Assembly (NCBI GenBank): GCA_016841185.1
Contig: JAENZQ010000023.1
Location: forward strand, 1-59,074
Reading direction: 5' to 3'
DNA from: Anaerovorax odorimutans
GTDB taxonomy: Bacteria; Bacillota; Clostridia; Peptostreptococcales; JAAYPU01
DNA: 59,074 nucleotides
Under the pieces are notes generated by a model. The model ran no database searches and had not been told where the DNA came from. It was given only the letters and a program-made list of their open reading frames with translations. Position numbers and translations under genes: made by a program. Below, piece by piece: positions 1-59,074 of this stretch. Positions within the stretch are counted from its first letter, which is position 1; every line of letters starts with the position of its first letter.

Positions 1-555
1 GAAAAAACATTTGATTTTTTAAAAAAAGAATGTGGTGTTATACACGGGGTTGCTCATTGTATTGCTCATGCAAAATCTGAAGAATTGAAAGGAAAATACT
101 ATAATACTTCAAGAGAAGGCTATGCAATGGCTCATGATATCAGTGTTTATTCACTGCTTTCCGTTACCAGACATGCAAAAGAACTGATGACAGAAGGCGG
201 CAGTATTTTTACTTTAACATATTATGGAGGCGAAAAGGTCATAGAGAATTATAACATCATGGGTGTTGCAAAAGCGGCGCTGGATTCAAGCGTTAAGTAT
301 CTGGCATCAGATCTGGGAAAAGAAAACATCAGAGTGAATGCCATATCGGCCGGGCCTATAAGAACTCTTGCAGCCAAGGGTATTTCACACTTTGACCATA
401 TGTTGAAAGCCTTTGAGACAAAATCTCCTATGGGAAGATTGGTGGATCCTGCCGAAGTGGGCAAAACGGCTCTGTTTCTGTTAAGCGATCTAAGCAGCGG
501 CATCACGGGAGAAATTATTCATGTAGACTGCGGATATAATATTATAGGCATATAA
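1..555 (+). CDS. fabI: Enoyl-[acyl-carrier-protein] reductase (NADH), 3' part
   Basis: This catalyses the last reduction of fatty-acid elongation in the cytoplasm, trans-2-enoyl-ACP to acyl-ACP with NADH. The reading frame is open from base 1, so the N-terminal NADH-binding part lies outside the window. What remains carries the FabI-specific stretch ending in NYNIMGVAK, which supplies the catalytic Tyr-x6-Lys pair. It is followed by GKENIRVNAISAGPIRTLA and a C-terminal HVDCGYNI, all hallmarks of FabI rather than of a generic short-chain dehydrogenase. A TTG at 85 is only an internal codon and not the start. The stop codon runs straight into a hairpin (554-580) that begins the large inverted repeat downstream. 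Family assignment is firm; the 5' end cannot be judged. Confidence 0.93.
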   Translation, partial: EKTFDFLKKECGVIHGVAHCIAHAKSEELKGKYYNTSREGYAMAHDISVYSLLSVTRHAKELMTEGGSIFTLTYYGGEKVIENYNIMGVAKAALDSSVKYLASDLGKENIRVNAISAGPIRTLAAKGISHFDHMLKAFETKSPMGRLVDPAEVGKTALFLLSDLSSGITGEIIHVDCGYNIIGI

Positions 556-757
556 AAAAAGCTGCCAATGGCAGCTTTCAGGCTGTTGAAAATCTCCGAA
601 TTTCTGCGTTGCTGCTTTCAAGCGAACATGCTCACTTACCTGAAGTAAGCTCCGCTGCTCGCTCTCAGCGCGCCTTGAACTTCGAATTTTTCAAAAGCCT
701 GGAGATTGTAGGCTTTTTCAACAATCTCAAAAAAGCTGCCATTGGCAGCTTTTTTAT
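554..757. repeat. Nested inverted-repeat element inside the fabI terminator
   Basis: The left edge (556-580) holds a GCTGCCAATGGCAGC hairpin and the right edge (729-755) holds its reverse complement GCTGCCATTGGCAGC followed by a T-run. The outer edges are therefore inverted copies of one terminator. Inside them lie CAGGCTGTTGAAAATCTCC (left) and TTTTTCAACAATCTC (right), also inverted. A GC-rich core (about 604-680) contains the small hairpin CTTAC-CTGAA-GTAAG. No coding potential was seen. The right edge works as a terminator for fabI. The structure looks like a small non-autonomous repeat inserted in, or built around, a terminator; that origin is inference. Confidence 0.6.
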
Positions 758-832
758 TCTTACCATAAATCATAAATCTTAAGTCTTTATTCAAAAGGGC
801 TGCATATAGTTTACTAAAAAGGAGGTTTTCTG

Positions 833-1471
833 ATGAATCTTATTGATTGGCTGGCGGATCATATTGAAGCCATAGATATAAATGAGATTTTTGAAGAATC
901 TGAAGAAGTTGGATGGTTTTGGATCAACAGAACGGTTTTTTCAGATATTTTTTTTAATCTAGGATTTGAAGTCGATAGTAGTGAAAATGAAGCAGATATC
1001 TTCGGCGAGCTGGATGATAATAAGGTGCTTGATATCTTAGAAAAAGCATTCAAAGAAATAGGCTATATAAGCATGAATCAATATTTATTTTCTAATTGGG
1101 ATAAAGATTTTAAAGCAACTGAGGATATGGTAACTCTTGTTTTTGCTAAAAAAGAATTATATCGTAAAATCAGTATTCATTTTCAGAATCGCTTTGGCTG
1201 GTTTTTAAAAGCCTTAGCTCTGGATACCTATTATAAAATCAATTCGGAGTTTTCCGGTGTAGTAGAATGTTATAAAGAGTTATACAGGGACAATTACAGG
1301 ATCATTGAAGATATTCTGTCCAACAAAGAATATCAGTATCTTTCAGGAAGATGGAAGTATATGACTAATGACGCTGTTTTATTGTTTTATAAAGGGAATA
1401 AATTTATGAATAGCTGGACGGAGCAGTCGGCGGAGTCATTTTATCATGAAATAACAATGGAATTAGAATGA
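833..1471 (+). CDS. Hypothetical acidic protein, 212 aa
   Basis: I do not recognise this protein. The start is well set: AAGGAGG lies just upstream of the ATG. The N-terminal 90 residues are strongly acidic (EEVGWFWI, ENEADIFGELDDNK), and the middle is rich in aromatic residues and Lys (FQNRFGWFLKALALDTYYKI). There is no signal peptide, membrane segment or metal-binding motif, so a soluble, mostly helical cytoplasmic protein is expected. It stands alone between the fabI terminator and the convergent nadK, with only 18 bases to the end of nadK. Codon use resembles the neighbours, so there is no sign of recent transfer. Function is unknown. Confidence 0.75.
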   Translation: MNLIDWLADHIEAIDINEIFEESEEVGWFWINRTVFSDIFFNLGFEVDSSENEADIFGELDDNKVLDILEKAFKEIGYISMNQYLFSNWDKDFKATEDMVTLVFAKKELYRKISIHFQNRFGWFLKALALDTYYKINSEFSGVVECYKELYRDNYRIIEDILSNKEYQYLSGRWKYMTNDAVLLFYKGNKFMNSWTEQSAESFYHEITMELE

Positions 1472-1489
1472 AAATCAATAAACAGATAT

Positions 1490-2302
1490 CTAAAGGAATT
1501 TGCTCTTGACTTTATTCCAGAAATCATAGTGATGAAACCGTAACAAGCTGGCTTTTTTATCGGATAAGCTGAGAGAGATTTCTGATATTTCGTTAAATCG
1601 GTATTCGATACCGTCAGAAATGATCAAAATTGAATTTTCAAAAGTATATTCAGGATATATATGTATGGTTATTTCAGGGGGGACAATCACACTGGAAGTA
1701 AAGGACCGATAAGCAGTGGTATTGATAGGGGCTAAAGGCGTTATCTGAAGCAGATTTAATCTTGGATCAACGATGCTTCCGCCTAGGGCGTAATTGTATG
1801 CCGTACTTCCCGCAGGTGTTGCCACCAGGACTCCATCACCACTGAATCTTTCCAAAAAACTGTCATCCAACGAAATGTTGAGATGAACGGTTCTGGATTT
1901 ATTTCCTCTTATCCCGATTTCATTTATTCCAAAAAGCTCACAATCTTCATTTTTAGTGGCAATCTTTGCGCAAACAGTGTTCAATACCTGGATCTGATAA
2001 TCCCCTTTATTATATTTAAAAATGAATTCATCCAGTTCATATGGGGAGATTTCCTGAAAAAATCCCAGATGGCCTGTATTGATTCCAATAACAGGGATGT
2101 CCGGAAAATCAAATGAATGTATGGTTCGTAAAAAAGAACCGTCACCTCCGACACAGATAATTAATTCGGCATTATGATCAAATTCCTTGGGGACAAAAAA
2201 TCCGTTCTTTTCCAGCTTAAGCTTTAAAACCCGTTTTGTTTCCAAAGAAAGTGCATTATCATTTGCAACTATATTGATTATTCTGTTCTGGTTTTCCGAC
2301 AT
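1490..2302 (-). CDS. nadK: NAD kinase
   Basis: This phosphorylates NAD to NADP with ATP or polyphosphate and supplies the cell's NADP pool. The diagnostic GGDGS motif is at about residues 52-56 (CVGGDGSFLRT), followed by GINTGHLGF at about 73-81. The second conserved block is FSGDGVLVATPAGSTAYNYA, and NE of the NEIGIRG stretch is the usual NAD-contacting pair. The length of 270 aa fits the family. In many Clostridia nadK sits in the recN/argR region; here it is alone on the minus strand, divergent from the pseudouridine synthase and convergent with the 833 gene. No defect was seen. Confidence 0.95.
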   Translation of the reverse strand: MSENQNRIINIVANDNALSLETKRVLKLKLEKNGFFVPKEFDHNAELIICVGGDGSFLRTIHSFDFPDIPVIGINTGHLGFFQEISPYELDEFIFKYNKGDYQIQVLNTVCAKIATKNEDCELFGINEIGIRGNKSRTVHLNISLDDSFLERFSGDGVLVATPAGSTAYNYALGGSIVDPRLNLLQITPLAPINTTAYRSFTSSVIVPPEITIHIYPEYTFENSILIISDGIEYRFNEISEISLSLSDKKASLLRFHHYDFWNKVKSKFL

Positions 2303-2479
2303 TTCATGAGCCCTCTTTTCTTAGAATTCTTAAATCATTTTATCATACATTGGCAACAATGATAATATTTTTTACATCTAACGATCCTTCATGTATAATT
2401 CTTAATAGAAAAGAGAAGGCTTAAATTAATTTCCAATTAGCACTTGTGTCATTGCGAGCAGAGCGCTGCGATTTTATAT

Positions 2480-2552
2480 TTACACTTACATTTGTGCTGA
2501 CAGGGGCAAGCCCTGTCTCTACAAAATACTTACACTTACGGAGTGTGATTTA
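2480..2552. repeat. Dispersed intergenic repeat (ACACTTAC plus ACAGGGGCAAGCCCTGT)
   Basis: The spacer between nadK and the pseudouridine synthase carries TTACACTTACA, a small palindrome ACAGGG-GCAAG-CCCTGT at about 2500-2516 and another ACTTACACTTAC next to the start codon. The palindrome plus flank (2499-2523) recurs inverted at 49526-49550. The hexamer motif recurs in many spacers of this window. No promoter was recognised with confidence here. Confidence 0.55.
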
Positions 2553-3440
2553 ATGAATGAAAATGATTTGATCTATAAAGTTGAAGAAAGAGATGAAAAA
2601 TTACTGATAAAGGAAATATTGAAGAGAAGAATGAATTTTTCAAGCAGGCTATTGAGAAAACTAAAAAAAAGCGGAGGCGTTTATAAGAACAATGAAGCTG
2701 TTTTTTTGAATTCCAATGTCAAGAAAGATGATGTTCTTAGAATTGTTTTTCCCGAAGAAACCAGTTATTTTGAACCGGAAGATATACCGATCTCGCCGGT
2801 TTATGAGGATCATGACATTCTGATCATCAATAAGCAGCCGGGGATTGTGGTGCATCCTACAAATGGCTGTAAAGATGGAACAATTGCAAATGGTATCGTT
2901 CATTATATGATTGAGAAGAACGAGCATTACAAGATCCGCTTTGTGAATCGATTAGACCGGGATACGTCAGGGTTGCTGATTATCGGGAAAAATTCATATA
3001 TTCAGGAAGAGATATCAAGGCAAATGAAAGAAGGACGTGTTCTGAAGAAGTATATTGCCATTGTAGAAGGGAATTTAAGTAAAAATGAGGGGATTATTGA
3101 TGAACCTATTAAAAAGAATCCCGGCGAGGCAGCCAGAGTTGTTTCAAAAGACGGACGTATTTCAGTAACAGAGTTTAAAGTGATAGAGAGGGTTGATGAA
3201 AGGTATACAGTAGTGGAAATTGTCCTAAAAACAGGCAGGACTCATCAAATCAGAGTACATATGGCACATTTGGGACATCCTGTGGTCGGAGACAGTTTGT
3301 ATGGAACAGGTGAACATAGCATGAACAGACAGGCTTTGCATGCTTATCATTTATCTTTTACGCATCCTCGTAACGGAAAGCTACTTAAAGTCAGTGCAAA
3401 GCTTCCCGCCGATATGGGTCGGCTTATTCAGCAAATTTAA
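2553..3440 (+). CDS. RluA/RluD-family ribosomal RNA pseudouridine synthase
   Basis: This isomerises uridine to pseudouridine in large-subunit rRNA (or possibly tRNA). An N-terminal S4 RNA-binding domain covers about residues 13-65 (LLIKEILKRRMNFSSRLLRKL). The catalytic domain carries NRLDRDTSGLL at 132-142, with the nucleophilic Asp135; most relatives have His where this protein has Asn132. GRTHQIRVHMAHLGHPVVGD is the second family signature. At 295 aa it is full length. The start ATG has only a weak upstream purine stretch (GGAGTG). It is a single gene closed by the hairpin at 3465. RluD-like by architecture, but the exact uridine targets cannot be read from sequence. Confidence 0.9.
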   Translation: MNENDLIYKVEERDEKLLIKEILKRRMNFSSRLLRKLKKSGGVYKNNEAVFLNSNVKKDDVLRIVFPEETSYFEPEDIPISPVYEDHDILIINKQPGIVVHPTNGCKDGTIANGIVHYMIEKNEHYKIRFVNRLDRDTSGLLIIGKNSYIQEEISRQMKEGRVLKKYIAIVEGNLSKNEGIIDEPIKKNPGEAARVVSKDGRISVTEFKVIERVDERYTVVEIVLKTGRTHQIRVHMAHLGHPVVGDSLYGTGEHSMNRQALHAYHLSFTHPRNGKLLKVSAKLPADMGRLIQQI

Positions 3441-3464
3441 TGTGTATAGGTAATTAAAAAAGCG

Positions 3465-3487
3465 GGAAGGCTTAAAGGCCTTCCTTT
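3465..3487. terminator. Bidirectional terminator between the pseudouridine synthase and the Cys/Gly-rich gene
   Basis: The stem GGAAGGC / GCCTTCC with loop TTAAAG is followed by TTT on the plus strand and preceded by an A-run (TTAAAAAAG), which gives a U-tract on the minus strand. It sits between two convergent genes. Confidence 0.8.
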
Positions 3488-3517
3488 AATATAAGTTAAG
3501 TAAAATGCACGATATTA

Positions 3518-3748
3518 TTAAAAGCAACCGAAAAGATTTCCAAAACCACTGCCATTATTGCAGCATAAAAATATAACGCCAATGATAATCAGTATCCAGA
3601 GCCAATTGCCTTCACAGCCGAATCCGCCGAAAATACCTCCCCCTCCGCAGCAGCAAAAGAGGATAATCAATAGAATAAAGAGCCATAAGTAATTATCATT
3701 ATCACAACCAAAATCCTGGCTGTCAACTTCTTTTAATTCTTCAGTCAA
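3518..3748 (-). CDS. Small Cys/Gly-rich membrane protein (HCB protein 13-like)
   Basis: This is a 76-residue protein with an acidic head (about 1-20), a hydrophobic helix LWLFILLIILF, a run CCCGGGGIFGGFGC, a second hydrophobic helix LWILIIIGVIFLCC, and a Gly/Cys tail. The pattern matches small clostridial proteins usually annotated as 'chorion class high-cysteine HCB protein 13', whose role is not established; a spore or envelope location is only a guess. Start choice: a TTG at 3754 is almost touching AGGAGGTG, whereas the TTG at 3748 lies about 8 bases from it, so 3748 is preferred. It is a monocistronic minus-strand gene. Confidence 0.75.
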   Translation of the reverse strand: MTEELKEVDSQDFGCDNDNYLWLFILLIILFCCCGGGGIFGGFGCEGNWLWILIIIGVIFLCCNNGSGFGNLFGCF

Positions 3749-3870
3749 GAACAAACACCTCCTGTTATAAACAAACTTGCTATATAGTATGTAAAGGCGG
3801 CAGAAGATGTGACTTTTCGTATATTAAAGCAGGAAACAATTTTTTTTTATTAATTTAATAAAATCAGGGG

Positions 3871-3899
3871 TTGACGTCTGCAATTTGAAATAGTAAAAT
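3871..3899 (+). promoter_or_regulatory. Sigma-A promoter of ilvCB
   Basis: TTGACG and TAAAAT are separated by exactly 17 bases, about 25 bases upstream of the T-box stem I region. Transcription would start near 3906. Confidence 0.75.
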
Positions 3900-3924
3900 A
3901 TTAATAATTTTATGAAGGACAATA

Positions 3925-4168
3925 GCAATGAGGGAGAAAAAGATACTTTTAACGTTTTTAGAGAATCAACGGTTGGTGCAAGTTGATACATGAAAGTATG
4001 TAATGGTCGCTCCGGAGCTGCTCTTTTGAAACAGATAAGTAAATTGAGCCGGTCAAATCCGTTAACAACAATGAAGGTATCTTATTAATGTATTAAGATA
4101 TGATTTAGGGTGGTACCGCGAGAAATCAGCTTTCGCCCCTAACGATGTTGGGGGAGAGGGCTTTTTTT
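3925..4168 (+). promoter_or_regulatory. T-box riboswitch, valine type (specifier GTC), upstream of ilvC
   Basis: The leader reads as a complete T-box. AGAGA with GGTTGGTG (GNTG box) is at about 3960-3978. The specifier loop sits before TCCGGAGC, and the GTC codon at 4006-4008 aligns with the TTC specifier of the pheS leader in this same window. The T-box AGGGTGGTACCGCG is at 4107-4120. The terminator hairpin is 4129-4161 (GCTTTCGCCCCTAAC pairing with GTTGGGGGAGAGGGC) with a seven-T tract. Uncharged tRNA-Val binding would stabilise the antiterminator and switch on ilvCB; reading GTC as the specifier is inference by alignment. Confidence 0.92.
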
Positions 4169-4251
4169 AGTCCTTAAAAAAGATTGACATATGTATGTTC
4201 TAATCTGACCTGAGTTTTACAAAAAACAATATATTTAAAGGAGATGTTTTT

Positions 4252-5244
4252 ATGGCAAAAATGTATTATGAAAAAGATGCAGACTTGAAATTATTGGATG
4301 GAAAGAAGATTGCAATAATTGGATTTGGCAGTCAGGGTCATGCACATGCCTTGAACTTGAAAGAAAGCGGGGCGGATGTTGTTGTAGGCTTATATGAAGG
4401 CAGCAAATCAGTGGGAAAAGCCAAAGCAGAAGGACTTACGGTCATGAGTGTATCAGATGCTTCAAAAGCAGCAGATATTATTATGATACTTGTTCCTGAT
4501 GAAAAACAAAAAAAAATATATGAAGAAGATATCAGGGACAATTTAGCTGAAGGAAATACTTTAGCTTTTGCTCATGGTTTCAACATTCACTTTAATCAGA
4601 TCGTACCTCCAAGCAATGTGGATGTATTCATGGTTGCACCAAAGGGACCTGGACATCTGGTGCGAAGGATATATTCAGAAGGGTTTGGTGTGCCGGCATT
4701 GATCGCTGTGTATCAGGATTATTCAGGCAAGGCAAAAGATATAGCTCTGGCATATGCCAAGGGGATCGGCGGAACAAGAGCCGGTGTGCTTGAGACAACT
4801 TTCCTGGAAGAAACTGAGACCGATTTGTTTGGAGAGCAGGCAGTGCTATGCGGTGGTACAACAGAGCTTATTAAGGCAGGATATGATACTTTAGTAGAAG
4901 CAGGATACCAGCCTGAAATTGCATATTTTGAGTGTCTTCACGAATTAAAACTCATTGTAGATCTTCTTTATGAAGGCGGATTTGAGAAGATGAGATATAG
5001 TGTAAGTGACACGGCTGAGTATGGTGATTATATGAGCGGCAGACGAATTGTCAACGAAGATACCAGAAAAGAAATGAAAAAGATACTTGAGGAAATACAA
5101 TCCGGACAATTTGCAGAAAAATGGATATTGGAGAATATGGCCAACAGACCCAACTTTAATGCGGTTAAGCGACGTGAACTTGAACATCCGATTGTTGAAG
5201 TCGGTAAAAAATTAAGGAAGATGATGAGTTGGATCAAAAAATAA
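4252..5244 (+). CDS. ilvC: Ketol-acid reductoisomerase
   Basis: This NADPH-dependent isomerisation and reduction converts 2-acetolactate (or 2-aceto-2-hydroxybutyrate) to the dihydroxy acid of valine, leucine and isoleucine synthesis. The Rossmann motif [13 protein letters not shown] lies at about 24-36. The Mg-binding acidic region [14 protein letters not shown] and the helix [17 protein letters not shown] are intact. At 330 aa it is a class I (short) enzyme. AAAGGAG precedes the ATG. It is the first gene of an ilvC-ilvB pair under the valine T-box, with 25 bases to ilvB. No ilvD or leu genes lie nearby. Confidence 0.97.
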
Positions 5245-5269
5245 CGGTGACATAAGGAGGAGTTATATT

Positions 5270-6922
5270 ATGCAGTTGACAGGTTCTCAAATCATTATGG
5301 AATGTTTGAAGGAGCAAAAAGTTGAATATATTTTCGGGTATCCGGGCGGGCAGATTATGCCTGTATATAATGCGTTGTATGATTATACGGATTGCTTTAA
5401 GCATATTCGTACCAGCCATGAACAAGGTGCTGTCCATGCTGCAGACGGGTACGCGCGTTCTACCGGGAAAGTAGGTGTATGCTTCGCAACCAGCGGACCC
5501 GGTGCCACAAATACTGTAACAGGTATTGCAACTGCATATATGGATTCTGTTCCTCTGGTAGTAATAACCGGGCAAGTACCCCTAAACATGATTGGAAAAG
5601 ATTCCTTTCAGGAAGTGGATATCACCGGAATATCTTTGCCCATAACCAAACATAATTTTTTTATAAAAAATATCAATGAATTGGCCGAAAGTATACGCTC
5701 CGCTTTTGAAATTGCTCAAAGCGGCAGGCCCGGGCCTGTTCTCATTGATGTTCCTAAGAATTTTCAGATTGATACGACTGAATATGTCAGAACAGAAATA
5801 GAAAAGCCGGATACGGTGAATAAGTATGAGAAATCGGACCTGGAGAAAATAGCGGACCTAATCAACAAAGCAAAGAAGCCGGTTATTTATGCGGGAGGAG
5901 GAGTCATAATCTCGGAGGCGGCGGATGAGTTAAGCAAATTTGTCAAAAAAACTCAGATTCCGGTTTTGAACACGCTTATGGGGTTAGGCTCTTTTCCAAG
6001 GACAGAGAAGCTTTCTTTAGGTATGATCGGTATGCATGGCTTCAGGGAAGCAAATCTGGCCATAAACAACAGTGACCTGATACTTGCAATCGGTGCAAGA
6101 TTCAGTGACCGGGTTACGGGTGATACAAATAGGTTTGCTACAAAGTCAGAGGTCGTCCATATCGATATAGACGAATCTGAAATAAGCAAAAATGTGAAAG
6201 CAAATTATCCGCTAATTGGGAACATCAAAAATATTCTTTCAGAGCTTATTCCTATGGTAGAAAAAAGGGATCGGGTCCAGTGGATCGATGAAATACTTAA
6301 GTGGAAAAAGCCTCAAAAATCAGAAAGTACAGAATTTCTTCCTGAAAACATTCTGAGGGTGGCCAATGAGGTTTTAGAAAATGATACATTGGTAACCACT
6401 GAGGTAGGGCAGCATCAGATGTGGACTGCCCAGTACTGGCCGTTTATCAAGCCGCGGTCATTTATGACTTCGGGCGGTTTAGGAACCATGGGATATGGTT
6501 TTGGTGCTGCCATAGGAACTCAGTTGGGAAATCCTGAAAGACAAGTTCTTCATGTTGCAGGTGACGGAAGCTTTAGAATGAATCTCAATGAATTAGCTAC
6601 TGTTTCCCATTATAAATTGCCGATTATAACCCTTATGATGAAAAACGATACTTTGGGTATGGTCAGACAATGGCAGAAGTTATTTTTCAATAAAAGGTAT
6701 TCTGCTACAGATATATCTAATGTTATTGATTATGTTAAGTTGGCGGATGCATTTGGTTTAAAAGGGGAAAATGTTTATGATCTGGATTCTTTGAAAAGAT
6801 GCTTAAAAGAAGCATCTGAAAACAGGAAACCGATGCTTATCATTTGTCATATCAACATAGATGAAGATGTATTTCCCATTGTTCCTCCAGGAGAAGCCAT
6901 TAACAATCAGGTATTTGAATAA
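5270..6922 (+). CDS. ilvB: Acetolactate synthase, large (catalytic) subunit
   Basis: This ThDP enzyme condenses two pyruvates, or pyruvate and 2-ketobutyrate, into acetohydroxy acids, the first common step of branched-chain amino-acid synthesis. The catalytic Glu51 is in SHEQGAVHAADGYAR. The FAD/central domain covers about 190-330. The ThDP/Mg motif starts with GDGSF near residue 430 and ends in MMKNDTLGM. At 550 aa it is full length. AAGGAGG lies well placed before the ATG. No regulatory subunit gene (ilvN) follows or appears in the window, so either it is encoded elsewhere or the enzyme works without it. It is co-regulated with ilvC. Confidence 0.96.
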   Translation: MQLTGSQIIMECLKEQKVEYIFGYPGGQIMPVYNALYDYTDCFKHIRTSHEQGAVHAADGYARSTGKVGVCFATSGPGATNTVTGIATAYMDSVPLVVITGQVPLNMIGKDSFQEVDITGISLPITKHNFFIKNINELAESIRSAFEIAQSGRPGPVLIDVPKNFQIDTTEYVRTEIEKPDTVNKYEKSDLEKIADLINKAKKPVIYAGGGVIISEAADELSKFVKKTQIPVLNTLMGLGSFPRTEKLSLGMIGMHGFREANLAINNSDLILAIGARFSDRVTGDTNRFATKSEVVHIDIDESEISKNVKANYPLIGNIKNILSELIPMVEKRDRVQWIDEILKWKKPQKSESTEFLPENILRVANEVLENDTLVTTEVGQHQMWTAQYWPFIKPRSFMTSGGLGTMGYGFGAAIGTQLGNPERQVLHVAGDGSFRMNLNELATVSHYKLPIITLMMKNDTLGMVRQWQKLFFNKRYSATDISNVIDYVKLADAFGLKGENVYDLDSLKRCLKEASENRKPMLIICHINIDEDVFPIVPPGEAINNQVFE

Positions 6923-6941
6923 GCTTCGACTGTAAACAGAC

Positions 6942-7012
6942 CCAAAGTATCAGACGGTTTTTTAAAACAGAATCATGGAAATGATTCACTTCCGGAGGAA
7001 CTTTGGGTTTTG
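6942..7012 (+). terminator. Compound hairpin between ilvB and rarD
   Basis: CCCAAAGT ... CGG on the left pairs with CCG ... ACTTTGGG on the right, followed by TTTT. Inside is a second perfect hairpin, GAATCAT-GGAA-ATGATTC. It is probably the ilvCB terminator. The TTG at 7003 lies within the right arm and is unlikely to be the rarD start. Confidence 0.6.
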
Positions 7013-7038
7013 AGCAGTCTTATATATGGAGAAGTAAA

Positions 7039-7944
7039 ATGGAGCAAAAAACAAGTGAATATCAAAAAGGGATAATTTATATTGCAGGTGTCTATATCAT
7101 ATGGGGATTACTTCCGGCATATTGGAAACTGATGAACAATATCAACGCTTTGACCATTTTATCACACAGGATCATCTGGTCCTTTGTATTGGTTTCCATA
7201 TTGCTCGGGGTATTGTATAAACCGAAAGATATACTGGAACCTGCAAAAAACAGGAAAAATAGGATTTTTTTTATTGCGGCAAGCATCATCATTACCATTA
7301 ATTGGGGGACCTATATTTTTGCAGTTGTGACAAATCACCTGATCGAGGCCAGTATGGGTTATTACATCAATCCTCTTGTTGTGATATTCCTAAGTATGAT
7401 TATCTTTAAAGAAAAAATGAACATCCTTAAAAAGATCTCCATAGCTTTAGCCTTTATAGGTGTTATTATAATGATTTTGGGCTATCATAAGGTACCGGTT
7501 ATCGCTTTGACACTTGCTTTTTCCTTTGCCTGTTACGGCGTTATAAAGAAAAAGCTGATGGTGAATTCTTTAATGTCTTTGTTCTATGAAACCCTGTTTA
7601 TTTTGCCTGCAGCATTAATCTATGCAATATATGCGGAAAAAACAGGTGCCGGATATTTTATCAATATAAATATCAAAGAAATGCTTCTCCTGATGGGAGG
7701 CGGGGCAGCAACATCTATTCCTTTATTACTTTTTGCATCAGGTACTAAAAGAATAAATTTTTCAATGGTTGGTTTTATGCAGTATATTTCGCCCACCATC
7801 ACTCTGATAATGGGTGTGTTTATATATTCAGAGCATTTCGGGATTAGCCACATGATTACCTTTGGATTTATCTGGGCTGCTCTTGTTATTTTCACCATTG
7901 CGAATATTATGGACAGAAAGAAGCAGGCCCTGCCCGTTAAATAA
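7039..7944 (+). CDS. rarD: RarD/EamA-family membrane transporter
   Basis: This is an integral membrane protein of the drug/metabolite transporter superfamily with about ten predicted helices. The N-terminus GVYIIWGLLPAYWKLMN followed by LSHRIIWSF is the RarD signature; RarD members were named for chloramphenicol sensitivity but their substrate is not established. EamA repeats span roughly residues 10-140 and 150-290. The ATG at 7039 is preferred: GGAGAAG lies just upstream, and translation from it begins as other RarD proteins do. A TTG at 7003 would start inside a terminator-like hairpin. Length from this start is 301 aa. It is a single gene. Confidence 0.85.
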   Translation: MEQKTSEYQKGIIYIAGVYIIWGLLPAYWKLMNNINALTILSHRIIWSFVLVSILLGVLYKPKDILEPAKNRKNRIFFIAASIIITINWGTYIFAVVTNHLIEASMGYYINPLVVIFLSMIIFKEKMNILKKISIALAFIGVIIMILGYHKVPVIALTLAFSFACYGVIKKKLMVNSLMSLFYETLFILPAALIYAIYAEKTGAGYFININIKEMLLLMGGGAATSIPLLLFASGTKRINFSMVGFMQYISPTITLIMGVFIYSEHFGISHMITFGFIWAALVIFTIANIMDRKKQALPVK

Positions 7945-7986
7945 TAAATATCATTAGCTTTCAGCGGACGGATAGGTAAGTTATAT

Positions 7987-8052
7987 CATAGAACCAAAAG
8001 AAGTATAAATAAAAGAACTCTTGAAACTTCAAGAGTGTTCTTTTTGTTAAAA
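7987..8052 (+). terminator. rarD terminator, left copy of a duplicated module
   Basis: The hairpin CTCTTGAA-ACT-TTCAAGAG type stem (about 8018-8037) is followed by TTCTTTTTG. The 62-65 base module from CATAGAACCAAAAG through the T-run is repeated nearly identically at 9238-9305, in direct orientation. Confidence 0.8.
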
Positions 8053-8114
8053 TTATTGAAATAAGTATAAAGGACAAATGTAATTCATTTGTAAATATTT
8101 AACAAATTTATAAT

Positions 8115-8142
8115 TTATCAATTAATAGTGCACTGTTATAAG
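8115..8142 (+). promoter_or_regulatory. Candidate promoter for the 8166 gene
   Basis: TTATCA and TATAAG are separated by 16 bases, ending about 24 bases before the ATG at 8166. Agreement with the consensus is moderate. Confidence 0.4.
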
Positions 8143-8165
8143 ATAGGTGTAGCTATAGGAACGAT

Positions 8166-8423
8166 ATGAGAAAAATATCTATAATTTTAGTGCTTGTATT
8201 ACTTATGGTCAGTCTTATGGTTTCATTTTCATATGCGGAGTCTCTCATAGAGTCAGGACCCAACTATCGAATTTATGAAGGTATTCTATCTGGATATTCT
8301 TCGTATTCATGAAAAAGCATTACTCCCTATGGGGGTGAGCTTGCTATTTCATCTGGATTGACCGAATCATTAGCTAAAACATTTATTGCTTTGTGTGTTT
8401 CTGTTATGAAAAATAGTAATTAA
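8166..8423 (+). pseudogene. Small secreted-protein gene interrupted by an in-frame TGA
   Basis: The ATG at 8166 opens a clear signal peptide (MRKISIILVLVLLMVSLMVS, then FSYA as the likely cleavage site) and reads 48 codons to a TGA at 8310-8312. The same frame then continues for 36 sense codons, starting KSITPYGGELAISSG, to a TAA at 8421. A single TGG-to-TGA change in a codon for Trp is the simplest reading (SYS-W-KSIT). The TGA is followed almost at once by a hairpin (AAGC-ATT-ACTCCC-TAT-GGGGGT-GA-GCTT). The family is unrecognised. The RBS is weak (TAGGA). The alternative is a genuine 48-residue secreted peptide. Confidence 0.5.
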
Positions 8424-8440
8424 AAGTAGGAGAATACTTT

Positions 8441-9193
8441 ATGTGTATTGACCAAAATATTAAACCAATTTTTATAATCCTAAGCAGGATTTTATTGGTT
8501 TTTCTTTTAGTATCATTTGCAGTTAAAGCAGAAACCAAAGTTGTATTTATCATTGCTCTGGTTTATTCTTTTATAACCATTTTTTGTATATGGTTGTACT
8601 GCAAGCCTTTAAGCAATAAAAAGCTTTGGCTTATAAGAAGCTTAATTGCAGGAGATATAATATGCAGTATCTTATATATACTGAAATTATACCAATCCGT
8701 TGTTTTTATTGCTGTTTTGTTTGTAATATTATGGGGAACCCTTTATATTGGAAAAGAAGAAAATAAAATAAAGGAAGCTGAAGAGGATTTTATCAATAGC
8801 TTGATATCTTTTAAGAAAATTAAAGAATATAATCATAATAAAGCAACGTTGTTAAATAGAATATGCCCTAAAAAAGAATTTTTGATTACATCAATAATAA
8901 TTATTTCTTTCATAATATTATTATTTGTATTACCTAATATTATTGATGAATTTTATATACCTGATCATAGACCAATTAAAGACCATTTTGACAGTCACCA
9001 TGATTTCTCAGATAAATTTGAATTAGGCTGCAAATTATTTGTTGTATCTTTTTTAATGTCAATAATAATAACTTTTATTGAAAGCGTTTATGACAACAAC
9101 AAAAAAAACTACTATATATATATGAATATATATAAATGGATGATTGTGCTGGTTATATTTATTATATGTTATGTGACTGCGAAATATGGTTAA
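8441..9193 (+). CDS. Hypothetical multi-spanning membrane protein, 250 aa
   Basis: I do not recognise this protein. It shows about seven hydrophobic segments: around residues 7-27, 30-48, 52-72, 78-95, 150-170, 198-215 and 230-247. A charged loop, KEENKIKEAEEDFINSLISFKKIKEYNHNK, lies between the fourth and fifth. A His/Asp-rich stretch, PDHRPIKDHFDSHHDF, at about 178-195 could face outward and bind metal; that is speculation. TAGGAG precedes the ATG and only 17 bases separate it from the interrupted gene at 8166, suggesting one transcript. The pair is bracketed by direct copies of the rarD terminator module, so the two genes may be an acquired unit. Confidence 0.75.
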   Translation: MCIDQNIKPIFIILSRILLVFLLVSFAVKAETKVVFIIALVYSFITIFCIWLYCKPLSNKKLWLIRSLIAGDIICSILYILKLYQSVVFIAVLFVILWGTLYIGKEENKIKEAEEDFINSLISFKKIKEYNHNKATLLNRICPKKEFLITSIIIISFIILLFVLPNIIDEFYIPDHRPIKDHFDSHHDFSDKFELGCKLFVVSFLMSIIITFIESVYDNNKKNYYIYMNIYKWMIVLVIFIICYVTAKYG

Positions 9194-9203
9194 GAAGGTG
9201 GGG

Positions 9204-9239
9204 CTGTCCCCAATTGCTTCACTGTCCCCAATTGTCTCA
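9204..9239 (+). repeat. 18-bp tandem repeat, two units
   Basis: CTGTCCCCAATTGCTTCA is followed directly by CTGTCCCCAATTGTCTCA. It abuts the right copy of the duplicated terminator module and could mark a junction. Upstream GTGGGG can pair with TCCCC. Confidence 0.7.
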
Positions 9240-9305
9240 TAGAACCAAAAGAAGTATAAATGAAAGAACACTCTTGAAACTTCAAGAGTGTTCTTTTTGC
9301 TAAAA
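9238..9305. terminator. Right copy of the duplicated terminator module (shared, bidirectional)
   Basis: The stem ACACTCTTGAA / TTCAAGAGTGT with loop ACT lies at about 9269-9293, followed by TTCTTTTTG. It terminates the 8441 gene on the plus strand and, by symmetry, the convergent 9319 gene. It is nearly identical to 7987-8052 apart from a CA insertion and two substitutions. Confidence 0.8.
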
Positions 9306-9318
9306 CTAATCTGAATAT

Positions 9319-10275
9319 TTAATCTTTATCGTCTTCGCATTTAGACACGGCTTCTTCCTCTGAGCATTTACATCCACGTCTGCCTCTGGACTCCTCATCG
9401 ATCTGATCCGGGAATAATTGAGGGAAAGTGGAGCAAATAGGTGAAGTCTGAGGACTTAATTGTACAAAGCCTGTCGATAATACGCAGAGCTGTACCGGAA
9501 CAACAACTTTCTTTTCACATGTAACACAAAGTGCAATAATCACATTTGCAGTGACAAATCCGGATTCCTGATCCAACAGTAAATCTCGCGTTGTACTATT
9601 GGTTGCAAGCCGTACTTCACAATTAATATTACAGAATTCCGCAAATCTTGGCAAAAATGCTGTGTTGTTTGTGGAAGGAATACAAATTTCAAAAAAGTTA
9701 GTTAAAAGAAGTGGTGTCGTTGTTGCAATAGGAACCATTGCTCTTAGAGTTAATACACTTTCACAATCACATCTGTCAACGATTAATACATCAATTTCAA
9801 TAATAACATTTCCGGTTATTTGAATATTCTGGGTACCGAAAACTGAAGTACCTTGATTTTCTTCTTCACAATCTGTTGTGTCGGCATATATGATGTGTTC
9901 TGATTTGGTTCCATCCGGGCCTGTAACTCTTATGGGTTCGTTATTTTTTTCTACAAAATGAGCGCCGGAAATGGTGGTTTCTGTATTTACTGTAAGGTTT
10001 TTCGGATCTTCAATATCTTCCGGATTAAAGAATTTTTTGCATCTTATGTCCAAAACCTTTTTGATTCTATGTCCTCTGGGGATTGCAGGTCTGAAACACT
10101 GTCCCGAAACGGTTTTTAGCCCCTGAAGATTGAAAAGTACTGCATCATAGACTTTCTGAACAAAAATAGGTTCTGATACAACATTTCTCAAATTTCCGTC
10201 GAATCTGCAAATAGTGTTAGCAGTACAGCAATTTGTTGTAACGTCGGGTGATATATTGCCGCCGAAGCAACTCAT
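9319..10275 (-). CDS. Cys-rich protein, candidate spore-surface protein
   Basis: This 318-residue protein has Cys throughout (MSCFGGNISPDVTTNCCTANTIC at the start; CDCES, CNINCEV, CVTCEKK later). It has no signal peptide or membrane helix. The middle is beta-rich with long hydrophobic strands (IQITGNVIIEIDVLIVDRC, VTANVIIALCVTC), and the tail is charged: RGRRGCKC then acidic. Such composition without secretion signals is typical of clostridial spore-coat or exosporium proteins, but I recognise no named family, so that role is inference. AAAGGAGG stands before the ATG. It is divergent from the 10472 gene and convergent with the 8441 gene. Confidence 0.75.
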   Translation of the reverse strand: MSCFGGNISPDVTTNCCTANTICRFDGNLRNVVSEPIFVQKVYDAVLFNLQGLKTVSGQCFRPAIPRGHRIKKVLDIRCKKFFNPEDIEDPKNLTVNTETTISGAHFVEKNNEPIRVTGPDGTKSEHIIYADTTDCEEENQGTSVFGTQNIQITGNVIIEIDVLIVDRCDCESVLTLRAMVPIATTTPLLLTNFFEICIPSTNNTAFLPRFAEFCNINCEVRLATNSTTRDLLLDQESGFVTANVIIALCVTCEKKVVVPVQLCVLSTGFVQLSPQTSPICSTFPQLFPDQIDEESRGRRGCKCSEEEAVSKCEDDKD

Positions 10276-10471
10276 AAATTTACCTCCTTTACTATGTGTT
10301 GTATAAATATTCTCATTGGTAGTATATTCTTAAAGAAAAATATGTGTTACATTAATCAACACTTTGGAATATATCCATATAAAAGAAATATTTATATATT
10401 AAGCGGGGAATAAGCGTGACAGGTTTTTCATTAAATATTTCCCCATTAAATAAAGAAATGCAGGTGTTATT

Positions 10472-11713
10472 ATGAGTTTTATTAATATCCAGAGTGTTTT
10501 AATCTATGACAGCGCAGGTAACATACATAATTTTTATTTGGAGGATACAAATATTTCTTATGTCAAAGCGGATGTATCAACTAAAAAAGTACAGTCTAAA
10601 GTTCTTGAAAGAAGCATTAAGGAATTTGATGCCTTTATTGATGAAAAAGATATGATTTTTTTAATGTGTTTATCTTTTGATCAAAAATTAATGTATTATA
10701 AGATTTTCAATGAAAAAATCAGCGGTTCAGTTATCAGCGACCAATTAAATCCCGAATTAAAGGACATTCATATTTTCGGGAACAGCGAAAACATGAATGT
10801 TGTTTATACATTGCCTTTTGAAGATGATCATAACCGATGCAGGATTCTGCAAAGCAGATATAATGGAGAAGATTGGGACAATAAAGAAGCCGGGCAATTT
10901 ACACAGGGAGATGCCATACAGAATGAGATCAAAGTTATTATGGAAGATGATGAAGTATACTTGGGATTTGTTGAATATGAAGGTAATAAAAGCTCCCTGA
11001 GGCTCAGAAGATTTAACGGGGATTCATGGAGCGACGATATACTGAAAATACAAAAGGATGAAGTCATATACTGGTATGATTTTAAAAAATACAATAACTT
11101 TATGGAAATTGTCTTTACAAATAGGATCGACGGTCAGTATGTCATCAGGTATGAACTTTATGATATAAAGGAAAAAAAGCTGATTGAGAAGTATGATTTG
11201 TCTGATTTCTCCAACTGTATGCATCCGGTACTCATATCTTATAAAGGAGTACAATGGGTTGTCTGGATTGAGATGGATGGAATATTCAGCTGCCGGCTGT
11301 TAAATGACAGAAAGGGAATAGAAGGGCCTTATAAATGGAAGGACAGTAAAAAACCGGATTTTATGAAATGCAGATTTTCTTACAACAATAAAATAATTGA
11401 AAGAAAATTAGGTTTAAAATGCAGTTATGTTTTCACTCGTTTTCCGGAATACTCCTTATTGGGAATTGGAAATTTAAGAGGAAACGCAGAAACTGTATCG
11501 ATTCGGAAAAAAAAAGAAAAGATAGGAGATAGTAAAATGGAACAAGAAAAAGAAGAAAGCAGAAAAGATGAAAGAGTTGATACTCAAAAAGCCTTTAAAG
11601 AAGAAGGAATAAGCATTCAGGACAAAATCAGTTATTTGGAAAAAAGAATTGATAATATTGAGAATTATCTCAAACGGCGAAGTCGAAATAATATATTTGG
11701 AAAAGGCAAATAA
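10472..11713 (+). CDS. Hypothetical protein with beta-propeller-like body and C-terminal coiled coil
   Basis: This 413-residue protein has no signal peptide. Residues 1-300 are repeated short strands with aromatic and charged turns (VLIYDSAGNIHNFYLED; RCRILQSRYNGEDWDN; SLRLRRFNGDSWSDD; YVIRYELYD), which suggests a propeller-like fold. Residues 340-385 are a Lys/Glu-rich linker, and 386-405 form a coiled coil (DKISYLEKRIDNIENYLKRR). It is divergent from the Cys-rich gene at 9319 and may share its expression programme. The start ATG has a weak AGGTG. No family was recognised; the fold assignment is by eye only. Confidence 0.75.
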   Translation: MSFINIQSVLIYDSAGNIHNFYLEDTNISYVKADVSTKKVQSKVLERSIKEFDAFIDEKDMIFLMCLSFDQKLMYYKIFNEKISGSVISDQLNPELKDIHIFGNSENMNVVYTLPFEDDHNRCRILQSRYNGEDWDNKEAGQFTQGDAIQNEIKVIMEDDEVYLGFVEYEGNKSSLRLRRFNGDSWSDDILKIQKDEVIYWYDFKKYNNFMEIVFTNRIDGQYVIRYELYDIKEKKLIEKYDLSDFSNCMHPVLISYKGVQWVVWIEMDGIFSCRLLNDRKGIEGPYKWKDSKKPDFMKCRFSYNNKIIERKLGLKCSYVFTRFPEYSLLGIGNLRGNAETVSIRKKKEKIGDSKMEQEKEESRKDERVDTQKAFKEEGISIQDKISYLEKRIDNIENYLKRRSRNNIFGKGK

Positions 11714-11716
11714 TAA

Positions 11717-11743
11717 AGGCTGCCTCTTAACGGAGGCAGCCTA
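11717..11743 (+). terminator. Terminator after the 10472 gene
   Basis: The perfect stem AGGCTGCCTC / GAGGCAGCCT has loop TTAACG. The T-run after it is poor (AATATTGTTTG), so termination may be partial. Confidence 0.65.
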
Positions 11744-11816
11744 ATATTGTTTGTAAAAAGGAGGACATAAGGATATAATAAAAATAGTCATTTCCTTATT
11801 TAAAGGAGAAATATTC

Positions 11817-12167
11817 ATGAGGCCATATTTTATTTTTTTATTGTTTCGACGAATAGGAGCTATTCGCTACTTGATGAAAGACCCTACAGTACCATTCTTT
11901 CAAAAAGCTTTGATTATATTTGGAATTGTTTATCTCATAAGTCCTGTTGATTTAATCCCTTTTCCCGTTTTAGGGTTTAGTGTTATTGATGATTTGACAT
12001 TATGGGTATTTATTCTGTCGTATCTGAAAGACCAATTGGACAAGTATTATCCAAACAGAGATAAACAGGAAAGAAAAAAGTATAAAGGTAAAAATATCAT
12101 CGATTCAGTTGAATATGAAATAAAGAAAGATGATAATAATAATGGAAAGGATGAAGGTAATGAATAA
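11817..12167 (+). CDS. DUF1232 (YkvA-like) membrane protein
   Basis: The DUF1232 core is plain: a hydrophobic helix leading into YLISPVDLIPFPVLGFSVIDDL at about 42-63, followed by a second hydrophobic segment WVFILSYL. The C-terminal 40 residues are Lys/Asp/Asn rich and probably cytosolic. Members are small membrane proteins of unknown function found across bacteria. AAAGGAG precedes the ATG. The stop overlaps the hpt start by 8 bases (ATGAATAA), so the two genes are translationally coupled. Length of 116 aa is normal. Confidence 0.85.
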   Translation: MRPYFIFLLFRRIGAIRYLMKDPTVPFFQKALIIFGIVYLISPVDLIPFPVLGFSVIDDLTLWVFILSYLKDQLDKYYPNRDKQERKKYKGKNIIDSVEYEIKKDDNNNGKDEGNE

Positions 12168-12684
12168 TGCTATTGGAGAAGTGATGATTTCTCAAAAGGA
12201 ACTGGAAGAAAAAATTGAAGAACTTGGCAAGAAAATAACAATGGATTATAAGGGAAAGGAAATATTGGTAATCGGAGTCCTTAAAGGCGCATGTATTTTT
12301 CTAAGTGATTTAATCAAAAAAATTGATAATGATAAGCTGAGTATTGATTTTATGGCTGTTTCAAGTTATGGTGCATCAACAAAAAGTACAGGTGTGGTTC
12401 GTATAATTAAAGACCTGGATACAAGTATTGAGGGCAAAAATGTTCTTATTGTTGAAGATATCATTGACACCGGGCTGACACTCCATTATCTTTTTGATAA
12501 TTTAAAATCACGGAATCCGGAATCTTTGAAGATTTGTACACTTTTGGACAAGCCGGAAAGAAGGGAAATTGATATTACAGCAGATTATGCTGGTTTTCAA
12601 GTACCAAATAAATTCATTGTGGGCTATGGTTTGGATTATGAAGAAAGATACAGAAATCTTCCATACATTACCTGTCTTAAATAA
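12160..12684 (+). CDS. hpt: Hypoxanthine(-guanine) phosphoribosyltransferase
   Basis: This salvages hypoxanthine and guanine with PRPP to IMP and GMP in the cytosol. The PRPP-binding loop is VLIVEDIIDTGLTL, and the flexible loop SSYGASTKSTG is intact, as is the purine-pocket end FIVGYGLDYEERYRNLPYI. Three earlier in-frame ATGs exist from 12130, but GGAAAGG at 12144-12150 is nine bases before the ATG at 12160. Translation from there, MNNAIGEVMIS, begins as other bacterial Hpt proteins do (174 aa). In many Firmicutes hpt sits between tilS and ftsH; here it is paired with a DUF1232 gene. Confidence 0.94.
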   Translation: MNNAIGEVMISQKELEEKIEELGKKITMDYKGKEILVIGVLKGACIFLSDLIKKIDNDKLSIDFMAVSSYGASTKSTGVVRIIKDLDTSIEGKNVLIVEDIIDTGLTLHYLFDNLKSRNPESLKICTLLDKPERREIDITADYAGFQVPNKFIVGYGLDYEERYRNLPYITCLK

Positions 12685-12804
12685 AATGAAAGTTAAGAGA
12701 GTGTTCACAAATTTTGCTTCGGTTTAAAGAGTATATTGCCGTATACATCAGGCGGAAATGGAAAATACTAAAATAACAAGATTTAAGGACAGGAGGCAAA
12801 TACT

Positions 12805-13131
12805 GTGACAAATATAAACGCTGATTTTAACAGAAAGAAGACTGATTATCCCAATATTGCAAATTTGAACAATAATACAAATGCAGATCTAAATACGGAT
12901 GTTGAGCCAAACGAGACAAATGTAAATCTGGATTTTAACCCCGAGAAGAAAACCCATACAAAAGGAAGCCAATTTGAAGAAATCAAAAAGCGGTTTCAGC
13001 AAGCGGATGTAGACGAAAAAATCGACATTTATACTACAACCAGTGGCTTGTCAGTGGAGCAATTCAAAGAATTATTAAGACTGTTCCCACTTCAGTACTT
13101 GGATAAGTTGGAAAGAGCAATGGAAGAATAA
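12805..13131 (+). CDS. Hypothetical small protein with Asn-rich disordered head
   Basis: This is a 108-residue protein with a GTG start behind ACAGGAGG. Residues 1-55 are Asn/Thr/Asp-rich and look disordered (NLNNNTNADLNTDV). Residues 56-108 are helical and better formed (FEEIKKRFQQADVDEKIDIYTTTSGLSVEQFKELLRLF), which resembles a small protein-interaction helical bundle. It has no membrane segment. It is monocistronic, with a hairpin terminator immediately downstream. No family was recognised. Confidence 0.7.
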   Translation: MTNINADFNRKKTDYPNIANLNNNTNADLNTDVEPNETNVNLDFNPEKKTHTKGSQFEEIKKRFQQADVDEKIDIYTTTSGLSVEQFKELLRLFPLQYLDKLERAMEE

Positions 13132-13160
13132 AGAAGCAAGGTAAAGCCCTGCTTCTTTTT
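13132..13160 (+). terminator. Terminator after the 12805 gene
   Basis: GAAGCAAGG pairs with CCCTGCTTC (one mismatch) around loop TAAAG, and is followed by TTTTATTTTTTT. Confidence 0.75.
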
Positions 13161-13164
13161 ATTT

Positions 13165-13219
13165 TTTTCATTTGTTTTTTTTGTTCATTTGTTTTTTTTT
13201 TGTTCATTTGTTTTTTTTC
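13165..13219 (+). repeat. Three-copy tandem repeat of a T-rich unit
   Basis: The unit TTCATTTGTTTTTTTT is present about three times, separated by G or a few extra T. The T-tracts differ in length (7-11), as slippage-prone repeats do. It lies between a terminator and the pduL promoter region. Confidence 0.8.
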
Positions 13220-13323
13220 CTTAGGAATCTTATATTCATAAAATAGCTGGATTTAATTGAAATTTTATATTGATACAGATATAATATTAGCCGTGATAAT
13301 AATAAAAGGAGTGAGTTTCTAAA

Positions 13324-13899
13324 ATGGCAAATTTTAAAGTACCGGTAGGTCTGTCAAACAGACACATTCATTTAAAGCAAGAAGATATTGATATATTATT
13401 CGGAAAGGGCCATGAGTTAACGAAATATAAAGAATTAAGCCAGCCCGGGCAATATGCCTGCGAAGAGAAAGTGGATATAGCAGGTCCGAAGGGAACACTG
13501 AAAAGCGTAAGAGTCTTAGGCCCTGCAAGGCCGGAAACTCAAATTGAGATATCTATGACAGATGCCAGAGTCTTAGGGCTTAAGGCTCCAGTGAGAGATT
13601 CAGGCGATTTAGCAGGATCTCCGGGGGTAAAAGTTATTGGGCCTGAAGGAGAGGTCGATCTTGAAAAAGGGGTTATAGTTGCTGCAAGGCATATTCATAT
13701 GCATACATCAGATGCGGAAAAAGCCGGATTAAAGGATAAGGATGAAGTCGATGTGAAAGTTGAAGGCAAACGAGGTGTTATTTTTAATAACGTATTGGTA
13801 AGAGTCAGTGAAAAATATGCATTGGAAATGCATGTGGATCTGGATGAAGGAAATGCAGCTCAAATGACTAATGGAGATTTCGTAGAAATAGTAAAGTAG
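13324..13899 (+). CDS. pduL: Phosphate propanoyltransferase/acetyltransferase, PduL type
   Basis: This interconverts acyl-CoA and acyl phosphate, and is structurally unrelated to Pta. The two His-rich zinc motifs are SNRHIHL at 11-17 and AARHIHMHTSDAE at about 119-131. The repeated domain structure and HVDLDEGNAAQM near the C-terminus also fit. At 191 aa it lacks the long N-terminal extension that targets some PduL proteins to microcompartments, so it is a soluble enzyme. GGAG precedes the ATG. Only five bases separate it from deoC, whose product releases acetaldehyde. No microcompartment shell genes are nearby. Substrate (acetyl or propanoyl) cannot be read from sequence. Confidence 0.92.
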   Translation: MANFKVPVGLSNRHIHLKQEDIDILFGKGHELTKYKELSQPGQYACEEKVDIAGPKGTLKSVRVLGPARPETQIEISMTDARVLGLKAPVRDSGDLAGSPGVKVIGPEGEVDLEKGVIVAARHIHMHTSDAEKAGLKDKDEVDVKVEGKRGVIFNNVLVRVSEKYALEMHVDLDEGNAAQMTNGDFVEIVK

Positions 13900-13904
13900 G
13901 TAAA

Positions 13905-14579
13905 ATGATGAAGAATCTTGAAAAGTATTTTGATCATACTCTTCTAAAGCCGGATGCCACTATGGATCAAATTAGAAAAATATGCATGGAGGCAAAAAAA
14001 TATAGTTTTTATGCGGTTTGTATCAATTCCTGTCACGTGCCATTTGTATGTCGTGAGCTAAAAGGGACGGGTGTGAAGGTAGCTTCTGTAGTAGGGTTTC
14101 CTTTAGGTGCATGTGATTCCGAAACCAAAGCATTTGAAGCCGAGCGTGCAGTATATAATGGTGCCGATGAAATAGATATGGTAATAAATATCGGAGCTCT
14201 TAAAGACGGGAATGAATCACTTGTGGAAAAAGATATCCAAAGAGTTGTCGAAATCTGCGGAGGACAAGCAGTCATAAAAGTTATAATTGAAACCTGTTTA
14301 TTGACAAGGGAAGAGATCATTAAGGCCTGTGTCCTTTCAGAAAAAGCCGGCGCTCATTTTGTAAAAACTTCTACCGGATTTTCTGGAGAAGGAGCAGTAG
14401 CGTCCGATGTGAAACTAATGAAAGAAACTGTAGGAAATAATCTTAAAGTAAAAGCTTCCGGAGGTATTAGAAATTTAAAAGCAGCAATGCAAATGATCGA
14501 GGCGGGCGCTGACCGTATAGGTGCAAGTGCTTCCGTGGCCATTATGGAAGAACTGAAACAGACAACTGAGAACAAATAA
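13905..14579 (+). CDS. deoC: Deoxyribose-phosphate aldolase
   Basis: This cleaves 2-deoxyribose-5-phosphate to glyceraldehyde-3-phosphate and acetaldehyde in deoxynucleoside catabolism. DHTLLKPDAT at about 9-18 is the family N-terminus. The Schiff-base lysine is in FVKTSTGFS (about Lys154), and KASGGIRNL plus GADRIGASASV close the barrel. At 224 aa it is standard length. Two adjacent ATGs (13905, 13908) could both serve. It is coupled to pduL (five-base gap), which suggests that acetaldehyde is carried on to acetyl phosphate through an aldehyde dehydrogenase encoded elsewhere. Confidence 0.96.
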   Translation: MMKNLEKYFDHTLLKPDATMDQIRKICMEAKKYSFYAVCINSCHVPFVCRELKGTGVKVASVVGFPLGACDSETKAFEAERAVYNGADEIDMVINIGALKDGNESLVEKDIQRVVEICGGQAVIKVIIETCLLTREEIIKACVLSEKAGAHFVKTSTGFSGEGAVASDVKLMKETVGNNLKVKASGGIRNLKAAMQMIEAGADRIGASASVAIMEELKQTTENK

Positions 14580-14587
14580 AAATTGAT

Positions 14588-14624
14588 GAAAGAAATTATT
14601 GCCTCCAAGGCAATAATTTCTTTC
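14588..14624. terminator. Long perfect hairpin after deoC
   Basis: GAAAGAAATTATTGCCT and AGGCAATAATTTCTTTC are exact reverse complements (17 bp) around loop CCA. It is a strong stem with a T/C-rich 3' arm and may act in both directions. Confidence 0.75.
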
Positions 14625-14808
14625 GTTGAATGTTAATTGTCCATTTCAGATTCGATTTTTCGCACTTGTAAATTTACTGAATGAAGGCTAATAAAAGAAT
14701 AAGTTAGATTAAAAGATGAAACATGTATTATCTCATTTTATTAACTGTTTTATTTGTGAATTAAATTGTTTATTCAGGTTTAAAAGTTGAATTTAAAGGG
14801 GCGATAAT

Positions 14809-15249
14809 ATGAATGAAGAACTTTGTATTGAAGCAAGAAACATTACAGGACAGTATTTTAAAGAAGGATATAATTGTGCTGAATCGATTTTTCTTGCATT
14901 TAAGGAGTATGTCGATGCAGATGATGCAATACTTAGAATATTTACGGCATTTGGAGGAGGACATGGCAGGGCCGGATGTACATGCGGCGCTTTGATGGGG
15001 GCAATCAGTATTATAAGTTTATTAACAGGAAGAACATCTACCAATGACGAGGATAAGGAAAACTGTTACAGCTATTCCAAAGAGTTTCATAATCGATTTG
15101 TAGAACAGTTTAAGACGAGTTGCTGCAGAGCATTGAATACATATGATTTTGATACCAGGGAACATGCAGTCAATTGTTTGAAGATTACCGGAAAGACGGG
15201 ACAGATGTTAATGGCGTATTTGCTGGAAAAAGAACTGCTAAATTTATAA
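14809..15249 (+). CDS. C_GCAxxG_C_C family redox-active protein
   Basis: The family signature is visible in order: YNCAESIF (about 22-29), FGGGHGRAGCTCGALMGAI (about 46-64), a CC pair (about 104-105) and a final conserved Cys (about 124). Members are small cytosolic proteins with cysteines thought to be redox active or to bind a cofactor; no reaction is established. At 146 aa it is normal. AAAGGGGCGATAAT precedes the ATG. It is monocistronic, with a hairpin terminator downstream. Confidence 0.88.
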   Translation: MNEELCIEARNITGQYFKEGYNCAESIFLAFKEYVDADDAILRIFTAFGGGHGRAGCTCGALMGAISIISLLTGRTSTNDEDKENCYSYSKEFHNRFVEQFKTSCCRALNTYDFDTREHAVNCLKITGKTGQMLMAYLLEKELLNL

Positions 15250-15279
15250 GAGAAACTGAGAACAAAGAGGAAAGAAAAG

Positions 15280-15308
15280 AGGATTTTGCTGATAAAGTCC
15301 TTTTTTTT
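15280..15308 (+). terminator. Terminator after the redox-protein gene
   Basis: AGGATTTT pairs with AAAGTCCT (one G-T pair) around loop GCTGAT, followed by eight T. Confidence 0.8.
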
Positions 15309-15335
15309 ATGAAATAGAAAATATCAATTATTTTG

Positions 15336-15372
15336 TTGACATAAAAGATTAGAATAGTTATATTATATAATA
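15336..15372 (+). promoter_or_regulatory. Promoter and candidate MarR operator
   Basis: TTGACA and TATATT lie 17 bases apart. The perfect 12-bp palindrome TATTATATAATA (15361-15372) overlaps the -10 box. Such a site is where the MarR protein encoded next would be expected to bind; that is inference from position and symmetry. Confidence 0.65.
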
Positions 15373-15424
15373 GTTAAAACATATAATGATTTATATTTAA
15401 AACAATAATAAACAGGAGGCCTCA

Positions 15425-15850
15425 ATGGAAAGAGATAAATTATTAGGGTATATTTTTGATTTTATGCCGATTCTTCATAAAAAATTATTTAAAGGGGTTC
15501 ATGGAATGTCTGTTTCGAGACAGCAAATCAAATTGCTGTTTTTGATTAAAAAAAACAATGGAAAACCTATGAAATTTTATGTTGAAAAATTAATGATTTC
15601 AAAACCTAACCTTACTAAAGTAGTAAATAAATTAATCAGGGAAGGCTATATCATAAGAGAGCATGATGCCTCTGACAGAAGAAATATAAACTTATACATA
15701 ACTAAAGAAGGTGAAGGGCTGTTAGCGTTTCACATGAAGGAAATGAAAAGGAATATGCTGAATAGGCTTGAAGTCTTAGAAGACGAGGATGTACTGAGAC
15801 TGAATCGTTGTTTCGAAGAAATGGTATCTATACTCAGCAAATTGGATTAA
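15425..15850 (+). CDS. MarR-family transcriptional regulator
   Basis: This is a winged-helix repressor of 141 aa. Recognition helix and wing are readable: KFYVEKLMISKPNLTKVVNKLIREGYIIREHDASDRRNI at about 52-90, with the DRR wing typical of MarR. The dimerisation helices are at both ends. It heads a tight operon (22 bases to the first ABC gene) and most likely represses it through the palindrome over the promoter, with release by a transported compound; the ligand is unknown. AGGAGG precedes the ATG. Confidence 0.92.
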   Translation: MERDKLLGYIFDFMPILHKKLFKGVHGMSVSRQQIKLLFLIKKNNGKPMKFYVEKLMISKPNLTKVVNKLIREGYIIREHDASDRRNINLYITKEGEGLLAFHMKEMKRNMLNRLEVLEDEDVLRLNRCFEEMVSILSKLD

Positions 15851-15872
15851 TCTTTGAAATGGAGTTAATCAT

Positions 15873-17597
15873 ATGGCAAGAATTATAAAAGAATTAAAAA
15901 CCTTTACGATTCCAATAATTGCTGTGATTGTATTAGTATTCATACAATCCTTATCAGAGCTTGCTTTGCCTACCATGATGTCTGACATTGTGGATACAGG
16001 TATCGTAAAGGGAGATGTACCTTATATTCTGAAAATTGGTTTATGGATGATCCTTGTAGCCGCAATTGGGACACTGTCGGCAATTTTGGCAAGTTTTGTA
16101 TCTTCCAAAGTCAGCTCCGGATTTGGGAAGCAGCTTAGGTATGGAATATTTTTCAGGGTAGAGGGCTTTTCGTTGTCAGAGTTTGATCAGATTGGGACGG
16201 CTTCTTTGGTTACCAGAACCACAAATGATATCACCCAGATACAAAATTTTACCGTGACTGCTCTTAGAATGTTGATCAGAGCGCCTGTCATGGCAATAGG
16301 AGGCATTATTATGGCCGTATCAAAAGATGCAAAGCTCTCACTGCTTTTGATCGGTGTTGTGGCTCTATTATCCGTTCTAATCTTTTTTGTTTCCAGAAAA
16401 ACCATGCCGCTTTTTAAATCTTTGCAGAAAAAAGTAGACAGAATCAATTTGGTTCTAAGAGATTATTTGACAGGTATTCGAGTGGTGCGTGCCTTCAATA
16501 GAACAAAAAGAGAAAAGGAAAGATTTCATGAAGCCAATCTTGATCTCACCGGGACAGCAATAAAAGTAAATAAAATAATGGCCTTATTGATGCCTTTGAT
16601 GATGCTGCTTTTTAATTTTACCAGTATTCTTATTTTCTGGTTCGGATCTGTCCGTGTGGATAACGGTGCTATGCAGGTGGGAGACCTGATGGCCTATATT
16701 CAATATGCCATGCAAATTATGTTTTCATTGGTAATGATGACCATGATGTTTATCATGGTTCCCAGAGCTTCTGTTTCAGCTGCCAGAATAAGTGAGGTTA
16801 TGGACATGAAAACATCAATATCAGACCCACAATTATCGAAAAAGGTTGATGCAAGAGGGTTTATAGAATTTAAGAATGTATCCTTCTGTTTTGAAGGTGC
16901 AGCGGAGCCGGTTATAAAGAATGTTTCTTTCAGTAGTTGGCCGGGAAAAGTAACGGCAGTCATTGGAAGTACCGGATCAGGCAAGACTACTCTTATGAAT
17001 CTGATTATGCGCTTTTATGATGTTACAGAAGGCAAAATACTGGTTGACGGTGTAGATGTAAAAGAAATAAATCAAAAAGTGCTGAGGGAGAAAATAGGGT
17101 TTGTACCACAAAATGCAGTGCTTTTTACAGGGACCATTGCGGATAATATACGGTTTGGAAATGAGAGCATTACGGGTGATATGTTGAAAAAAGCAGCCGA
17201 AGTTGCTCAGGCAAATGAATTTATTGATCATATGAAAGATGGTTATGATTCTGAGATATCACAAGGAGGAACCAATGTATCCGGAGGGCAGAAACAGAGG
17301 CTTTCAATTGCCAGAGCTTTGGCCAAGAAGCCGGAGATTTATATTTTTGACGACTGCTTCTCTGCCTTGGATTTTAAAACCGAGGCAAAACTACGCAACG
17401 CCCTTAAGGAATATACCCGGCAGGATTCGCTTATCATTGTGGCGCAGCGAGTGAATACGGTAATGGATGCGGACCAGATCATTGTATTGGAAAACGGTGC
17501 TGTTGCCGGAATAGGAAATCATAAAGCATTAATGAAAAACTGTGAGGTATATCGGGAAATCGTATCATCACAGCTTTCAGAGGAGGAGATTGCATGA
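15873..17597 (+). CDS. ABC exporter half-transporter, degenerate-NBD subunit
   Basis: This is a type IV ABC exporter half: six-helix membrane domain (about 1-310) then NBD. Walker A GSTGSGKTT is at about 365-373 and the signature VSGGQKQR is canonical. The residue after the Walker B Asp is Asp rather than Glu (IFDDCFSALD), and the H-loop His is replaced by Gln (VAQRVNT). It therefore cannot form a normal hydrolytic site with its own Walker motifs, but donates a good signature to the partner. It overlaps the next gene by four bases (ATGA). It resembles the heterodimeric multidrug exporters of the BmrC/YfiB type. Substrate unknown. Confidence 0.93.
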   Translation: MARIIKELKTFTIPIIAVIVLVFIQSLSELALPTMMSDIVDTGIVKGDVPYILKIGLWMILVAAIGTLSAILASFVSSKVSSGFGKQLRYGIFFRVEGFSLSEFDQIGTASLVTRTTNDITQIQNFTVTALRMLIRAPVMAIGGIIMAVSKDAKLSLLLIGVVALLSVLIFFVSRKTMPLFKSLQKKVDRINLVLRDYLTGIRVVRAFNRTKREKERFHEANLDLTGTAIKVNKIMALLMPLMMLLFNFTSILIFWFGSVRVDNGAMQVGDLMAYIQYAMQIMFSLVMMTMMFIMVPRASVSAARISEVMDMKTSISDPQLSKKVDARGFIEFKNVSFCFEGAAEPVIKNVSFSSWPGKVTAVIGSTGSGKTTLMNLIMRFYDVTEGKILVDGVDVKEINQKVLREKIGFVPQNAVLFTGTIADNIRFGNESITGDMLKKAAEVAQANEFIDHMKDGYDSEISQGGTNVSGGQKQRLSIARALAKKPEIYIFDDCFSALDFKTEAKLRNALKEYTRQDSLIIVAQRVNTVMDADQIIVLENGAVAGIGNHKALMKNCEVYREIVSSQLSEEEIA

Positions 17598-19468
17598 GTG
17601 AGCGTGACAACAATATGAACAGAAACTCCTTGAGAGATAGAGGACCCGGAAGAGGCCCTCATGGGATAAGTATGCCGGTTGAAAAAGCAAAGAATTTCAA
17701 AGGAACACTGAAAAGGCTTATTAAATATCTCATGCCTATGAGAATGAGGCTTATAATAGTAGGAGGGCTTGCTATGTTCAGTACAGTATTCAATATTCTA
17801 AGCCCGAAAGTGATGGGAAAGGCTACTACAAAATTGTTTGAGGGCCTTATGATGAAGCTGCAAGGGATACCGGATGCAGCAATTGATTTTGATTATATTG
17901 CAGGAATTTTAATGATTTTGACAGTGTTATACATCGTCAGTGCCCTGTTTAGTTATGGGACCCAATATATTATGGCGGGCGTCGCCCAGAAAACTGTTTT
18001 TGATATGCGAAAGGATATCAGTGAAAAATTGCACCGGCTGCCTTTGAAGTATTTTGATTCGAGAACTCATGGAGAAATTTTGAGCCGTGTAACCAATGAT
18101 ATCGATAATATCAGCAACACGCTTCAGCAAAGTATTACGCAGCTTATTACTTCTATAGTTACTTTGTCGGGTATCATCATTATGATGCTTACCATCAGTC
18201 CGGTTATGACACTGATCACGCTTATAACACTGCCGTTAAGTATTTTCATAACCAAAGGAATCGCAAAGAAGTCCCAAAAATATTTTAAAATGCAGCAGAA
18301 GATGATCGGAGAGCTTAACGGGCATGTTGAAGAAATGTATACCGGACATAAAGTGGTAAAAGCCTTCGGATACGAAGAAAAATCGCTCGCTGCTTTTCAA
18401 AGATTAAATGACAAGCTTTACAATGCAGGTTGGAAAGCTCAGTTTGTATCCGGTATTATCATGCCATTGATGACCTTTGTCAGCAATATAGGATATGTAT
18501 TTGTAAGTGTAGTAGGTGGGATATTTGTTACAAGGCGTGTTATAGAAATAGGCGACATTCAGGCTTTTATACAGTATTCCAGACAATTCAGCCATCCAAT
18601 AGTCCAAACCGCCAATATTGTAAATATCATTCAATCGACAGTTGCATCTGCTGAGCGCGTGTTTGAGGTGCTGGATGAAGAAGAAGAAGAAGTAAAAGGC
18701 AATGAAATACCCGTCCAGTTAGAAAAAATTCGTGGAGAAGTTCATTTTAAACATGTGGATTTCGGCTATAAAAAGGATGTAAAGCTCATTGAAGATATGA
18801 GCTTTACGGCAAAGAGCGGTCAAACCGTTGCGATTGTTGGACCTACAGGTGCGGGGAAAACAACACTTGTAAATCTTCTTCTGCGGTTTTATGAAATCGA
18901 CGATGGGAGAATAACGGTGGATGGGATAGATATACGCGATTTGACACGGGAGGGCTTAAGAAGCCTGTTCGGGATGGTCCTTCAGGATGCATGGCTTTTC
19001 AAAGGCTCAATATGGGATAATATTGCTTACGGTAAAACAGATGCAACGGATAAAGAAATCCTAAAGGCTGCTGAGATGGCCCATGTGGATCATTTTGTAC
19101 GGATGCTGCCGGAGGGCTATCAGACAGAATTGAATGAAGAAGCGAATAATATTTCTCAAGGACAAAAACAGCTTATTACCATTGCACGTGCAATTCTGGC
19201 CGACCCCTTCATTTTGATACTGGATGAAGCAACAAGCAATGTGGATACCAGGACAGAGATATATATACAGAAAGCCATGTCGGAATTGATGAAAGGCAGA
19301 ACCAATTTTGTCATTGCCCACAGACTTTCAACTATCCGAAAGGCAGATATTATCCTTGTCATGAATGAGGGTAAAATTATTGAAAAGGGAAACCACGAAG
19401 TATTAATGGAAAAAGGCGGGTTTTATTCCGATCTATACAACAGCCAGTTTTTGGGAAAACCGGCTTAG
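17594..19468 (+). CDS. ABC exporter half-transporter, catalytic-site subunit
   Basis: This is the partner of the preceding gene, 624 aa. The N-terminus is a soluble Arg/Gly-rich extension (about 1-40), then six membrane helices, then an NBD with Walker A GPTGAGKTT (about 416), Walker B LILDEATSNVD with the catalytic Glu, and the H-loop His (IAHRLST). Its own signature is degenerate: ISQGQ instead of LSGGQ. The two proteins thus complement each other into one active and one degenerate ATP site, as in BmrCD and TM287/288. GTG/ATG spacing and the four-base overlap imply coupled translation. The MarR gene upstream suggests inducible export. Confidence 0.93.
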   Translation: MSERDNNMNRNSLRDRGPGRGPHGISMPVEKAKNFKGTLKRLIKYLMPMRMRLIIVGGLAMFSTVFNILSPKVMGKATTKLFEGLMMKLQGIPDAAIDFDYIAGILMILTVLYIVSALFSYGTQYIMAGVAQKTVFDMRKDISEKLHRLPLKYFDSRTHGEILSRVTNDIDNISNTLQQSITQLITSIVTLSGIIIMMLTISPVMTLITLITLPLSIFITKGIAKKSQKYFKMQQKMIGELNGHVEEMYTGHKVVKAFGYEEKSLAAFQRLNDKLYNAGWKAQFVSGIIMPLMTFVSNIGYVFVSVVGGIFVTRRVIEIGDIQAFIQYSRQFSHPIVQTANIVNIIQSTVASAERVFEVLDEEEEEVKGNEIPVQLEKIRGEVHFKHVDFGYKKDVKLIEDMSFTAKSGQTVAIVGPTGAGKTTLVNLLLRFYEIDDGRITVDGIDIRDLTREGLRSLFGMVLQDAWLFKGSIWDNIAYGKTDATDKEILKAAEMAHVDHFVRMLPEGYQTELNEEANNISQGQKQLITIARAILADPFILILDEATSNVDTRTEIYIQKAMSELMKGRTNFVIAHRLSTIRKADIILVMNEGKIIEKGNHEVLMEKGGFYSDLYNSQFLGKPA

Positions 19469-19497
19469 GTATATATTTATATACTTATACTTAAACT

Positions 19498-19602
19498 CAA
19501 CTTTCCCACTTGAATAATATGGCTAAATGTGTATATTTCATGGGAGACATTTAACCAATTTGAATTTCAATAATGTAATTACTTGTTATTATGGGAAAGT
19601 TG
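19498..19602. mobile_element. 105-bp MITE-like element with terminal inverted repeats
   Basis: The element begins CAACTTTCCCA and ends TGGGAAAGTTG, exact inverted repeats. An inner pair TAAATGT / ACATTTA forms a second stem. The 10-mer TACTTAAACT occurs on both sides (19488-19497 and 19605-19614), as a target duplication would. It has no coding potential. Its left 57 bases recur at 20321-20377 with three mismatches. Confidence 0.7.
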
Positions 19603-19676
19603 AATACTTAAACTTATATGCATAAGGGTAAAGAGAGGACGGGCAAAAATGAACAATAAATAAGGAGGATGCGGTT

Positions 19677-20249
19677 ATGAAGGATATGAAGTATGAAGAT
19701 ATAAAATTTAATAAAGTGGAAGTAAAAGATTTGAACCAAAAGAACAAAGAATTTATTAATTGCCGGTTTTATAACAGTGATTTTTCAGAGGTGGATTTCT
19801 CGGCTTCTTTTTTTGAAGATAGTTGTTTTTCGGCATGTAATGTTTCATTAGTAAAGTTTGTTGATTCCAAACTTAGAAACGTTCAGTTTCAGAACTGTAA
19901 GATAGTTGGAATTGATTTTTCCAAATGTGATTCTTTCATTATAGATGTAGGTTTTGAAGATTGCCTGCTGAGAAGCTGTAATTTTACTGACTTCAAATTA
20001 AACAAAGGATTATTCAGGAATTGTGAAATCATAGGGTGTGATTTTTGGGGAGCTAAGCTTATTGAAAGCGATTTCAGTTATTCGAATTTAAAGGATACTA
20101 TTTTTGAGAAGTGTGATTTATCCAAGGCAAATTTTTCTTTTGCAAAAGAATACCGCATAAGTCCATCCAATAACAAGCTTAAAAAAGCCATATTCACCTT
20201 GCCCGATGCCATAACACTTTTGAGAGATTTTGATATTGTGGTTAAATGA
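19677..20249 (+). CDS. Pentapeptide-repeat protein
   Basis: This 190-residue protein is built of A(D/N)LXX-type five-residue steps with Phe or Leu at the centre: FINCRFYNSDFSEVDFSASFF, CNFTDFKLNKGLFRNCEIIGCDFWGAKL, ESDFSYSNLKDTIFEKCDLSKANF. These stack into a right-handed quadrilateral beta helix. Some relatives (Qnr, McbG, MfpA) mimic DNA and protect gyrase, but many have no known role, so function here is open. TAAGGAGG stands before the ATG. The gene lies between a complete and a half copy of the same small repeat element, so it may have moved with it. Confidence 0.88.
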   Translation: MKDMKYEDIKFNKVEVKDLNQKNKEFINCRFYNSDFSEVDFSASFFEDSCFSACNVSLVKFVDSKLRNVQFQNCKIVGIDFSKCDSFIIDVGFEDCLLRSCNFTDFKLNKGLFRNCEIIGCDFWGAKLIESDFSYSNLKDTIFEKCDLSKANFSFAKEYRISPSNNKLKKAIFTLPDAITLLRDFDIVVK

Positions 20250-20320
20250 AGAGAAGAGCGTAAAAAAAAGAATTTTGCATCGCAAAATCCTTCTAAATTA
20301 TTCATTGTTCATTATTAAAT

Positions 20321-20377
20321 CAACTTTCCCACTTGAATAATATAGTTAAATGTTTATATTTCATGGGAGACATTTAA
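20321..20377. mobile_element. Half copy of the 19498 element
   Basis: This shares 54 of 57 bases with 19498-19554, including the CAACTTTCCC terminus, in direct orientation. The right half and right inverted repeat are missing. Confidence 0.7.
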
Positions 20378-20414
20378 TATATTGATTCTTAATTTGATTG
20401 CCCTGTCTCCTCAT

Positions 20415-21506
20415 TTAAACATTAAACCTGAAATGAACAACATCTCCGTCTTTCATTTCGTAGTCTTTCCCTTCAAGACGGATCATTCCCTGTTCTTTGG
20501 CCGCCTGCAGGCTTTGACATCTGATCAGGTCATCATAATGTATGACTTCCGCACGGATAAAACCACGTTCAATGTCCGAATGGATTTTTCCGGCGGCTTT
20601 AACAGCCCTGGTGCCTTTCTTGATGGTCCACGCTCTGACTTCAGGTTTGCCGGCGGTGAGAAAACTAATGAGTCCTAAAAGGCGGTAACTGGCTTTGATT
20701 AACTTGTTCAATCCCGATTCGGAAAGACCTAATTCCTGAAGGAATTGTTTTTTTTCTTCATCTTCCAGTTCTGCAATTTCTGATTCAATTTTTGCACATA
20801 TGGTGACAACTTCAGCTTTTTCTTTTTGAGCAATGTTTTTAACAGTTTTAACATATGAATTATCTGTCGTATCCATTAAATCGTCTTCCGCAACATTTGA
20901 GAGATAAATAATTGGCTTATAAGAGAGAAGGTTTATTTCTTTCAGCATTTTTTCTTCAGAATCATTTGTATCCACCGACCTTGCAGATTGTCCATTTTCC
21001 AAGTTACTTTGTAGTTTCATGAGGAAATCAAGTTCATTTTGTAGGGTTTTATCTCCTTTTAATAATTTCTTTGTTTTATCAATTCTTCTTTCGAGGATTT
21101 CCAGATCAGAAATTATCAATTCCGTATTAATTGTCTCAATGTCCCGTTCAGGGTTTATGGAGCCATCAACATGTGTAATGTTTTCATCATTGAAACACCT
21201 GACCACATGGACGATAGCAGAAACCTCCCGTATATGGGATAAGAATTTATTTCCCAGGCCTTCTCCTTTGCTTGCGCCCTTTACTAAGCCTGCAATATCA
21301 TAAAATTCAATGGATGTAGGAACAATCTTATCTGAATGATATATTTTATCAAGTTCCAGGAGTCTTTCATCTGGAACTGCAACAGTTCCTACATTAGGTT
21401 CAATTGTACAAAATGGGTAATTTGCAGATTCTGCACCGGCTTTGGTAATGGCATTGAACAGTGTGCTTTTACCGACGTTGGGAAGACCTACTATACCAAG
21501 CTTCAT
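20415..21506 (-). CDS. ychF: Redox-regulated ATPase/GTPase YchF (OLA1 family)
   Basis: This is a universally conserved ribosome-associated TRAFAC NTPase. G1 GLPNVGKST is at about 7-15 and NYPFCTIEPNVGTVAVPD follows. DIAGLVKGASKGEGLGNKFL is G3. The C-terminal TGS-like domain ends in KDYEMKDGDVVHFRFNV, the typical YchF terminus. Start choice: an ATG at 21515 touches the AAAGG ribosome site, while the ATG at 21506 lies nine bases on, giving the usual MKLGIVGLPNVGK start and 363 aa. It is monocistronic and divergent from lgt. Confidence 0.96.
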   Translation of the reverse strand: MKLGIVGLPNVGKSTLFNAITKAGAESANYPFCTIEPNVGTVAVPDERLLELDKIYHSDKIVPTSIEFYDIAGLVKGASKGEGLGNKFLSHIREVSAIVHVVRCFNDENITHVDGSINPERDIETINTELIISDLEILERRIDKTKKLLKGDKTLQNELDFLMKLQSNLENGQSARSVDTNDSEEKMLKEINLLSYKPIIYLSNVAEDDLMDTTDNSYVKTVKNIAQKEKAEVVTICAKIESEIAELEDEEKKQFLQELGLSESGLNKLIKASYRLLGLISFLTAGKPEVRAWTIKKGTRAVKAAGKIHSDIERGFIRAEVIHYDDLIRCQSLQAAKEQGMIRLEGKDYEMKDGDVVHFRFNV

Positions 21507-21596
21507 ATAAAACATCCTTTCAAATAAGTATGAAAATTAACACATTAATTATATATTAACCTGTTTCATTGTCAATAATAACAGAGAAAGGAACAT

Positions 21597-21625
21597 TTGA
21601 TTATAGGCTGCTATTCTTATATAAT
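21597..21625 (+). promoter_or_regulatory. Sigma-A promoter of lgt
   Basis: TTGATT and TATAAT are separated by exactly 17 bases, 40 bases upstream of the lgt start. Confidence 0.75.
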
Positions 21626-21664
21626 TATTGTATAATTAATTATAGAAAAGGACGGTGATAATTA

Positions 21665-22408
21665 TTGGACCCGGTTGCATTTACCATTTTTGGAATATCG
21701 ATTCGATGGTATGGAATCCTGATTTCTCTCGGGATGATTTTGGCTACATATATTACGATGAGAAGATCAAATAATTTCGGGATACACCCTGATCGAATTT
21801 TAGATTTTATTCTGCTGGTTATACCCGCTGGAGTTATCGGTGCAAGATTATATTATGTATTATTTAATTGGGATTATTACAGAGGAGACTTTTTTAAGAT
21901 TATTAATATTAGAGCCGGAGGTCTTGCAATACATGGAGGTTTGATTGCAGGTATACTAATGGCTATTTTATTATGCGTTATTTGGAATCTGAGAATTTTG
22001 ACCGTAATTGATTTAGGAATGCCCGGGGTAGCTTTGGCTCAGGCAATTGGAAGATGGGGAAATTTTTTTAATAAGGAAGCTTATGGAGCACCAACTGAAT
22101 TGCCTTGGGCAATTACCATCGACGGACAGAATGTCCATCCTACTTTTTTGTATGAGTCACTATGGAATTTTGGCTTGTTCCTGTTTCTGATCTGGTTCGA
22201 AAAGAGAAAAAAATATGAAGGTCAAATACTTTTATTGTATGGTATGCTGTATTCCTTAGCCCGATTTTTTATCGAAGGTCTGCGGATAGACAGCCTGATG
22301 CTTGGAGAATTCAGAGTAGCACAGTTATTAAGCGCTGCTGCCTTTGCCTTATGTTTTCTCATACTTGTTATAAACAGGAGGCGGTATAAAAATAATATTT
22401 TCAGATAA
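21665..22408 (+). CDS. lgt: Phosphatidylglycerol:prolipoprotein diacylglyceryl transferase
   Basis: This membrane enzyme moves diacylglyceryl from phosphatidylglycerol to the lipobox Cys of prolipoproteins. About seven helices are visible. The Lgt signature GRWGNFFNKEAYG and the HGGLIAG segment carry the catalytic Arg and His. The C-terminal helix ends in basic residues. A TTG start (AAAGGACGGTG upstream) gives 247 aa, at the short end of the family. It has its own promoter, and a palindromic terminator at 22426 separates it from the division cluster. Confidence 0.95.
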   Translation: MDPVAFTIFGISIRWYGILISLGMILATYITMRRSNNFGIHPDRILDFILLVIPAGVIGARLYYVLFNWDYYRGDFFKIINIRAGGLAIHGGLIAGILMAILLCVIWNLRILTVIDLGMPGVALAQAIGRWGNFFNKEAYGAPTELPWAITIDGQNVHPTFLYESLWNFGLFLFLIWFEKRKKYEGQILLLYGMLYSLARFFIEGLRIDSLMLGEFRVAQLLSAAAFALCFLILVINRRRYKNNIFR

Positions 22409-22425
22409 AGTTAAGATATAAGGTA

Positions 22426-22641
22426 AAATGATTGCCCGCGGGCAATCATTTCAGATTGTAGACAATTTAATACTGTTGTATAAATATTCTTTTCCGTTAT
22501 CTATTCGGATAAAATTTGGCGACATATCTATCATCTCAATTTTTTAACAAATAGCTAAAGTCACTCATATTTATACAATAGTATTCAATTCATAAGTTAC
22601 TTTGTCTTCAGCCTGAGATGATTGCCCGCGGGCAATCATTT
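22426..22641. repeat. ~215-bp inverted repeat capped by GC-rich palindromes
   Basis: Both ends are the perfect palindrome ATGATTGCCCGCGGGCAATCAT (22428-22449 and 22618-22639). The arms then continue as inverted partners: CAGATTGTAGACAA against CTTTGTCTTCAGCCTG, and AATACTGTTGTATAAATAT (about 22469-22487) against ATATTTATACAATAGTATT (from 22567). The left palindrome can serve as the lgt terminator. No coding potential lies inside. The structure suggests a non-autonomous repeat; origin is inference. Confidence 0.7.
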
Positions 22642-22800
22642 TTGATTCTAAACCCTCTGCCCCTCTGACTCGCTGACCTTCTGACCCTCTAACCTTTTTT
22701 TCTTTTACATTACTGCTGTATTTTGTGTACTCATTGGGAACAATAACAATATATTGTTTTCGGTATATTAAAAAACCAAGTTCTTCACCGAATTATTAGA
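22642..22800. other. Non-coding spacer with pyrimidine-rich tract
   Basis: A CTCTGCCCCTCTGACTCGCTGACCTTCTGACC tract of short CTGAC-like steps (about 22655-22691) is followed by a T-run and AT-rich sequence. I see no convincing promoter by eye, though the promoter of the division cluster must lie between here and the MraZ boxes. Confidence 0.4.
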
Positions 22801-22804
22801 AAAT

Positions 22805-22872
22805 GTGGAGAGAATGATATGTATTTTGGTGTTTTGTGGTTGCAGAGTGGAGGAAAGTGGTGTATAGTGGAG
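22805..22872 (+). promoter_or_regulatory. MraZ operator of the division cluster
   Basis: GTGGAG or GTGGTG boxes begin at 22847, 22857 and 22867, exactly 10 bases apart, with further GTGG copies at 22836 and 22805. Phased TGGNG direct repeats upstream of mraZ are the known MraZ binding site. They imply autoregulation of the whole operon by the MraZ ring. Confidence 0.8.
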
Positions 22873-22900
22873 ATAGTTAACTTTAGTGTGGTGAAATACT

Positions 22901-23332
22901 ATGTTCATAGGTGAATACCAACATTCAATCGATTCAAAAGGAAGGATTATTATTCCTTCAAAATTCAGAGAGGCTTTGGGATATAAGTTTATTCTTACCA
23001 AAGGGTTGGATAATTGCCTCTTTATATATCCTATGGACGAATGGGACAACCTTGAAAAGAAGCTGAAACAATTACCACTTGCAAGTAAAGATGCAAGAGC
23101 TTTTGTAAGACATTTCTTTTCAGGTGCGGTGGAATGTGAAGTGGACAAGCAAGGCAGAATCACCATTCCACAGAACCTCAGAGACCATGCAAAAGTAGAT
23201 AAGGAAGTCATCACGATAGGTGTATCTTCAAGAGTTGAAATATGGGATAAAGAAGAATGGGCAAAATATAATGAAGACTCGGATTTAAGCTATGACCATA
23301 TTGCAGAGAAAATGGCGGAACTTGGTATATAG
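22901..23332 (+). CDS. mraZ: Transcriptional regulator MraZ
   Basis: This DNA-binding protein of 143 aa has two AbrB-like swapped-hairpin domains, seen as [16 protein letters not shown] (about 9-24) and [18 protein letters not shown] (about 85-102). It assembles into rings that bind phased direct repeats, which are visible just upstream, and tunes dcw cluster expression. It is first in the cluster, with 11 bases to rsmH. Length and both motifs are standard. Confidence 0.97.
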
Positions 23333-23343
23333 GTGATGATTTT

Positions 23344-24279
23344 ATGGAATTTCAGCATGCCCCTGTCATGTATCAGGAAGTACTGGAAAATCTGGAAATA
23401 AAGAAAGAAGGCATTTATGTAGACGGGACTCTTGGAGGGGCCGGACACGCGTCGGGCATCTGCATGAATCTAAACGAAAAGGGGATTCTTGTAGGAATAG
23501 ACCGTGACACAGATGCCATCCATGCATCTCAGGAAAGACTTAAAGATTACATATGCAAAAAAATATATGTTCATGATAATTATGTCAATATAAAAGAAAT
23601 AATCAGAAATCATGAGTTAAATAAAATAGACGGAGCCGTATTGGATTTGGGTGTATCCTCCTTTCAGCTGGATAATGAGGAGAGGGGGTTCTCGTATATG
23701 AAGGAAGCCTCTTTAGATATGAGGATGAATAAGACGGATACGGTTACAGCACAAGATATTATCAATACGTATTCTGAAGATGAGTTAAAAAAAATTATTA
23801 AAGAGTACGGTGAGGAGAAATGGGCTTCCCGGATTGCAAATTTTATTATTAAAGAGAGAAAAAAAAATACAATTAGAACAACAAGCCGTTTAGTGGAAAT
23901 CATTAAAGCTGCAATCCCTGCCTCTGCAAGAAGGAAAGGTCCCCACCCGGCAAAAAGAACTTTCCAGGCATTAAGAATAGAGGTGAACAACGAATTAGGC
24001 CTTTTACAAGAAGCGGTTTACGATTTTATAGATGTACTGAATACCGGTGGACGGCTATGTATCATAACTTTTCATTCTCTTGAAGACCGGATTGTTAAAA
24101 ATTGTTTTAATGAAGCAGCAAAAAAATGTACGTGTCCGCCTACTGTACCAATTTGTATATGTGAGGGGAAAGCCAAAGTAAAGAAAGTTTCAAGTAAACC
24201 AATATACCCGTCTGAAAGTGAATTAGAAAGGAATCCTCGTTCAAGAAGTGCAAAACTGAGAATTGTTGAAAAAGTATAA
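23344..24279 (+). CDS. rsmH: 16S rRNA (cytosine(1402)-N(4))-methyltransferase
   Basis: This SAM-dependent enzyme methylates N4 of C1402 in the decoding centre of 16S rRNA. The SAM site is [14 protein letters not shown] (about 27-40), and [21 protein letters not shown] and [15 protein letters not shown] are signature blocks. The C-terminal Cys cluster [15 protein letters not shown] is usual for the family. At 311 aa it is complete. It is the second gene of the dcw cluster in nearly all bacteria, as here. Confidence 0.97.
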
Positions 24280-24308
24280 GTTCTATTACAGCGAAGGAGA
24301 GAATAAAG

Positions 24309-24722
24309 ATGTTAGCAGCAGAGAAAAAGTATACTATTTATGAAGACTATTTTAATGAAGGCTATGCAAAGACATATTCTCAAAAAAGAAATACCACACT
24401 AACAACCGGTGAGAAAATAAAACTTATTTTAACTGTTTTCGGACTGGGTGCTATGTGTATTGTTATGATTATGTCCTCTGCTTATACATCTCAGATCAAA
24501 TATAATATCAATAGCATCAATAAAGAAATTAGTATTGTTGAAGGAGAAATAGAAAATCTTATTGTAGCCATCGAAAAGGAAAGTGAAATTGTTTCTATTG
24601 AAGAGAAAGCTTTAAGCTTAGGCATGATCTATCCTTCGGCTGAACAAATGGTATTTTTAGAAAACGGCATTCGGAAAGAATCAGATTTTGCTGCTGTTTT
24701 AAGGGAGGAAGCTTATAATTAG
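24309..24722 (+). CDS. ftsL: FtsL-like septum formation initiator protein
   Basis: This is a small bitopic protein: cytosolic head (about 1-45), one transmembrane helix (LILTVFGLGAMCIVMIMSSAY), and an extracellular coiled coil with heptad-like spacing (INSINKEISIVEGEIENLIVAIEKESEIVSIEEKALSLGM). The tail ALSLGMIYPSAEQMVFL matches the end of the coiled coil in Firmicutes FtsL. Sequence conservation is low in this family, so position between rsmH and the PBP gene carries much of the call. It partners DivIC and DivIB in the divisome. AAGGAG precedes the ATG. Confidence 0.85.
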   Translation: MLAAEKKYTIYEDYFNEGYAKTYSQKRNTTLTTGEKIKLILTVFGLGAMCIVMIMSSAYTSQIKYNINSINKEISIVEGEIENLIVAIEKESEIVSIEEKALSLGMIYPSAEQMVFLENGIRKESDFAAVLREEAYN

Positions 24723-24871
24723 GACTTACTGAATAAATGACTCGTATACGGATTTCAATTTTTTTATTTCTCAAATGTAAACACCCATATGAGCTATTCG
24801 GCAAGCCCTGATTAGTAGAAAATGATCAGCAAAGCCTGACTAATAACTAGAATCAGAGAGAGGTGCTTTCT

Positions 24872-26851
24872 TTGTCGCTCCCCACCAATAAAAATAAAAA
24901 GCGTCTTGCGTTTTTCTTTTTTATAGTATGTATTCTGTTTTTAAGCCTGATCTTCAGATTAGGATGGATCCAGATTGTCTACAGCGAAAAATATCAGCAG
25001 ATTGCACTGGAACAACAAACAAGAGATATTCCAATCCCTGCAAAACGAGGGATTATTTTTGATAGAAAAGGAAAAGAATTAGCAGTCAGCGCCAGTACCA
25101 GTACAATATGGGCAAGACCATCGGAAGTTCAAAATAATGAGGATGTTAATGAGGTTGCCCGTTTCTTATCTGAAACCCTTGGAGAGCCTCAGGAGAATGT
25201 TCTGGATATTATTACGAGGAAGAATGTAAACCTTATTCGTGTTGCTAAATGGGTGGAAAAAGAAAAAGCCGATAAGATAAGGGAAGTAAATCCGGAGGGT
25301 ATTTGGATCGCAGAAGATAATAAACGTGTATATCCGTTTGGAAGCTTTGCATCACATATCATTGGCCATACTACCGATGATAACAGAGGGTTGTCAGGAG
25401 TAGAATTGAAATATGATAAATATCTCAGTGGGCTTCCGGGAAGATGGATAAAAAATACTGATGCTTTGGGCAGAGAGTTATCCTACGGAACAGAAAAATA
25501 TTTTAAAGCAGAAAATGGTTTAAATGTGGTTTTGACAATCGATGAAGTCATACAGCATTTTGTGGAAAAAGCTATTGAAAATGCCTATCAAAAGACAATG
25601 GCAAAAAAAGTTATGGCCATTGTCATGGACCCTAAAACAGGTGATATTTTAGCCATGTCTTCTTATCCTGATTATGATCCCAATAATCCCCGGGAACCGA
25701 TTTTGGAAAATGATCTGAGTTATTATAATACTCTGGGAAATGAAGGACAACAGGATTATTGGAATCAGATGTGGCGAAATCCGTTGATCAGTGATACTTA
25801 TGAACCGGGTTCTACTTTTAAACTGATTACGACGGCTATTGCATTGGATGAGAATGTGACGACTCTAACGACAAAATATACATGTACAGGGTATATCACT
25901 GTGGAAGATGCGAGACTCAGATGTTGGCGGTATTATAATCCTCATGGAGTACAGACGCTGATTGAGGCCGTCATGAATTCCTGTAATCCGGTTTTCATAC
26001 AACTTGGATTGGCGGTAGGTGAAGATAAGTATTATGAATATCTGAAAGATTTTGGGTTTGAGGATAAAACAAGTGTTGATCTTCCCGGTGAGAGCAATTC
26101 CATTATTCAAAGCAAATCTGTCATCGGGCCTGTAGAGTTGGCAACTATGTCTTATGGTCAGGGAATTTCAATAACACCTCTCCAGTTGATCACGGCAGTT
26201 AGTGCCATCGGAAATAACGGAAAACTCATGCAACCACGAATCGTCAAAGAATTGGTGGATGACAATGGAAATGTTATTCACAGATATGAACCGGTGCTTG
26301 TTAGACAGGTTGTTTCTGAGAAAACCGCAGAAGAAATGCTTTTGATAATGGAAAAGGTAGTGCAGGATGGTACAGGACGAAATGCTCAGGTCTCTGGATA
26401 CAGAATAGGGGGGAAAACGGGGACGGCAGATAAAGTTATAGACGGAAGATATGTGGAAGGAAAAGTATATTCATCCTTTATTGCAATGGCACCTATAGAT
26501 GATCCTAAAATGGCAGTACTGGTTATTGTCGATGAACCAACCGGAACTCATTTTGGCAGCCTTACGGCAGCGCCGGCCGCCAGAGAGATATTGGCGGATA
26601 CTTTAAGATATCTTAATGTAAGGCAATATTACTCTGAGGAAGAGCTTCAGAAAATGAAAGAGGAATATGTATATGTTCCCGATATAAAAAATAAAAGCCG
26701 GGATGAGGCCATTGAAACCTTAAAAGAAAAGGGTTTGGGGTATGAAATAATTCCTGAAGATGAAGTTGAGAATTTTCCGGTTAAAGACCAGTATCCTAAA
26801 CCGGGAGAGTTGGTCAGAAAAAATGTATCAGTTTATTTATATAAGAATTAA
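24872..26851 (+). CDS. spoVD: Penicillin-binding protein, FtsI/SpoVD type, with one PASTA domain
   Basis: This class B transpeptidase for septal or spore-cortex peptidoglycan has one N-terminal membrane helix (about 12-32), a PBP dimerisation domain (about 50-210), then the transpeptidase with SxxK in GSTFKLIT (Ser near 314), SCN in MNSCNPVF (about 370) and KTG in GGKTGTAD (about 514). A single PASTA domain covers about 600-659. That is SpoVD-like (PbpB has two PASTA domains). Because no second copy lies in the cluster, it may also be the cell-division FtsI. Start TTG 24872 lies seven bases after AGAGAGGTG; a GTG at 24863 overlaps that site. Confidence 0.9.
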   Translation: MSLPTNKNKKRLAFFFFIVCILFLSLIFRLGWIQIVYSEKYQQIALEQQTRDIPIPAKRGIIFDRKGKELAVSASTSTIWARPSEVQNNEDVNEVARFLSETLGEPQENVLDIITRKNVNLIRVAKWVEKEKADKIREVNPEGIWIAEDNKRVYPFGSFASHIIGHTTDDNRGLSGVELKYDKYLSGLPGRWIKNTDALGRELSYGTEKYFKAENGLNVVLTIDEVIQHFVEKAIENAYQKTMAKKVMAIVMDPKTGDILAMSSYPDYDPNNPREPILENDLSYYNTLGNEGQQDYWNQMWRNPLISDTYEPGSTFKLITTAIALDENVTTLTTKYTCTGYITVEDARLRCWRYYNPHGVQTLIEAVMNSCNPVFIQLGLAVGEDKYYEYLKDFGFEDKTSVDLPGESNSIIQSKSVIGPVELATMSYGQGISITPLQLITAVSAIGNNGKLMQPRIVKELVDDNGNVIHRYEPVLVRQVVSEKTAEEMLLIMEKVVQDGTGRNAQVSGYRIGGKTGTADKVIDGRYVEGKVYSSFIAMAPIDDPKMAVLVIVDEPTGTHFGSLTAAPAAREILADTLRYLNVRQYYSEEELQKMKEEYVYVPDIKNKSRDEAIETLKEKGLGYEIIPEDEVENFPVKDQYPKPGELVRKNVSVYLYKN

Positions 26852-26977
26852 GAATGTGCAATTTAATTTTGCTACAGAATATGAAGCAGCTTATATCGAA
26901 GAAAAACCTTTTGATAAAAGTTGCTTATTATTTTAAACTAATAATATAAAAGATACCAATGCAAAGGAGATGTTGTA

Positions 26978-28453
26978 TTGAAAATAGAAGAACTGCTTCA
27001 GGATGTGGAGATAATCCGGGTCAGTGGAGAATCGGCTTGCGATATAAAAGGGATTGCTTATGATTCGCGGAATGTAAACAAAGGAGATCTGTTTGTTTGT
27101 ATTTCAGGCTATAAAACAGACGGGCATAAATATGCTGATGATGCATTGAAAAATGGTGCTTCAGCTTTTATTGTTGAAAATGAGATCCATAAAGAAATAT
27201 ATGCGAAAGCCATGGTAATACAAGTAGCAGACAGCAGAAAAGCCTTATCCGGAATTTCAGCCAATTTTTTTGGCCATCCTTCAAGAAATCTGAATATTTT
27301 CGGAGTAACAGGGACCAATGGCAAAACCACCATTACATTTTTGATCAGACAGATTTTGGAGACTGCACATATTTCCTGCGGGCTTATCGGGACCATTTCT
27401 TATAAAATCGGTAATAATGAATACCATTCATCTAATACGACTCCGGAGTCTTTTGAACTGCAAAAGATGTTTAATCATATGAAACGTGATAACATTGAAG
27501 CCTGTGTTATGGAGGTTTCATCCCATTCTTTGTCTCTCGGCAGAGTTGAGGATATTGATTTTGACTATGGCATTTTTACTAATTTAACACCGGATCATTT
27601 GGATTTTCATCATGATTTTGATCATTATTATCTATCCAAAAAGAGTCTGTTTTATAAAACAGGAAAAGCAAATATAATTAATATAGATGATGAATATGGA
27701 AAAAAAATGGCCTGTGAATTAAAAAAGGAAAAGGATTTAATAATTCCTTGCCTGACTTATGGAGTTCAGAATGCTGCGGATTATAAGGCTGAAAATATCA
27801 ATATTTCTGAAAAAGCTTCTTCTTTTGAACTCCTGTTTAAGGGGAAGCCATTAGGAGCACTGTCTTTGCCAATTCCCGGATTGTTTTCTGTTTATAATGC
27901 CCTTGCGGCAGCAGGTGTATGCCTTGCAGCCGGAATCGGGTTTGAAGATATTGAAGCAGGGCTGAAAAGTATTAAAGGTGTACCGGGAAGATTTCAGGTT
28001 GTTGAAAATAAAAAAGAAATCCCTGTTATTGTAGATTATGCACATACGCCGGATGCTCTGGAGAAAGTATTGATAACCGCCAATGGCTTTAAAAAAGGAC
28101 GGCTGATATGTGTATTTGGCTGCGGAGGAGACCGGGACAGAACAAAGAGGCCACTTATGGGAAAAGCTGCAGGAAAACTGGCGGATTACTGTATTATTAC
28201 CAGCGACAATCCCAGAACTGAGGATCCGAAACAAATACTGAAGGATACTGAGGCCGGAGTTATTTCAACAGACTGTCCTTATGAAATCGTTGAAGACAGA
28301 TTTGAGGCAATTAAAAGAGCAGTTGAAATATATCATAAGAATGATATTATTATAATTGCCGGAAAAGGGCATGAAACCTATCAGATTATAGGAAATCGTA
28401 CCATTCATTTTGATGACAGAGAAGCTGTTTTAAACATCATTGAATCCATGTAA
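26978..28453 (+). CDS. murE: UDP-MurNAc-tripeptide synthetase (meso-diaminopimelate adding)
   Basis: This ligates the third stem-peptide residue to UDP-MurNAc-L-Ala-D-Glu with ATP. The P-loop GVTGTNGKTT is at about 110-119, and the central-domain Lys region EVSSHSL is present. The substrate motif reads DNPR (SDNPRTEDP, near 410), which in this family indicates meso-diaminopimelate rather than lysine. The C-terminus has GKGHETYQI. A TTG start stands eight bases after AAAGGAGA. At 491 aa it is complete. It is the first of four consecutive Mur-pathway genes. Confidence 0.96.
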   Translation: MKIEELLQDVEIIRVSGESACDIKGIAYDSRNVNKGDLFVCISGYKTDGHKYADDALKNGASAFIVENEIHKEIYAKAMVIQVADSRKALSGISANFFGHPSRNLNIFGVTGTNGKTTITFLIRQILETAHISCGLIGTISYKIGNNEYHSSNTTPESFELQKMFNHMKRDNIEACVMEVSSHSLSLGRVEDIDFDYGIFTNLTPDHLDFHHDFDHYYLSKKSLFYKTGKANIINIDDEYGKKMACELKKEKDLIIPCLTYGVQNAADYKAENINISEKASSFELLFKGKPLGALSLPIPGLFSVYNALAAAGVCLAAGIGFEDIEAGLKSIKGVPGRFQVVENKKEIPVIVDYAHTPDALEKVLITANGFKKGRLICVFGCGGDRDRTKRPLMGKAAGKLADYCIITSDNPRTEDPKQILKDTEAGVISTDCPYEIVEDRFEAIKRAVEIYHKNDIIIIAGKGHETYQIIGNRTIHFDDREAVLNIIESM

Positions 28454-28468
28454 CAGGAGGGCAATAAA

Positions 28469-29845
28469 TTGAAAGAGTTACGGCTTTCGGATTTGTCGTA
28501 TAAAGTTAAAGGAATCTTACATAGTAGAGGGACAGATGTAGTCGTTAAAGGCATCTCCACTGATTCCCGCAAGGTGACAGAAGGAGACCTTTTTATTGCT
28601 ATCCAAGGTGAAAAAATGGATGGGCATGATTTTGTCCATCAGGCAATTAGAAAAGGATGCAGTGCAGTACTGGTACATAAAAATATTGAAGATATTGGGG
28701 AAATGCCATTTATAAGAGTAGAAGATACATTAAGAGCACTTCATCAGATGGCAGAATATTATATATCATTGTTCAACATACCCAAAATTGCAGTAACGGG
28801 AAGTACCGGGAAAACCACAACAAAAGAATTGATCGCATCTTTACTGTCAAAAAAGTATCGAGTTATCAAAAATATAGGAAACTACAATAATCATATCGGG
28901 CTTCCTTTAAGCGTATTCAATGTTGAAGAAAAGCATGAAATCGCCATATTTGAAATGGGAATGAGCAACCTTGGTGAAATTGATCTGCTTTCTTCAATTA
29001 TCAAGCCGGATATTGCAGTAATTACCAACATAGGATTATCGCATATTGAGAATCTGAAAAGTCAGAAAAATATTTTGAAAGCTAAATTAGAAGTAACAAA
29101 TTATTTTGATCATAACAATGTTCTGATTTTAAATTACGATGATATTTGGTTAAAAACTCTTGATAAGGAATCAAATATCTGTAAATTGGTTAAAATCGGT
29201 TTGGATAGAGAATCGGATTATATTATTAAAGATATACACGATTCTGAAGAGGGTATCAGCTTTTCACTGAATGTCAATAATAATTCGTATCCTTTTAAAA
29301 TGAATGTTCTTGGGAGGCATAATGTCTACAATGCTACAATGGCCATTGCCTGTGGTATTTATTTTCAAGTAGACATGAAGGATATAGCTGAAGCATTATC
29401 CGAGTACAGAGGCTATGAAATGCGCCTGAAAACAGAAAAGACATCGAATGGCGTTATCGTTTTAAATGATGTTTATAATGCAAGCCCTGATTCAATGAAA
29501 GCAGCTATTCAGACTTTAACAACAATAAAAGGGAAAAGGCATATTGCCATACTTTCGGATATGTTGGAAATGGGAAGTTTTACGGTAAAATATCATAAAG
29601 AAGTAGGGGGTTATGCTGCAAAGGTTCAATTAGACCTGTTGATAACCACAGGAAAGTTTGCAGAATATATTGCTATGGGAGCGAAGATTCAGGCAAACAA
29701 CATGAGCATTTTGCATTATGAAGAGAAGAAGGAATTACTTGACAACCTTGATGATCTGATTATGCCGGGAGATGTGGTACTGGTAAAAGGTTCAAGGGGA
29801 ATGAGAATGGAAGAAATTGTTGAATATATAATGGAAAGGGGATAA
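28469..29845 (+). CDS. murF: UDP-MurNAc-tripeptide:D-alanyl-D-alanine ligase
   Basis: This adds D-Ala-D-Ala to UDP-MurNAc-tripeptide, completing the cytoplasmic stem peptide. The P-loop is AVTGSTGKTTTKE (about 109-121), and IFEMGMSNLGEI and NDVYNASPDSMKAA are family blocks; the N-terminal domain shows GISTDSRKVTEGDLF. It has a TTG start with AGGAGGG upstream, and 458 aa. There are 15 bases after murE and two bases before mraY, so translation is probably coupled. Confidence 0.96.
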   Translation: MKELRLSDLSYKVKGILHSRGTDVVVKGISTDSRKVTEGDLFIAIQGEKMDGHDFVHQAIRKGCSAVLVHKNIEDIGEMPFIRVEDTLRALHQMAEYYISLFNIPKIAVTGSTGKTTTKELIASLLSKKYRVIKNIGNYNNHIGLPLSVFNVEEKHEIAIFEMGMSNLGEIDLLSSIIKPDIAVITNIGLSHIENLKSQKNILKAKLEVTNYFDHNNVLILNYDDIWLKTLDKESNICKLVKIGLDRESDYIIKDIHDSEEGISFSLNVNNNSYPFKMNVLGRHNVYNATMAIACGIYFQVDMKDIAEALSEYRGYEMRLKTEKTSNGVIVLNDVYNASPDSMKAAIQTLTTIKGKRHIAILSDMLEMGSFTVKYHKEVGGYAAKVQLDLLITTGKFAEYIAMGAKIQANNMSILHYEEKKELLDNLDDLIMPGDVVLVKGSRGMRMEEIVEYIMERG

Positions 29846-29847
29846 AG

Positions 29848-30813
29848 ATGGAACAACATATGCAGATTATTATTACCATTGTAATATCTTTTGTCATTAC
29901 CCTGATATTGGGCCCCATCAGTATACCGGTTTTAATCAGATTAAAAGCAGGACAAAGTATACGGGATGAAGGACCGAAGAGCCATAAAGCAAAGGCAGGC
30001 ACACCGACAATGGGCGGTATTATGATTATTGCGGCAGCATTGATTACAAGTTTGTCTGCAGGAAATGTCAATAACGACTTGATTATTCTGGTTTTTTCTA
30101 TTTCTGCATTCGGCATATTAGGCTTTATCGATGATTTTATTAAGGTGGTTTTAAAAAGGAATCTGGGGTTGCGGGTTTATCAAAAACTTTTTTTTCAAGT
30201 GGTTTTTGCAACTACCATAGCTGTTTATCAGGCAAAAGTGTCCGCTTTTGGTACAAATATCTATATCCCCATCTTGAATGAATATTGGGATTTTGGTGTT
30301 TATTATGTTCCGTTCATTGCTTTCTTTGTAGTATGTATGGTCAACAGCGTAAATCTTACAGATGGTCTGGATGGTCTTGCGTCAGGTGTCACATTATTAG
30401 TATCGCTTTTTTTTAGCCTGATGGCTTTAAGTCTGGGATTTATGAGCACTGCAGTATTTTGTGGTGCATTAACCGGTGCTTGTTTAGGATTTTTGAATTT
30501 TAATGCGCATCCGGCTAAAGTATTTATGGGAGATACAGGATCTATGGCACTTGGTGGAGCAATTGCAGCTGCAGCAATTTTAATGAATCTTACTTTGATT
30601 ATCCCCATAGTAGGAGGTATATATCTTGTTGAATCACTTTCGGTGCTATTACAGGTAATCAGCTATAAGACTCGCAGGAAAAGAATTTTTAAAATGAGTC
30701 CTCTGCATCATCATTTTGAATTAAGTGGTTGGAAAGAAACTAAAGTGGTTGGAGTTTTTTGGGGTGCGACTCTGATACTCTGCATTATCGGAAGGATCAT
30801 TTTAATATATTAA
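29848..30813 (+). CDS. mraY: Phospho-N-acetylmuramoyl-pentapeptide-transferase
   Basis: This ten-helix membrane enzyme transfers phospho-MurNAc-pentapeptide to undecaprenyl phosphate to make lipid I. Visible signatures are KAGQSIRDEGPKSHKAKAGTPTMGG near the start, FGILGFIDDFIKV, NLTDGLDGLASG with the catalytic Asp, and FMGDTGSMALGG. PLHHHFELSGWKE is the conserved His loop. At 321 aa it is complete. It is tightly packed between murF and murD. Confidence 0.97.
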   Translation: MEQHMQIIITIVISFVITLILGPISIPVLIRLKAGQSIRDEGPKSHKAKAGTPTMGGIMIIAAALITSLSAGNVNNDLIILVFSISAFGILGFIDDFIKVVLKRNLGLRVYQKLFFQVVFATTIAVYQAKVSAFGTNIYIPILNEYWDFGVYYVPFIAFFVVCMVNSVNLTDGLDGLASGVTLLVSLFFSLMALSLGFMSTAVFCGALTGACLGFLNFNAHPAKVFMGDTGSMALGGAIAAAAILMNLTLIIPIVGGIYLVESLSVLLQVISYKTRRKRIFKMSPLHHHFELSGWKETKVVGVFWGATLILCIIGRIILIY

Positions 30814-30826
30814 AGGCGGTGGGAAT

Positions 30827-32200
30827 ATGCTATTGGCGAAAAAAAAAGTGCTGGCGGCCGGCATGGGAAAGTCCGGAGCTGCTGTAATAGAAGTCCTTTT
30901 GTCTGCAAGGGCGGAAGTTTCTGTTTATGATGCTAAGACTAAAGAAAAAATTGATACAGATATCATTAAGAAAGTAGAAATGTATGGCTTGAAGTCTTAC
31001 TTCGCAATACTCCCTGAATCCATCGGAGGCTATGATCTATTGGTTATAAGTCCTGGAATACCCCTTGATACTCCTCTTGTTACAATGGCCAAAAAGGCGG
31101 GAGTGGAAATAATCGGAGAACTTGAACTGGCGTATCGCTTATGCAAAGGAAAATTTATTGCAATTACCGGAACCAACGGAAAAACCACGACAACAGCACT
31201 TACAGGGGAGATATTTAAAAATGCGGACAGGCAAACTTATGTTGTCGGGAATATAGGTGTTGCAGCGGTATCAAAAGCCATTTCTGCACCAGAGGATGCA
31301 TATATGGTAACTGAGGTCAGCAGTTTTCAGCTGGAAACCATTAAAAATTTCAAGCCTATAGTCTCTGCTGTATTGAATATTACACCGGACCATCTGAACA
31401 GGCATAAGACTATGGAAAACTATGCTAAAGCCAAAGCAAGAATTTATATGAATCAGGATGAAACCCAATGTTTTATTGTAAATAAAGATAATCCGGAGGC
31501 ATATGCTTTAAAAAAAGAATGTAAGGCTAAAATAATTCCGTTCAGTAGAAAGGAATCTCTGGATTTAGGGTGTTATGTTCATGATCGAGAAATCTGCATA
31601 AAGGATGAATTAATGAATTTCTATAAGGTTTGTTCAATAGATGAATTACAAATTCCTGGATCACATAACTTGGAAAATGCTCTTGCATCAACAGCTATAG
31701 CATATTGGTCAGGTGTTTCACCTGATGTAATTAGAAAAACATTAAAAGAATTTGAAGGTGTAGAACATAGAATAGAATATGTGGATTGTATTAATGGAGT
31801 CAGGTTTATCAATGATTCGAAAGGTACCAATCCGGATGCGTCAATTAAGGCTATTGAGGCCATTCAAACACCTATGGTTCTCATTGCAGGAGGCATGGAT
31901 AAAGGAAGTGAATTCAAAGAGTTTATTAAAGCTTTTAACGAAAAAGTAAAATATTTGGTTTTATTGGGAGAGACAGCACATAAAATTAAACAGACAGCTA
32001 ATGAGATGGGTTATACCAATGTTGTGGTCCAAAATAATATGGAAAGATGTGTTCAGGAAGCTTTTAAAAAGGCAGAGGCCGGCGATACTGTATTGCTTTC
32101 ACCCGCATGTGCCAGCTGGGATATGTATCCTAATTTCGAAGCTCGCGGGCAGCATTTTAAAGACTGCGTAGAAGGATTGAGGAGGACTTTAAATGTCTGA
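30827..32200 (+). CDS. murD: UDP-N-acetylmuramoyl-L-alanine:D-glutamate ligase
   Basis: This adds D-Glu to UDP-MurNAc-L-Ala. The N-terminal Rossmann domain starts AAGMGKSGAAV, the P-loop is AITGTNGKTTTTAL (about 113-126), and EVSSFQLETI and NDSKGTNPDAS are MurD-specific. The C-terminal LLSPACASWDMYPNFEARGQHFK is typical. At 457 aa it is complete. Its last 8 bases overlap ftsW. murC and murB are not in this cluster. Confidence 0.96.
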   Translation: MLLAKKKVLAAGMGKSGAAVIEVLLSARAEVSVYDAKTKEKIDTDIIKKVEMYGLKSYFAILPESIGGYDLLVISPGIPLDTPLVTMAKKAGVEIIGELELAYRLCKGKFIAITGTNGKTTTTALTGEIFKNADRQTYVVGNIGVAAVSKAISAPEDAYMVTEVSSFQLETIKNFKPIVSAVLNITPDHLNRHKTMENYAKAKARIYMNQDETQCFIVNKDNPEAYALKKECKAKIIPFSRKESLDLGCYVHDREICIKDELMNFYKVCSIDELQIPGSHNLENALASTAIAYWSGVSPDVIRKTLKEFEGVEHRIEYVDCINGVRFINDSKGTNPDASIKAIEAIQTPMVLIAGGMDKGSEFKEFIKAFNEKVKYLVLLGETAHKIKQTANEMGYTNVVVQNNMERCVQEAFKKAEAGDTVLLSPACASWDMYPNFEARGQHFKDCVEGLRRTLNV

Positions 32201-33287
32201 CAAAAAATCAAGTGATTTTACTTTGATTTTTATTGTTACATTATTGGTGATTTTCGGAATTATTATGGTTTTTAGTTCCAGTTACTATTATGCCCTTGCA
32301 AAAAAAGGCGATGCCTATTATTTCCTCAAGAGAGACTTGATTTGGGCTGCTGTAGGATTTACCGCAATGTTTGTTGCTTCATATGTAAACTATAGGATCT
32401 ATAAAAAAGTTGCCCCGGCATTGTTTGTTATAAGTATTGTTTTACTGTTACTGGTTTTTACGCCGCTGGGTATTGAGATCAACTATGCAAAAAGATGGAT
32501 TGGAGCAGGACTGGTTACGATTATGCCAGGCGAGATTGCTAAAATATGTGTGATTATTTTTTCCGCCTGGTTTTTAAGTAAAAAACCGGAAAAGATCAGA
32601 AGCTTTACAAAAGGAGTGCTGCCCCTTCTCCTGATCATTATTACTTATTTTACTTTGATCATACTGCAGCCAAATCTGAGTACTGCTGTTACCATCAGTA
32701 TGATTATTGTTGTTATGATGTTTGTAACAGGAATGAAGATTCTTCATCTTTTTGGGCTTTTCATAACAGGTGTAGCAGGAATTATTGTGATGATTTATTT
32801 GGAGCCCTACAGGATGGAAAGATTGACCAGTTTTTTTGATCCCTTCTCCGACCCTATGGGAAGCGGGTATCAGGTCATTCAATCCCTTCTGGCATTGGGA
32901 TCGGGCGGATTGTTTGGCGTAGGGCTTGGAAGAAGTATTCAGAAAACATTATATTTACCGGAACCCCAAAATGATTTTATTTTTGCTATTATCGGAGAAG
33001 AAGTCGGATTTACCGGAGCGACTGTGTTAATCATATGTTTTATGGTTTTGATCTGGAGGGGGATACATATATCCATAAATGCACCTGATTTGTTTGGAAC
33101 GCTTTTAGGCTCAGGTATTACGGCAATGATTGCCATACAAGTCATTATTAATATTGCGGTTGCAACTTCATCTATGCCGCCGACAGGTATTACGCTGCCT
33201 TTTATCAGCTGGGGAGGCAATTCTCTGGTGCTTTTCATGGGGTCAATGGGTATACTTCTTAACATTTCAAAGCATACCATAAATTAA
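32193..33287 (+). CDS. ftsW: SEDS-family glycosyltransferase FtsW/SpoVE
   Basis: This polytopic (about ten helices) peptidoglycan polymerase works with the class B PBP encoded upstream. Signatures are KRWIGAGLVTIMPGEIAKICVIIFSAWFL (the SEDS Pro-Ser/Gly-Glu block), LQPNLSTA, GLGRSIQKTLYLPEPQNDFIFAIIGEE and the C-terminal TGITLPFISWGGNSL. At 364 aa it is the short, SpoVE-like form. Position between murD and murG fits both division FtsW and sporulation SpoVE, and one protein may do both. A Shine-Dalgarno GAGGAC lies within murD. Confidence 0.94.
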   Translation: MSDKKSSDFTLIFIVTLLVIFGIIMVFSSSYYYALAKKGDAYYFLKRDLIWAAVGFTAMFVASYVNYRIYKKVAPALFVISIVLLLLVFTPLGIEINYAKRWIGAGLVTIMPGEIAKICVIIFSAWFLSKKPEKIRSFTKGVLPLLLIIITYFTLIILQPNLSTAVTISMIIVVMMFVTGMKILHLFGLFITGVAGIIVMIYLEPYRMERLTSFFDPFSDPMGSGYQVIQSLLALGSGGLFGVGLGRSIQKTLYLPEPQNDFIFAIIGEEVGFTGATVLIICFMVLIWRGIHISINAPDLFGTLLGSGITAMIAIQVIINIAVATSSMPPTGITLPFISWGGNSLVLFMGSMGILLNISKHTIN

Positions 33288-33308
33288 TACAACCTGAGGA
33301 GAAAAATA

Positions 33309-34412
33309 ATGAAAGTGATTATGACGGGAGGCGGTACCGGAGGACATATTTATCCTGCTGTAGCCATTGCCCATAAGATTAAAAAAACATACAAAGATGC
33401 GGATATTATTTTTATAGGAACAAAAAGAGGCTTGGAGAGCGAGATTATTCCCTCTTGTGGATTCAAAGTCAGAACCATTACAGTCAGCGGGTTTGACAGA
33501 AAAAAACTTCTTAAAAACATCAATACCATCAGAAAAGCAGTAAAAGGATTGAAAGAAGCCAATGCAATCATAAAAGACTTTCAACCGGATATTGTTATTG
33601 GTACGGGGGGCTATGTATGCGGGCCTGTGGTATTAGCCGCTGCATTAAAAGGAATCAACACCTTTATTCATGAGCAAAATGCATTTCCTGGGACTACCAA
33701 CAGGATCCTTTCCAGATTTGTGGATAAAATATTTATCAGCTTTGAAGAGTCAAAAAAATATTTTAAAAACAAAAATAAAATAATTTTATCAGGGAACCCT
33801 TTGAGAGAAGATTTTTTAAAGCAGAACTTTACAGGAGCCAAAGAAAAATTGGGCATCCGGAAGGGCGATTTTGCTATTATTTGCTTTGGCGGCAGCAGAG
33901 GTGCTGAGAAAATAAATGAGGAAATGATTAATGTAATTGAAGTGTTGAATCATATAGATGATATAAAAGTATTTTTTATAACCGGAAAGGTCCATTATGA
34001 CATGATCCAAAATGAAATCCAAAAAAGAAATATTGTTTTAGGTGATAATATTAAAGTATTGGATTATATACATAACATGTCAGATTATATGTCCGCTTGC
34101 GACTTGGTAATCAGCCGGGCAGGCGCTATTACGATTTCTGAGATCAGCGCACTGGGAAAGCCTTCTGTTCTTATTCCGTCGCCGCATGTTACCGGCAACC
34201 ATCAATACCATAATGCTAAAGTGGCTGCCGACAGAGGCGCAGCATATATTATAGAAGAGAAAAATTTAAGCGGGGATAAGATCATACCGATTATTTTCAA
34301 ATTGAAAAACAATAAATTATTAGTAAATGAAATGAGTGAACAAAGCAAAAAATTAAGCCATATGAATGCTGCCAATATCATTTTACAACATGTTGAACAG
34401 TATTTGCCCTAA
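33309..34412 (+). CDS. murG: UDP-N-acetylglucosamine:lipid I N-acetylglucosaminyltransferase
   Basis: This peripheral membrane GT-B enzyme makes lipid II from lipid I. GGGTGGHIYPA at 7-17 is the conserved Gly-rich loop; GTGGYVCGPVVLAA and HEQNAFPGTTNRILS are also diagnostic. The UDP-GlcNAc-binding half has SRAGAITISEISALGKPSVLIPSPHVTGNHQYHNA. At 367 aa it is complete. AGGAG precedes the ATG. It closes the first contiguous run of Mur genes, with 96 bases before murA. Confidence 0.97.
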   Translation: MKVIMTGGGTGGHIYPAVAIAHKIKKTYKDADIIFIGTKRGLESEIIPSCGFKVRTITVSGFDRKKLLKNINTIRKAVKGLKEANAIIKDFQPDIVIGTGGYVCGPVVLAAALKGINTFIHEQNAFPGTTNRILSRFVDKIFISFEESKKYFKNKNKIILSGNPLREDFLKQNFTGAKEKLGIRKGDFAIICFGGSRGAEKINEEMINVIEVLNHIDDIKVFFITGKVHYDMIQNEIQKRNIVLGDNIKVLDYIHNMSDYMSACDLVISRAGAITISEISALGKPSVLIPSPHVTGNHQYHNAKVAADRGAAYIIEEKNLSGDKIIPIIFKLKNNKLLVNEMSEQSKKLSHMNAANIILQHVEQYLP

Positions 34413-34508
34413 AACCTCCCGATATTGTAACACCTTATAATAATATGCATAATATATGTTATGTACCTATGGTATTCACCTGTAGCATATTATGGAGGTG
34501 TTATTTAG

Positions 34509-35762
34509 GTGAGTAAATTTCATATTACCGGTGGTGTTAGATTATCCGGAGAAACGGTTATTAATGGTGCAAAAAATGCGGTGCTTCCAATCTTAGCGGC
34601 AACAGTAATGAATGGAAACTTTAATATAATTAAGGACTGCCCAAATCTTAAAGATGTACGGACAATGCTGCAAATACTTGATGCCATAGGATGTGATACA
34701 CGTTTCGAGGGAAATACCATTACAGTTAATTCGAAGCCCTTAGATACCTATACAATACCGGAAAATCTGGTTAGTGAAATGCGCTCCTCTATATTTCTAT
34801 TGGGGCCCATGCTGTCTCGCTGTGGCAGGGTGGTGCTCAGTTACCCGGGAGGGTGTGAAATCGGGCCCAGGCCCATCGATTTGCATTTAAAAGTTCTTAA
34901 ATCTTTGGGCGTATCTATCAATGAATCTCATGGTTTTCTCGAATGTAGGGCAGAGAATTTAAAAGGATGTACCATTCAGTTAGATTTTCCAAGTGTGGGA
35001 GCTACAGAAAACGCAATGCTGGCCTCAGTAGAAGCAGATGGCATTACAAGAATAAAAAATGCCGCAAAAGAACCTGAAATAGTTGATTTGCAAAATTTTT
35101 TGAATGCAATGGGAGCGAGAATCAGCGGCGCCGGAACAAGCGAAATATATATTGAAGGAAAAAGAAAACTTAAAGAGGTAGAGTATTCTATCATTCCGGA
35201 TAGGATATTCGCAGGTACCATATTGGCAGCTGTAGCCGGCACCGGCGGTGAGGTTCTACTTAAGAATGTTATATCGGAGCATTTGAGTATCGTATTATCC
35301 AAGTTTATAGAAGCAGGATGCAGTATAAAAGAGGAAAAAAATGAAATATATTTTAAAGCGTCTAAGAAGCTCAATGCGGTCGAAACGATAAAAACTTTAC
35401 CTTATCCCGGGTTTCCGACAGATATGCAGTCACAGTTTTTATCCTTAATGACCATTGCCAAAGGTACCAGCATTATCACGGAAACCATTTTTGAAAGTAG
35501 ATTTAAGATTGTAGATGAACTCTCAAAAATGGGTTCAAAAGTAAAAGTGGATGGAAGAACGGCCATTATTACCGGTGTGGATCAATTAACAGGAGCAAGG
35601 GTATTTGCCAAGGATTTACGGGGAGGAGCTGCTCTGGTTATAGCCGGATTAGCTGCAAAAGGTGAGACGATTGTAGAAAATGTTTGCCATATCGATAGAG
35701 GCTATGATAAATTGGATGTATGTATGAATAATTTAGGAGGTAAAATCATCAGAGAAGATTGA
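34509..35762 (+). CDS. murA: UDP-N-acetylglucosamine 1-carboxyvinyltransferase
   Basis: This is the first committed step of peptidoglycan synthesis, enolpyruvyl transfer from PEP to UDP-GlcNAc. Lys22 is in NGAKNAVLPIL. The fosfomycin-target Cys is present at about 116 (YPGGCEIGPRPIDLHL). GFPTDMQSQFLSL and RGGAALVIAGLAAKG close the two inside-out barrels. A GTG start lies eight bases after GGAGGTG. At 417 aa it is complete. Placement in the dcw cluster before divIB is usual in Firmicutes. Confidence 0.97.
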   Translation: MSKFHITGGVRLSGETVINGAKNAVLPILAATVMNGNFNIIKDCPNLKDVRTMLQILDAIGCDTRFEGNTITVNSKPLDTYTIPENLVSEMRSSIFLLGPMLSRCGRVVLSYPGGCEIGPRPIDLHLKVLKSLGVSINESHGFLECRAENLKGCTIQLDFPSVGATENAMLASVEADGITRIKNAAKEPEIVDLQNFLNAMGARISGAGTSEIYIEGKRKLKEVEYSIIPDRIFAGTILAAVAGTGGEVLLKNVISEHLSIVLSKFIEAGCSIKEEKNEIYFKASKKLNAVETIKTLPYPGFPTDMQSQFLSLMTIAKGTSIITETIFESRFKIVDELSKMGSKVKVDGRTAIITGVDQLTGARVFAKDLRGGAALVIAGLAAKGETIVENVCHIDRGYDKLDVCMNNLGGKIIRED

Positions 35763-35773
35763 GAGGACTGAAG

Positions 35774-36508
35774 ATGAAACGGAAGGACATAATCAAAAAA
35801 CAAAAGAAAAGCTCGATTTTTAAAAAAATTTTGTTTATATTTCTTCTGAGTATTATTTGTTTTTTTATCCTATCATCTGATATATTTTCTGTAAAAGCGG
35901 TTTTCGTAGAAAACAACACCTTGTTTTCACAAGAAGAAATTATTGAAATGTCGGGTATTGTTTTTGGAACCAATACCTTTAAGATAGAGACCAAAGATAT
36001 TTCTGACAGAATAATGGGCAATCCGTTTATAAAAAATGTTCAGGTCAGAAGAAGTCTGCCTGATGGTATCACAATAGAGATTGAAGAACGGAAAGAAGCA
36101 GCCTGTGTTTTCTTTGTTGATCAGTCCATTGTTCTGGATGAAGAGGGATATGTTTTAAAAACTGTAGAAAACAATCCTTATCTTACAATAATAGATGGTT
36201 TGGAAATAGAAGGCTTTGTTGTAGGAGAAAAAATAAAAATAAAAAATCAGCAAGTGCTGGAAGAGGTTTTAAATGTTATAATGGAAATGGACAAACATAA
36301 TCTTTTTTTTAAAAAAATATCCATTGAAAACGGTAAATTCAAGGTTGCTATATACGATAAACTATTTTGTACGGCAGACAGCCAGGTGCTTATTGATAAC
36401 ATGAAAATACTGGGAGATATTATCTATGATCTTCATAAAAAAGATATAAAAAGAGGCATTATAAGGGTTGAAAGTGATGGTTATTTTTCCTATAGCCCGG
36501 CGGATTAA
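35774..36508 (+). CDS. divIB: Cell division protein FtsQ/DivIB
   Basis: This bitopic divisome protein has a basic cytosolic tail (MKRKDIIKKQKKSS), one membrane helix (KILFIFLLSIICFFILSS), then a POTRA domain starting SVKAVFVENNTLFSQEEIIEMSGI and a beta domain with PDGITIEIEERKEAACVF. The ATG at 35774 follows GAGAGGA with good spacing; a TTG at 35759 overlaps the murA stop and is less likely. The length is 244 aa. Family conservation is low but architecture and position agree. Confidence 0.9.
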   Translation: MKRKDIIKKQKKSSIFKKILFIFLLSIICFFILSSDIFSVKAVFVENNTLFSQEEIIEMSGIVFGTNTFKIETKDISDRIMGNPFIKNVQVRRSLPDGITIEIEERKEAACVFFVDQSIVLDEEGYVLKTVENNPYLTIIDGLEIEGFVVGEKIKIKNQQVLEEVLNVIMEMDKHNLFFKKISIENGKFKVAIYDKLFCTADSQVLIDNMKILGDIIYDLHKKDIKRGIIRVESDGYFSYSPAD

Positions 36509-36525
36509 TACGGAGGTAACAAATA

Positions 36526-37251
36526 ATGAAAATTAAGAGTGGACAAATTATGATAGGTCTTCTTGCTGTGATTATCGGCCTCAGCATATCCGTTCAAATT
36601 CATTCCATGGATGGAGATGTTATCGGAGGAGGGCTTGTACCTGTCCAGAAAGCTCAGAGTCTGGCACAGGAATTAAAGGAAGTAAGAAATGAAAAAGCAA
36701 TATTGGTGGAAGAGCTGACAAACCTGGAAAACAGGATCAAAGAAATAGAAGAAGCTGAATCAAAGGATGATATTCTCATAAGGAATTTAGTTTCTGAACT
36801 GGAAAAGTATAAGATGATTTCCGGAATGACAGATGTAAAAGGGCCGGGTGTTATTGTGACAGTAGATGATCCTCCAAAGGAAGATATGGATTATACGGAT
36901 ATGAGTGTTATTATGTATAATTATTCGCTTTTGCTCAGTCTGATCAATAAATTGAATGATGCAGGTGCAGAAGCTATTTCCATTAATGAGCAAAGAATTG
37001 TTGCCATAACGGAAATCAGTCTTGCAGGCTCCAATGTTAATATTAATTCGATTCCTACGGCACCGCCTTTTACAATAAAAGCCATTGGCAATCCGGATAC
37101 ATTGGAATCAACTTTGAACATCCGGTTCGGTATCATTGACCAAATGAGAAACAGTTATAATTTACAGGTAAAGACACAGAAGTTAGACGAAATTATGATC
37201 CCCAGATATAATGACATCATAAAATTTCGATATGCGGTACCTGTTGAATGA
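36526..37251 (+). CDS. DUF881 protein (first of two)
   Basis: This is a bitopic protein: an N-terminal signal-anchor (about 9-28), a coiled coil (about 40-90; QELKEVRNEKAILVEELTNLENRIKEIEEAE), then the DUF881 domain with MTDVKGPGVIVTVDD, LLSLINKLNDAGAEAISINEQRI and PPFTIKAIGNPDTLESTL. Members sit beside division genes in many Gram-positives (YlxW/YlxX of Bacillus), but their exact role is unknown. CGGAGG precedes the ATG. It overlaps the second DUF881 gene by four bases. Confidence 0.92.
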   Translation: MKIKSGQIMIGLLAVIIGLSISVQIHSMDGDVIGGGLVPVQKAQSLAQELKEVRNEKAILVEELTNLENRIKEIEEAESKDDILIRNLVSELEKYKMISGMTDVKGPGVIVTVDDPPKEDMDYTDMSVIMYNYSLLLSLINKLNDAGAEAISINEQRIVAITEISLAGSNVNINSIPTAPPFTIKAIGNPDTLESTLNIRFGIIDQMRNSYNLQVKTQKLDEIMIPRYNDIIKFRYAVPVE

Positions 37252-37991
37252 GACGAAGTATGGTGAAGTTCATGAAAATCAAAACGATATTCCTCTTATT
37301 ATTTTGTATTTTGATAGGTTTGCTGATTTCCATACAATCCAGAATGATTACAGGATCTTTTTTGTATATTTCTCCGAAGGTTCTTCAGGATTATGAAACT
37401 TCTATCAAAACAGAAAAAATGGAGATGGAGCAGATTAAAAGCCTGATTATTGAAAAACAGAATAAACTGAATGAGTATACAGGTTACGAAGAAAGTGACA
37501 ATATTCTATCTGCTATGAATCAGGAGTTGAAAAGACTTAAACTCATAAGCGGGTTTATGGATATTAAAGGAGAAGGCGTTATTGTTCTGCTGGATGATGG
37601 TACCCGAGATCTTTACCAGGGTGAAAATCCCAATGACATTCTTGTTCACGATATTGATTTGCTTACGATTATCAATGATTTAAAGGTAGCAGGCGCCGAA
37701 GCTATTTCAATTAACGGGCAAAGGCTGATCAGCAATACGGAAATTAATTGTTCCGGACATTCTGTAAGAATCAATAACCAATTTTTTGCTCAACCCTTTA
37801 TCATAAAAGCGATCGGAAATCCTAAGACATTAGAATCAGCCCTCTCTGCACCTGGTACATACGGAGAATTTCTGAGGGAATATGGACTGATTTTGAATGT
37901 AAATAAAAGTATTAATATACACATATCCAAATACAGTGAAGGGAAAGATTATAAGTTTCTTAAAACTGTTGAAGAAGGTGAGATGATCTGA
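37248..37991 (+). CDS. DUF881 protein (second of two)
   Basis: This is a paralogue of the previous gene with the same plan: a membrane anchor (about 13-30), a short coiled coil, then SGFMDIKGEGVIVLLDDGT, LLTIINDLKVAGAEAISINGQRL and FIIKAIGNPKTLESAL. The two probably arose by tandem duplication and may form a heteromer. ATG codons at 37248, 37260 and 37272 are all possible; the first gives the ATGA overlap. It runs into sbp with a one-base overlap. Confidence 0.9.
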   Translation: MRRSMVKFMKIKTIFLLLFCILIGLLISIQSRMITGSFLYISPKVLQDYETSIKTEKMEMEQIKSLIIEKQNKLNEYTGYEESDNILSAMNQELKRLKLISGFMDIKGEGVIVLLDDGTRDLYQGENPNDILVHDIDLLTIINDLKVAGAEAISINGQRLISNTEINCSGHSVRINNQFFAQPFIIKAIGNPKTLESALSAPGTYGEFLREYGLILNVNKSINIHISKYSEGKDYKFLKTVEEGEMI

Positions 37992-38335
37992 TGTTAGTTG
38001 CAGTTATTGGGCTGGTTATAGGTGTTGTATTAGGCTTCTTTTTACCAAATTTTTATCCTGTGGAATACTCTTTTTATATTTCTATTGCAGTACTTGCTGC
38101 ATTGGATTCTGTTTTTGGTGCTGTGAGAGCCAATATGGAAGGGCGTTTTGATATGCTCATTTTCATTTCAGGCTTTTTGGGAAATGCAATCATTGCAGGA
38201 CTATTGGCTTATATAGGAGATAAGATGGGCGTTCCTTTATATTATGCTGCCATTTTTGTTTTTGGAGGTCGATTATTTCAGAATTTCGCGACTATCCGGC
38301 GTATGCTTATTGACAGATACTTCAGAAAAAAGTAA
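37991..38335 (+). CDS. sbp: Small basic protein Sbp (DUF1290)
   Basis: This 114-residue membrane protein has about three hydrophobic helices and a basic tail (RRMLIDRYFRKK). It carries the conserved stretch ISIAVLAALDSVFGAVRANMEGRFDMLIF and GDKMGVPLYYAAIFVFGGRLFQN. In Bacillus it lies between the ylxWX genes and ftsAZ; the function is not established. In this window it is followed directly by ftsZ, with no ftsA. The start overlaps the preceding stop (TGATG). Confidence 0.93.
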   Translation: MLVAVIGLVIGVVLGFFLPNFYPVEYSFYISIAVLAALDSVFGAVRANMEGRFDMLIFISGFLGNAIIAGLLAYIGDKMGVPLYYAAIFVFGGRLFQNFATIRRMLIDRYFRKK

Positions 38336-38375
38336 AAATATAATAAAGACTATTGTTTTAAATCTATGTTTGTTA

Positions 38376-38384
38376 TGCTATAAT
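38376..38384 (+). promoter_or_regulatory. Extended -10 promoter of ftsZ
   Basis: TGCTATAAT is an exact extended -10 box, 32 bases before the ftsZ start. A TTGTTT lies 20 bases upstream of the hexamer, which is rather far. It would let ftsZ be expressed apart from the cluster. Confidence 0.6.
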
Positions 38385-38416
38385 AAATTCATTGGGTTTT
38401 ACGGGGAGGTTGGCTT

Positions 38417-39496
38417 ATGTTCGAGTTTGATGTTGACATTGAGAATTTTGCACAAATTAAGGTTATCGGCGTTGGCGGTGGCGGCAACAACGCTATAAAT
38501 AGAATGATTGAGGCTGGATTGAAGGGTGTTCAGTTTATTGCTATAAATACGGACAAGCAGGCACTGTTTTCTTCAAAGGCAGAAACTAAAATTCAAATTG
38601 GGGAGAAACTGACAAAGGGTCTTGGTGCAGGTGCCAATCCTGAAATTGGACAAAAAGCCGCAGAAGAAAGTTTTGAAGATTTAAGTAAAATTATTCAAGG
38701 TGCTGATATGGTTTTTATTACTGCAGGAATGGGTGGCGGTACCGGAACAGGTGCAGCACCTATTGTGGCAAAATTAGCCAGAGAGCAGGGCATTCTAACG
38801 GTAGGCGTTGTGACAAAGCCATTTACTTTTGAGGGTAAGCGGAGAAGGGATCAGGCCGATCTCGGTATTGATTATCTTAAAAAGTATGTAGATTCATTGG
38901 TAATTGTCCCAAATGATAAACTTCTACAGATATCAGAAAAACAGACTTCTATGATTGAGGCTTTCCAAATGGCCGATGATGTTTTAAGATTGGGTGTTCA
39001 AGGCATTTCAGATCTTATAGCAGATGCCGGTCTTATTAATTTGGATTTTGCTGATGTAAAGACCATTATGAGTGATCGAGGGATTGCTCATATGGGTGTG
39101 GGGAAAGGAAAAGGAGAAAATCGTGTGGTGGATGCTGTAAAGCAAGCGATAGAAAGTCCGTTGCTTGAAACATCCATAGAAGGTGCCAGTGCAATTCTGC
39201 TCAATATCATGGGCGGCTATGACTTGGGAATGCTGGAAGTTAATGAAGCGGCGGATCTTATTGAAAAATCTGCTGATCCTGAGGCCATTGTTATTTTTGG
39301 AGCTTCAATAAAAGAAGATATCAAAGATGAAATATACATAACTGTTATTGCAACGGGCTTTGAAGGCATGAGAAGCAAGGAGGCTTTGGAGGATGAAGCC
39401 CAATTGGAGGGAAATGATAAATTGTCGGATATCTTTAAAAAATTTGACAAAGAATTGGACATACCAAGCTTCCTCAAAATAGATGATTTGGACTAA
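38417..39496 (+). CDS. ftsZ: Cell division protein FtsZ
   Basis: This tubulin-like GTPase forms the cytokinetic ring. The N-terminal [13 protein letters not shown], tubulin signature [16 protein letters not shown] (about 106-121), [14 protein letters not shown] and T7 loop [11 protein letters not shown] are intact. The core ends near 315, then a short linker and a C-terminal peptide [13 protein letters not shown], the site recognised by FtsA, SepF and ZapA-type partners. At 359 aa the linker is short. GGGGAGG precedes the ATG. ftsA is missing upstream, so SepF or another anchor must tether the ring. Confidence 0.98.
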
Positions 39497-39497
39497 A

Positions 39498-39526
39498 CCG
39501 GCATACTGCCGGTTTTATTTTTCCTA
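39498..39526 (+). terminator. Terminator of the division cluster
   Basis: The stem AAACCGGCA / TGCCGGTTT with loop TAC is followed by TATTTTT. Confidence 0.88.
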
Positions 39527-39650
39527 AAGAGGCTAAAATATATAGTAAGAATCATCAATTTTTAAAGCTATACGGATAAGGCGCTTGAAATTTGAAGAGA
39601 TTTATCGCATTCTTATGAAGATAATGGTAAAATACATTTAAGGTGATGTT

Positions 39651-40457
39651 ATGATAAAAGAGATTACTTCCAAAGACAATCTTATGATAAAAAGAATAAA
39701 GCAACTGGAACACAAAAAATACAGAGATAAATACGGTTTGTTTCTACTGGAAGGGATGCATCTTATTGAAGAAGCCTTAAAATACAATACCATACTTAAT
39801 TATATCGTATACAGCGATTCTTTTATAAAAGATCCTTATCAGGAAGAACTGATCAACTTTCTTTGTGAAAAAAATAATAGCATATACAATGTTTCTGATT
39901 CATTATTTGAATATATCGCAGAGACTGAGAATCCGCAAGGAATCATTGCAGCTGCCGTTAAACCTCAGACTGATTTTGAGGAAGTTCTGAAAACCGATGG
40001 CTCCAGTGTTGTGATTCTGGACAGGATTCAAGATCCGGGTAATATGGGAACTATTTTAAGAACGGCAGATGCAGCGGGAATCCATGGGGTTATTTCGATG
40101 AAAGGAAGCGTAGATTTTTTTAATTCCAAAACAGTCCGTGCGGCTGCAGGTTCGATTTTCAGGATACCTCTTTTCCAGTTCAATGATAACAATCAGTTGA
40201 CTGATGCACTTAGAAGGCATAAAAAGAAGACTATTGCTACTTCTCCAAGAGCGAAGGATTATTATTATAATTTGCCTGTTTTTGAAAATTATGGTTTGAT
40301 AATCGGAAATGAAGCTAATGGTGTAAGTGAGACACTACTTGATTATGCAGATTATAGGGTGAAAATTCCCATGCTTAGAGATACCGAATCATTGAATGCC
40401 TCTATAGCAGCATCTATTATTCTGTATGAAATGGTTCGAAAAAAAATGAATATATAA
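39651..40457 (+). CDS. TrmH/SpoU-family RNA 2'-O-ribose methyltransferase
   Basis: This SPOUT methyltransferase has an N-terminal substrate-binding domain (about 1-90, with KYGLFLLEGMHLIEEAL). The knotted SAM domain shows the three family motifs: LDRIQDPGNMGTILRTADAAG (about 125-145), LIIGNEANGVSE and KIPMLRDTESLNASIAASIILYE. It modifies ribose in rRNA or tRNA; the exact position cannot be read. AAGGTG precedes the ATG. It is a single gene before the pheST leader. In many Firmicutes a rlmB-like gene stands next to pheS, as here. Confidence 0.92.
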   Translation: MIKEITSKDNLMIKRIKQLEHKKYRDKYGLFLLEGMHLIEEALKYNTILNYIVYSDSFIKDPYQEELINFLCEKNNSIYNVSDSLFEYIAETENPQGIIAAAVKPQTDFEEVLKTDGSSVVILDRIQDPGNMGTILRTADAAGIHGVISMKGSVDFFNSKTVRAAAGSIFRIPLFQFNDNNQLTDALRRHKKKTIATSPRAKDYYYNLPVFENYGLIIGNEANGVSETLLDYADYRVKIPMLRDTESLNASIAASIILYEMVRKKMNI

Positions 40458-40461
40458 TATC

Positions 40462-40490
40462 TTGAAAAGAAAACAGGGATATGGTAATAT
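40462..40490 (+). promoter_or_regulatory. Sigma-A promoter of pheST
   Basis: TTGAAA and TAATAT are separated by 17 bases. The transcript would start near 40497, just before a TAAGTATAAGTATAAGTG array. Confidence 0.65.
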
Positions 40491-40500
40491 AGTGCATATT

Positions 40501-40522
40501 TAAGTATAAGTATAAGTGTAAA
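40501..40522 (+). repeat. TAAGTR hexamer array
   Basis: TAAGTATAAGTATAAGTG plus remnants, at the very 5' end of the predicted pheST transcript. The same hexamer recurs at 44361 (opposite strand), 48834 and 49361. Confidence 0.75.
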
Positions 40523-40534
40523 TAAAAGAAAATT

Positions 40535-40797
40535 ATTAAAATGGCGATGATGAAGAAAGTAGGATGTTTGTATCAAATGTCAGAGAAAAGTGCCTTGGCT
40601 GGGAGCATTTATTTGTAAACATTTGAAGTTCACTTCAGAGCCGGCTTTCTGAAACATTTACTTCATATATTGGCTAAACTTTGGTAAGAGGTAGGAAAGC
40701 CCGGGTACATAACGTTATATGTATTAAGTGATAGATATTTAATTTCTATAATTAGGGTGGTACCGCGGAATCCCGTCCCTTGCAGGGGCGTTTTTTT
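40535..40797 (+). promoter_or_regulatory. T-box riboswitch, phenylalanine type (specifier TTC)
   Basis: AGAGA with the GNTG-type loop TTGGCTGGGAG lies in stem I. The specifier TTC is at 40629-40631, before ACTTCAGAGC. The T-box AGGGTGGTACCGCG is at 40754-40767. The terminator CGTCCCT-TGC-AGGGGCG (40774-40790) precedes seven T. Uncharged tRNA-Phe would allow read-through into pheS. The specifier agrees with the gene it controls. Confidence 0.95.
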
Positions 40798-40831
40798 ATT
40801 GTATAAAGGTTGTGAGAAAGGAGATACATCA

Positions 40832-41854
40832 ATGAAAAATAAGCTTTTTGAGATTAAAAATACTGCAATAAATCTCATCGAAGAAGCCGCAACAAAGGAT
40901 GCTCTTGAGAAAATAAGAGTAGAATTTTTAGGGAAAAAAGGCCGGCTTACATCAGTTCTGCGAGGAATGGGCAACCTGTCTGCAGAAGAAAGGCCTGCTG
41001 TTGGAAAGATTGCTAACGAAGTCAGACAGGTGTTGGAAGAGGAACTTAAGAAAGCATTTGATAATATCAATGAAAAAGAAAAACTTGAGAAACTTCACAA
41101 AGAAACATTAGATGTTACAATCCCGGGCAAGAAAATTACTTTAGGAAGCAAGCATCCTCTTACCGTTACATTGGATGAAATCACTAAAATATTTATGAAT
41201 ATGGGTTTTAAAGTAACGGAGGGACCTGAAGTTGAGACGGTTTATTATAATTTTGATGCATTGAATGCTCCGAAGAACCATCCTTCACGGGATATAACCG
41301 ATACTTTTTATATTTCCGATAATGTGCTGCTCAGGACGCAGACGTCCCCTGTTCAAGTAAGGACACTGAAAAGCCAGGCACCTCCTATTAAAGTTATTGC
41401 TCCGGGAAGGTGCTTCCGATGCGATACTCCTGATGCTACCCACTCGCCAATGTTTCAGCAAGTAGAAGGGCTCTTAGTGGATAAAGGTATTACCATGTCG
41501 GATCTCAAAGGAACCTTGGATGTTTTTGCAAAACATCTTTTTGGCCCTCAGGTCAAAACAAAATTCAGGCCGCATTATTTTCCTTTTACAGAGCCAAGTG
41601 CAGAAGTGGATGTAACCTGCTTTAAATGTGGAGGCTCCGGATGTCGTGTTTGTAAAGGCAGTGGCTGGATTGAAATACTGGGAGCAGGAATGGTGCACCC
41701 CAATGTATTAAAAGAAGGCGGAGTCGATACCGAAGTTTACAGCGGTTTTGCTTTTGGTATGGGTGTGGAAAGAATTGCCATGCTTAAATATGAAGTGGAT
41801 GATATAAGACTATTTTATGAGAATGATATGAGATTTATTGAACAATTCAGATAG
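40832..41854 (+). CDS. pheS: Phenylalanyl-tRNA synthetase, alpha chain
   Basis: This is the catalytic chain of the alpha2-beta2 enzyme that charges tRNA-Phe. The N-terminal coiled coil covers about 1-85 and binds tRNA. Class II motifs include [36 protein letters not shown] and [35 protein letters not shown] is the usual Cys-rich loop of bacterial PheS. The ATG at 40832 follows AAAGGAG. An upstream in-frame codon at 40757 lies inside the T-box terminator and is not the start. The length is 340 aa. It is followed by pheT after 14 bases. Confidence 0.97.
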
Positions 41855-41868
41855 AAGGAGGTATTTAT

Positions 41869-44259
41869 ATGTTGGTCCCAATCAGTTGGTTAAAAGAGTA
41901 TGTGAATATTAAAGATATGGAATCAAAAGATTTTTTAGATAGAATGATTATGTCGGGTTCAAATATTGAAGAAGTTCATCATTACGGCGAAGGTATCAAA
42001 AAAGTTGTGGTTGGAAAGGTTTTAAAAGTTGAGAAACATCCGGATGCAGATAAACTTTTCGTGATAACTGTAGATATTGGGAGCGAGGTGCTCACTATAG
42101 TAACAGGTGCGGATAATGTTCATGAAGAGGATTATGTGCCTGTTGTTCAGTCAGGCGGCTGGCTGCCGGGAGGCATTAAAATAAAAAAGGGTAAACTCAG
42201 AGGCATTGAGTCCAATGGGATGTTATGTTCGGCACAGGAATTGGGATTTGGAGATAATGTGGTTCCTGCTGCCATAAAAGAAGGAATCCTTATATTGGAT
42301 CAGGCATATCCTCTTGGAATGGATATTTTGGAAGCACTTGATCTGAAGGAGGAAGTTGTTGAATTTGAAATCACACCCAACCGCCCGGACTGTCTTAGTA
42401 TATTGGGCATGGCCAGGGAGGCAGCCGCAGTTTTTTCTGATACGATAAAATATCCTTCTACAGATATTAAACATAATACAGATGATATTAATGATTATAT
42501 CTCTGTACAAATCGAAAAGCCGGAGCTCTGCAAAAGATTTACTGTGAAAGCCATAAAGGATATTGTCATCAGGCAGTCTCCCTGGTGGCTTCAGAAAAGG
42601 CTGATGGCTTCCGGCGTCAGACCTATAAACAATATCGTAGATATAACCAATTATGTCATGTTGGAGTATGGGCAGCCGTTGCATGCTTATGATCTAAGGT
42701 ATGTTTCGGGTAATAAGATTGTTGTAGATACTGCTTCAGACAGTCAGAAATTTACTACATTAGACGGAGTGGAACGTCAGCTGAATTCTAAAATGCTGAT
42801 GATCAATGATGCGAAAGAAGCTGTGGGTCTGGCCGGTGTAATGGGTGGTTTGAACTCTGAGATAAAAGATGATACCGTAAGTATTCTTATTGAGGCAGCT
42901 AATTTTGATGCAGACAATGTAAGAGCCACTTCAAAGAAATTAGGACTCAGGACGGAAGCTTCCTCCAGATTTGAAAAAGGAGTTGATACAAATCTTACTC
43001 TGGATGCCGTTAACAGAGCATGTAAGCTTATCGAAGAATTAGAGGCGGGAACAATCATAGCAGGCACCATAGATGTATATCCGAAGACTGAAGAACCGCG
43101 AAGGATAAAAGTCAGGCCCGACAGAATCAATGCGCTTTTAAATACGAATATGTCTACAGATGAACTTGCGGATTTGTATAAGAGATTGGAGATGGAAGTC
43201 GACTTGGGTGATGGCGCTGACTTATATGTTCAGCCGCCTACTGTAAGGTTGGACTTGAAAGAAGAAGTGGATTTGCTGGAAGAAGCAGCTCGAATATATG
43301 GATATGACAATTTGGATGCTACGATTCCAAAAGGGTATACTCAGGGCGGAAACAGCAGTAAACTGGATTTTCAAAATATGGTTAAAGAGGTACTTGCTGC
43401 CTCAGGCTTGAACGAAATACAGACGTATTCTTTTGCCAGCCCTAAAGGGGCCGATATGATTGAGCTGCCTGAGGCAAGTATCAAAAGAAATTTTATTAAG
43501 TTGATTAACCCTCTTGGTGAGGAAAACAGTATCATGAGAACGACACTTATTCCGAATATGATGGAAACACTAATAATTAATTATAATAGAAATATAAACA
43601 GAGCAGCTGCCTATGAATTAGGAAGAATATTTCTGCCTTCCGATACTGAATTGCCAAATGAGGCCATAAGCCTGGTATTAGGTGCATATGGACAGAAAAA
43701 TGATTTCTATATGTTGAAAGGAATTGTTGAAACCTTATTGGATAAAATCGGAATAAAAGGTGCGGAATATGAGCCGGAGGCCAATCATTCCACTTTCCAT
43801 CCCGGAAGGTGTGCCAATATACTGTATAAAAATGAGTATCTTGGTATAATAGGTGAAATTCATCCGGATGTTGCCGAAAACTATGATATTTCTGCCAGAG
43901 TATACATCTGTGAATTGGATTTTGAAAGTATATTATTAAATGCGGATACGGAAAAAATCTATTCTCCTTTACCCAAGTATCCTGCAATGGATAGAGATAT
44001 GGCAATTGTAGTGGAGGAGAAGGTATATGTCAGGGAGATAGAAAAAATTATTTTAGAAAATGGCGGTAAAATATTAGAAAATGTTGAGCTTTTCGATATA
44101 TACAGAGGAAAGCAGGTCAAAGAAGGGCATAAGAGTATTGCTTATTCCCTTACTTATCGGAATGCCGAGAAAACTTTAACCGATGGAGAAGTTAACAGAG
44201 TGCATTCACGTATCATTAAAGCTTTGAAAGAGAAGCTTGGAGCCGAACTTAGAGAATAG
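41869..44259 (+). CDS. pheT: Phenylalanyl-tRNA synthetase, beta chain
   Basis: At 796 aa the full bacterial domain set is visible. There is an N-terminal OB-type tRNA-binding domain (about 40-150; VGKVLKVEKHPDADKLFV). The B3/B4 editing domain includes GVRPINNIVDITNYVMLEYGQPLHAYD. B5 follows, then the catalytic-like core, and the C-terminal anticodon-binding domain (KYPAMDRDMAIVVEEKVYVREIEKII). AGGAGG precedes the ATG. It is co-transcribed with pheS and regulated by the Phe T-box. Confidence 0.97.
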   Translation: MLVPISWLKEYVNIKDMESKDFLDRMIMSGSNIEEVHHYGEGIKKVVVGKVLKVEKHPDADKLFVITVDIGSEVLTIVTGADNVHEEDYVPVVQSGGWLPGGIKIKKGKLRGIESNGMLCSAQELGFGDNVVPAAIKEGILILDQAYPLGMDILEALDLKEEVVEFEITPNRPDCLSILGMAREAAAVFSDTIKYPSTDIKHNTDDINDYISVQIEKPELCKRFTVKAIKDIVIRQSPWWLQKRLMASGVRPINNIVDITNYVMLEYGQPLHAYDLRYVSGNKIVVDTASDSQKFTTLDGVERQLNSKMLMINDAKEAVGLAGVMGGLNSEIKDDTVSILIEAANFDADNVRATSKKLGLRTEASSRFEKGVDTNLTLDAVNRACKLIEELEAGTIIAGTIDVYPKTEEPRRIKVRPDRINALLNTNMSTDELADLYKRLEMEVDLGDGADLYVQPPTVRLDLKEEVDLLEEAARIYGYDNLDATIPKGYTQGGNSSKLDFQNMVKEVLAASGLNEIQTYSFASPKGADMIELPEASIKRNFIKLINPLGEENSIMRTTLIPNMMETLIINYNRNINRAAAYELGRIFLPSDTELPNEAISLVLGAYGQKNDFYMLKGIVETLLDKIGIKGAEYEPEANHSTFHPGRCANILYKNEYLGIIGEIHPDVAENYDISARVYICELDFESILLNADTEKIYSPLPKYPAMDRDMAIVVEEKVYVREIEKIILENGGKILENVELFDIYRGKQVKEGHKSIAYSLTYRNAEKTLTDGEVNRVHSRIIKALKEKLGAELRE

Positions 44260-44288
44260 GCACTTTGCTGCATTAGCAGCAAAGTGCC
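44259..44288. terminator. Hairpin after pheT
   Basis: GGCACTTTGCTGC and GCAGCAAAGTGCC are perfect reverse complements around loop ATTA. The stem starts at the last base of the stop codon. It has no T-run, so it may need other signals or stabilise the 3' end. Confidence 0.65.
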
Positions 44289-44360
44289 CAGAGGTTAGAG
44301 TCAATTACAATGAATAATTATGGTCAAAATTATTGCTGAGAAATGAATAATTTCTACCTT

Positions 44361-44398
44361 TTACACTTACACTCTTACTTACACTTACACTTATACTC
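44361..44398 (-). repeat. TAAGTR hexamer array (reverse orientation)
   Basis: TTACACTTACACTCTTACTTACACTTACACTTATACT is the reverse complement of the TAAGTG/TAAGTA arrays found at 40501, 48834 and 49361. Confidence 0.75.
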
Positions 44399-44416
44399 AA
44401 AGTTAAAAGTATATCC

Positions 44417-44445
44417 TTGACAAAAGGCTTCTTTATATATATTAT
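44417..44445 (+). promoter_or_regulatory. Sigma-A promoter of the riboswitch-exchanger unit
   Basis: TTGACA and TATTAT are separated by 17 bases. Transcription would start near 44452. Confidence 0.8.
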
Positions 44446-44451
44446 AGAGGA

Positions 44452-44584
44452 TGTTAGAGGGAGTAACTTACCATTTAGGGAACCAAAGTCGTCAAGACGG
44501 ATATCGCTATCCCGGCTTTGGTAGCAATAAAATGATTTGCCAAGTGAGACTCTACAGTTATTGTTGAAACTGTAGAGTTTTTTG
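44452..44584 (+). promoter_or_regulatory. yybP-ykoY (manganese) riboswitch with attenuator
   Basis: The leader shows the motif's landmarks: AGGGAGTAAC at 44457-44466, AAAGTCGTCAAGACGG at 44485-44500, the paired GGCTTTGG, and the closing GTGAGACTCT at 44544-44553. The terminator stem ACTCTACAGT / ACTGTAGAGT (44549-44578) shares its left arm with the closing segment and is followed by TTTTTT. Metal binding would favour the aptamer and block the terminator. The family senses Mn2+; assignment here is by motif recognition. Confidence 0.78.
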
Positions 44585-44628
44585 TGTTTAATAAACGGAG
44601 TGATTTTTTAAAATGAAAGGAAAAGGCC

Positions 44629-45624
44629 ATGGAAGTGCTTATTTATTCAGTGTTAACTGATTTTCGTGCATGGGCATTGATTCTTGTAATTGCTGTTTGC
44701 TTAGGCGTTTTGAGCAAGGGTGCGGATATTCTGGTAGAAGAGGCTGTCAGCCTATCTTTACACTGGGGTATTCCCAAAATGATTATTGGAGCTACAATTG
44801 TCAGCTTGGGAACGACACTTCCTGAAGCAGCGGTTTCCGTGCTGGCAGCTGTAAAAGGAAATGCAGACTTAGCTCTGGGAAATGCTATTGGTTCCATTAT
44901 TGTAGATACAGGATTAATCATTGGTGTTTCTGCGTGGGTAGGCGTACTGACTATTGATAAAGCGCTGATAAATCATCAGGGAAGAGTACAGTTAGCCGCA
45001 GGTATTTTACTTTCTGTGTCATGTTTGCCTTTCTTTGACGGAAAAGGAGTTGTTGCCCAATGGATGGGTGTTTTGTTTCTTTTATTGTTGGTAGGGTATC
45101 TTTATTCGACAATAAAATGGGGAAAAAAGTCTAAAGGTGAAATTTCTGTGCCATTGACAGAAGAAAAAAGCTCTCTTTTTGTTCAATTGCTGAAGTTGGT
45201 ATTTGGAATTGTAATAGTGATCGGATCATCTAAAATATTGATTCCTGCTGTGGAAATTACTGCTTCAAGAATTGGGATTCCCCAAAGTGTTATTGCAGCA
45301 ACCTTAGTAGCATTTGGTACCAGCTTGCCCGAACTTGTAACCGCCCTTACTGCCGTAAGAAAAGGGCATGGTGAAATAGCGATAGGGAATGTAATTGGTG
45401 CGGATATTCTGAATGTCTTGTTTGTTGTCGGAAGCTCGGCAGCTGTAACAAAAGGCGGCCTTATGGTTCCAATAGATTTCTATAAATTACAGATACCTTT
45501 TATGTTGATTCTGGTAATCATTTTCAGATTAATTGCAAAGAGTAAAAAAGGTTATATTGCAAAAAAGGAAGGAACGGTGCTGTTTGGCATATATCTGATC
45601 TATTTGGTTTTAAATTATATATAA
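44629..45624 (+). CDS. CaCA-family cation (Na+/Ca2+-type) exchanger
   Basis: This ten-helix antiporter has two alpha repeats: GATIVSLGTTLPEAAVSVLAA (about 55-75) with NAIGSIIVDTGLIIG, and AATLVAFGTSLPELVTALTAV (about 222-243) with GNVIGADILNVLFVVG. These acidic and polar residues form the ion site. The family exports Ca2+ in exchange for Na+ or H+. Because a yybP-ykoY riboswitch stands in its leader, Mn2+ export is a reasonable inference for this one. At 331 aa it is complete. AAAGG lies upstream of the ATG. It is monocistronic. Confidence 0.9.
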   Translation: MEVLIYSVLTDFRAWALILVIAVCLGVLSKGADILVEEAVSLSLHWGIPKMIIGATIVSLGTTLPEAAVSVLAAVKGNADLALGNAIGSIIVDTGLIIGVSAWVGVLTIDKALINHQGRVQLAAGILLSVSCLPFFDGKGVVAQWMGVLFLLLLVGYLYSTIKWGKKSKGEISVPLTEEKSSLFVQLLKLVFGIVIVIGSSKILIPAVEITASRIGIPQSVIAATLVAFGTSLPELVTALTAVRKGHGEIAIGNVIGADILNVLFVVGSSAAVTKGGLMVPIDFYKLQIPFMLILVIIFRLIAKSKKGYIAKKEGTVLFGIYLIYLVLNYI

Positions 45625-45662
45625 ATGCATGGATATTATTCTTCATTCTTTTTTGATTTTAT

Positions 45663-45692
45663 TTGGATTTTTTAGTATGTTTCGTTTATAAT
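45663..45692 (+). promoter_or_regulatory. Sigma-A promoter of zapA
   Basis: TTGGAT and TATAAT are separated by 18 bases, about 37 bases before the start codon. Confidence 0.6.
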
Positions 45693-45729
45693 TGTATAGT
45701 AGGAAAATACAATTATTGGAGAGAGTATG

Positions 45730-46353
45730 ATGAGTGAGAAGACAAAGGTAAGTGTTAAAATATATGGGCAGGAATATAAAATATCAGGGGATGCACCAAG
45801 GGAATATATTATACAGCTGGCCGATTATGTAGACAGCAAAATTGTTGAAGTTGCTGCAAATATGAAACAGTATACCACACCAATGATCACAGTTCTTGCA
45901 GCGGTTAATATCGCAGATGAATATTATAAAGCACGAAAAAAAGTAAATGATATGCAATCTGAGATGAACAGACAGGCAATTGAAATGAAAAATAAAAATC
46001 ATTTTTTGGAAAAAGCCAAGGATAGTTATATTCAATTTAAAGAAGAATCTGAAAAGTGCCGCCAGCAGATAAATATTATGGAAAAGGACCTTGATGAAAA
46101 AAACAGACAGTATGATGATTTGATCAAAGATTTTCAAGATTTAAAGAATAAGAATGCCGATGCAGAACAGAAAAATAAGAAATTATCAGATATAGTGACT
46201 GAATTAAAGAAAGATCTGGAGACTAAAAAGAATGAGATAGATGAATTAAAGCAAATAAATCAGGAGCTTGAGAACAACTACTTTGATACACAGATGCTAA
46301 ATGTGCAGTTAAAAAAAGAGATCGAGGATATGACGCAAGACAAGCCGGAATAA
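45730..46353 (+). CDS. zapA: ZapA-like cell division protein with long coiled coil
   Basis: Residues 1-75 are a ZapA domain: VSVKIYGQEYKISGDAPREYIIQLADYVDSKI then PMITVLAAVNIADEYYKARK. Residues about 75-200 are an unbroken coiled coil rich in Lys, Glu and Asn. ZapA bundles FtsZ filaments; common ZapA proteins are near 85-110 aa, so this one carries a coil of over 100 extra residues, as is seen in several Clostridia. Two adjacent ATGs exist (45727, 45730); the second is better spaced from GGAGAG. It lies before mutS2, the usual Firmicutes neighbour. Confidence 0.88.
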   Translation: MSEKTKVSVKIYGQEYKISGDAPREYIIQLADYVDSKIVEVAANMKQYTTPMITVLAAVNIADEYYKARKKVNDMQSEMNRQAIEMKNKNHFLEKAKDSYIQFKEESEKCRQQINIMEKDLDEKNRQYDDLIKDFQDLKNKNADAEQKNKKLSDIVTELKKDLETKKNEIDELKQINQELENNYFDTQMLNVQLKKEIEDMTQDKPE

Positions 46354-46463
46354 AGATGACAGACCGGCCAAGTATAAATCTGAAATACTGAAACATTGGT
46401 TTGATTTTTTAAGGTAGTGTTATAATATAATAACTACTTTTTTGTTTTGTTATGGAGGTTCGT

Positions 46464-48836
46464 ATGAACGAAAAGACTCTAAGGGTATTGGAATATCATA
46501 AAGTAAAAGAAATGCTCATGGCAGAAGCCGTCTCTGAAATGGCAAAAAAAAAGCTTGAAGAATTGATGCCTGTTTCAGATATCCACCATCTTCAAGCAAG
46601 TCTTTCAGAAACTTCTGAAGCTGCTTCCATAATCGTGAAGAAGGGAGGTATTCCTCTAAATCAGATTTATCAAACAAAGCCATCTGTTTTAAGAGCTCAG
46701 AAGGGAGGAGCGTTAACTCCTGCGCAATTATTGGAAATATTATACAACTTGAGGCTTACAAAACGCATAAAAAATTTTTTCAAAGAAGAGGAGGAATCGG
46801 ATAGAGGGATGATATATTCTCTGACAGCTTCGTTAATCACCCATAGAAATCTTGAAGATGAAATTGACAGATGCATTCTTTCTGAAGAGGAAATATCTGA
46901 TAATGCCAGCGCTGTTCTTAAGGCCATCAGGAAAAATATAACCAAACAGAATGAAGCACTTAAAAATAAGCTAAACAGTATCGTGACATCTTCTTCCTAT
47001 AAAGTGATGCTTCAGGATGCCATCGTAACTGTCAGACAGGGAAGGTATGTTATTCCGGTGAAACAGGAGTATAGAAGCAGGTTTCAGGGGATTGTGCATG
47101 ATCAGTCCTCTACCGGTGCAACCCTTTTTATCGAACCGGCTGCTATTGTCAATATGAATAATCAACTTAAAGAGCTTCATCTGAAAGAAGAAGCCGAAAT
47201 CCAAAGAATTTTATCTGAACTATCCGCTTTAGTGGCTGAAAAAGCTCCGGATATTGTGTCTAATTTAGAAATACTGATTAAGTTGGATTGTATTTTTGCA
47301 AAAGGAAAGCTATCAGTCCGGATGAAAGGGATAGAGCCGGTTTTGAACAGTAAAGGATATATCCGGATCCGAAAAGGACGCCATCCCCTTTTAAATCCGG
47401 AGGAAGTTGTCCCCATCGATATACATATCGGAGATGTTTTTGATACTTTAGTAATCACAGGCCCTAACACGGGGGGGAAAACAGTGACCCTTAAAACTAC
47501 GGGATTGTTTCTATTGATGACGCAATCGGGCTTGCATATTCCTGCCGAATATGGTACGGAAATATCTATTTTTGAAAAAATTTTTGCAGATATCGGAGAT
47601 GAACAAAGTATTGAACAAAGTTTGAGCACTTTTTCTTCACATATGACCAATATCGTAGACATTTTGGATAAGGCAGATGAACGATCGGCAGTTTTTCTGG
47701 ATGAATTGGGAGCCGGAACGGATCCAACAGAAGGGGCTGCTTTAGCGATAGCGATATTGGATTATCTTTATGATAAGGGCGTTAAAACCATAGCAACAAC
47801 GCATTATACGGAACTTAAAAAGTATGCTTTGGTAAAAAAAGGAGTTGAAAATGCATCAGTTGAGTTTGATGTGGAAACATTAAGTCCTACATATCGATTA
47901 TCCATTGGAACTCCAGGAAGATCCAATGCATTTGAAATTTCTTTAAAATTAGGTATGAAGAACTTTATAATCAATGAAGCAAAGAAATTATTAGGCAATG
48001 ATGATATTGCTTTTGAAGAAATTATTTCTACCATAGAAAAAGATAAAAAAGAAGCCGAAAATGAAAGAGATGAAGCAATCAGGCTTAAAATCGAAATCAA
48101 AAGATTGAAACAAGAACTTGAAAACAAAAAAAGCCATTTAGAACAGCAAAGAGAAAAGATTCTGAAGGAGGCAAAAGAACAATCCCGAAAGATCCTTAAA
48201 GAAACGAAAGCCTATGTGGATCATACCATTAAAGAACTGCATAAAATGGAAAATAAAAGTGATCTGAAAGAAAGAAATAAAGGCATTGAAAATTTAAGAA
48301 AAGGTGTGAAAGATAAATTAACGGCAGTTTCCGGACAACTTCCTGTGGAAGATATAGAAATCACAGAAACACCTAAGGACTTAAAAATCGGAGATACGGT
48401 CAAAATATTGTCTCTTGACCAAAAAGGAAATGTATTATCACTGCCGGATAAGAATGGAGAGTTGATGGTACAGGCCGGCTTAATGAAAATTAGTGTAAAT
48501 GTAAAGAATCTCAGAAAGATAAAAGAAGAAAAATCATCGGAACAACTGGAGAAAAGTACATTGGGGAGTATCTACAGATCCAAAACAGCTAATATTGAAA
48601 CCCATCTTGATGTCCGGGGCCAGCTTCTGGATGATGCTATTATGAATGTGGATAAGTACCTGGATGATGCTTATATTGCAGGCCTCAAACAGGTTACCAT
48701 CATTCATGGCAAAGGTGAGGGTATCCTGAGAGACGGTATACAGAATGAACTGAAGGCTCACAAACATGTTTCGCTATTCAGAAAAGGAAATTATGATGAA
48801 GGCGGCGATGGCGTTACGGTGGCGGAGATAAAATAA
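46464..48836 (+). CDS. mutS2: Endonuclease MutS2 (recombination and ribosome-rescue factor)
   Basis: This MutS-like ATPase lacks the mismatch-recognition domain. The core and clamp cover about 1-320, and Walker A GPNTGGKTVTLKT lies near 333. Walker B is DELGAGTDPTEGAALA, a long coiled coil spans about 520-640, and the C-terminal Smr nuclease domain starts LDVRGQLLDDA and includes HGKGEGILRDGI. It suppresses recombination, and in Bacillus it also splits collided ribosomes. The ATG at 46464 follows GGAGG by five bases; an ATG at 46452 overlaps that site. At 790 aa it is full length. Confidence 0.96.
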   Translation: MNEKTLRVLEYHKVKEMLMAEAVSEMAKKKLEELMPVSDIHHLQASLSETSEAASIIVKKGGIPLNQIYQTKPSVLRAQKGGALTPAQLLEILYNLRLTKRIKNFFKEEEESDRGMIYSLTASLITHRNLEDEIDRCILSEEEISDNASAVLKAIRKNITKQNEALKNKLNSIVTSSSYKVMLQDAIVTVRQGRYVIPVKQEYRSRFQGIVHDQSSTGATLFIEPAAIVNMNNQLKELHLKEEAEIQRILSELSALVAEKAPDIVSNLEILIKLDCIFAKGKLSVRMKGIEPVLNSKGYIRIRKGRHPLLNPEEVVPIDIHIGDVFDTLVITGPNTGGKTVTLKTTGLFLLMTQSGLHIPAEYGTEISIFEKIFADIGDEQSIEQSLSTFSSHMTNIVDILDKADERSAVFLDELGAGTDPTEGAALAIAILDYLYDKGVKTIATTHYTELKKYALVKKGVENASVEFDVETLSPTYRLSIGTPGRSNAFEISLKLGMKNFIINEAKKLLGNDDIAFEEIISTIEKDKKEAENERDEAIRLKIEIKRLKQELENKKSHLEQQREKILKEAKEQSRKILKETKAYVDHTIKELHKMENKSDLKERNKGIENLRKGVKDKLTAVSGQLPVEDIEITETPKDLKIGDTVKILSLDQKGNVLSLPDKNGELMVQAGLMKISVNVKNLRKIKEEKSSEQLEKSTLGSIYRSKTANIETHLDVRGQLLDDAIMNVDKYLDDAYIAGLKQVTIIHGKGEGILRDGIQNELKAHKHVSLFRKGNYDEGGDGVTVAEIK

Positions 48837-48875
48837 GTGTAAGTGAAAGTGTAAGTATAAGTATAAGTGTAAGTG
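48834..48875 (+). repeat. TAAGTR hexamer array
   Basis: Seven or so units of TAAGTG/TAAGTA (one AAAGTG) fill the entire gap between mutS2 and the DUF523 gene, from the mutS2 stop codon to the GGAGGA ribosome site. Confidence 0.85.
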
Positions 48876-48888
48876 GAGGAATTAAGAA

Positions 48889-49338
48889 ATGTTTCTTATC
48901 AGTGCATGTTTGGCAGGTACTCATTGCAGATATAATCATGATCATAATTATAATGATAAAGTAATTGAAATAATAAAAGAAGAGCCTTCTTTAATTGTAT
49001 GTCCGGAGCAATTGGGAGGATTGCCAACGCCGCGTCCGCCTGCAGAGATTGCCGGAGGAGACGGGCACGATGTTCTGGATGGAAAAGCAAAAGTGATGAA
49101 TGCGGAAGGAGAAGATGTAACGGAGCTTTTTATACAAGGGGCAAAAGAAGTTCTTGAAATTGTTCGGCTATATGGTATAAAAAAAGCGATACTTAAAAGT
49201 GGAAGTCCATCCTGTGGATGCGGAAAAATATATGACGGAACATTTAGTGGAAATAAAGTAAATGGAGAAGGCGTTACAGCCGCACTATTAAAGAGAAATG
49301 GAATTGAAGTAGTAACAGAGAAGGAACTAACTCTTTAA
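48889..49338 (+). CDS. DUF523 family protein
   Basis: This 149-residue protein has a conserved N-terminal ISACLAGTHCRYNHDH, CPEQLGGLPTPRPPAEI and a Cys-rich LKSGSPSCGCGKIYDGTFSG. These Cys residues (about 7, 13, 45, 107 and 109) are the family hallmark and suggest a metal or redox centre. Function is not established. GTGGAGGA precedes the ATG. It follows mutS2 on the same strand across a hexamer-repeat spacer. Confidence 0.9.
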   Translation: MFLISACLAGTHCRYNHDHNYNDKVIEIIKEEPSLIVCPEQLGGLPTPRPPAEIAGGDGHDVLDGKAKVMNAEGEDVTELFIQGAKEVLEIVRLYGIKKAILKSGSPSCGCGKIYDGTFSGNKVNGEGVTAALLKRNGIEVVTEKELTL

Positions 49339-49680
49339 AGTATAGGCGCGAGTATGAGTTGTAAGTATAAGTATAAGTATAAGTATAAATATAAGATATC
49401 AGAAGCTTGTTTTAGTTAAGATTTAAGAATTATGGTTCAAAAATATTGCTTTGGCAAAATTTCTATCTTTATAAATTATTATTTGACTTTTACGGAAATG
49501 GCAAGGGCCTTTGCTTTGAAAGTATGTAGGGACAGGGCTTGCCTCTGTTCGTTTAATAAGTAGTTTTTCAAGAAGATGAAAGATGAAACAGATGGTAGAT
49601 GTTACACGCCGAAAGCGTTATTTATACTCAAACTTTTATTACTTACACTAACGCTGAAGGCGTTACTTACGCTTAAATTC
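49339..49680. repeat. Non-coding spacer filled with dispersed repeats
   Basis: The spacer holds a TAAGTATAAGTA array (about 49361-49396). An inverted copy of the 2499 element, GTAGGGACAGGGCTTGCC, lies at 49526-49543. There is also a GCCGAAAGCGTTA / GCTGAAGGCGTTA pair around 49607-49672 with TACTTACACT between. No reading frame, RNA gene or terminator was recognised. It ends at the argS promoter. Confidence 0.6.
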
Positions 49681-49709
49681 TTGACATATCCTTAAAGTTG
49701 CTTGATAAT
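49681..49709 (+). promoter_or_regulatory. Sigma-A promoter of argS
   Basis: TTGACA and GATAAT are separated by exactly 17 bases, 30 bases before the argS start. Confidence 0.75.
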
Positions 49710-49739
49710 TAAGTGATGAAGAGTTGGAGGTAAAGAAAA

Positions 49740-51437
49740 GTGATAGAGTATAAAAGAGAAATTGCACAGCTGTTGAGTAAAGAAATATCAGAATTAGATG
49801 ATCATGAAATATTGGAGATGGTAGAAATCCCGCCTGATTCCAAAATGGGGGACTATGCATTTCCATGTTTTAGACTTGCTAAATTATTCAGAAAAGCGCC
49901 TCCATTGATTGCAGAGGAAATAGCAGGAAAATTACATAGTGAATTATTCGGAAAAATAGAAAATACAAATGGATATATCAATTTCTTCATGGATAAGGCG
50001 ATACTTATGGAGGATGTCCTTAAAGATGTCCATAAAAAAGGTCAGGAATACGGGAAAACAGATATTGGGAAAGGACAGAAAGTCATAGTTGAGTTTTCTT
50101 CGGTCAATATAGCAAAACCTTTTCATATAGGACATATTCGAAGCACGGTAATTGGAAGCGCTTTGAATAATATTTATAAATTTTTGGGATATGAGACTGT
50201 TTCCATTAATCATTTAGGAGATTATGGAACACAGTTTGGGAAGCTGATTGTTGCTTATAAGCTGTGGGGAGATAAAGAGACCATAGAGAATGATCCCATT
50301 CCCGAGCTTTTAAGAATATATGTCAAGTTTCATGAAGAGGCCGAAGAAAAACCTGAGCTGGATGACGAAGCCAGAGGGTGGTTTTTGAAGCTGGAAAATG
50401 GTGATAAAGAAGCTGTGGAGCTGTGGCAGTGGTTTAGAGATGTAAGCCTGAAAGAATTTAATCGTGTTTACGACATGCTGGGCATTCAATTTGATTCTTT
50501 TGCAGGTGAAAGTTTCTACTCGGATAAAATGCCTGAAGTTTTGGAAAAAATAAGAGAAAAGGGCATTATGAAGAAGTCCGATGGAGCTGAAATCGTTGAT
50601 TTGGAGCCTTTTGGAATGCCGCCTGCGCTTATTACCAAGAAGGATGGTTCTTCTTTGTATATTACGAGGGACTTGGCTGCTGCTATTTATAGGAAAAACC
50701 ATTATGATTTTTATAAAAACATTTATGTCGTAGGTTCTCAACAGAATCTTCATTTTCAGCAATGGCGTAAAATAATAGAGTTGATGGGGTACGATTGGGC
50801 AGATGATTGTGTCCATGTGCCCTTTGGTATGGTGAGTCTTGAAGAAGGTACCATGTCCACCAGAAAAGGGAGAGTTGTATTCCTTGAAGATGTTTTGAAA
50901 AAGGCTGTTGCCAAGACGAAAGATATTATAATAGAGAAAAATGTTAATGCAGATATTGTAGAAGAAATTGCAAGGCAAGTAGGCATAGGAGCTGTTATAT
51001 TTCAGGAACTTTCAAATAACAGGATCAAAGACTATATTTTTTCATGGGAAAAAACCCTTAGCTTTGAAGGAGAAACAGGACCCTATGTACAATATACTCA
51101 TGCCAGAGCCAGCAGTGTGTTAAGGAATGCAGAACAAAAATTAAAGACTGATGTAAATTATAATATTCTTTCGGAAGATTCTGCGTTTGAATTATGTAAG
51201 CTTATATATGCTTTTCCTCAGGTAGTAATGGAAGCAGCGGAGAAATATGAGCCCTCTGTTATTACAAGACATATCACCGATATTGCACAGGCTTTCAATA
51301 AATTTTACCATGATCGGCATATATTGGTAGATGATCATGAAATACAAGAGGCCAGAGTATTGCTTGTATATGCTGCAAAACAGGTCCTATCTAACGGATT
51401 GACACTTTTAGGAATTGAAGCTCCGGAAAGGATGTAG
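49740..51437 (+). CDS. argS: Arginyl-tRNA synthetase
   Basis: This class I synthetase charges tRNA-Arg. The N-terminal Add-1 tRNA-binding domain covers about 1-100. The HIGH motif is FHIGHIRSTVIG (in SSVNIAKPFHIGH, about 120-138). The KMSKS-like loop is MSTRKGRVVFL near 372. The C-terminal DALR anticodon-binding domain ends GLTLLGIEAPERM, the usual ArgS tail. A GTG start lies behind GGAGGTAAAGAAAA. At 565 aa it is complete. No T-box was seen in its leader. Confidence 0.97.
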   Translation: MIEYKREIAQLLSKEISELDDHEILEMVEIPPDSKMGDYAFPCFRLAKLFRKAPPLIAEEIAGKLHSELFGKIENTNGYINFFMDKAILMEDVLKDVHKKGQEYGKTDIGKGQKVIVEFSSVNIAKPFHIGHIRSTVIGSALNNIYKFLGYETVSINHLGDYGTQFGKLIVAYKLWGDKETIENDPIPELLRIYVKFHEEAEEKPELDDEARGWFLKLENGDKEAVELWQWFRDVSLKEFNRVYDMLGIQFDSFAGESFYSDKMPEVLEKIREKGIMKKSDGAEIVDLEPFGMPPALITKKDGSSLYITRDLAAAIYRKNHYDFYKNIYVVGSQQNLHFQQWRKIIELMGYDWADDCVHVPFGMVSLEEGTMSTRKGRVVFLEDVLKKAVAKTKDIIIEKNVNADIVEEIARQVGIGAVIFQELSNNRIKDYIFSWEKTLSFEGETGPYVQYTHARASSVLRNAEQKLKTDVNYNILSEDSAFELCKLIYAFPQVVMEAAEKYEPSVITRHITDIAQAFNKFYHDRHILVDDHEIQEARVLLVYAAKQVLSNGLTLLGIEAPERM

Positions 51438-51441
51438 TTTT

Positions 51442-52314
51442 ATGAGATATGAAGGAAATATTTTCAGACCTCCCAGCGAAGCCTATAGCCTTATTCTTCA
51501 AGTTACCATAGGCTGTTCTCATAACAAGTGTACTTTTTGCAGTATGTATAAAGATAAAAAATTCCGGATACGCAATATAAATGAGGTTCTTGAAGATATT
51601 GAAAACGCCAGGATGCAGTACAAAGAAGTCAGACGAATTTTTCTGGCGGATGGTGATGCATTGGTTTTAAAAACAGAAAATCTTTTGAAAATATTGGATT
51701 CTATAAAAAAGTTATTCCCGGAATGTCGGCGGGTGGGAATATACGCATCTCCACAGGATATTCTGAGAAAGTCACCGGAAGAATTGAAATTACTTTTTGA
51801 GCAGGGCTTGGGAATTGCCTATCTTGGTGTTGAATCTGGAAGTGGAGAGATCCTTGAGACCATAAAGAAAGGTGTATCTCCCAAAGAGATGATTGAAGCC
51901 GGAAGAAAAATAAATGAATCCGGTATTGAATTATCTATGACTCTTATTTCCGGTTTGGGAGGTAAGGAAAGATGGAAAGAGCATGCTGTAAAATCAGGTG
52001 AGATCATAAGCAAAATCGATCCCAGGTATGTGGGGTTGCTTACTTTGATGATAGAGTCCGGAACGGAATTGTATCATGATATCAAGGAAGGCCGTTTTCA
52101 ATTGCTTTCACCTGAGGAAATATTATTGGAAACAGAAGAAATGATAAAAAATATACAAGGTGTTACTGAGTGCATTTTCAGGAGCAATCATGCTTCCAAT
52201 TATCTTTCGCTGAAGGGTACATTACCGGATGATAAAGAACGCCTTCTTGCTGAAATAGAGTCAGCTAAAAGAAATACCGGAATGTTGAAAGATGAGAGGT
52301 TTAGGATGCTGTAA
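51442..52314 (+). CDS. Radical SAM protein with CX4CX2C cluster motif
   Basis: This 290-residue protein has a radical SAM barrel. The cluster motif reads GCSHNKCTFCSMYKDKKFRI (about 25-44), so spacing is C-x4-C-x2-C rather than the classical C-x3-C-x2-C. ADGDALVLKTENLLKIL and GLGIAYLGVESGSGEIL are typical of the Elp3/HemN-like COG1032 branch. No substrate is known for this clostridial subgroup. The ATG at 51442 follows GGAAAGGATG; an earlier start at 51415 would overlap argS. There are only four bases between argS and this gene. Confidence 0.88.
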   Translation: MRYEGNIFRPPSEAYSLILQVTIGCSHNKCTFCSMYKDKKFRIRNINEVLEDIENARMQYKEVRRIFLADGDALVLKTENLLKILDSIKKLFPECRRVGIYASPQDILRKSPEELKLLFEQGLGIAYLGVESGSGEILETIKKGVSPKEMIEAGRKINESGIELSMTLISGLGGKERWKEHAVKSGEIISKIDPRYVGLLTLMIESGTELYHDIKEGRFQLLSPEEILLETEEMIKNIQGVTECIFRSNHASNYLSLKGTLPDDKERLLAEIESAKRNTGMLKDERFRML

Positions 52315-52337
52315 AAGCAGGACATGGTCCTGCTTTT
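52312..52337. terminator. Bidirectional terminator
   Basis: AAAGCAGGAC and GTCCTGCTTT pair around loop ATG, followed by TT on the plus strand and preceded by A on the other side. It separates two convergent genes. Confidence 0.85.
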
Positions 52338-52825
52338 TAATCTTTAAGGCTTTGTGGTTCTGTTTTATGATAAATTCTCTGACTGTGTTCCTTTGTTCGA
52401 TATATGGATTGAGACAGGAGCTTGATGTTATCATATATATATTGCATATCTACGCCGCTGACGTTATAATACAAAAATAAGTCATCAAAATCTCTTTTTG
52501 CTTTTATGAGCATTTTAAATGTTTCCACAAAAGTTTCAAATTTATTGCTGTTGCGTGCATTCTTGATCTGATCGATATCAGAAGCAATATTTGCCACGGC
52601 AGTTTCTTCAGAGTCATATTCTCCAATGGTCAGTTGATAAGGTTTAATTCTTTCCAATAAATAAGTGTTATCAGGATTTCTATGGTAAAGATAGTTCACG
52701 GTAAAATCATCGGATAATACAAATCTTGCGAACACCATACTTCCTTCAATATCTATTACTTCTGCTCCCATTTCCTTTAATTGGTCGAGGTACATCTTAT
52801 GCAGGACCACTTTTGAAGTTAGCAT
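52337..52825 (-). CDS. Hypothetical protein, 162 aa
   Basis: I do not recognise this protein. It is soluble, with no signal or membrane helix. Residues 1-75 look like a mixed alpha/beta fold (VIDIEGSMVFARFVLSDDFTVNYLYHRN), and residues 80-150 are helical and charged (IASDIDQIKNARNSNKFETFVETFKMLIKAKRDFDDLF). AAAGGAGTG stands before the ATG. It is convergent with the radical SAM gene and divergent from the B12-radical-SAM gene. Composition is like its neighbours. Confidence 0.75.
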   Translation of the reverse strand: MLTSKVVLHKMYLDQLKEMGAEVIDIEGSMVFARFVLSDDFTVNYLYHRNPDNTYLLERIKPYQLTIGEYDSEETAVANIASDIDQIKNARNSNKFETFVETFKMLIKAKRDFDDLFLYYNVSGVDMQYIYDNIKLLSQSIYRTKEHSQRIYHKTEPQSLKD

Positions 52826-52934
52826 AAAAACACTCCTTTCAGTTCTTTAATTTTACTATATAAGCATTGATTTTTCAATGTTTATTTCATTATTAGAAAA
52901 TGTTCATCTAAAAAGTGCGTGTTGGTGCGGGTTA

Positions 52935-52943
52935 TGATATAAT
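52935..52943 (+). promoter_or_regulatory. Extended -10 promoter for the B12-radical-SAM/TPR pair
   Basis: TGATATAAT is an exact extended -10 box, about 83 bases before the start codon. No clear -35 box was seen. Confidence 0.45.
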
Positions 52944-53025
52944 GACTAATGCAAGCTATCTATATATTTAAACAAAATCACCATTTTTAATCGGATAATA
53001 TATTAATTCATTTTCAGGAGCAGAG

Positions 53026-54795
53026 ATGAAAATTTTATTGACTTCTTTAAATTCCAAATATATTCAAACAAATTTAGCATTGAGGTATTTATATGAGTCC
53101 GCTTATGAATATCAGAAATATATTCAATTAAAGGAATTTACAATCAATCAGGAAGAACATTATATTTACAATGAAATCATAAGAGGTGGTTATGATGTCA
53201 TTTGTTTTTCTGTTTATATTTGGAATATTGATAAAGTAATGGATTTAATATCAAATATAAAAAAGGTAAAGGATGCAATCATAGTTTTGGGAGGACCTGA
53301 AGTAAGTTTTGATTCTGAAGAACTCATGATGAAACATCCCTATATCGATTATATCATAAGAGGTGAGGGAGAAGCGACTTTTTATAATTTTCTAAGCTGG
53401 CTGATTTCTAAAAAAGGACATCGAGATGAGATAAAAGGTATTACTTTTCTTTCGGGGAATTATCCCGTTTCAACGCCTGACAATGTGCCTGTTCAAAATT
53501 TAGACGACTTGCCTTTTCCATATAGGCACTTTGCGTTCGAAAAAAATAGAATAATATATTATGAGACTTCAAGGGGCTGCTGTTTTAACTGCAGTTATTG
53601 TTTATCGTCGGTAGATAAAGGCATCCGGTATTTCTCTTTAAACCGGGTGAAAGAAGAATTGACATATTTTATTGAAAAGGAAGCGCCCCAGGTTAAATTC
53701 GTGGATAGAACATTCAATGCTAACCCTGCAAGATGCCTTGAAATTATTAAATATATCAAGAGAAGAGATACAGGAAAAACTAACTTTCATCTTGAAATAA
53801 ACGGCGATCTTTTGAATCAAGAAATAATTGAAGAATTAAGAGATGTAAGAAAAGGCTTGTTCCAATTTGAAATAGGTGTCCAATCCACTTGTAAAGAATC
53901 TATTGATGCAGTTGGCAGAAAGACGGATTTTGATGAACTATGCAGGAATGTTCAGATGATCCGTGATTTCGATAATATTAATTTGCATTTAGACCTTATT
54001 GCCGGGCTTCCTTTTGAAGATTACAATACTTTTAAAAAGTCTTTTAATGATGTGTTTGCTTTAAAACCTCATAATCTTCAATTAGGTTTTTTAAAGCTTT
54101 TAAAGGGTTCACGAATACGTCGGGAATCAGCAGATCATTTTTACTGTTTTCAGGAAAAGGCGCCTTATGAAGTGCTTTCCAATAAATATATTTCTGCTTT
54201 GGAATTGATAAATTTAAAAATGATAGAAGATATCCTGGATAAATATTATAATCGTCCCGGATTTAAAGGGACATTAAAGTTTTTAACGGATAAATATTAT
54301 CATGATCCATTTTCTTTTTTTGAGGAATTCGCGAAATACTGGCGGCAGAAAGGGCATCATCATATTTCTCACAGCAGGATTTCCCTTTATTTAATAATAT
54401 CAGAGTTTTTTTATGACAAAGGATTTTCAGACTCAATCGTTTTCAGTGAATTGCTCCTTTATGACAGAATGTTGATTTCTGCTTCGGAATCCGCAACTAA
54501 TGATATCAATAAATCAAAGATTCATGATATACTTCATAATGAGAATTTTAGAAGCACTTATATACCACAGTATCAACATTTAAAGGTAAAGGAGATAAAA
54601 AAATTTCTTGGATGCAAAATGTTTGAATACAATATTCATGAATATGTAACACAAAATAAAAAGATTATCTGTGAAAAAAATCTTTGTTTTTTTGACTACT
54701 GCGATAAAAACATTGAAGGGCTGGCTTCAGTTTATTACTTGGCAATGGAAAAGATAGAGGAGGTAAGGCATTGGACAGAATCAAAAAATACTTAA
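53026..54795 (+). CDS. Cobalamin-binding-domain radical SAM protein (DUF4080-like)
   Basis: This 589-residue protein has an N-terminal B12-binding-like Rossmann domain (about 1-130; IIVLGGPEVSFDSEELM and IRGEGEATF). The radical SAM domain follows, with SRGCCFNCSYCLSS giving C-x3-C-x2-C near 183-192 and FEIGVQSTCKESIDAVGR. The C-terminal region from about 380 fits the DUF4080 pattern of this family. The substrate is unknown; relatives are widespread in Clostridia and may act on small molecules or RNA. AGGAG precedes the ATG. Its end overlaps the TPR gene by 25 bases, so the two are tightly coupled. Confidence 0.88.
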   Translation: MKILLTSLNSKYIQTNLALRYLYESAYEYQKYIQLKEFTINQEEHYIYNEIIRGGYDVICFSVYIWNIDKVMDLISNIKKVKDAIIVLGGPEVSFDSEELMMKHPYIDYIIRGEGEATFYNFLSWLISKKGHRDEIKGITFLSGNYPVSTPDNVPVQNLDDLPFPYRHFAFEKNRIIYYETSRGCCFNCSYCLSSVDKGIRYFSLNRVKEELTYFIEKEAPQVKFVDRTFNANPARCLEIIKYIKRRDTGKTNFHLEINGDLLNQEIIEELRDVRKGLFQFEIGVQSTCKESIDAVGRKTDFDELCRNVQMIRDFDNINLHLDLIAGLPFEDYNTFKKSFNDVFALKPHNLQLGFLKLLKGSRIRRESADHFYCFQEKAPYEVLSNKYISALELINLKMIEDILDKYYNRPGFKGTLKFLTDKYYHDPFSFFEEFAKYWRQKGHHHISHSRISLYLIISEFFYDKGFSDSIVFSELLLYDRMLISASESATNDINKSKIHDILHNENFRSTYIPQYQHLKVKEIKKFLGCKMFEYNIHEYVTQNKKIICEKNLCFFDYCDKNIEGLASVYYLAMEKIEEVRHWTESKNT

Positions 54796-55898
54796 AACAG
54801 TATACAGACCAGCTGGTGTTTATTACACTCGAAAATTATATTACCCAATCCAAAAAAGATATCGGATTTTTGAAAGATATCCCGCTTCCTGTTGCAGTTC
54901 ATAGGATTGCGGACCACATAAATGAAGGTAATCAGGATCAGATACCTTTTGAAGCTTTTGTTGAAGGAATTATCCATGTTATGGGAGTAGATAAGGATTT
55001 TAAATATATTCATGAATACCAAAAGTTTCTGTTTATGTCCAATGAACAGATTACGGATTATATTCTTTATCATGGCTTAAAGAAGGCGGAAGAGGGGAAA
55101 TATCTGGATGCTATTATTTATTTCAGAGCTGTTCTTTCAATGGAAGAAAATAATCTCAGTGCTTTCTACAATTACGGGAAATGCTGCAGAGACATCTTTG
55201 ACATGAGTAAAGATATAAAGGAGAAAAAAGATTTTAAGTCGGAAGCCATAAAGATTTTTGAGACAATCACAGAATTTTTTCCGGAATTTCCTGCTTCCTA
55301 TTATTATTTAGGATTCTTCTACTTTAATCAGAAATTGTTTGAAAAGGCTCAAATTACATGGAAAAAATATTTGGAAATCAGTGACGACCAGGAAAAGAAG
55401 GAAGAAATAGATAATAATTTAAGACGGATGGAAAACCATGTATTATTTGAAAAGGGTTATAATAATATATTAAGTGGAAGGTTTGAAAAAGGGCTTGAAA
55501 TACTATTACCTTTGGAAAAGAAGTACCCTCAATGGTGGAATCTGTTATTTTTTATTGGCTTAGCTTATCGGAACATGGAAGAGTTTGAAAAAGCTATTGA
55601 TTACTTTAAAAAAGTCCTTCAGAATAAGCCTTCTCAGATAGATACAATGAATGAACTGGGGATATGTTACACATCTGTAAATGACTTTAACAATGCTGAG
55701 AAATACTTTAAAAAAGCATTGATGCTCAAAAAGAATGATCATGAAATATTATCCAATCTTGCGGTGGTTTACATGAATACCGGAAATATCAACGAAGCTG
55801 AGGAATGCTTGGTAAAAGCTTTAAAGATTTCACCGGAAGATGAAGTAGCTTTACTTTGGATGGAAAAACTTAAAGAAATCAGAAATAAAACCCATTGA
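54771..55898 (+). CDS. Tetratricopeptide-repeat protein
   Basis: This 375-residue soluble protein has several TPR units in its C-terminal two thirds, clearest in INTMNELGICYTSV-like helices: DTMNELGICYTSVNDFNNAE, EILSNLAVVYMNTGNINEAEE, and WWNLLFFIGLAYRNMEEFEKA. The N-terminal 100 residues are a separate helical region. TPRs bind other proteins. Its TTG start, behind GAGGAGG, lies inside the preceding radical SAM gene, so it may form a complex with that enzyme; that is inference from gene overlap. No named family was recognised. Confidence 0.88.
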   Translation: MDRIKKYLKQYTDQLVFITLENYITQSKKDIGFLKDIPLPVAVHRIADHINEGNQDQIPFEAFVEGIIHVMGVDKDFKYIHEYQKFLFMSNEQITDYILYHGLKKAEEGKYLDAIIYFRAVLSMEENNLSAFYNYGKCCRDIFDMSKDIKEKKDFKSEAIKIFETITEFFPEFPASYYYLGFFYFNQKLFEKAQITWKKYLEISDDQEKKEEIDNNLRRMENHVLFEKGYNNILSGRFEKGLEILLPLEKKYPQWWNLLFFIGLAYRNMEEFEKAIDYFKKVLQNKPSQIDTMNELGICYTSVNDFNNAEKYFKKALMLKKNDHEILSNLAVVYMNTGNINEAEECLVKALKISPEDEVALLWMEKLKEIRNKTH

Positions 55899-56005
55899 AC
55901 TCATGTAGAAATTAATATAAAATAATCTTATTCCAAATTTTTTTGAAATCTATATAAATTGATATAAAATCAGATATAGGAAGCGATTATAAAGGGGGAA
56001 AAAGC

Positions 56006-57778
56006 ATGAAAGAATTGTTAACTGGAAATGAAGCAGTAGCAAGAGGTGCTTATGAAGCAGGTATTATTTTTGCATCAGCTTATCCGGGCACGCCAAGTAC
56101 AGAAATATTGGAAAACATTGTTCAATATAAATCGGAAATATATTGCGAATGGGCCCCAAATGAAAAAGTAGCTTTTGAGGCTGCAGTAGGGGCAGCAATT
56201 GCCGGAGGCCGTTCTTTGGCTGCCATGAAGCATGTAGGTGTAAATGTTGCGGCAGATCCGCTATTTACATTTGCATACACCGGTACTAACGGGGGTTTTG
56301 TATTAGTATCGGCAGATGACCCGGGAATGCACAGTTCTCAGAATGAGCAAGATAATCGAAACTATGCAAAATTTGCAAAGATTCCTATGCTTGAGCCATC
56401 CAACAGCCAGGAGGCAAAAGATTTTACCATACATGCTATAAAGTTAAGTGAAAAGTTTGATACGCCTGTTTTATTGAGACTGACAACTCGGATTTGCCAT
56501 AGTAAGAGTGTTGTTGAAACAGGCAGTCGAGAAGAGATTCCGGTACAAGATTATTCACGCAATATACCGAAATATATTGCGACACCTGCTAACGGCAGAG
56601 TGCTTCGGGTTTCTTTGGAGGATAGGCTGAAAAAACTGAAAGATTTTAGTAATGAAACCGAATTAAATGCCGCAGAATATAATGGTAAAGAAATCGGGAT
56701 CATCAGTTCAGGCGTTGCATATGAATATGCAAAAGAAGTTTTTGGAGGCAATGCTTCATATTTAAAATTAGGATTGACTTTTCCCCTGCCTATAAAAAAA
56801 ATAAAAGAGTTTGCAAATAAAGTGGATACACTTTATGTAATAGAGGAATTGGATCCATATATTGAAGATCAACTGAAAGCAGCAGGCATAGCTTGTATTG
56901 GAAAAGAAAAGATTCCTTTGAACGGAGAATTAAATCCGGATATTATCCGAAAGGCGTTATTGAATCAGGAGAGTGAAACCATCGAAACAGACGTAAAAGC
57001 AGTAGGAAGGCCTCCGACTTTATGTGCCGGATGTCCTCACAGAGGCTTGTTTTATGCCCTTTCCCAAAAGAAAAATATTATGGTTACAGGCGACATCGGC
57101 TGTTATACTTTAGGTTCGGCAGAACCACTGAATGCTATGGATACATGTATCTGTATGGGGGCAAGTATAAGCGCCGGCCATGGTGCGGCTAAAGTGTTTG
57201 AAAAAACTGGTTCGGATACGAAAACAGTTGCTGTTATAGGAGATTCTACTTTTTTCCATTCGGGTGTCACAGGGTTGATGGATATTGTCTATAATAAAGG
57301 CAATTGCACAACAATCATTCTCGACAACCGTATTACCGGAATGACCGGACATCAGGAAAACCCCGGTACGGGATATACTTTGATGGGTGATAAAACTGCG
57401 CAGGTGAATATTCCCGAGTTATGCAAAGCGGTAGGATTAAAAGAAGAAAACATTTTTATCGTAAATCCCATGGACCTTAAAGAGACAAGAATAGCTATAA
57501 ATAAGGCTGTTGAAATAAATGAACCGACAGTAGTTATTACAAAATGGCCTTGCGTATTAAAAAAATACTCTCCGGAAGATGTAAAAGAATTTGATTTAAA
57601 CAGAAAATTGTGCAGAGTGAATGAAGAAAAATGTACTTCTTGTAAGATTTGCACAAAAACAGGATGCCCGGCAATTTCATTTACTGAAAAAGCGGTGATT
57701 AATCCGGATATGTGTACGGGATGTACTGTTTGCTTACAGGCATGTCCTTTTGGTGCCATAGAAAAGGTGGGTGAGTAA
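56006..57778 (+). CDS. iorA: Indolepyruvate:ferredoxin oxidoreductase, alpha subunit
   Basis: This oxidises aryl-pyruvates from aromatic amino acids to aryl-acetyl-CoA with ferredoxin as acceptor. The N-terminal pyrimidine-binding-type domain (about 1-180; AYPGTPSTEILENI, EWAPNEKVAFEAAVGAA) is followed by the ThDP domain with TGDIGCYTLG and GDSTFFHSG. The C-terminal ferredoxin domain carries two 4Fe-4S motifs, CTSCKICTKTGCP and CTGCTVCLQACP. At 590 aa it is complete. GGGGG precedes the ATG. It overlaps or abuts iorB. It indicates anaerobic metabolism. Confidence 0.95.
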   Translation: MKELLTGNEAVARGAYEAGIIFASAYPGTPSTEILENIVQYKSEIYCEWAPNEKVAFEAAVGAAIAGGRSLAAMKHVGVNVAADPLFTFAYTGTNGGFVLVSADDPGMHSSQNEQDNRNYAKFAKIPMLEPSNSQEAKDFTIHAIKLSEKFDTPVLLRLTTRICHSKSVVETGSREEIPVQDYSRNIPKYIATPANGRVLRVSLEDRLKKLKDFSNETELNAAEYNGKEIGIISSGVAYEYAKEVFGGNASYLKLGLTFPLPIKKIKEFANKVDTLYVIEELDPYIEDQLKAAGIACIGKEKIPLNGELNPDIIRKALLNQESETIETDVKAVGRPPTLCAGCPHRGLFYALSQKKNIMVTGDIGCYTLGSAEPLNAMDTCICMGASISAGHGAAKVFEKTGSDTKTVAVIGDSTFFHSGVTGLMDIVYNKGNCTTIILDNRITGMTGHQENPGTGYTLMGDKTAQVNIPELCKAVGLKEENIFIVNPMDLKETRIAINKAVEINEPTVVITKWPCVLKKYSPEDVKEFDLNRKLCRVNEEKCTSCKICTKTGCPAISFTEKAVINPDMCTGCTVCLQACPFGAIEKVGE

Positions 57779-57779
57779 C

Positions 57780-58352
57780 TTGGTAAAGAATATATTATTA
57801 GTTGGAGTTGGCGGACAGGGAACTATTTTAGCCAGTAAAATTCTATCTTCGGCACTTCTTGAAGCCGGATATGATGTTAAAATGTCAGAAGTTCACGGTA
57901 TGGCACAACGGGGAGGAAGTGTTACCACTCAGATTCGATTTGGTACAAAAGTGCATTCTCCGATCATCGGGAAAGGTGAAGCAGATATTGTTGTTTCATT
58001 TGAAAAAATGGAAGCCATCCGATGGGTGGATTATCTAAAAAAAGGCGGCAAAATGGTAGTGAATGATTATGAGATTCCTTCTGCACCGATATTGACAGGA
58101 AAGGTCCAATACCCGACAGGCATTCTTCAGGAATTAAGAGAAAAAGTTGATGTGATGATTTTTAATGCCCCGAATATTGCAAAAGAATTGGGCAATATTA
58201 AAATAATGAATATTGTATTATTGGGTGCACTGGTAAAAGCGATGAGGCTTCAGGATCTGGATTGGGAGAAAGCCATAAGAAATAACATACGGGAAAAATT
58301 GGCAGAATTAAATATTCGGGCATTTAACAAGGGTGTTCAACAGATAAAATGA
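57780..58352 (+). CDS. iorB: Indolepyruvate:ferredoxin oxidoreductase, beta subunit
   Basis: This is the gamma-type 2-oxoacid:acceptor domain subunit. The N-terminal NILLVGVGGQGTILASKIL is the family signature, and EVHGMAQRGGSVTTQIRFG matches closely. Start choice: the TTG at 57780 has AAGGTGG nine bases upstream. A GTG at 57771 within the iorA tail is the alternative (193 aa). With the former the protein is 190 aa. It works as a complex with IorA. Confidence 0.93.
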   Translation: MVKNILLVGVGGQGTILASKILSSALLEAGYDVKMSEVHGMAQRGGSVTTQIRFGTKVHSPIIGKGEADIVVSFEKMEAIRWVDYLKKGGKMVVNDYEIPSAPILTGKVQYPTGILQELREKVDVMIFNAPNIAKELGNIKIMNIVLLGALVKAMRLQDLDWEKAIRNNIREKLAELNIRAFNKGVQQIK

Positions 58353-58371
58353 AAAAACATTAAATTTCATA

Positions 58372-58400
58372 TTGACACCCTATATGGTTTGTATTATAAT
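58372..58400 (+). promoter_or_regulatory. Near-consensus sigma-A promoter of the tRNA operon
   Basis: TTGACA and TATAAT match the consensus exactly, with 17-base spacing. The promoter ends 38 bases before the tRNA-Asn gene, as expected for stable RNA. Confidence 0.92.
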
Positions 58401-58438
58401 TTCTATTGTCGCTATAAAACAATGCAGCAAATTTTTGT

Positions 58439-58513
58439 TCCAAAGTAGCTCAATGGCGGAGCACTCGGCTGTTAACCGATAGGCTGTGGGTTCGAGTCCC
58501 ACCTTTGGAGCCA
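58439..58513 (+). tRNA. tRNA-Asn (GTT)
   Basis: The acceptor TCCAAAG pairs with CTTTGGA. Anticodon GTT sits in CGGCTGTTAACCG, and GGTTCGAGTCC is the T-arm. CCA is encoded. First gene of the tRNA operon. Confidence 0.95.
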
Positions 58514-58516
58514 CGT

Positions 58517-58605
58517 GCCGGGGTGGCGGAACTGGCAGACGCACAGGACTTAAAATCCTGCGGTCCATCAAGACCGTACCGGTTCGATTCCGGTCCTCGG
58601 CACCA
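58517..58605 (+). tRNA. tRNA-Leu (TAA)
   Basis: The acceptor GCCGGGG pairs with CCTCGGC. The anticodon loop CTTAAAA between CAGGA and TCCTG gives TAA. A long class II variable arm GCGGTCCATCAAGACCGT and encoded CCA are present. Confidence 0.95.
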
Positions 58606-58616
58606 TTTGTTATTGA

Positions 58617-58692
58617 CGCGGAGTGGAGCAGCTGGCAGCTCGTCGGGCTCATAACCCGAAGGTCAGGGGTTCAAATCCCTTCTCCGCAACCA
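58617..58692 (+). tRNA. Initiator tRNA-fMet (CAT), copy 1
   Basis: The acceptor starts C1 and ends with A72 (CGCGGAG / CTCCGCA), the unpaired C1-A72 that marks initiator tRNA. The anticodon stem carries three G-C pairs (TCGGG CTCATAA CCCGA). CCA is encoded. Confidence 0.95.
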
Positions 58693-58819
58693 ATCGATAT
58701 AAAAAGCGAGAAGCGAGACTTTGAAAAGAAAGGCCTGCGAGAATAGACTTAAATCTTGCTACTCGTATTATATTGAATCAAATGTGGCGGCGGCTTAAGC
58801 TGAAAACATTTCATATCAT

Positions 58820-58895
<76 letters not shown>

Positions 58896-58899
58896 ATAA

Positions 58900-58976
58900 G
58901 GCGGCGTAGCTTAGGTGGCTAGAGCGTTCGGTTCATACCCGAAAGGTCGGTGGTTCAAGTCCACTCGCCGCTACCA
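58900..58976 (+). tRNA. tRNA-Met (CAT), elongator
   Basis: The acceptor GGCGGCG pairs with CGCCGCT (one G-T). Anticodon CAT is in TTCGGTTCATACCCGAA. The sequence pattern is that of elongator Met rather than the lysidine-type Ile. CCA is encoded. Confidence 0.92.
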
Positions 58977-59021
58977 TTATTGATTTATTACTATTCATTA
59001 AATAAGTTAGTTACAAATCGG

Positions 59022-59074
59022 GGGCGTATAGCTCAGCTGGGAGAGCACCTGCCTTACAAGCAGGGGGTCATAGG
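59022..59074 (+). tRNA. tRNA-Val (TAC), truncated by the window end
   Basis: The acceptor start GGGCGTA is followed by TAGCTCAGCTGGGAGAGC and the anticodon loop CTTACAA (TAC). The T-arm and 3' acceptor strand lie beyond the window. Confidence 0.9.

Follow-up and report, generated by a model that had tools for sequence, protein, structure and literature searches.

The stretch of DNA analysed here, referred to as the window, comprises 59,074 nucleotides of contig JAENZQ010000023.1 from Anaerovorax odorimutans (genome G000). Between a rarD-like gene and a conserved gene on the opposite strand it carries two genes which are bracketed by two copies of the same terminator-like module. The features of the locus are as follows.

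7039..7944, plus strand: rarD-like EamA transporter gene, the left conserved flank (Pfam EamA, 4.1e-23)
7986..8055, plus strand: left module copy, with a hairpin lacking 2 nt of one arm (alignment, fold and terminator scan)
8056..9236, no strand assigned: probable inserted segment (the island), ~1.18 kb, low in GC and absent from the related genome G001
8166..8312, plus strand: 8166 ORF, 48 codons, with a hydrophobic N-terminal segment that looks signal-peptide-like by eye
8441..9193, plus strand: 8441 gene, 250 codons, encoding a hydrophobic protein with ~7 membrane segments by eye (hydropathy scan)
9204..9239, plus strand: two 18-bp CTGTCCCCAATTG-type units, a fragment of a dispersed GTCCCC repeat
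9237..9308, plus strand: right module copy, with a perfect hairpin, arms 9263-9278 and 9281-9296 (alignment and fold)
9319..10275, minus strand: 9319 gene, 318 codons, encoding a conserved Cys-rich protein without a Pfam family, the right conserved flank

The 9319 gene product could not be assigned to a family in Pfam or NCBIfam. Its gene is widespread in clostridial-type Bacillota, with 126 relatives found in the genome contig collection, 80 of which were kept; one further relative is carried by a viral contig (L134). Five tRNA genes (Asn, Leu and three Met-type) cluster at the right end of the window (58439-58976).

The repeated module and its hairpins

The original prediction had described a direct repeat of about 62 bases including the rarD terminator. 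This repeat is present and slightly longer: the copies, in direct orientation, measure 70 nt (7986-8055) and 72 nt (9237-9308), and 67 of the 72 alignment columns are identical, the remainder being three substitutions and a gap of 2 nt. When the two flanking stretches were aligned locally, the score was 63.5, compared to a maximum of 25 among 1000 mononucleotide shuffles. As predicted, the copies bracket the 8166 and 8441 genes and enclose ~1.18 kb.

The hairpin of the left copy folds with -12.5 kcal/mol (z -4.4) and that of the right copy with -21.9 kcal/mol (z -6.7), and both fold on the opposite strand as well. A consensus terminator scan of positions 7800-9500 returned seven terminator-like sites compared to a mean of 0.7 in shuffled sequences. 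Among these sites, the left copy is called on either strand, the right copy just on the minus strand. The plus-strand stem of the right copy absorbs its own T-tract, so that the rule of the scan may miss it. An Rfam search gave no more than two sub-threshold matches to a single plastid 3'UTR family (E 0.45 and 0.94), located on the two hairpins, which were dismissed as chance. We consider the module hairpin a predicted, terminator-like structure that presumably terminates transcription in vivo.

Insertion at this site would have been called into question if the module were a common generic terminator, but in its own genome only two copies were found. The exact hairpin arm occurs at the two modules alone. 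With up to three mismatches the arm is matched 12 times across the genome, the other arm of the right module included, compared to three times for the backwards control. At five of the other inexact loci the remaining part of the module was sought, and the best agreement there, 15-19 of 29 bases, corresponds to the level of unrelated loci. BLAST of positions 7987-9305 against the same genome, for which 40 of 111 candidates were scored, returned just the locus itself and the reverse matches of the palindrome. Thus, neither BLAST, the arm pattern nor the five inexact loci revealed a third copy.

The island and its two genes

Windows of 300 bases inside the island have a GC content of 0.233-0.327, whereas flanking windows reach 0.337-0.420, except for 0.277-0.320 from position 10100 on. 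Likewise, the GC content of the 8441 gene (0.249; GC3 0.232) and of 8166 (0.326) is set against 0.361-0.407 for ilvB, rarD and the 9319 gene (rarD 0.361, 9319 gene 0.387). We infer a foreign origin of the island; since the nearby 10472 gene has a GC content of 0.324, low GC is by itself not decisive for such an origin.

The enclosed genes had been predicted to be orphans, which is borne out by the collections searched, in which neither has a homologue. Among the 393 genomes of the order, the 8441 gene and the read-through version of 8166 each found only themselves and none of the 392 others. No relatives of 8441 were found in plasmids and phages, nor, as far as pattern scans limited to close relatives can tell, in viral contigs and the genome contig collection. 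Searches of Pfam, NCBIfam, PHROGs and PADLOC gave no match to 8441 better than E 0.05, NCBIfam and PADLOC returning none at all; the weak matches to DUF4149 (E 0.74), phrog_28841 (E 0.058) and phrog_8759 (E 0.33) were rejected. A single-sequence structure prediction (mean pLDDT 56, pTM 0.35) was too poor for a fold search. For the read-through product of 8166, tblastn yielded nothing better than E 4-9.

The 8166 ORF stops with TGA at 8310-8312, after which the frame remains open for 36 codons up to TAA at 8421-8423; such an open stretch has, by a post hoc estimate, a probability of 0.037 when the island is modelled as a first-order Markov chain. Just past the TGA lies a hairpin (8320-8338; z -3.7 for 8308-8350). 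A selenocysteine reading of this codon was rejected: the best match to the SelB model in the genome reached 190 bits, below the cut-off of 242, and the best two matches are frames of 398 codons, which we take to be of EF-Tu length. The TGA was therefore taken for either a genuine stop codon or a lesion, and we read 8166 as a short secreted-peptide-like ORF or the remnant of a longer one. The read-through product matched DUF3938 below threshold (17.9 bits, cut-off 25; 14.3 bits for the portion past the stop alone). In 391 genomes of the class, PF13074 (DUF3938) has matches in two, over the cut-off in one, and G000 is not among them. The member in genome G585 bears no likeness to 8166 by eye, the literature searched yielded no mention of DUF3938, and this match was not relied on. 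Peptide and membrane partner would be a purely speculative guess at the functions of 8166 and 8441. The two genes may also be decaying.

Neither 8166 nor 8441 matches a transposase model in Pfam, NCBIfam or PHROGs, and no integrase or recombinase was recognised in the two genes by the ORF list, Pfam, NCBIfam, PHROGs or PADLOC. Apart from the palindrome of the modules themselves, none of the 11 inverted pairs of at least 12 nt in 7800-9500 joins the ends of the island. Integron-type attC boxes, judged by eye against their consensus, were not seen in the island region, and in the genome the module was found at this locus only. Several short DNA matches were rejected as AT-rich chance: those of 38-70 bases (E 3e-3) between the region and four phage records and one plasmid, those of the region in five further relatives (seven of 40 genomes matched, including its own and G001), those of the island at L108 (E 3.4e-4) and L059 (E 0.001), and that of the left module at L060 (E 0.003).

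The empty site and the age of the duplication

An empty site, in which rarD and the 9319 gene are separated by a single module, had been proposed as the test for an insertion, and this arrangement was found in G001, the metagenome-assembled genome Clostridia bacterium Soudan_22, which belongs to the same family and a sister genus. On its contig C116 (JADQBM010000096.1), rarD (76% amino-acid identity) is convergent with the 9319 homologue (88%; match at 7267-8214). The matched coding parts are separated by 104 bp, the stop codons by slightly less, and this spacer holds one hairpin and no island. By our reading, the right module copy differs from the G001 hairpin at two compensatory stem pairs, A-U to G-C and G-C to A-U.

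With one genome per species, G001 is the only close relative found in which both flanks are adjacent. G002, of the same family, has rarD-like genes, and the 9319 homologue is absent, which makes it uninformative. Among 81 loci carrying relatives of the 9319 gene (80 genomic and one viral, with at most 4 kb of flank and many cut by contig ends), rarD shares the locus with the 9319 homologue in ten, G001, L102 and L106 included, and none of the 81 matches 8441 or 8166. Two more of the ten have only ~230 bp (L058) and ~250 bp (L062) between the rarD and 9319 matches, too short for the island. Five others (L056, L059, L069, L064 and L101) have other long ORFs in between. An ORF with an HTHYDH motif, presumably of metallo-beta-lactamase-fold-like type, occupies this place at L056 (5075-6046), L059 (4678-5652), L069 (5053-5979) and L101 (5029-5895), which indicates that in more distant relatives the spacer varies between lineages.

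Between G000 and G001, 48 of 78 fourfold sites (62%) differ in rarD and 54 of 115 (47%) in the 9319 gene; the module copies differ at three of 70 aligned bases. The duplication, or its last homogenisation, thus postdates the split of the two genomes; gene conversion could make old module copies appear young. Taken together, the sequences favour gain of the island in the G000 lineage rather than loss in G001. The insertion that had been claimed is supported by the empty site and the young module copies, and the pair of genes was probably inserted between the copies of the terminator.

Possible routes of insertion and known systems

We lean towards an insertion mediated by homology or template switching, in which the terminator was duplicated and no dedicated transposase took part. 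This route is preferred because the duplication spans 70 bp, because no transposase, recombinase or terminal inverted repeats were recognised, and because the module was found nowhere else. Target duplications of transposons are usually shorter than 70 bp. In the ancestral state, rarD and the 9319 gene would have been convergent and would have shared one bidirectional terminator hairpin. After the split from G001, foreign, AT-rich DNA of ~1.18 kb carrying the two orphan genes would have entered at the hairpin, and a terminator stretch of ~70 bp would have been duplicated in direct orientation, either by integration of DNA that carried a module copy or by repair synthesis copying the terminator twice. 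As a result, the left copy would now terminate rarD, and the right copy the 8441 gene and, on the opposite strand, the 9319 gene. An exact scan of the viral contigs revealed no donor with the module.

The modules might instead be the attL and attR sites of a small integrative element, whose site-specific recombinase would read the palindromic terminator and would have been lost or act in trans. Direct repeats of 70 bp framing a discrete insert, and the single-copy site in G001, fit such an element. We nevertheless regard it as doubtful, as the two genes of the insert match no recombinase family and a second module locus was not found in the genome.

That the two-module state is ancestral, and that recombination between the repeats removed the island from G001, appears unlikely. 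Deletion between direct repeats would leave one module and should yield exactly the G001 arrangement. Barring gene conversion, however, copies of that age should differ as the genomes do at fourfold sites, far above the few differences counted, and no homologue of the enclosed genes was found in the 392 other genomes of the order.

The dispersed repeat at the right edge raises the question of a RAYT, an IS200-like Y1 transposase, as the agent that moved the segment, with the GTCCCC tandem as its recognition repeat. The predicted 18-bp tandem abutting the right module was recovered (9204-9221 and 9222-9239, 16 of 18 positions identical), and its final three bases fall within the module. With at most one mismatch, CTGTCCCCAATTG occurs nine times in the genome, the two units of the window included (control: three), and by eye three of the seven places outside the window (L039, L042 and L043) share a longer form starting TGACAAAATTG. 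As GACAAAATTGCCCTGTCCCCAATTG, ungapped and with up to three mismatches, this form occurs twice in G000 and nine times in G001, compared to none in the controls and in four other genomes. In G001, the stop codon of one Y1_Tnp gene (contig C53, L149, 741-1525; Pfam 1.9e-19) is where a CGTCCCC-type copy begins, and contig C44 (L146, 1497-1604) carries this repeat as three tandem 36-bp copies.

Besides this repeat at the Y1_Tnp stop codon, the nine matches to that transposase in G000 and the position of the tandem next to the right module speak for such a transposase. GTCCCC lies within 1.5 kb of four of seven transposase-match loci in G000 (L154, L156, L158 and L163), at inconsistent places and in a count made without a shuffled control, and is absent within that distance from L160, L162 and L164. 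Positions 9186-9240 fold no better than shuffles (z 0.23), the two units being direct and not an inverted REP doublet. Against RAYT movement stand the left end, which has no matching repeat, and the occurrence of GTCCCC-type repeats in other intergenic places; to our knowledge, IS200/IS605 elements do not make direct duplications of 70 bp. We therefore consider it quite unlikely. As far as seen, the tandem is a fragment from a family of dispersed repeats for which a single clear link to a RAYT-like gene was found, and it does not mark this insertion in particular. In species with CGTC repeats, no RAYT gene is flanked by CGTC units according to PMC3733652; the G001 repeat at the Y1_Tnp stop codon would differ from this if it belonged to the CGTC class. 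Finally, it is very improbable that bidirectional terminator hairpins between convergent genes serve as recognition sites of a trans-acting recombinase that inserts small orphan cassettes, each bringing along a copy of the terminator and thereby leaving termination intact throughout.

Compared with known systems, the island differs from transposons and insertion sequences by its 70-72 nt duplication and by having no recognised transposase or terminal inverted repeats. Integrative mobilizable elements and genomic islands are inserts framed by attL/attR direct repeats; the island resembles them in its direct-repeat framing 3' of a gene and differs in having no recognised recombinase and a length of merely 1.2 kb. 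It is like the REPINs and RAYT-associated repeats, as described in PMC3116915 and PMC3733652, in that a short dispersed repeat lies by the Y1 transposase gene of a relative and as a tandem at the right edge of the island. It is unlike them in that the bracketing module is another sequence, found twice only, and in that the island has no hairpin doublet.

Minimal mobile elements were reportedly described in Neisseria by Saunders and Snyder in 2002. They are defined, in PMC3082526, as gene cassettes between conserved neighbours that differ between genomes and are incorporated via homologous recombination. As far as this definition goes, they are the nearest described kind, the likeness resting on presence and absence against one relative: the island, too, is a whole-gene cassette between two conserved genes without a recognised mobility gene, present in one genome (G000) and absent from a relative of another genus (G001). 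In contrast to the Neisseria elements, its terminator is duplicated around the cassette, and its host is clostridial. The island is probably an ordinary insertion of small size, belonging to a kind already known, and it would gain greater importance only if the module-bracketed pattern recurred at other terminators. Since its empty site has been identified and the duplication can be dated in relative terms, it offers a clean small case of presumably foreign genes entering between convergent genes while termination would have stayed unbroken.
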